A stretch of DNA of 23,844 nt, taken from IMG/VR virus record IMGVR_UViG_3300008113_001432, positions 1 to 23,844 of that record. One strand, given 5' to 3'. A program made the position numbers and the translations under genes. Position 1 is the first letter of the stretch, and each line of letters starts with the position of its first letter. The stretch comes from a virus. Under the pieces are notes generated by a model. It did no database searches. It worked only from the letters and a program-made list of their open reading frames with translations, and was not told the origin of the DNA. Shown here piece by piece: positions 1-23,844 of this stretch.

Positions 1-2
1 AT

Positions 3-1421
3 TCAAGTTTAGCTAAAAGTGTACTTCTAGGACCCATTGCAAATCTTCATATCACTGGAGGAAGTACAGGTCAATTATTATCTACTGATGGTTCTGGAAA
101 TTTAAGTTTTATCAATTCTCCAGCAGACTTAGCTTCTGCTGCTTATGCTCAAGCTAATAATGCATCAAGTAATACTGTAGCTATACAGGCAGTTAATGAT
201 CTACAGAATACTAATATTACTTCAGTAAACACTTTTGCTGCATCAGCATTTAATAGTGCTAATGCTGGAGTTACTCTAGCAACTGCTGCTTTTGAGGTAG
301 CAAATACCGCAGCAGGTAATACTGTGGCTCTACAGTCACAGATGACTACCACAAATACTAATATTACATCAGTAAACACATTTGCTGGTTCTGCTTTTAA
401 TTCTGCTAATGCAGGAGTAACTTTAGCAACGGCTGCCTTTGAAGCAGCAAACACCGCAGCAGGTAATACTGTTTACCTACAAACAGTTAATAACCTACAA
501 AATACAAATATTACTGCTGTTAATACGTTTGCTCAAGCAGCTTATGATAAGGCGAATACTGGAGGTGGTGGAAGTGATACTGTAGCATTCGCTGCTTATG
601 CTCAAGCTAATAATGCATCAAGTAATACTGTAGCCTTGCAAGCAGTTAATGATTTACAGAATACCAATATTACTTCAGTCAATACATTTACTCAGGCAGC
701 ATATAACTCAGCAAATGCAGGAGTAACTTTAGCAACGGCTGCCTTTGAAGCAGCAAACACCGCAGGATCAAATACTGTATACTTACAAGCAGTTAATGAT
801 CTACAGAATACCAATATTACTAGTGTTAATACCTTTGCTCAAGCAGGATTCAACAAAGCAAATGATGCAGTACAAACAGGGTTCACAACAATATCTGCAA
901 ATGCTGTTTCAATTACACCAGCAAATAATGCAGACACCTTAACAATTAATCCTGGTACCAATATAACAATATCTGCATGTACCACTACAAAAACAATTAC
1001 AATTAATTCGACAGCAAGTGGTGGTGGAGGTGGAAGTACAACATTAATATCTGACGTTAGGTCTTTTATTGCCAATAGTGGACAAACAGTATTTACTGTT
1101 CCTACATATGTTGTAGGAGAAAATAGAATTAGAGTATTTGTTAACGGTGTAAGACAAAATAATGTTGTCGATTATGCTGAAACTAATCCAACAACTATAA
1201 CTTTAAATCCTGCGGCTGACGCAGGTGATAATGTTGTTTTTGAAGTTACTGCCTTTGATGGAGCATTAACTCCAAACCAAAACACTTGGATTAATAATAC
1301 TGATACTTTTGCTAAAATGGCTGCCTTTACTGCCAATGCAGCATATAATACAGCAAACCATTCGACACAGACTTTGATAAAAATGGAAATATATTTTCGA
1401 AATCTGGAGAAAATTATCTAA
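3..1421 (+). CDS. Tail fibre-like repeat protein, 5' end outside window
   Basis: The frame is open from base 3, so the true start lies upstream; at least 472 codons are visible. The first visible residues (TGGSTGQLLSTDGSGNLSF) are of a beta-structured type common in marine phage fibres. Then come five copies of an Ala/Asn/Thr-rich unit of about 49 residues starting near bases 171, 318, 465, 624 and 771, each with a core like LQNTNITSVNTFAQAAYNSAN. A Gly linker (about 1017-1036) leads to a domain with FTVPTYVVGENRIRVFVNGV, typical of T4-like phage tail fibres. The protein probably forms an elongated trimer used in host attachment. Its frame ends at 1421 with an unnatural-looking tail, whereas a convincing fibre C-terminus lies in the -1 frame up to 1513. 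It could alternatively be whisker-like, since T4 wac precedes gene 13, but the beta domain favours a fibre. Family confident, exact role inferred. Confidence 0.75.
   Translation, partial: SSLAKSVLLGPIANLHITGGSTGQLLSTDGSGNLSFINSPADLASAAYAQANNASSNTVAIQAVNDLQNTNITSVNTFAASAFNSANAGVTLATAAFEVANTAAGNTVALQSQMTTTNTNITSVNTFAGSAFNSANAGVTLATAAFEAANTAAGNTVYLQTVNNLQNTNITAVNTFAQAAYDKANTGGGGSDTVAFAAYAQANNASSNTVALQAVNDLQNTNITSVNTFTQAAYNSANAGVTLATAAFEAANTAGSNTVYLQAVNDLQNTNITSVNTFAQAGFNKANDAVQTGFTTISANAVSITPANNADTLTINPGTNITISACTTTKTITINSTASGGGGGSTTLISDVRSFIANSGQTVFTVPTYVVGENRIRVFVNGVRQNNVVDYAETNPTTITLNPAADAGDNVVFEVTAFDGALTPNQNTWINNTDTFAKMAAFTANAAYNTANHSTQTLIKMEIYFRNLEKII
138..917 (+). repeat. Tandem 147-base repeats in the tail fibre gene
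   Basis: Five copies of a unit start near 171, 318, 465, 624 and 771; spacing is 147 bases (49 codons) except 159 between the third and fourth copies, where a Gly-rich GGGGSD insert lies. Parts are identical at DNA level: 138-180 equals 591-633 and 411-459 equals 717-765. Copies keep the reading frame, so the array lengthens the fibre shaft by whole modules. Such identity suggests recent duplication or gene conversion. Confidence 0.8.
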
Positions 1422-1513
1422 CTGTACAGTATGAAAAATTAATTCCTCTCTTAATTCAAGCAATTAAAGAACAGCAAGAACAGATTGATGAGTTGAAACG
1501 AAATGCTAAATAA
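1349..1513 (+). other. Out-of-frame C-terminus of the tail fibre gene (chaperone-tail-like)
   Basis: This frame is open from 1349 (stop at 1346) to the TAA at 1511-1513 and has no plausible start codon. It reads FDTDFDKNGNIFSKSGENYL followed by TVQYEKLIPLLIQAIKEQQ and a charged helix ending in KRNAK. This resembles the terminal helix of peptidase S74-type intramolecular chaperone domains of phage fibres (tyrosine, then LIPLLIQAIKE and a coiled coil). It lies in the -1 frame relative to the fibre reading frame; one extra base between about 1349 and 1382 would join them. The preceding part of a full S74 domain, including the usual catalytic serine region, is not seen. Either a sequence error or a true fibre truncation explains this. 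Confidence 0.6.
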
Positions 1514-1559
1514 TTTTTCAAATTGTCGGAATTTTTTTATGGTAGGATAAGGAGTACAA

Positions 1560-2519
1560 ATGCCAATCCCTGGCCCAGGTCAATCGTTACCAATAACTAC
1601 AATTGCTACTGAGTTTGGTGGCACGGTACCGCATGAAATTAGTGAATATTATCGTGGGGGTGCTTTAGTACCTAATTCTCCCGGTACTGCTACTATTCCT
1701 ACGAGCGGAACAATAGCATATTCAGATTTTTATAATACTTCAGCTACAACAAGAGTTGCAATACCTTTAGTGATTTCAGCGTCAACCGACAACTATAATG
1801 TATATACGAGTCGTGGACCAACTTATAATCCTGGTAATTCTGATATTACAGTCACAATAAATCCAGGAGTAACTGTAGGAAGCTCAAGCACTCCTGCTTA
1901 TGCATTTTCGGTGCCTTCAGAATTTTCTCCTGCTGACACTATAACTGTCATCAATAATGGTCTAATTCAAGGTAAAGGAGGAGCTGGTGGTCGTGGTACT
2001 GGCTCAAGCTCAACGTCCTGTGCCGGTGCTGTTGGTGGTAATGCAATATTTGTTAATAGACCAACAGTTATTACTAATAATGGTACTGTTGCAGCTGGAG
2101 GTGGCGGAGGTGGCGGAGGAGGAGCGAACTTCGTTCCTAGACCGGCCAAGTCAGGAGGACCAAGATATGCACTTGGTGGTGGCGGTGGCGGAGGAGCAAG
2201 TGCACCACCATCAGCAGGTGGTCCTCTAGGTCCTGGCCCATTTCCAGGAACGTCAGCAACGGTAGGTGGTCCAGGTACCAGTCCTACTGGTGGTACTGGT
2301 GGTACTGGAGGAACAAGTCTTCCAGGGGTTGCAATTGGAGGTGCAGGTGGAGCTGGTGGTGGTAGAGGTGCTGCCGGTACTGCTGGCACAAACCGAACGT
2401 ATGCACCAAACCCAGCCTTAGGCCTCGGCGGCGCAGGAGGAGCGGCTGGAAATTATATCGTAGGTAATCCATTCGTAACTTGGCCAGTAACAGGTACCCG
2501 ACAAGGTGGCGTAGCCTAA
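1560..2519 (+). CDS. Glycine-rich tail fibre/adhesin-like protein
   Basis: This 319-residue protein starts at an ATG preceded by AAGGAG (about 1549-1554). The N-terminal 60 residues (EFGG...EISEYYRGG...IPTSGTIAYSDFY) follow a pattern I know from many marine phage tail fibre proteins. Residues about 60-137 look beta-structured. From residue 138 to the end about one third of residues are glycine, including runs of nine and seven Gly, separated by short variable stretches. That organisation recalls T-even gp38-type adhesins, in which polyglycine strands present receptor-binding loops at the fibre tip; this is an analogy, not a demonstrated homology. Its place beside a fibre gene fits receptor binding. 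Local GC is clearly higher than in neighbours because of GGN codons. The long antisense open frame here is a by-product of that bias. Confidence 0.6.
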   Translation: MPIPGPGQSLPITTIATEFGGTVPHEISEYYRGGALVPNSPGTATIPTSGTIAYSDFYNTSATTRVAIPLVISASTDNYNVYTSRGPTYNPGNSDITVTINPGVTVGSSSTPAYAFSVPSEFSPADTITVINNGLIQGKGGAGGRGTGSSSTSCAGAVGGNAIFVNRPTVITNNGTVAAGGGGGGGGGANFVPRPAKSGGPRYALGGGGGGGASAPPSAGGPLGPGPFPGTSATVGGPGTSPTGGTGGTGGTSLPGVAIGGAGGAGGGRGAAGTAGTNRTYAPNPALGLGGAGGAAGNYIVGNPFVTWPVTGTRQGGVA

Positions 2520-2536
2520 TAAAAAAAAGGATTTAT

Positions 2537-2878
2537 ATGAACACACTTTATATGAAAATACATCAATTTGAAGAACAGAGTCATTCTTTGATAGTATCAT
2601 TTGCCTCAGATACGACAGAACATCAAGATCCGGATAAATATCCAGCATATGCTTATCAGCCGCTACATATGTGGCCAGGCGTAAATGACCCAGAAGAAAT
2701 AAAAAAACGAATTGCAATTTCTGGAATGTATCACGCCGAGCAGCAAGAGCGTGAAGAAAAATTTGTTGCAGATTCAGCAAAAATACAACAGTATAAAGAC
2801 ATGATTGGACAGGTATCTTCATATTCTATAGAAGATTTGGCACCAACTACTCCTCCCGAATTTGTTATAGAGGTGTGA
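2537..2878 (+). CDS. Hypothetical protein in attachment module
   Basis: I do not recognise this 113-residue protein. I start it at the ATG at 2537, preceded by AAAAGGA (2525-2531); an upstream in-frame start at 2480 would overlap the adhesin gene and has no ribosome binding site. The N-terminal half is mixed beta (MKIHQFEEQSHSLIVSFAS) with a run YPAYAYQPLHMWPGV, and residues about 55-90 are a charged, probably helical segment (EEIKKRIAISGMYHAEQQER). There is no signal peptide or membrane segment. It sits 17 bases after the adhesin gene and directly before the next small gene, so it is probably co-transcribed with them. A fibre-assembly or accessory role is possible from position only. Confidence 0.6.
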   Translation: MNTLYMKIHQFEEQSHSLIVSFASDTTEHQDPDKYPAYAYQPLHMWPGVNDPEEIKKRIAISGMYHAEQQEREEKFVADSAKIQQYKDMIGQVSSYSIEDLAPTTPPEFVIEV

Positions 2879-2879
2879 A

Positions 2880-3398
2880 ATGTTTAAATTCCCACCTAAG
2901 GTATTAAAGGCATTTGATATACTGGTAGTTAAAACTGAAGTTTTTTCTGGCGCCATATTAACTGTAGAGCCTATATTAGATGGTGTTTTCACAGTTGGAT
3001 CCAGCTTTGATTATGTTTGGATGATAAGTAAAGGACGCCTGGTATGTACAGAGACAACTACGGGTGAAGTTGTTGAATTGAGAAAAGGTGAATCTACTCT
3101 AACAAAATCTTTTTCAAAAGGAGAGTGGAGAATGCAGGTTATGGAAGATACAGAAAGTCTATGTGTTAGTCCTTTTTTGAATGAATCAACGTCACAGATA
3201 ACAGACAAAGTTGCTCCTTTTGCTATACTTTCTGGACAAAATAAAGCCATATCAAAAGATTCAAAGTTATTTTTAGGATCAGGTTCTTTGCAGATTGATG
3301 ATCGTACTTTTAATTCTCCTGCACAAATTCGTTTTTCTAAAGGAAATAAGATAGTTCATGCAAATGAAGATTCTTTTGGGTTTTTTATTTTAACATAA
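2880..3398 (+). CDS. Hypothetical beta-rich protein
   Basis: This 172-residue protein is not recognised. The ATG follows the preceding stop by one base and has GAGGTG (2871-2876) as ribosome binding site. It is predominantly beta-like: alternating hydrophobic strands (FDILVVKTEVFSG, DYVWMISKGRLVCTETT) separated by turns rich in G, S and K. The segment SFDYVWMISKGRLVC...GEVVELRKGES loosely recalls a cupin-type or small jelly-roll barrel, but no metal-binding motif is visible. Lack of a signal peptide or membrane helix and position between the fibre/adhesin genes and the neck genes suggest a small virion or fibre-associated protein. That is inference from context. Confidence 0.6.
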   Translation: MFKFPPKVLKAFDILVVKTEVFSGAILTVEPILDGVFTVGSSFDYVWMISKGRLVCTETTTGEVVELRKGESTLTKSFSKGEWRMQVMEDTESLCVSPFLNESTSQITDKVAPFAILSGQNKAISKDSKLFLGSGSLQIDDRTFNSPAQIRFSKGNKIVHANEDSFGFFILT

Positions 3399-3401
3399 AT
3401 A
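3394..3401 (+). promoter_or_regulatory. Candidate T4-type late promoter for gp13
   Basis: CATAAATA matches the T4 late -10 box TATAAATA at 7 of 8 positions and lies about 35 bases before the gp13 start, overlapping the stop of the upstream gene. The leader before gp13 shows no clear Shine-Dalgarno sequence. Several such boxes in front of other late genes support the reading. Confidence 0.4.
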
Positions 3402-3435
3402 TAATAATCTAGAGAACTCCAACTATAATAAAAAA

Positions 3436-4215
3436 ATGGCCCAAATAACTAACAGACAAGAATTTAAAGACTATTGCCTTCGTCGTTTAGGGTTTCCTGT
3501 AATTGATATTAATATCGATGACGAGCAGATAGAGGACAGAATTGACGATGCCATGCAATACTGGCAAGACTATCATTTCGACGGCCTACAAAAAGTCTAC
3601 TATATCAAAGCAGTAACACAACAAGATATCAATCAGCGTTATATTGATATGCGTCCATCTGTCACAAAAGATGCATCAAACAATTCTTTAAATATTGTTG
3701 GTGTAACTAGAATCTTTCCTATTCAAGACTCTCAGGCAACAATCAATATGTTTGACCTGCGTTATCAGTTACGTTTAAATGAATTGTATGACTTCACTTC
3801 AGCATCTTATATCAATTACACATTGACAATGCAACATCTGCGTTCACTGGAAATATTATTTACTGGTGAAGTACCTATTCGTTTTCAGAGACATATGCAT
3901 AAATTGTTTATTGATTGGGCATGGGGTGCTTCTGAGGCTCCTGTTGGTACTATAGTTGTTGCTGAGTGTTATGCATTAATTAATCCAGATGTTTATCATG
4001 CTGTCTGGGATGATCGTTGGCTCAAACGATATGCTACAGCACTCATCAAACGCAATTGGGGAGACAACCTCAAAAAGTTTCAAGGCGTTCAATTGTTAGG
4101 TGGTGTTACACTAAACGGTGACAAAATCTACGAAGATGCAGTTGACGAAATCAAACAACTGGAACAAGAAATGGAAAGCAATTACGGCGCACCGCTAGAG
4201 TGGTTCATGAACTAA
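3436..4215 (+). CDS. 13: Neck protein gp13
   Basis: This 259-residue protein matches the T4-like gp13 neck protein as I know it: N-terminal ITNRQEFKDYCLRRLGFPVI, then DDEQIEDRIDDAMQYWQDYHFDG, and a C-terminal WGDNLKKFQGVQLLGGVTLNG. In T4, gp13 with gp14 forms the head-to-tail connector that closes the filled head and allows tail joining. It is shorter than T4 gp13 (about 309 residues). Its stop is followed one base later by gp14, consistent with equal co-expression. There is no strong ribosome binding site ahead of the ATG, only an A-rich leader. Identity rests on residue patterns and on the 13-14-15 order. Confidence 0.9.
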   Translation: MAQITNRQEFKDYCLRRLGFPVIDINIDDEQIEDRIDDAMQYWQDYHFDGLQKVYYIKAVTQQDINQRYIDMRPSVTKDASNNSLNIVGVTRIFPIQDSQATINMFDLRYQLRLNELYDFTSASYINYTLTMQHLRSLEILFTGEVPIRFQRHMHKLFIDWAWGASEAPVGTIVVAECYALINPDVYHAVWDDRWLKRYATALIKRNWGDNLKKFQGVQLLGGVTLNGDKIYEDAVDEIKQLEQEMESNYGAPLEWFMN

Positions 4216-4216
4216 G

Positions 4217-5104
4217 ATGCCAACTAACCATTATTTTAATAACTATAATGCCAAATACACTGAACAACGTTTAGTGGAAGATTTGATTGTTGAATCCATA
4301 AAAATAATGGGTGTGACTTGTTATTATATTCCGACCACTTACAATAATCCAACAGATTTTATATATGGTGAAGATCCTCTGAAAAAGTTTACAACAGCAT
4401 ATCCTATTGAGTTATATCCAAAAGATGTTATGGATTATAAAGGAGATAAAGATTTCTTTAGTAAGTTTGGTCTTGAGATTAGAAACCATATAACTGTAGT
4501 AATGTCAAAAAGAAGTTTCTCTCAAAGAGTTCCTGTAGATCCTGATTATGGTAGACCAAAAGACGGAGACTTAATTTATATTCCTCCTCTTAATGGTGTA
4601 GGTGAACTATATGAGATTAAGTTCGTTAATCAAGATATGGACATGGCTATGCTTGGTCGTAGAGTTCCATATTTTTATGAATTAGAATTGGAGAAATTCA
4701 AGTATTCACATGAAACAATTGATACTGGTATACCTGATATTGATATCGTTCAACAAAAAGATGCTTACGCACAAAGATTTACGTTAACTGGAGTTTCAGG
4801 TGTTTTTGCTATAGGAGAAACTATTTTTATTAGTCCAGATATTACTTTAGCAAATGCAACTACAACAGGTATCATTGCAGCTTATGATTCTGCAACTGCA
4901 AACTTAGATATTAATACAATAGCAGGAACATTCTCTGTTGGTAATTTGGCTAGAGGAGCAACATCAAATGCAAGAGGAACTATTGCATCTACCAACATAT
5001 ATGAACATGCAGAGTATTATGCAGACTATGACAATAAAATAATCAATGCTGAAGGAACTTCAATTATTGATTTTTCAGAAACTAATCCATTTGGTAATAT
5101 ATAA
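4217..5104 (+). CDS. 14: Neck protein gp14
   Basis: This 295-residue protein opens with NHYFNNYNAKYTEQRLVEDL and DLIVESIKIMGVTCYYIPTT, the gp14 neck protein signature, followed by a conserved region with YGEDPLKKF and LGRRVPYFYELELEKFKYS. gp14 acts with gp13 at the neck after DNA packaging. It is longer than T4 gp14 (about 256 residues). The extra length is largely residues about 187-257, a Thr/Ala/Gly-rich beta segment (GETIFISPDITLANATTTG ... GTFSVGNLARGATSNARG) placed before the C-terminal EHAEYYADYDNKIIN. A similar segment occurs in gp15. Its stop overlaps the gp15 start by one base (TAATG). Confidence 0.9.
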   Translation: MPTNHYFNNYNAKYTEQRLVEDLIVESIKIMGVTCYYIPTTYNNPTDFIYGEDPLKKFTTAYPIELYPKDVMDYKGDKDFFSKFGLEIRNHITVVMSKRSFSQRVPVDPDYGRPKDGDLIYIPPLNGVGELYEIKFVNQDMDMAMLGRRVPYFYELELEKFKYSHETIDTGIPDIDIVQQKDAYAQRFTLTGVSGVFAIGETIFISPDITLANATTTGIIAAYDSATANLDINTIAGTFSVGNLARGATSNARGTIASTNIYEHAEYYADYDNKIINAEGTSIIDFSETNPFGNI

Positions 5105-6108
5105 TGTCGGCAACATATCACAGAATCATTCGTAAACTTGTAGTTGGTTTTGGTAGTTTGTTTGACAACATTACCTTAACTCGTTACAAAATAGATGGCA
5201 CCGAAGATAGAAAAATCAAGGTGCCTATTATCTATGCACCAAAAGAAAAGTATGCTGCTCGTTTACTAGGCGATCCAGATTTAAATAAAAAAGTTCAAAT
5301 CACATTACCTAGAATGTCTTTTGATTTGATAAGCATGGAATATGACGCATCAAGAAAACAAATAACAAATTTAAAGACTACAGCAGCATCAGGAAATCCT
5401 AACGTAAAACTTGCACAATATACTCCTGTGCCTTATAACTTTGATTTTTCATTATACATCTATGTCAGAAATATAGAAGATGGTACTCAAATAATAGAAC
5501 ACATATTGCCATTTTTTACTCCTGAGTATACAATAAAACTAAATCTTATTCCTACGATGGGAGTAACAAAAGAAGTACCAATTAATTTAAATTCAGTAAA
5601 TTACGACATTGAGTATGAAGGATTGCAAGACTCTGATGCTAGGGTAGTTATTTGGACTTTAAATTTTACAGTAAAAGCTTTTGTATATGGAGCAATATCT
5701 CAAGCAAAGATAATCAAAGATTCTTTTGTAAACATATTAGATTTAGATTCATCTGTCAATAATGGAAAAGTTACTTTTAATATGAGTCCTTCCGGTTTTG
5801 GAACATACAAGGAAGGAGAAACAGTTTATCAAGGATATTCATTAGATACAGCTAGTGCTACTGGTACAGTTGTATACTATAGTAATACCACAGATCAAAT
5901 GGTAATTACAGATATAAATGGTGGGTTTAAAGCAAATACAGAAATTATAGGACTAGATTCTTTTGCAGAATATACTCTATTATCAGTTGAAGGTGTAAAT
6001 GCAAATAATAAGATGGTAACAATTAATTCTTATGTGAACCCAGCAAATGCTACCATTAACTCAGCATATACTATTGTGACAACAGTGACGGAGTACAACA
6101 GTGACTAA
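5104..6108 (+). CDS. 15: Proximal tail sheath stabiliser gp15
   Basis: This 334-residue protein is gp15, the tail terminator that caps the proximal end of sheath and tube and joins the neck. Recognisable parts are LFDNITLTRYKIDGTEDRKI near the start, VPIIYAPKEKYAARLLGDPD, LPRMSFDLISMEYDASRKQ, and the central VPYNFDFSLYIYVRN...ILPFFTPEYTIKLN. It is longer than T4 gp15 (about 272 residues). The C-terminal part, from about residue 224, carries a module (EGETVYQGYSL...ASATGTVVYYS...GGFKANTEIIG) that resembles the one inserted in gp14. The start overlaps the gp14 stop, and the 3' end overlaps the gp16 start by 8 bases. Confidence 0.92.
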   Translation: MSATYHRIIRKLVVGFGSLFDNITLTRYKIDGTEDRKIKVPIIYAPKEKYAARLLGDPDLNKKVQITLPRMSFDLISMEYDASRKQITNLKTTAASGNPNVKLAQYTPVPYNFDFSLYIYVRNIEDGTQIIEHILPFFTPEYTIKLNLIPTMGVTKEVPINLNSVNYDIEYEGLQDSDARVVIWTLNFTVKAFVYGAISQAKIIKDSFVNILDLDSSVNNGKVTFNMSPSGFGTYKEGETVYQGYSLDTASATGTVVYYSNTTDQMVITDINGGFKANTEIIGLDSFAEYTLLSVEGVNANNKMVTINSYVNPANATINSAYTIVTTVTEYNSD

Positions 6109-6529
6109 ATTTGAAAAAAATATGAGTGATATCTTTGAAGTAGAGCCAAAACAAATTGCTAGTACAGATATTATAGTTAAAGAAGAAAGACCTGTCGTTC
6201 AAGTTGATTCTAAGTTAGAAGATGATCTAGAAAAAGATTATAATAAAGTCCGTCAGAACTATGAAGAAATTATCAACAAAGGAGTTGATGCCATAGATTC
6301 TATTCTTGAGATAGCCAGAGAATCTGAGCATCCAAGAGCATTTGAAGTTGCAGCTACCATGATTAAGAACGTAGCAGATGCAAACGAAAAGTTAATTATG
6401 TTACAGAAACAGATGCGTGAAATACAAAGAGCATCAGGAAAAGAACCACAAACAAGCACTAAAATAGATAAAGCCATATTCGTTGGTAGTACAGCAGATT
6501 TAAATAAAATGTTAAAAGGTAAGGAATGA
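6101..6529 (+). CDS. 16: Terminase small subunit gp16
   Basis: This 142-residue protein matches T4-like gp16, the DNA-recognition and regulatory subunit of the packaging motor. It has a charged N-terminal segment, a central helical region (DYNKVRQNYEEIINKGVDAI, then DSILEIARESEHPRAFEVAA and KNVADANEKLIMLQKQMREI) typical of the oligomerising coiled coil, and a C-terminal FVGSTADLNKMLKG. I choose the GTG start at 6101 because CGGAG (6089-6093) is well spaced before it and the coding frames overlap as elsewhere in this operon; the ATG at 6122 is the alternative and lacks a ribosome binding site. Unlike T4, the large subunit is not next: two extra genes intervene. Confidence 0.88.
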   Translation: MTKFEKNMSDIFEVEPKQIASTDIIVKEERPVVQVDSKLEDDLEKDYNKVRQNYEEIINKGVDAIDSILEIARESEHPRAFEVAATMIKNVADANEKLIMLQKQMREIQRASGKEPQTSTKIDKAIFVGSTADLNKMLKGKE

Positions 6530-7167
6530 AATACTTCAAACATTTAAGAGAAGAAGTTCAAGAAAGAAAAGATACAAAATCAAAGACACTTCATGCATTT
6601 GATATGGATGAAGTATTGTTTCATCACGATCATTCTAAACTAAAAGTTCATGTTAAAGATCAGCACGGTAAAAGAGTTCAGTCTTTGACTAACACAGAAT
6701 ATAATGACCATAAGTTGAAACATGGTCACAGTTATGACTATAGTGATTTTAAATCACACAAAGTGTTTCAGAAGTCTGCTCATCCTATTCATAAGATGAT
6801 TAATAAACTGAAGGCGATACACAAGAATAATAAAAATGTTGAGATTGTAACTGCAAGATCAGATATGGATGACAAGCATGGTTTTATGAAAACACTAAAG
6901 CATCACGGTATTGATCCTCACCACATTCACGTTCGTCGTGCTGGTAATGTTGGTGCACCTTCTCCAGCAGAAGCAAAACATAAAGTCATTGGTGATTTAG
7001 TTAAGAAGCATGGTTATAAGAAAGTTCATTTGTATGATGATTCTCATGCCAATCTGAAACACTTCAAAAAACTAAAAGATGATCATCCTGATGTTGAGTT
7101 TCATGCACACCATGTTAGTCATGATCCAGAAACAGGACATGTGAAAGTAACTACAACAAAAGCATAA
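6526..7167 (+). CDS. Histidine-rich HAD-superfamily phosphatase-like protein
   Basis: This 213-residue protein has the motifs of a HAD-superfamily hydrolase: motif I AFDMDEVLF with Asp26 and Asp28, motif II VTARSD with Thr109, a Lys near AEAKHK (151-153), and motif IV HLYDDSHANLK with Asp171/172. It would be a Mg-dependent phosphatase or phosphotransferase of unknown substrate; T4 Pnkp's 3'-phosphatase belongs to the same superfamily. It is extremely rich in His (about 31 of 213) and Lys. Its first residues, MKYFKHLREE, resemble the capsid-targeting sequence of T4 internal proteins (MKTYQEFIAE), suggesting packaging in the head. The start overlaps the gp16 stop (ATGA). Fold confident; substrate and location inferred. 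Confidence 0.72.
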   Translation: MKYFKHLREEVQERKDTKSKTLHAFDMDEVLFHHDHSKLKVHVKDQHGKRVQSLTNTEYNDHKLKHGHSYDYSDFKSHKVFQKSAHPIHKMINKLKAIHKNNKNVEIVTARSDMDDKHGFMKTLKHHGIDPHHIHVRRAGNVGAPSPAEAKHKVIGDLVKKHGYKKVHLYDDSHANLKHFKKLKDDHPDVEFHAHHVSHDPETGHVKVTTTKA

Positions 7168-7169
7168 GA

Positions 7170-7568
7170 ATGAAAAAGTTTAAAGAGTATATAAATGAAG
7201 CCGAAGAGGAGCACACATCCGAATGGATGTCAAGTTCTGACTTAGGTAAACATATACCAAAAACAGCACATAAGCAAATTCATAAAAGCAAAGAACATGG
7301 AATATTAATGAACCATGACCTTGCACATGGTGGTTCTGGACACTTGCGATATAGAGTTAAAACTAAATCGTATGATGGTTTTAAAGTAAAGAAAGTTCAA
7401 GTTGCATCAAGTAAAAAAGATAAAGATGGATTTACGCATCATGCCACATTTGGTTTAGCAGCAAAAAGTGCATATCCACATGATCATATGAAAACTCATC
7501 CAGAAAGAAAAGTTACTGTTCCTTGGTATATGAAAGATGATGAAATTAAAAAAACAACTGGAAGATAA
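7170..7568 (+). CDS. Hypothetical small basic protein, possible internal head protein
   Basis: This 132-residue protein is not recognised as an enzyme. Its N-terminus MKKFKEYINEAEEE closely resembles the capsid-targeting sequence of T4 internal proteins (MKTYQEFIAE before the gp21 cut), including an I-N-E/A site after residue 10 that fits the T4 prohead protease consensus (I/L)xE. The rest is rich in Lys and His (HKQIHKSKEHGILMNHDLAH, KTKSYDGFKVKKVQV, THHATFG), a composition shared with the HAD protein just upstream and suited to nucleic-acid association. It starts two bases after the HAD gene and its stop overlaps the gp17 start (TAATG), so it is translated within the terminase operon. A role as a packaged internal protein is my inference. 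Confidence 0.6.
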   Translation: MKKFKEYINEAEEEHTSEWMSSSDLGKHIPKTAHKQIHKSKEHGILMNHDLAHGGSGHLRYRVKTKSYDGFKVKKVQVASSKKDKDGFTHHATFGLAAKSAYPHDHMKTHPERKVTVPWYMKDDEIKKTTGR

Positions 7569-9262
7569 TGTCTATTAATAAAGATTCGTATCGTGATAAT
7601 CCTCTGCTCAAAAGAGCAGGAGTAAAAATTGAATATACTCAGGAGCAAATAGAAGAATACGTCAAGTGTTCTAAAGATCCTATTTACTTTGCGGAAAAAT
7701 ATATTCAAATCGTCAACGTTGACGAAGGTTTGATGCCGTTTAGAATGTGGGATTTTCAACGTGATATGATTCGTACATATCATGAGAATCGTTTCTCTAT
7801 TACCAAGTGTCCTCGTCAGGTTGGTAAAACTACTACTACGGTTGCATATCTACTCTGGCTTTCTATCTTTCAAGATACACAAAATATTGCTGTTCTTGCC
7901 AACAAAGGACAATTAGCTAGAGATATTCTTTCAAAATATCAACTAGCATACGAAAACTTACCTATGTGGTTACAGCAAGGTGTCATCACATGGAATAAAG
8001 GTTCTGTTGAACTTGAAAATGGATCAAAAGTTATTGCTGCTGCTACTTCATCATCAGCAGTTCGTGGTGGATCTTTCAATGTAGTATTCTTAGATGAATT
8101 CGCATTCGTTCCTTCAAATATAGCACACGAATTCTTCAATTCAGTCTATCCTGTTATCTCGTCTGGTAAATCTACAAAGATCATTATTGTATCTACTCCG
8201 AATGGTATGAACTTGTTCTACAAGTTATGGATGGATGCAAAGGACAAAAAGAACAACTATAAAACATTTGAGATTCATTGGTCACAAGTTCCAGGTAGAG
8301 ATGAAGCATGGCGTGAAGAAACTATTCGTAACACTTCTGAACGTCAGTTCCAACAAGAATTTGAAACTGAATTCTTAGGTTCAACAAACACACTTATTTC
8401 TGGTTCAAAACTACAACAACTTGTTTATATTGAGCCTGTAGAAAGAAAACGAATAGCCAAAGAAGAAATACTTGATATCTACGAGCAGCCTGTTATAGGT
8501 GATGGAGAAATTACAAAAGATCATGTGTATGCTATTTGTGTGGATGTAGCAGAAGGCAAGCATATGGATTTATCTGCATTGTCAGTCATAGACATATCTG
8601 AGACACCATATAGGCAAGTAGCTAAATATGCCAGCTCTTTTATTTCTCCGGTTCTGTTTCCCACTATCATATATAATACTGCCAAATATTACAACAATGC
8701 ATATGTATTGATAGAGATTAATAATACTCCACAGATTGCAGAGATTTTACATGGTGAAATGGAATATGAAAACGTGCTGAAGGTTCAAACAGGAAATAAA
8801 AAAGCACAACAAATTTCAGCAGGATTTGGTAGAGGAGTTCAACTTGGGGTCAAGATGAGTACCCAAGTAAAAAGAATTGGTTGTACTAACTTAAAAACAC
8901 TCATTGAAACAGACAAACTAATAGTAAAAGATTTTGATACCATTTCAGAGTTTACCTCATTCATTTCAGATGGAGTAACGTGGAGAGCAGAAGAAGGTAA
9001 AACTGATGATATGGTTATGTCATTAGTAATGTTCGCATGGATGACAACTCAGAAGTATTTCAAAGATGTTGTTAACCACGACTTGAGGAAACAACTACAG
9101 TTAGAAAAATTAAGTCAGACAGACGAAGAAACATCTCCTGCCGCCTTACTCATAAATGATGGATTAGATGTTCCATTTCTTGTTGAGGGTGGAGATGTTT
9201 GGGTTACAGGGAACCAAGGTGAAGTCTATGCTGAATACTTTAGAGAAATAATGAGAAACTGA
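7568..9262 (+). CDS. 17: Terminase large subunit gp17
   Basis: This 564-residue protein is the ATP-driven DNA packaging motor and headful nuclease. The N-terminal ATPase shows an adenine-binding region (FRMWDFQRDMIR, about 58-69), Walker A CPRQVGKTTT (81-90), Walker B VVFLDE (172-177) and coupling motif IIIVSTPNG (205-213). The C-terminal RNase H-like nuclease has candidate acidic residues Asp326 (AICVDVAEG), Glu383 (YVLIEINN) and Asp480/481 (KTDDMVMSLVMFAW). It is slightly shorter than T4 gp17 (610 residues). No intein or interruption is seen, though terminase genes of phages often carry them. Its start overlaps the preceding stop by one base. Confidence 0.97.
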   Translation: MSINKDSYRDNPLLKRAGVKIEYTQEQIEEYVKCSKDPIYFAEKYIQIVNVDEGLMPFRMWDFQRDMIRTYHENRFSITKCPRQVGKTTTTVAYLLWLSIFQDTQNIAVLANKGQLARDILSKYQLAYENLPMWLQQGVITWNKGSVELENGSKVIAAATSSSAVRGGSFNVVFLDEFAFVPSNIAHEFFNSVYPVISSGKSTKIIIVSTPNGMNLFYKLWMDAKDKKNNYKTFEIHWSQVPGRDEAWREETIRNTSERQFQQEFETEFLGSTNTLISGSKLQQLVYIEPVERKRIAKEEILDIYEQPVIGDGEITKDHVYAICVDVAEGKHMDLSALSVIDISETPYRQVAKYASSFISPVLFPTIIYNTAKYYNNAYVLIEINNTPQIAEILHGEMEYENVLKVQTGNKKAQQISAGFGRGVQLGVKMSTQVKRIGCTNLKTLIETDKLIVKDFDTISEFTSFISDGVTWRAEEGKTDDMVMSLVMFAWMTTQKYFKDVVNHDLRKQLQLEKLSQTDEETSPAALLINDGLDVPFLVEGGDVWVTGNQGEVYAEYFREIMRN

Positions 9263-9267
9263 TATAT

Positions 9268-9275
9268 TCTAAATA
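9268..9275 (+). promoter_or_regulatory. Weak candidate late promoter for gp18
   Basis: TCTAAATA matches TATAAATA at 7 of 8 positions and lies about 53 bases ahead of the gp18 ATG, just after the gp17 stop. The leader ends in ATAAGGAGAAAAAG, a strong ribosome binding site (AAGGAG at 9317-9322). The box is less convincing than those before gp67, gp22 and gp3. Confidence 0.3.
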
Positions 9276-9327
9276 AAGAGTATAGTTTTATATACCTGCC
9301 AAATTCATATATAATAAGGAGAAAAAG

Positions 9328-9810
9328 ATGGCAATTCAGTTATCTCCAGGAGTAAGCGTTACCGAAGTTGATTTAACAACTGTCGTTCCTTCGGTTTCCA
9401 CATCAACTGGTGCATTTGTTGGAAATTTCGAATGGGGTCCAGCAAGTGTCAGAGTTACAGTAGATAGTGAGAACACTTTGGCTAGTGTTTTCGGTACCCC
9501 AAATTCCAATACATATACCTCATTCTTTACCGCAGCAAGCTTTTTAGCATATTCAAATGATCTGCGTGTAGTTCGTGCAATTAGCACCGACACAAGAACT
9601 GCTACAGCAAATTCTTCAGCATCAGTTCAGATTGCGAACGAAGATGTTTATGAAACAGAGTATCTACAAGGAAGCAATGCAAATGCGTATGGTGCTTTTG
9701 CATCAAGATATGCTGGCGCAGCAGGAAATGCAATTCAAGTAAACGTTTACGATAATGCATCAGCCGCTACATTGCAGCAAATACTACATTTGCAAGAACA
9801 GCAGCAGTAA
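9328..9810 (+). CDS. 18: Tail sheath gp18, N-terminal part (frame broken)
   Basis: The frame starts after a strong AAGGAG and opens MAIQLSPGVSVTEVDLTTVV, followed by GAFVGNFEWGP, the classical N-terminus of the myovirus contractile sheath protein. It continues with FLAYSNDLRVVRAIS and AFASRYAGAAGNAIQVNVYD, all typical of gp18. Near base 9772 the frame loses sense (LQQILHLQEQQQ) and stops at 9810, while sheath sequence continues in the -1 frame from about 9774. Adding one T within ACATTGCA (about 9769-9776) restores ATFAANTTFARTAAVNTTL and a single protein of about 475 residues. The sheath is essential for a contractile tail, so a sequencing or assembly error is the simplest explanation. Confidence 0.88.
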   Translation: MAIQLSPGVSVTEVDLTTVVPSVSTSTGAFVGNFEWGPASVRVTVDSENTLASVFGTPNSNTYTSFFTAASFLAYSNDLRVVRAISTDTRTATANSSASVQIANEDVYETEYLQGSNANAYGAFASRYAGAAGNAIQVNVYDNASAATLQQILHLQEQQQ

Positions 9811-10754
9811 ATACTACATTAAATCTATCTGGTGGCATAACAGCAGCACTAACAGATGGTGATATTAATGTTGGATATGACCTGTTTACAAATTCTGATG
9901 TTGTTGACATATCACTAGTTCTAACTGGAGGTGCAAGTGTTACAGTACAACAGTACGTCATTGATAATGTCGTTACTCCTGCAGGAAGCGTAACAGGTCG
10001 TTCTGGAGATTCTGTAGCATTTATTTCTCCAAGATATTCTGATGTTGTAAACCAATCTGGTGGAGAAACTGATAATATTAAAAATTGGTTGGAAACATTA
10101 GCTCGTTCAAGCTCTTATACTGTTACAGATTCCGGATGGAAATACATGTACGACAAGTATAATGGTGTGTACCGCTATGTTCCACTAAATGGTGACATTG
10201 CAGGATTATGTGCATTTACAGATCAAGTTCGTGATCCATGGTTCTCACCAGCAGGATTCAATCGTGGTGCAATTAAGAATGCTGTTAAGCTGTCTTGGAA
10301 TCCAAATCAAACACAAAGAGATATTCTATATCCTTTAGGTGTTAACCCAGTGGTTACCTTCCCTGGACAAGGAACAGTTCTCTATGGTGACAAAACATTG
10401 CAATCTAAACCATCAGCATTTGATAGAATCAATGTTCGTCGTCTATTCATTACTCTTGAGAAAGCAATTTCTAGAGCAGCAAAGTTCTCGTTGTTTGAAT
10501 TTAACGATGACTTTACAAGAGCCCAATTTGTAGCACTTGTTGCTCCATTCCTGCGTGATGTACAAGGTCGTCGTGGTATCTATGACTTCCGTGTTGTTTG
10601 CGATACAACAAACAACACACCACAAGTTATTGATAACAATCAATTTGTTGGAGATATTTACATCAAGCCTGCTCGTTCTATCAACTTTATCAGACTTAAC
10701 TTTATTGCAGTTGGAACAGGAGTTCAGTTCACAGAAGTTACTGGTGCTATCTAA
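9774..10754 (+). CDS. 18: Tail sheath gp18, C-terminal part (frame broken)
   Basis: This frame is open from 9756 and continues the sheath protein after the apparent one-base deletion. It reads AANTTFARTAAVNTTLNLSG, then SVAFISPRYSDVV and the highly conserved sheath core YKYMYDKYN-like segment (SGWKYMYDKYNGVYRYVPLN), GDIAGLCAFTDQVRDPWFSP and AGFNRGAIKNAVKLSWNPN. The C-terminal domain with INVRRLFITLEKAISRAAKF, FRDVQGRRGIYDFRVVCD-like sequence and IYIKPARSINFIRLNFIAVG is the most conserved part of all contractile sheaths and makes the inter-subunit contacts. There is no ATG before the conserved region; the first start-like codon is a TTG at 10089, with no good ribosome binding site. It is therefore best read as part of one gene with 9328-9810. 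The restored length, about 475, is well below T4 gp18 (659). Confidence 0.88.
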   Translation, partial: AANTTFARTAAVNTTLNLSGGITAALTDGDINVGYDLFTNSDVVDISLVLTGGASVTVQQYVIDNVVTPAGSVTGRSGDSVAFISPRYSDVVNQSGGETDNIKNWLETLARSSSYTVTDSGWKYMYDKYNGVYRYVPLNGDIAGLCAFTDQVRDPWFSPAGFNRGAIKNAVKLSWNPNQTQRDILYPLGVNPVVTFPGQGTVLYGDKTLQSKPSAFDRINVRRLFITLEKAISRAAKFSLFEFNDDFTRAQFVALVAPFLRDVQGRRGIYDFRVVCDTTNNTPQVIDNNQFVGDIYIKPARSINFIRLNFIAVGTGVQFTEVTGAI

Positions 10755-10760
10755 TAAATA
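10753..10760 (+). promoter_or_regulatory. Candidate late promoter for gp19
   Basis: AATAAATA (7 of 8 to TATAAATA) overlaps the gp18 stop and lies about 20 bases before the gp19 ATG, which has AAGGAG at 10768-10773. If used, it would give the tube protein its own very short-leader transcript in addition to read-through from gp18. Confidence 0.4.
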
Positions 10761-10779
10761 AAAGAACAAGGAGAAAAGA

Positions 10780-11322
10780 ATGGCTTTTAATGTATCAGAG
10801 TTCAGAGCAAATATGATTGGGGACGGTGCCCGTCCTAATCTATTTTCTGTGACATTAATCTTTCCAACAATAGCAGCAAATGGTGCCGCAGCAGGATCTA
10901 GAGCAACATTTATGGCTAAGTCTGCACAACTGCCTGGCTCTACTGTGGGAACTGTTCCTGTATTTTATTTTGGTCGTGAATTGAAGTTTGCAGGAAACAG
11001 AACATTCCCAGATTGGACACTAACTATCATCAATGATGAAGATTTCTCAATCAGAAATTCTTTAGAATCATGGATGAATGCAATCAACAGTCATGCAGGA
11101 AACGTTCGTAATGCACAAGCGTCAAATCCAGCAGGTTATACTGTTGATGCTGAAGTTACACAATATGGAAAAACAGGCAATATTCTTAAGAAGTATACAT
11201 TTGTTGGATTGTTCCCAGTAGATGTAGCTCCAATTGATTTAGATTGGGGATCAAACGATACGATTGAAGAATATACTGCTACTTTTGCATATCAGTGGTG
11301 GCAAGCAGATACAACAACTTAA
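10780..11322 (+). CDS. 19: Tail tube protein gp19
   Basis: This 180-residue protein is the inner tail tube subunit, through which DNA passes, surrounded by the gp18 sheath. Evidence: MAFNVSEFRANMIGDGARPN, followed by LFSVTLIFP, then SAQLPGSTVGTVPVFYFGRE, LTIINDEDFSIRNSLESWMN, and a C-terminal TATFAYQWWQAD. Length is close to T4 gp19 (163 residues). It has a strong ribosome binding site (AAGGAG) 6 bases before the ATG and is followed by a hairpin, as expected for a highly expressed late gene. Its sequence shows visible similarity to the gp3 homologue encoded at 17495-18025 (LPG, NED and a C-terminal F-Y-W pattern). Confidence 0.95.
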   Translation: MAFNVSEFRANMIGDGARPNLFSVTLIFPTIAANGAAAGSRATFMAKSAQLPGSTVGTVPVFYFGRELKFAGNRTFPDWTLTIINDEDFSIRNSLESWMNAINSHAGNVRNAQASNPAGYTVDAEVTQYGKTGNILKKYTFVGLFPVDVAPIDLDWGSNDTIEEYTATFAYQWWQADTTT

Positions 11323-11335
11323 TTTGATTTATAAT

Positions 11336-11354
11336 GGAGAGCCTCTGGCTCTCC
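11336..11354 (+). terminator. Hairpin between gp19 and gp20, possible attenuating terminator
   Basis: A perfect 8-bp stem GGAGAGCC/GGCTCTCC with loop TCT lies 13 bases after the gp19 stop. The following sequence is T-rich but lacks an uninterrupted T run (TCATGTTATTTTGATTTT), so it may stop transcripts only partly or protect the 3' end of gp19 mRNA, letting less message reach the portal gene. Confidence 0.55.
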
Positions 11355-11392
11355 TCATGTTATTTTGATTTTATAATGCAAGGAGAAACATT

Positions 11393-13129
11393 TTGGCGCT
11401 AAACCTATTTGGCTTTACCATATCAAGACAGAAGGCTGAAGAAGATTCGTTAGTTCAGCAATCATTCGCTCCACCGAGTAGCGATGATGGCGCATTGACG
11501 ATTACTTCTGCGGCCTATTATGGTACATATGTTGATTTAGATGGTACTGCAAAAAATGAAGTAGAACTAATTTCTCGATATAGAGAAATGGCTATGCAAC
11601 CGGAGATTGAATCTGCTATTGATGACATTATCAATGAGTCTATTGTACAAGACGATGATGGTAGGAATGTCAAGTTAATTATGGATGCGTTAAAGCAACC
11701 GGAGAAAATTAAAAAAGCAATATTGGAAGAATTTAATACTGTCTTGAGACTACTGAATTATAGTAACATGGCTCAAGATATTTTCAGAAGATATTATATT
11801 GATGGTAGATTATTCTATCATATTATTATTGATAGAGAAAATCCTATTGGTGGTATCAAAGAATTACGTTATATTGACCCAAGAAAAATACGCAAGGTTC
11901 GTGAATTAAGAAAAAAGAAAGATGAGAGAACTGGCGTAGAAATCATGGCTGTCATTAATGAATATTACATTTATAACGACAAAGCAATTACTGGTACTCA
12001 GTCAAACTATGGACCAGTAGGCACAAGAATTACAAAAGACTCCATCGTCAATATTAATTCAGGTTTGATGGATTCTCGTAGAGCAGTTGTTCTCTCATAC
12101 TTACACAAGGCAATTAAGCCTTTGAATCAGTTGCGTATGATTGAAGATGCAACTGTCATCTATCGTATTTCAAGAGCACCAGAACGTAGAATTTTCTACA
12201 TTGATGTAGGTAACTTACCAAAACTTAAAGCAGAACAATATCTGCGTGATATCATGGTCAAGTACAAGAATAAACTTGTTTATGATGCCAATACAGGTGA
12301 AGTTCGTGATGACCGTAAGTTCCTATCAATGATGGAAGATTTCTGGTTACCTCGTAGAGAAGGTGGCAAAGGAACAGAGATCACCACATTACCTGGTGGT
12401 CAAAACCTTGGTGAACTAGAAGATGTAAAATATTTTGAAAAGAAATTATATAAATCACTCAATGTGCCAATTTCTAGATTAGAATCATCTTCCGGTTTCA
12501 CTATCGGACGTTCATCTGAAATTACCAGAGATGAATTAAAGTTTGCAAAGTTCATTGATAGACTGCGTAACAAGTTTGCTGAATTATTTGATCAAGTATT
12601 GAGAATACAATGTGTTCTAAAAGGTATCTGTACTGATGCTGAATTTACAGAATTCAAAGAACACATGTATTATGACTTCATCAAAGATAATAATTTCTCA
12701 GAACTTAAAGAAGCAGAATTGATGGCAAACAGATTAAGTCTTTTGCAACAAGTTGATCCTTATACTGGAACTTATTATTCAATGGGTTGGATTCGTAGAA
12801 ATGTTCTACGCATGGATGATGAAGAAATCAAACTCATTGATAGAGAAATTGATGACGAAAAGAAAGCTGGTTTTGAAGTGCCGACTGAAGTGCAAAATGC
12901 TGTCACACAACAAAAGATGATGACTGACATCCAAATGGATGCACAATCACAACAGATGGCACAACAGCAAGATATGGCAGCACAACAAAATAATACCCAA
13001 GAGCCAGAACAAACTTCTGCTGCTGATACACAAAAGTCTCAACAGAGAAAACCTAAAGCGGTTAATTCATCTGCCGATTTAAGTTTATCTGAAGATTCAA
13101 TAGTAAGAAGATTGACAAGAATATTATAA
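11393..13129 (+). CDS. 20: Portal vertex protein gp20
   Basis: This 578-residue protein is the dodecameric portal through which DNA is packaged and on which prohead assembly starts. It opens ALNLFGFTISRQKAEEDSL and contains SRYREMAMQPEIESAIDDII, LRYIDPRKIRKVRELRKKKD, YLHKAIKPLNQLRMIEDATV and YRISRAPERRIFYIDVGNLP, all hallmarks of T4-like gp20. The start is TTG at 11393: AAGGAG (11380-11385) is 7 bases before it, and the nearby ATG at 11376 is in another frame. A TTG start plus the preceding hairpin could keep expression low, fitting the need for only twelve copies per head. The C-terminal 80 residues are Gln-rich (QMAQQQDMAAQQNN), extending it beyond T4 gp20 (524). Confidence 0.96.
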   Translation: MALNLFGFTISRQKAEEDSLVQQSFAPPSSDDGALTITSAAYYGTYVDLDGTAKNEVELISRYREMAMQPEIESAIDDIINESIVQDDDGRNVKLIMDALKQPEKIKKAILEEFNTVLRLLNYSNMAQDIFRRYYIDGRLFYHIIIDRENPIGGIKELRYIDPRKIRKVRELRKKKDERTGVEIMAVINEYYIYNDKAITGTQSNYGPVGTRITKDSIVNINSGLMDSRRAVVLSYLHKAIKPLNQLRMIEDATVIYRISRAPERRIFYIDVGNLPKLKAEQYLRDIMVKYKNKLVYDANTGEVRDDRKFLSMMEDFWLPRREGGKGTEITTLPGGQNLGELEDVKYFEKKLYKSLNVPISRLESSSGFTIGRSSEITRDELKFAKFIDRLRNKFAELFDQVLRIQCVLKGICTDAEFTEFKEHMYYDFIKDNNFSELKEAELMANRLSLLQQVDPYTGTYYSMGWIRRNVLRMDDEEIKLIDREIDDEKKAGFEVPTEVQNAVTQQKMMTDIQMDAQSQQMAQQQDMAAQQNNTQEPEQTSAADTQKSQQRKPKAVNSSADLSLSEDSIVRRLTRIL

Positions 13130-13132
13130 ATA
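13125..13132 (+). promoter_or_regulatory. Late promoter box upstream of gp67
   Basis: TATAAATA, an exact match to the T4 late -10 element recognised by gp55-RNA polymerase, overlaps the gp20 stop and lies 33 bases before the gp67 ATG. Transcription would start about six bases after the box, giving a short leader with the ribosome binding site AAAGGAAG. Confidence 0.65.
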
Positions 13133-13164
13133 ATGTTTGTTCATTTTTTAAATAAAGGAAGATC

Positions 13165-13362
13165 ATGAATACCAGAGCAATTATAGATTATGCAATTCAA
13201 GATGACGCCGCAGCAATGCGTGATGCTCTTTATGCTGAAATTCAAGACAGAGTACATTCACATATTGAAATGAAGAAGCAAGAGATTGCACACGGACTAG
13301 TTACACAAGAGGAAGATTCTGAAGCTTCTGTTGAAACAGAAGAAGGAATTACAGAAGAATGA
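13165..13362 (+). CDS. 67: Prohead core protein gp67-like
   Basis: This 65-residue protein has the T4 gp67 plan: a helical N-terminal half (IIDYAIQDDAAAMRDALYAE, then a KKQEIAHGLV segment) and a strongly acidic C-terminal tail (EEDSEASVETEEGITEE). It follows the portal gene directly, as gene 67 does in T4. gp67 is a core component needed for correct prohead shape and is degraded by gp21 protease. T4 gp67 is slightly longer (80 residues). Its stop overlaps the next start (ATGA). Identification rests on position, size and charge pattern, with some residue similarity in the helical half. Confidence 0.75.
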   Translation: MNTRAIIDYAIQDDAAAMRDALYAEIQDRVHSHIEMKKQEIAHGLVTQEEDSEASVETEEGITEE

Positions 13363-13850
13363 AATCACTAAAAGATTTTATTGCGAGAGATAAGCTAGAA
13401 GAAGATATTGATGGCATGCCTGGTGTGTTTACATCAAAGCCATCAGATCCTCCACAGATTCTTATTATGCGTAGAAAATCTATTCGTGAATTTCCAAATG
13501 GACAACGTGTTGCCTTATATCAGGTTGATAAGTTAAATAGGTATATTACTATACCATATCAGGTCAAACAATGGGCAAACGAAGAAACAGAATTACAATT
13601 AGAGCCAATAGAAGAAAATGTAATGCATCATTTGAAGAACATTATTGACAATAGTCAAGCTAAGCCAGTCAAATTTAAAGATGGTTCTTCAATGAAAGTT
13701 GATGTACAAACAGCAAATGCTATTTTAAAAGTACATGGTGCAGTAAACGACGAGAACAAAGAAAAGATTTCTCAAATGGCTCATAAGAGTAAAAACCATT
13801 TTAAAAAAGTAGCAGATTTTGCATGGAAACATGTAACTTATAAAAGTTAA
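13359..13850 (+). CDS. Putative prohead core protein in gene 68 position
   Basis: This 163-residue protein lies where T4 has gene 68 (141 residues, prohead core). Direct similarity to T4 gp68 is not obvious to me, so no symbol is given. The N-terminus MKSLKDFIARDKLEEDIDG resembles capsid-targeting sequences of T4 internal proteins. Then come a beta-like part (ILIMRRKSIREFPNGQRVAL, DKLNRYITIPYQV), an acidic helix (EETELQLEPIEENVMHHLKN) and a basic C-terminal helix (KSKNHFKKVADFAWKHV). It starts by ATGA overlap with gp67, so the two are probably translated together during head assembly. A core or internal head role is inferred from context. Confidence 0.6.
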   Translation: MKSLKDFIARDKLEEDIDGMPGVFTSKPSDPPQILIMRRKSIREFPNGQRVALYQVDKLNRYITIPYQVKQWANEETELQLEPIEENVMHHLKNIIDNSQAKPVKFKDGSSMKVDVQTANAILKVHGAVNDENKEKISQMAHKSKNHFKKVADFAWKHVTYKS

Positions 13851-13860
13851 GGATTAAGAA

Positions 13861-14208
13861 ATGGCTAACGCATTTTCATATCAAGTTCTAAAAGATGATA
13901 CACAATCAGCAGTTATTAAACTAACTGGTCTTTTTGATGGATCTGGACAAGAAGAAAACATTGCTAGAATTCAAGCAAACACACTATATGGTGCATTAGA
14001 TGCAAATAATGTTCCATGGATTACTATTAGAAATCCTAGTGTAAATGCCAACACAAACGGTGATATCAGTATTCACACCCGTGGGCAAGTCGCAAATGCA
14101 AGTTATACAATCATTCTAGAACTGCGTAAAGATAATGCATATTATCAGCGTGGTCAGTTTAATGATCCTGCTGCATTTAACTACCCACCATATAGCATCA
14201 CTCCATAA
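13861..14208 (+). CDS. Hypothetical protein, probable virion component
   Basis: This 115-residue protein has no family I can name with certainty. It starts at an ATG with AAGGA (13849-13853) about 7 bases upstream. It is beta-rich and polar (SAVIKLTGLFDGSGQEENIA, VPWITIRNPSVNANTNGDIS, ASYTIILELRKDNAYYQRGQ) with a Pro/Tyr-rich C-terminus (NYPPYSITP). No signal peptide, helix bundle or catalytic motif is seen. It sits between the 68-like core gene and the protease gene in the head operon, so a small head decoration or other structural protein is plausible, but only from context. Confidence 0.6.
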   Translation: MANAFSYQVLKDDTQSAVIKLTGLFDGSGQEENIARIQANTLYGALDANNVPWITIRNPSVNANTNGDISIHTRGQVANASYTIILELRKDNAYYQRGQFNDPAAFNYPPYSITP

Positions 14209-14220
14209 TAGGAAAGAAAT

Positions 14221-14865
14221 ATGAAACTTATCAAAGAAGTTTTTGAAACTGTTGAATATCTCACAGAAGAAGCAGACGGACAAAAACAATTATACATTCA
14301 AGGGCCATTTCTTGTCTCAGAAAAGAAAAACAAAAATGGTCGCCTGTATGAATTCAATACGATGAAAAAAGAAGTTCATCGTTATACAGAAGATTATATC
14401 AATAAAAATCGTGCTTATGGAGAACTGGGACATCCAGATTCTCCCACAATCAACTTAGACCGTGTTGCTATTCTTATCAAAGGATTGCATGAAGATGGTA
14501 CTCAGTGGATTGGTAAAGCAAAAGTGTTGGACACACCAATGGGTAACATTGCTAGAAAACTTATTGAAGGTGGAGGATGTGTAGGTGTTTCCTCTAGAGG
14601 TATGGGTTCTCTAAAAAATGTAAACGGTGTTAATGTGGTTCAACCAGACTTTTATCTTGCCACAGCGGCTGATATTGTAGCAGATCCTTCCGCACCTGGA
14701 GCTTTTGTTCAAGGTATTATGGAAGGCAAGGAATGGATGTTAGTAGAGGGCGTATGGACAGAGGTAGATCAAACTCATGCTATTCAGCAAATCAAACAAG
14801 CGAGTAGAAAAGAGATTGAACAAGTAAGTCTACGCATATTTGAAAACTTCATAAAAAAACTTTAA
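14221..14865 (+). CDS. 21: Prohead maturation protease gp21
   Basis: This 214-residue protein is the T4-type prohead serine protease of the herpesvirus-assemblin-like fold (peptidase family U9/S77). Visible motifs are RAYGELGHPDSP with the probable catalytic His71, and GCVGVSSRGMGSL with the nucleophile at Ser124 or Ser125. A substrate-pocket strand region (YIQGPFLVSEKKNKNGRLYE) precedes them. It cuts core, internal and capsid proteins after (I/L)xE; matching sites occur here in gp22 (LSE/A) and gp23 (LNE/A). Length matches T4 gp21 (212). It lies directly before the scaffold gene that it processes. Confidence 0.93.
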   Translation: MKLIKEVFETVEYLTEEADGQKQLYIQGPFLVSEKKNKNGRLYEFNTMKKEVHRYTEDYINKNRAYGELGHPDSPTINLDRVAILIKGLHEDGTQWIGKAKVLDTPMGNIARKLIEGGGCVGVSSRGMGSLKNVNGVNVVQPDFYLATAADIVADPSAPGAFVQGIMEGKEWMLVEGVWTEVDQTHAIQQIKQASRKEIEQVSLRIFENFIKKL

Positions 14866-14866
14866 T

Positions 14867-14874
14867 TATAAATA
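14867..14874 (+). promoter_or_regulatory. Late promoter box upstream of gp22
   Basis: TATAAATA, an exact T4 late box, begins one base after the gp21 stop and lies 31 bases before the gp22 start. The short leader carries a strong ribosome binding site (AAGGAG at 14890-14895). It would boost scaffold and capsid synthesis above the protease. Confidence 0.65.
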
Positions 14875-14905
14875 TCCAATATAGAAAAACAAGGAGATTT
14901 CTAAA

Positions 14906-16054
14906 ATGCCTAAATTTAATCTTTCTGAAGCCGCTAAGGAAATTTTAGACGCATCTATTGCATCTAAAAGAGGTGGTCAAGATCAACCTTCAAAGCTACC
15001 ATCAAGCATTGCTTATGGTACACAAGATGTAGGTTCAATCGGTGACGATCCAGAAAAAACAGATGAGACACTACCTGATTATACAAAAGGAGTTCCTACA
15101 GCAACTCCTCCAGGTGCAACTCCTCCTGTTGGTTCAGAGCCTATGAAGAAGTTATCAGGTCAACCACAAGAAACAATGGGTCGTGGTGATCTAAGAACAA
15201 TTCAGCAATCAGATGCTACAGACATGGCTAACATCCGTGATCGTATCGCTGGTAAATTGGCACCACAAACAATGTCAATGAATCCAGGTGCTACATTCCA
15301 ATCATATCACGAAAGCATTGATATGACTGATGATGTTGCTGCTCTGCTAGAAGGTGAGAACCTATCTGAAGAATTCAGAAACAAAGCAACAACTATTTTT
15401 GAAGCTGCTGTTCTATCAAGAGTAGAAACTATTGTTGAAGCAATGGAAACTAATCTGACAGAAGAATTCCAAGTTGCTGTTGAGCAAATCAAGGAAGACT
15501 TAGCAGAAAAGCTAGATGAATATCTAAACTATATGGTTGAAGAATGGATGCAACAAAATGAACTCGCAATTGAAAGAGGCCTACGTGCCGAAATCGTTGA
15601 AGAATTCATGGGCAAACTACGCAATCTATTCGTAGAATCATACATTGATATTCCAGAAGAAAAAGTTGATGCAGTAGAAGAACTAGTTGGTCGTGTTGAA
15701 GAACTGGAAGACTCTCTAAACGAAGAAATTCAAAAGAATGTTGAGTTCAAAAAAGCGATTAACGAACACAAAAAAATTGAGGCTATCCACGCAGCATGTG
15801 AAGGCCTTACTCAGACTCAAGTAGAAAAAGTCAAAGCACTTGCAGAAAGTCTTGAATTTACTACTGAAGAAGATTTTGGAGAAAAACTAGAGACAATCAA
15901 GGAATCATATTTTCCAAGTCAAGTTAAAGCTGCCGAATCGTCTGACCTGAACGAAGAAATTCAAATTGATGACGAAGATAAAAAAGGTAACAAATCTTCA
16001 GATCCAATGATGAATGCTTACGCTCAAGCTATCACTAAAACTTTGGCAAAATAA
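14906..16054 (+). CDS. 22: Prohead scaffold (core) protein gp22
   Basis: This 382-residue protein is the main scaffolding protein of the prohead. It starts MPKFNLSEAAKEILDASI, has a Pro/Gly/Thr-rich disordered region (about 28-90), then a long helical, acidic coiled-coil part (about 135-310) with runs such as EEFQVAVEQIKEDLAEKLDE and VDAVEELVGRVEELEDSLNE, and ends NAYAQAITKTLAK, typical of T4-like gp22. It is longer than T4 gp22 (269), mostly from the low-complexity N-terminal segment. LSE/A near residue 9 fits the gp21 protease consensus, consistent with its degradation during maturation. Strong ribosome binding site; late promoter box directly upstream. Confidence 0.93.
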   Translation: MPKFNLSEAAKEILDASIASKRGGQDQPSKLPSSIAYGTQDVGSIGDDPEKTDETLPDYTKGVPTATPPGATPPVGSEPMKKLSGQPQETMGRGDLRTIQQSDATDMANIRDRIAGKLAPQTMSMNPGATFQSYHESIDMTDDVAALLEGENLSEEFRNKATTIFEAAVLSRVETIVEAMETNLTEEFQVAVEQIKEDLAEKLDEYLNYMVEEWMQQNELAIERGLRAEIVEEFMGKLRNLFVESYIDIPEEKVDAVEELVGRVEELEDSLNEEIQKNVEFKKAINEHKKIEAIHAACEGLTQTQVEKVKALAESLEFTTEEDFGEKLETIKESYFPSQVKAAESSDLNEEIQIDDEDKKGNKSSDPMMNAYAQAITKTLAK

Positions 16055-16057
16055 ATA
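16050..16057 (+). promoter_or_regulatory. Candidate late promoter for gp23
   Basis: AATAAATA, 7 of 8 to the T4 late box, overlaps the gp22 stop and is 28 bases before the gp23 ATG. AAAGGAG (16074-16080) serves as ribosome binding site. A dedicated promoter fits the very high demand for capsid protein. Confidence 0.45.
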
Positions 16058-16085
16058 AAAAACCAATAACAAAAAGGAGACTTAG

Positions 16086-17408
16086 ATGTATCTTTCCGAA
16101 CAACTAAAACAAAAATGGGCTCCTGTTCTGGAACATCCAGAACTAGATGCAATTAAGGACCCATATAAGAAGGCTGTTACAGCCATGGTTCTTGAGAACC
16201 AACAACAAGCTATGCAACAAGACGCTGGTTTGTTAAACGAAGCAATTCCAGGTCCTACTAACGTTACAGGTGGTGTTCAGAACTTTGACCCAATCCTGAT
16301 CTCTTTAGTTCGTCGTGCATTGCCTAACCTGATTGCATATGATGTTGCTGGCGTTCAGCCAATGACAGGTCCTACAGGACTGATCTTTGCAATGAGAGCA
16401 AGATATGCTAACCAAAATGGTTCAGAAGCTTTCTACAACGAAGCTAACACAATCTTCTCTGGTACTAGCTCACAAAACAACCCATACGGTTTTGCAGGTA
16501 CTCCAGCAACTGACGTTGGCACTAACCCTGTTGCAAGTCTAGCAGCTAATGCTTACACAACTGGTATTGCACTGCCAACTGCTACTGCTGAATTCTTGGG
16601 TTCAGACAGTAATGCTGTATTCCAGCAAATGGCATTTAGCATTGAGAAAGTTTCCGTAACTGCTCAATCACGTGCCCTGAAAGCTGAATACTCACTAGAA
16701 CTAGCACAAGACTTGAAAGCAATTCATGGTCTGGATGCTGAGACAGAACTAAGCAACATTCTGTCAACAGAAATTCTAGCTGAGATCAACCGTGAAGTTA
16801 TTCGTACAATCTACACCACTGCTGTTGCTGGTGCTCAGTATGGTACAACAACTGCTGGTTACTTTGACTTAGACACAGACTCAAATGGCCGTTGGTCAGT
16901 TGAGCGTTTCAAAGGTCTAATTTTCCAAATTGAGCGTGATGCAAACGTTATTGCAAAGCAGACTCGTAGAGGAAAAGGTAACGTTCTGATCGTTTCTTCA
17001 GACGTTGCTTCAGCTATGGCTATGGCTGGTGTTCTACAATACACACCTGCTCTACAAGCTGATCTGCAAGTAGATGACACAGGCAATACCTTTGCTGGTA
17101 TGCTACATGGACGTATCAAAGTGTACATCGATCCATACTTCGGTGGATACACAAGCAACCAAGAACTAGTAACAGTTGGATATAAGGGTTCTTCTCCTTA
17201 TGACGCTGGTCTGTTCTACTGCCCATACGTTCCTCTACAAATGGTTCGTGCTGTTGACCAGTATACATTCCAACCAAAAATTGGATTCAAGACTCGTTAC
17301 GGTATGGTAGCTAACCCATTTGCTGAAGGTATCGTAAAAGGCAATGGTAATCTAGATGCTCGTAGCAATGTATACTACAGAATCTTCGGTGTTAAGAATC
17401 TGATGTAA
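16086..17408 (+). CDS. 23: Major capsid protein gp23
   Basis: This 440-residue protein has the HK97-type T4 capsid sequence: a cleavable N-terminal segment (MYLSEQLKQKWAPVLEHPEL), then GGVQNFDPILISLVRRALPN and LIAYDVAGVQPMTGPTGLIF, which are diagnostic gp23 motifs, later SIEKVSVTAQSRALKAEYSL and a C-terminal YFQPKIGFKTRYGMV-like stretch. LLNE/AIPGP places the gp21 cut after Glu52, leaving a mature chain of about 388 residues; T4 gp23 is cut after residue 65. Codons are less AT-rich than in neighbouring genes, with frequent GTTC, CGT and CTG-type choices, as expected of a highly expressed gene. It is followed by a strong terminator. Confidence 0.98.
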   Translation: MYLSEQLKQKWAPVLEHPELDAIKDPYKKAVTAMVLENQQQAMQQDAGLLNEAIPGPTNVTGGVQNFDPILISLVRRALPNLIAYDVAGVQPMTGPTGLIFAMRARYANQNGSEAFYNEANTIFSGTSSQNNPYGFAGTPATDVGTNPVASLAANAYTTGIALPTATAEFLGSDSNAVFQQMAFSIEKVSVTAQSRALKAEYSLELAQDLKAIHGLDAETELSNILSTEILAEINREVIRTIYTTAVAGAQYGTTTAGYFDLDTDSNGRWSVERFKGLIFQIERDANVIAKQTRRGKGNVLIVSSDVASAMAMAGVLQYTPALQADLQVDDTGNTFAGMLHGRIKVYIDPYFGGYTSNQELVTVGYKGSSPYDAGLFYCPYVPLQMVRAVDQYTFQPKIGFKTRYGMVANPFAEGIVKGNGNLDARSNVYYRIFGVKNLM

Positions 17409-17416
17409 TTGATGAA

Positions 17417-17432
17417 GTCACCATAGAGTGAC
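17417..17432 (+). other. Small inverted repeat after gp23
   Basis: GTCAC and GTGAC form a 5-bp stem with a 6-base loop between the gp23 stop and the main terminator. It is weak by itself; it may assist 3'-end stability or be chance. Confidence 0.3.
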
Positions 17433-17440
17433 GTTTAAGA

Positions 17441-17468
17441 GAGGCTCCCAAAAGGAGCCTCTTTTTTT
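17441..17468 (+). terminator. Intrinsic terminator after gp23
   Basis: A perfect 8-bp GC-rich stem GAGGCTCC/GGAGCCTC with loop CAAAA is followed at once by seven Ts; A-T pairs can extend the stem using the preceding AAGA. This is a classic rho-independent terminator and closes the head operon 32 bases after the major capsid stop. Confidence 0.9.
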
Positions 17469-17469
17469 A

Positions 17470-17477
17470 TATAAATA
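17470..17477 (+). promoter_or_regulatory. Late promoter box upstream of gp3
   Basis: TATAAATA, an exact T4 late box, starts two bases after the terminator's T run and 25 bases before the gp3 ATG, whose ribosome binding site is AAGGAG (17483-17488). It restarts late transcription downstream of the terminator. Confidence 0.68.
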
Positions 17478-17494
17478 CTCCATAAGGAGATCAC

Positions 17495-18025
17495 ATGCCA
17501 CAATTAGTACCTCAACCACAGAATACAAATTTCTTACAGTCTACAAAATTTGTATTGACTTTTCCTAGAATAAGCAATACACAATTTTTCTGTCAAGAAG
17601 TTAATTTGCCTGGCGTTTCTACATCAGAAATACCACAGACAACTCCATTTGTTGATCTATACAGACCTGGTGATAAACTAGTATATGAGCCATTGAATGT
17701 GACATTTATTGTCAATGAAGATATGTCCTCATGGTTAGAAATTCATGATTGGTTGAGAGGAATGACATTCCCTACAAACTTTGAAGAATACCAAAATCTA
17801 AAGAATCTATCTCCAATAGCATACTACGCACCAAAACCACAATACTCAGATGGTATGTTGAATATACTGAGTGGATTGAACAACAAAAAAATAACTGTAC
17901 AATTCACTGATATTTTTCCAACGTCATTATCTGCAATTCAATTTAACGCTACTGATACCGACACTCCAACTATTACTGCCACGGCGAACTTCAGATATTC
18001 TTGGTATGATATAAGTAAAGCTTGA
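17495..18025 (+). CDS. 3: Tail completion protein gp3-like
   Basis: This 176-residue protein lies between gene 23 and uvsY, the place of gene 3 in marine T4-like phages, and has a length like that of T4 gp3. In T4, gp3 caps the head-proximal end of the tail tube before gp15 binds. Its sequence is visibly related to the tube protein gp19 of this window: both share an LPG turn (QEVNLPGVSTSEIPQ against SAQLPGSTVGTVP), a strand ending in NED (VTFIVNEDMSSW against LTIINDEDFS) and a C-terminal TATANFRYSWY / TATFAYQWW pattern. It has its own late promoter. Identity rests on fold-like similarity to the tube plus gene order. Confidence 0.8.
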   Translation: MPQLVPQPQNTNFLQSTKFVLTFPRISNTQFFCQEVNLPGVSTSEIPQTTPFVDLYRPGDKLVYEPLNVTFIVNEDMSSWLEIHDWLRGMTFPTNFEEYQNLKNLSPIAYYAPKPQYSDGMLNILSGLNNKKITVQFTDIFPTSLSAIQFNATDTDTPTITATANFRYSWYDISKA

Positions 18026-18051
18026 CAATAATTAATTGGTTATGATATAAT
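18022..18051 (+). promoter_or_regulatory. Sigma70-like promoter for uvsY
   Basis: TTGACA (18022-18027) and TATAAT (18046-18051) are exact consensus boxes with an 18-base spacer. The -35 box overlaps the gp3 stop codon. Transcription should start near 18057-18059, about 26 bases before the UvsY ATG. The -10 region shares an 18-base sequence with the gene 47 promoter. Confidence 0.85.
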
Positions 18052-18083
18052 CAAAGTTGGTTAACTTTTATAGTTTTTTTATT

Positions 18084-18521
18084 ATGGAAAACTTAGAACA
18101 AGTATTGAAATATTGGGAAACTGATTCTGTAGTGGATGAAACAGAGCCATCTAGAGAGATCATTCGCATTCCAAATCTTCACAGCAAATATCTAAACATT
18201 ATGACTAAGCATAGAATTGCTGTCAAGAAAGCTACATTTGATTACCACAGAATGAAGAAAGTCAAGTGGGAATACTACACAGGTAAGATGGATGAAGATG
18301 AACTAAAAGAATACGGTTGGGAACCGTTTCGGTTTACCCTCAAATCTGATGTGTCTACATACTTAGAGAGTGACGGTGATTTAATTAAACTTTTAGAGAA
18401 GAAGGTATATCATGAAGAAGTCGTTGAAGTCTGTACTGCTATTCTTAAAGAATTAGCAAACAGAACATGGCAGCTTCGTGAACACATGACACATGAGCGA
18501 TTCATCCAAGGAGCAAGATAA
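18084..18521 (+). CDS. uvsY: Recombination mediator UvsY
   Basis: This 145-residue protein is UvsY, which loads the UvsX recombinase on single-stranded DNA covered by gp32 and so supports recombination-dependent replication and repair. It starts MENLEQVLKYWETDS and has the helical MTKHRIAVKKATFDYHRMKK, KWEYYTGKMDEDELKEYGWE and a C-terminal KELANRTWQLREHMTHERFI, matching UvsY in pattern and size (T4: 137). I choose the ATG at 18084. The TTG at 18057 coincides with the predicted transcription start, so an N-terminal extension from it is unlikely. The leader is U-rich and has no Shine-Dalgarno sequence. The 3' end overlaps uvsW by 29 bases. Confidence 0.92.
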   Translation: MENLEQVLKYWETDSVVDETEPSREIIRIPNLHSKYLNIMTKHRIAVKKATFDYHRMKKVKWEYYTGKMDEDELKEYGWEPFRFTLKSDVSTYLESDGDLIKLLEKKVYHEEVVEVCTAILKELANRTWQLREHMTHERFIQGAR

Positions 18522-20022
18522 CTTAGTTATCACAAAAAAGAATGAAGTATATGCACACATAGAATGTGAAAAACATTTAGCTAAAGAGCTATCTGAATAT
18601 TTCACATTCTTTGTACCTGGTTATCAATTCACGCCAGCATTCAGAAATAGAATCTGGGATGGTAAGATAAGATTATTTGATCAAAGAAATAATAATATCT
18701 ATCTAGGTCTTTTACCATACATAGAACAATTCGCTAGTGAAAGACAATACGATATTGAGTATGGTGATCCAAGACCAGATTTAACAGACGATTTTTCAAT
18801 ATATCTTGCTAATAAATTTGTAGAAGAACTAAATCTACATTCTCAAAGAAAACAAATACAAGTTCGTGATTATCAGCTAGAAGCTTTTGTTCATGGTATG
18901 CGTCATAGGAGAGCATTATTATTGTCTCCTACAGCATCAGGCAAGTCCCTCATCATATATCTATTTGTACGTCAATTCCTTGAATACAAAGGCTACAAAG
19001 GGTTAATTATAGTCCCGACTACATCACTAGTAGAACAATTATATACTGATTTTGTAGACTATTCTACAGAAAATGCATTTGATGTAGAAGCTAACGTGCA
19101 TAGAGTATATCAAGGTAAAGATAAAGTATCAGAGAAGAATCTGATTATTTCTACATGGCAATCTCTGTACAAATTACCTAAAGAGTATTTTGAACAGTTT
19201 GATTATATTATTGGTGATGAAGCTCATTTATTCAAAGCTCAGTCTTTGACTACCATAATGACTTCCTGCACTAATACAAAATACCGTATTGGTTTGACTG
19301 GTACATTAGATGGTACAAAGACACACAAACTAGTTTTAGAAGGTCTATTTGGGCCTGTAGAAAAAGTTACTACAACAAAGAAGCTAATTGAAAATGAACA
19401 ATTAGCAGAATTCAATATCAAGTGTTTGATACTCAAGCATTCTGAAGAAACGGCAAAAGAATTAAAGAAAAAAGAATATAAAGACGAAATAGAATATTTA
19501 ATTGGTTGTGAAGCTAGAAACAAATTCATTAAAAATCTAGCATTATCACTCGGTAATAATACATTAATCTTGTATCAATATGTTGACAAGCACGGCCAAT
19601 TGTTATATGATTGGATTGCCAATGCCAAGAATATAGGCAATAGAAAAGTATTCTTTATTCACGGTGGCGTTGATGCAGAAGAACGAGAACAAGTTAGACG
19701 AATTATGGAGGAAGAAAAAGATGCAATTATTGTGGCTTCTTTTGGTACTTTTAGTACCGGTATTAATATACGCAATTTACATAACATTATCTTTGCGTCT
19801 CCCTCCAAATCTAGAATTAGAAATTTACAATCAATCGGCAGAGGACTTCGAAAAGGAGCAGGAAAAGAAAAAGCAGTCCTCTTTGATATTGCCGATGACC
19901 TTCGAGTCGGCAAACACATGAACTTTACTTTGAGGCATTTCGTGGAAAGAACAAAGATATATAATGATGAAGGATTCCCTTATAAACTCTATAAAATAGG
20001 ACTCAAGAATGGAACAAATTAA
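18493..20022 (+). CDS. uvsW: DNA/RNA helicase UvsW
   Basis: This 509-residue protein is the superfamily 2 helicase UvsW, which in T4 unwinds R-loops and branched DNA, driving the shift from origin- to recombination-dependent replication. An N-terminal substrate-binding domain (FTFFVPGYQFTPAFRNRIWD) precedes the helicase core: Walker A LSPTASGKSL (144-153), DEAH box at 242-245, motif III LTGTL (268-272), motif V region ASFGTFSTGINIRNLHN, motif VI QSIGRGLRK (446-454). Length matches T4 UvsW (503). The ATG at 18493 lies inside uvsY, suggesting coupled translation; no good ribosome binding site is seen. It overlaps the next gene by 14 bases. Confidence 0.95.
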   Translation: MSDSSKEQDNLVITKKNEVYAHIECEKHLAKELSEYFTFFVPGYQFTPAFRNRIWDGKIRLFDQRNNNIYLGLLPYIEQFASERQYDIEYGDPRPDLTDDFSIYLANKFVEELNLHSQRKQIQVRDYQLEAFVHGMRHRRALLLSPTASGKSLIIYLFVRQFLEYKGYKGLIIVPTTSLVEQLYTDFVDYSTENAFDVEANVHRVYQGKDKVSEKNLIISTWQSLYKLPKEYFEQFDYIIGDEAHLFKAQSLTTIMTSCTNTKYRIGLTGTLDGTKTHKLVLEGLFGPVEKVTTTKKLIENEQLAEFNIKCLILKHSEETAKELKKKEYKDEIEYLIGCEARNKFIKNLALSLGNNTLILYQYVDKHGQLLYDWIANAKNIGNRKVFFIHGGVDAEEREQVRRIMEEEKDAIIVASFGTFSTGINIRNLHNIIFASPSKSRIRNLQSIGRGLRKGAGKEKAVLFDIADDLRVGKHMNFTLRHFVERTKIYNDEGFPYKLYKIGLKNGTN

Positions 20023-20386
20023 AATAGTCCGTCTTAAAACTGGAGTTGATATTATAGGCACTATCATTGAGCAAAATTACTCAACGTACATTAAAGATGC
20101 TATGATCATAGAAATACACGATGATCTTCGTAATCAAAAACAAGTCTTAACCCTTGCTAATTGGGCTCCTTCTTCAATCATAAAAAACAATGAATGTGTT
20201 ATTGGAGACAATGATATTTTAACCAAGTTTGATCCTACAGATACTTTTGTGGAACATTACATTGGTACTTTGAAAACTATCTCTGCTTTAGCTAAAGCTA
20301 AGAAAGACGCAGATGAACTTAATGATGATGAAATAACTAATTTGATTGAAGCAATGGAAGAGAAAGAATATCATACCTTACAGTAA
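20009..20386 (+). CDS. Hypothetical protein, possible Sm-like fold
   Basis: This 125-residue protein is of unknown function. Residues 1-75 (MEQIKIVRLKTGVDIIGTII, STYIKDAMIIEIHDDLRN, KQVLTLANWAPSS) show the strand pattern of a small Sm/LSm-like beta barrel: a strand with an L-K-T-G-V turn, a strand with IKDAMIIEI, then a short strand before a W-A-P. I recall similar short proteins in marine phages, but no reliable motif for RNA binding is present. Residues about 83-125 are a helical acidic tail. It starts inside uvsW (14-base overlap) and is translated with it, so a link to late recombination or RNA processing is possible. Fold is a guess. Confidence 0.65.
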   Translation: MEQIKIVRLKTGVDIIGTIIEQNYSTYIKDAMIIEIHDDLRNQKQVLTLANWAPSSIIKNNECVIGDNDILTKFDPTDTFVEHYIGTLKTISALAKAKKDADELNDDEITNLIEAMEEKEYHTLQ

Positions 20387-20470
20387 TTAATCCTTTTATT
20401 AGCATCATTCTGGACATACTCAGTATAACGGTGTGTCAAGACCTTGTCAACACTTTTTTATGGTAAACTT

Positions 20471-21001
20471 ATGAGTAAACAGAAACACTACGTCAACAAT
20501 GAGGATTTTCTCAAAGCACTTGTCCAGTACAAAAAAGACTGTAAACAAGCGATTAAACACAAAGAACCAAAACCAAAAGTACCTGAATATATTGGTGAAT
20601 GCTTTATGAAGATTGCCGAAGGGTTATCTCATAAACCAAACTTTATCAACTATCCACATCGTGATGAGATGATTGGTGATGGTATAGAAAACTGTTTAAT
20701 GTATTTTGAAAACTTTAATCCAGAAAAATCTAAAAATCCATTTGCTTACTTTACGCAGATAATTTATTTTGCTTTTCTTCGTCGTATCCAAAAAGAAAAG
20801 AAACAATTATACATCAAGTATAAAGCTACACAGCAAGTTGGTGTTTTGGATGAATATGAAATGTTAGAGTTTGAAGATGGAACTACCAAACAATTTGAAC
20901 TCTACGATAATATTTCCGAATTCATTGAAAACTTTGAAGAAGGCAAGCGGAAGAAAAAAGAGGCAAACAAGCCTAAAGGTATTGAAAACTTTTTGGAATA
21001 G
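20471..21001 (+). CDS. 55: Late-gene sigma factor gp55
   Basis: This 176-residue protein is gp55, the sigma-like subunit that directs host RNA polymerase to late TATAAATA promoters, working with the gp45 clamp and gp33 in T4. Matching features: HYVNNEDFLKALVQYKKD, IAEGLSHKPNFINYPHRDEM, IGDGIENCLMYFENFNPEKS and KNPFAYFTQIIYFAFLRRIQ (region 2-like helix), and a C-terminal GIENFLE tail like the polymerase/clamp-binding ends of T4 gp55. Length compares with 185 in T4. I start at the ATG at 20471, because the upstream TTG at 20444 would add residues with no resemblance to gp55. About 84 bases separate it from the preceding gene; no clear promoter is seen there. Confidence 0.93.
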   Translation: MSKQKHYVNNEDFLKALVQYKKDCKQAIKHKEPKPKVPEYIGECFMKIAEGLSHKPNFINYPHRDEMIGDGIENCLMYFENFNPEKSKNPFAYFTQIIYFAFLRRIQKEKKQLYIKYKATQQVGVLDEYEMLEFEDGTTKQFELYDNISEFIENFEEGKRKKKEANKPKGIENFLE

Positions 21002-21010
21002 TGATATAAT
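20982..21010 (+). promoter_or_regulatory. Sigma70-like promoter for gene 47
   Basis: TTGAAA (20982-20987) and TATAAT (21005-21010) are spaced by 17 bases and lie at the 3' end of gene 55. The sequence TGATATAATTAAAGTTGG (21002-21019) is identical at 17 of 18 positions to the uvsY promoter region. Transcription would start about 24 bases before the gene 47 ATG. Confidence 0.8.
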
Positions 21011-21039
21011 TAAAGTTGGATTATTATAGGACACAATAA

Positions 21040-22113
21040 ATGTCAAAAGTGGCGATAATTACTGATCAGCATTTTGGTGCTAGAAATGACGCTCTTGTTT
21101 TTTTGGACTTCTATGAGAAGTTCTACAAAGAAACATTCTTTCCAACTTTAAGAAAAGAAGGTATACGGCAAGTATTGATTCTTGGTGATACTTTTGATAG
21201 AAGAAAGTATATAAACTTCTATAGTCTCAAAAGAGCCAAAGAGATGTTCTTTGATATTCTCCACGAAGAAGGTTTTGAAGTATACATGTTGGCAGGAAAT
21301 CATGATACATACTTCAAGAATACAAATGAAGTAAACTCTGTAGATTTGTTATTGCAAGAATATGGTAATATTCATGTGATAGACTCACCAGAACACATAT
21401 ATGTTGGCTCTCATCTAATCTGTATGATACCATGGATATGTGTAGATAATTATGACGAATGTCTGAGTTTTATCAAAGAATCAACATCTGATATTTGTAT
21501 GGGTCATTTTGAAATTGCAGGATTTTCAATGTACAAAGGAATGCCATCAGATGAAGGACTTGATAGGAATATTTTCAGAAAATTCGAATTTACTTTCAGT
21601 GGGCATTATCACCATAAATCTTCTGCTGATGGGATTTACTATCTTGGTAACCCGTATGAGCTTACCTGGCAAGACTACAACGATTCTCGTGGTTTTCACA
21701 TTTTTGATCTTGATACTAGACAGCTTGATTTTGTTCAGAACCCTAACGTAATGTTTCATAAAGTTGTCTATGATGATAAGAATAAAGAGATTAAAGAATT
21801 ATCTAATCATAATATGACACCATATACAAGTAAATATGTTAAGGTGGTTGTCTTGAATAAAACTAATCCATATTTGTTTGATGTGTTCATCAACAACTTA
21901 TACCAATCAAATCCTGCCGATATTACCATCGTTGAAGATTTCACAGACTTGACAGAAGGCGTAAGTGATGATATAATTGACCAGGCAGAAGATACTCTTA
22001 CCATTTTAAACAATTATGTGGATGCTATCCAAGAAGATAATCTGGACAACAATAAACTGAAATCTATTCTCAAAGAACTTTACCTAGAAGCTATAAACAC
22101 AGAAAAAGTATGA
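21040..22113 (+). CDS. 47: Recombination nuclease subunit gp47 (Mre11/SbcD-like)
   Basis: This 357-residue protein is the metallophosphoesterase nuclease of the T4 gp46/gp47 complex, which resects DNA ends for recombination and degrades host DNA. The five phosphoesterase motifs are present: ITDQHFG (Asp9, His11), LILGDTFDR (Asp50), LAGNHDT (Asn87, His88), CMGHFE (His156) and SGHYHH (His189, His191). T4 gp47 has 339 residues. AGGA (21027-21030) lies 9 bases before the ATG. It overlaps gp46 by 4 bases (ATGA), so both subunits are made together. The C-terminal part (about 260-357) is the gp46-binding and DNA-capping region by analogy with Mre11. Confidence 0.95.
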   Translation: MSKVAIITDQHFGARNDALVFLDFYEKFYKETFFPTLRKEGIRQVLILGDTFDRRKYINFYSLKRAKEMFFDILHEEGFEVYMLAGNHDTYFKNTNEVNSVDLLLQEYGNIHVIDSPEHIYVGSHLICMIPWICVDNYDECLSFIKESTSDICMGHFEIAGFSMYKGMPSDEGLDRNIFRKFEFTFSGHYHHKSSADGIYYLGNPYELTWQDYNDSRGFHIFDLDTRQLDFVQNPNVMFHKVVYDDKNKEIKELSNHNMTPYTSKYVKVVVLNKTNPYLFDVFINNLYQSNPADITIVEDFTDLTEGVSDDIIDQAEDTLTILNNYVDAIQEDNLDNNKLKSILKELYLEAINTEKV

Positions 22114-23825
22114 TTATATTTGAAAAGGTTAGATGGAAAAACTTTCTGTCTACTGGAAACTGGTTTACTGAAATTGACCTAAAAAGATCGCCAAACACAC
22201 TTATTATAGGTTCAAATGGATCAGGAAAGTCAACCATTCTTGATGCATTGACTTTTGGTTTGTTTGGTAAACCTTTTCGTAAAATCAACAAACCTCAACT
22301 ACCAAATTCTATCAATGAAAAAGAATGTGTGGTAGAAATAGAGTTTTCTGTAGGTAAAAAAGCATATAAGATTATTCGTGGTATCAAGCCTAATGTGTTT
22401 GAAATCTACATTGACGGTAAACTACTGAATCAGGATGCAGCAGCTAAAGACTATCAAGAAGTGTTAGAAAAGAACATTCTCAAATTAAACTTTAAGTCTT
22501 TCACACAGATTGTTATTCTCGGCTCTGCATCTTTTACTCCTTTCATGCAACTATCAGCAGCAGACCGTAGAGGTATTATTGAGGACTTACTTGACATTCA
22601 AATTTTTTCTTCTATGAACTCTTTGGTAAAAGAAAAGATGGGTGAGATCAAAGATAAAAGTGTTCAATTGAAATATGATTTGGATCTGACAGCAGAGAAA
22701 ATAGAACTACAGAAACAAAACATTGAAGAACACAAGAAACACAATGATGCTGAGATCGAAAAGAAAAAACAAGAAATCATTGTAAGCGAAACACAAATAG
22801 GTCACTTACAGATTGATATTGAATTAATTCAGAAACACATCAATGTACTAAATTCAAAAATCCTAAATAAAGATGTAGTAGAGACAAAAAGAACTAAACT
22901 TTCAAATCTTGAAAATCAGTTATCAAATAATTTAAGAAAACTGGATAAAGAAGTTCAGTTCTACGAAGATAACCACGACTGTCCTACTTGCAAACAGACA
23001 ATTACACAAGAATGGAAAGAAAAACAAATACTAGAAAAGCAGGTTAAAAAAGGAGATATATCAGTAGCACTAACTGATATTGAGAAAAAGATTGCAGATG
23101 CAAACAATATTATAAACAAAATGTTGGAAGTTTCGAAACACATTAGTGAACATAATTCAGAGGTGATAAAACATAATGCGTCAATTACAGCAATCAACAA
23201 ATACGTGGCTAAACTTAATGCAGAAATTACGGAACTCTCAAACAAAAAAGACAACCTTGAGGATGAGAACGCAAAGCTTAAAGAGTTACGAGAACAACTT
23301 GCCGGCCTTGTTAAAAAACAAAAAGAACTAGCAGACGAGAAACAGTATTATGAATTTGCTGGAACATTGTTGAAAGATACTGGTATCAAAACAAAGATTA
23401 TCAAACAATATCTTCCAATTATGAATAAGTTAATTAACAAGTATCTGACAGCAATGGATTCGTTTATTAACTTTAATCTGAATGAAAATTTTGAAGAAAC
23501 AATCAAATCTCGCCATAGAGATGATTTTAGTTATCATAATTTCTCTGAAGGTGAAAAGATGCGAATTGACTTAGCTATTCTGTTCACATGGAGACAGATT
23601 GCAAAGTTGAAGAATAGTGTCAACACCAATCTGCTGATATTAGATGAAGTGTTTGATTCTAGCCTAGATACTGTAGGTACTGATGAGTTTTTGAAGTTGA
23701 TGTATGACGTTGGACAAGATACCAACGTATTTGTTATATCGCATAAAGGTGATCAGTTATTTGATAAATTTAGAAGCGTGATTCGTTTCGAGAAGAAAAA
23801 CAATTTTTCGAGGATAGCAAAATGA
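22110..23825 (+). CDS. 46: Recombination ATPase subunit gp46 (Rad50/SbcC-like)
   Basis: This 571-residue protein is the ABC-type ATPase of the gp46/gp47 complex. Walker A GSNGSGKST (34-42), Q-loop region FTQIVILGSASFTPFMQL, two long coiled-coil arms on either side of a zinc hook CPTC (Cys291, Cys294), ABC signature FSEGEKMRIDLAIL (from 478) and Walker B LLILDEVFD (508-516) appear in the expected order. ATP-driven closing of gp46 controls the gp47 nuclease. Length is like T4 gp46 (560); the short arms are typical of phage Rad50. It overlaps the next start by 4 bases. Confidence 0.96.
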   Translation: MIIFEKVRWKNFLSTGNWFTEIDLKRSPNTLIIGSNGSGKSTILDALTFGLFGKPFRKINKPQLPNSINEKECVVEIEFSVGKKAYKIIRGIKPNVFEIYIDGKLLNQDAAAKDYQEVLEKNILKLNFKSFTQIVILGSASFTPFMQLSAADRRGIIEDLLDIQIFSSMNSLVKEKMGEIKDKSVQLKYDLDLTAEKIELQKQNIEEHKKHNDAEIEKKKQEIIVSETQIGHLQIDIELIQKHINVLNSKILNKDVVETKRTKLSNLENQLSNNLRKLDKEVQFYEDNHDCPTCKQTITQEWKEKQILEKQVKKGDISVALTDIEKKIADANNIINKMLEVSKHISEHNSEVIKHNASITAINKYVAKLNAEITELSNKKDNLEDENAKLKELREQLAGLVKKQKELADEKQYYEFAGTLLKDTGIKTKIIKQYLPIMNKLINKYLTAMDSFINFNLNENFEETIKSRHRDDFSYHNFSEGEKMRIDLAILFTWRQIAKLKNSVNTNLLILDEVFDSSLDTVGTDEFLKLMYDVGQDTNVFVISHKGDQLFDKFRSVIRFEKKNNFSRIAK

Positions 23826-23844
23826 GTGATATTATTAGAATTAG
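23822..23844 (+). CDS. Start of a further gene, cut by window end
   Basis: An ATG overlaps the gp46 stop (ATGA) and opens a frame reading MSDIIRI up to the window edge. The overlap is of the kind used throughout this genome, so a real gene is likely, but seven codons do not allow identification. In T4-like phages a small unknown gene or gene 45 often follows 46. Confidence 0.5.

Follow-up and report, generated by a model that had tools for sequence, protein, structure and literature searches.

Why does a T4-like phage carry two genes between those for its terminase subunits, and why do both encoded proteins begin in the manner of T4 internal head proteins? The question was raised by a first-pass annotation of a 23,844-nucleotide stretch of viral DNA (the window), which proposed that an HAD-superfamily enzyme and a small basic protein are packaged inside the capsid and perhaps injected with the DNA. 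The window belongs to a late head and tail region; the phage is T4-like and related to Kyanoviridae. Its TerL is at most about 54% identical to those of sequenced phages, the best matches being cyanophages, and nearly identical DNA was found in a 163-kb viral contig (G001), which has a sister contig (G002). The phage group is uncultured, freshwater, and T4-like.

Two genes between the terminase genes

Both open reading frames were found in the interval, and family matches identified the flanking genes as those for TerS and TerL (Table 1). The junctions, in the order TerS/HAD/small protein/TerL, are −4, +2, and −1 nt, so that the four genes look translationally coupled. The overlapping frames described earlier hold for the HAD gene with TerS and for the small gene with TerL, but not for the HAD and small genes themselves, which are 2 nt apart. 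Late-promoter-like TATAAATA sites occur only further downstream of the terminase-region genes. They lie on the + strand at window positions 13125, 14867, and 17470, 25 to 40 nt upstream of three head-region genes; this placement is as expected for T4-type late promoters, and their count alone is not above chance. The window also encodes, at 324-1421, a tail-fibre-like protein with repeated ...NTVYLQ..NDLQNTNITSVNTF... units.

Table 1. Features of the window that bear on the two inserted genes and on head assembly
Feature	Position	Strand	Remarks
Terminase small subunit TerS (gp16-like)	6101..6529	+	GTG start; PF11053 1.5e-12, phrog_445 1e-39
HAD-fold phosphatase-like protein, 213 aa	6526..7167	+	His 14.6%, pI 9.6
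HAD capsid-targeting-like tag MKYFKHLREE	6526..6555	+	F4, L7, E9/E10; R8 variant
HAD motif I, D26-M-D28	6601..6609	+	Invariant aspartates
HAD motif II, T109 (IVTARSD)	6850..6852	+	Invariant
HAD motif III candidate, K151	6976..6978	+	Invariant
HAD motif IV, D171-D172	7036..7041	+	Invariant
Small basic Lys/His-rich protein, 132 aa	7170..7568	+	Without known family
Small protein capsid-targeting-like tag MKKFKEYINE	7170..7199	+	Predicted gp21 cut after E10 (I8-N9-E10 / A11)
Terminase large subunit TerL (gp17-like)	7568..9262	+	PF03237, PF17289 (Terminase_6N/6C)
Probable prohead core protein (gp68 position), N-terminus MKSLKDFIARDKLEE	13359..13850	+	Between portal and protease genes; weak phrog_696
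Prohead protease, gp21-like, Peptidase_S77	14221..14865	+	PF03420 2e-32; predicted to remove the tags
Capsid assembly scaffold, gp22-like core protein	14906..16054	+	PF25623 1e-69
Candidate gp21 site in major capsid protein, L50-N51-E52 / A53	16233..16244	+	Seen in the sequence; cut predicted

The HAD-superfamily identity proposed for the first protein was confirmed by family searches and structure prediction, with motifs I (DxD), II, III, and IV (DD) and the fold all present. The protein matched phrog_415, "polynucleotide kinase," in PHROGs (4e-9), as did 22/22 diverse relatives, and no family in Pfam. PF03767 (HAD subfamily IIIB acid phosphatase) was matched by 13/22 relatives at an E value of ≤0.01 (best, 2.2e-7), and the window protein itself gave no match at the cut-off. 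Residues D26, D28, T109, K151, D171, and D172 are invariant across the 22 relatives. The AF2 model is of moderate confidence (pLDDT 73, low over residues 1 to 12), and its best Foldseek match in the PDB was a solved HAD domain (E, 7e-4); a sequence profile search of the PDB found no relative. The protein thus has motifs and fold in common with the phage polynucleotide kinase-phosphatases of phrog_415 but lacks their kinase domain: a P-loop kinase domain was sought in its 213 residues, and only the HAD domain was present. A kinase-like domain sits on a separate tagged protein (G002:132373-134268). Motifs and fold are likewise shared with the subfamily IIIB acid phosphatases, to which the Pfam match is weak among relatives and lacking for the window protein. 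Our best guess for the substrate, from phrog_415, would be nucleotide or nucleic-acid end phosphates.

Searches with the 132-aa small protein against Pfam, PHROGs, NCBIfam, and PADLOC found nothing, and no relatives were found beyond its own phage group. Its AF2 model (pLDDT 72) contains helices and five strands, for which Foldseek returned no significant match. By analogy with the T4 internal proteins, it is probably co-packaged DNA-binding or inhibitor-type cargo.

The shared His/Lys composition pointed out earlier is indeed unusual, at 14.6% and 9.8% His and a pI of about 9.6. Among the 154 G001 proteins that are 100 aa or longer, the HAD protein ranks first in His content; the small protein, called there with a later start, is listed second, and four tagged proteins occupy ranks 1, 2, 3, and 5 (chance, 2e-7). 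The corresponding ranks in G002 are 1, 3, 4, and 40, the last because the full-length NTase/kinase protein dilutes the His signal. His-richness as a general consequence of carrying a tag was rejected, since tagged S-CREM2 proteins and the tagged C48C1 DUF6267 protein are His-poor.

N-terminal tags in relatives and in virion proteomes

Alignment of 30 HAD N-termini revealed conservation at residues 1, 4, 7, 8, and 10 only. Position 4 has F in 29/30 and Y in 1/30; position 7 has F, Y, or L; position 8 has I, L, or V (mostly I or L) or else R; and E occupies position 10 in 30/30. Positions 2, 3, 5, 6, 9, 11, and 12 are freely variable. The tag of the small protein behaves alike: ten homologues share M1, F4, I8, and E10 without exception and mostly have Y or F at residue 7, the rest varying (MKKFKEYINE, MKFKEFIKES, MNSFIKYIKES, MKAFIEYIKES). 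Amber-suppressor work on T4 IPIII assigned targeting to residues 4 and 7 and processing to residues 8 and 10; the cutting site of gp21 follows L/I-x-E (PMC9026906). The conserved tag positions coincide with these mapped residues. The T4 likeness ascribed to both N-termini is therefore borne out by conservation in relatives at the T4-critical positions, the window HAD being an R8 variant.

The predicted cleavage of the small protein fits the canonical gp21 site (INE/A), and the candidate site of the major capsid protein (LNE/A) has the same form. In the HAD tag of the window clade, with R at position 8, a cut would fit L7-R8-E9 and not position 10, placing Glu at P1', a less typical gp21 site. 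Besides the window, an S77 protease was found in all three tested HAD- or cargo-bearing contigs of >90 kb.

A tag at the chosen start was found in 33/37 HAD representatives (90% identity) of a family of at least ~45% identity. The tag is not a chance feature, since about 2% of genes match the pattern, that is, ~5 in 240 to 250, which partly are the tagged genes under study. Two representatives (L129 and L148) have the tag at an alternative start or behind a longer leader. In two others (L127:2525-4606 and L136:2300-4657), the HAD forms the C terminus of fusions of 693 or 785 aa that start with degraded tags (MILSFKEFSFK and MISFKKFLGG). Homologues that keep the HAD domain without the tag, which by the first-pass annotation would refute its proposal, were looked for, and the only ones encountered were two very distant huge-phage HADs (27 to 28% identity), in which the tag is absent.

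Published virion proteomes, in the portions available, allowed the tag to be compared with virion presence. In S-CREM2, 4/219 coding sequences fit the strict tag pattern, and 4/4 are among the 52 virion proteins detected by mass spectrometry (P = 0.003): a SAM hydrolase, an APH-like kinase, gp136, and a cytidylyltransferase. A looser pattern was not significant in this phage (P = 0.14). In S-SCSM1, one of four tag-matching coding sequences, an NMNAT-like protein (MKSFLQFLKEA), is a listed virion protein, which is not significant by itself (P = 0.50); the combined P value for the two phages is about 0.009. The virion-detected cytidylyltransferase of S-SM1 begins with MKKFSAFLNEA (PMC3037559), so that the tagged enzyme has been detected in virions of three phages (S-SM1, S-CREM2, and S-SCSM1). 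These cyanophage cytidylyltransferase/NMNAT-like proteins (T4-GC190; tags MKKFSAFLNEA, MKSFLQFLKEA, and MKNFSSFLTEA in S-SM1, S-SCSM1, and S-CREM2, respectively) are homologous to the tagged NTase found alongside the HAD, but they are a different enzyme, and the available passages of the papers draw no link between tag and virion. The proteome authors also caution, in the same passages, against carry-over in CsCl preparations. As far as these portions extend, a link between such tags and virion presence is supported, and of the two phages tested genome-wide, one shows it weakly. In S-CREM2, the virion SAM hydrolase, the APH-like kinase, and a small gp13 have tags or tag-like N-termini (L236:3837-5081 and 10310-12846), and a Cas9-like protein adjoining those genes is also listed for the virion.

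The terminase interval and other tagged genes

We compared 74 distinct TerS-TerL intervals; some had been retrieved with the HAD as the query, which biases the sample towards it. The terminase genes are adjacent in 46, and 28 intervals are occupied: 12 by the HAD with the small protein, 14 by the HAD without it, 1 by a different tagged protein (L244/L175), and 1 by an untagged HNH-like ORF. A tagged protein is thus present in 27/28 occupied intervals, with sampling that favours the HAD. Since the HAD is often present in phages that lack the small protein, a physical partnership of the two is at most putative. On the TerL tree, parsimony requires five or more changes of the HAD label, three of them forced by well-supported branches, and the small protein is restricted to one clade. 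By its gene content, the gap is an exchangeable slot for putative cargo. The different occupant (L175:2018-2989; L244-L251) is a tagged His-rich protein of 323 aa with a GTDF...GETK stretch reminiscent of PD-(D/E)XK nucleases.

The slot is already known in cyanophages, a point missed in the first-pass annotation: the available text describes the gp16-gp17 interval as a hot-spot of lineage-specific genes (PMC3037559; Sullivan 2010, citing Millard 2009). Many cyanophages carry metabolic genes there, whereas nearly all occupants found in the relatives of the window are tagged proteins. Tagged small proteins also lie upstream of TerL in S-CREM1 and S-SZBM1, and the S-CREM2 slot encodes two proteins, both in the available virion list and one of them tagged.

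The HAD is also a member of a larger tagged set, again missed before. It lies within runs of tagged genes in nine relatives (L028, L126, L130, L135, L137, L138, L140, L141, and L149). The run in L135 comprises the HAD, a 424-aa protein (MIKFKDYLIEA), a DUF6267 protein (MINFKQYLLEA), and an NTase (MLNSFLRYLREA); that in L137, a 577-aa protein (MKSFKQFITEL), the HAD, a 436-aa protein (MLNFSNFLIEM), DUF6267 (MINFRGYLIEA), and NTase (MLKFKQFILKE); and that in L028, DUF6267 (MKSFISFLKEE), the HAD, and NTase (MKSFLELVEE). The tagged HAD neighbours of ~320 to 430 aa matched no family in Pfam. The phage of the window itself has a second tagged pair (G001:119772-121645, equal to L066:972-2845; also L075:13573-16640), consisting of DUF6267 (MQKFKTFLKEE) and an NTase/P-loop kinase fusion (MKRFSQLVEEQ), the latter interrupted by an assembly gap in G001 and 631 aa long in G002. 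The DUF6267 partners in S-PM2, S-SM1, and P-TIM40 are without a tag.

KxDG, EG, and K374 are largely conserved in DUF6267 relatives. An assignment of DUF6267 as an RNA/DNA ligase was not supported beyond these motifs: hhalign against T4 RnlB gave nothing (0.2%), and a profile search of the PDB found no ligase. Beside the tagged genes (L066:3827-6389, equal to G001:122627-125189, and L075:10595-13571) are charged proteins with EEVEQLDELS-type repeats, which resemble several consecutive gp21-type sites. A DUF6321 protein (L066:7525-8535, equal to G001:126325-127335) starts with MKTLKSFLQNEDLRQWF and has a second, internal tag-like stretch (MKSFRQFVTEV); in P-TIM40 and S-CREM1, DUF6321-like proteins with a tag are encoded close to TerL.

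Proposed packaging and delivery, and alternatives

Taken together, the tag, the protease, the core protein, the composition, and the behaviour of relatives make packaging the best explanation. Capsid packaging of both proteins is well supported, and from the genes we infer their presence in the virion of this phage. In the fuller reading, which we consider likely, both are T4-type internal head proteins that are tagged, cut by a gp21-type protease, and partly injected. The two proteins would be made in the late operon with an N-terminal capsid-targeting sequence of 9 to 10 residues, which would bind each of them to the prohead core of the gp22 type. Afterwards, the gp21-type protease would remove the tag, so that a basic His/Lys-rich protein stays behind amid the DNA of the head, and, on T4 precedent, some of it would enter the host with the DNA at infection. 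There, the HAD protein would act as a phosphatase ahead of phage gene expression, with a nucleotide or nucleic-acid end phosphate as its most probable substrate. Phages of this group probably bring enzymes into the host with their DNA. Counting against this reading are the 1/4 result in S-SCSM1, the R8/Glu site of the HAD, the untagged DUF6267 partners, CsCl carry-over, and the looser-pattern result in S-CREM2.

The closest precedent is provided by T4 IPI, IPII, IPIII, and Alt (MKTYQEFIAE), whose ten-residue N-terminal tag has the same key positions. Small basic proteins, a gp21-type protease in the genome, a late context, and exchangeable cargo are further likenesses. The systems differ in that the cargo here is an HAD-fold enzyme plus an unrelated, very His-rich small protein, in that the genes lie between terminase genes, with runs of three to five tagged genes in relatives, and in that the window pair is known from genes alone.

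The proteins might instead be packaged and not delivered, as core or DNA-condensing parts of the head, the HAD acting in assembly or having an activity that goes unused in the host. Their Lys/His-rich basic composition suits contact with DNA and T4 IPIII has a role in head assembly (PMC9026906), but the catalytic residues are invariant across the 22 relatives, and the gene is absent at most adjacent TerS-TerL pairs and so is not a required core part there; we regard this alternative as unlikely. We find it harder still to believe that both are cytoplasmic late proteins whose N-terminal helix binds a scaffold, a membrane, or another partner: such a short motif of only ten residues matches about 2% of genes, and three tag-matching S-SCSM1 coding sequences are absent from the available virion list, but conservation falls on just the T4-critical positions, several unrelated proteins in one gene run carry the tag, and in the S-CREM2 data all four tagged proteins are in the virion. 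A role of both proteins in aiding DNA packaging would explain their position and translational coupling, but it is very improbable given that many phages carry the HAD gene away from TerS and TerL, that 46/74 TerS-TerL pairs are adjacent without it, that another tagged protein fills the interval in one relative, and that the HAD label changes repeatedly on the TerL tree.

Returning to packaged and delivered proteins, the motifs bring to mind a more speculative, rather doubtful idea, in which the HAD end-phosphatase, the P-loop kinase-NMNAT/cytidylyltransferase fusion, the KxDG ligase-like DUF6267, and further proteins, each with its own tag, would be co-packed and co-injected as a nucleotide or nucleic-acid repair kit. 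If true, it would mend DNA or tRNA damage inflicted by host defence, or NAD loss, before phage gene expression begins. With delivery itself, the capsid-targeting rule of T4 would come to cover enzymes as well as phages of this uncultured freshwater group. A simple sequence rule would then be available for recognizing virion-delivered proteins in T4-like phages, most of whose cargo is annotated as hypothetical. Delivery may also be a reason why cytidylyltransferase/NMNAT-like enzymes recur in cyanophage virion proteomes, where the authors, in the available passages, could not separate them from carry-over. Members of the tagged set are testable candidates for a role in counter-defence or host take-over when the DNA enters.
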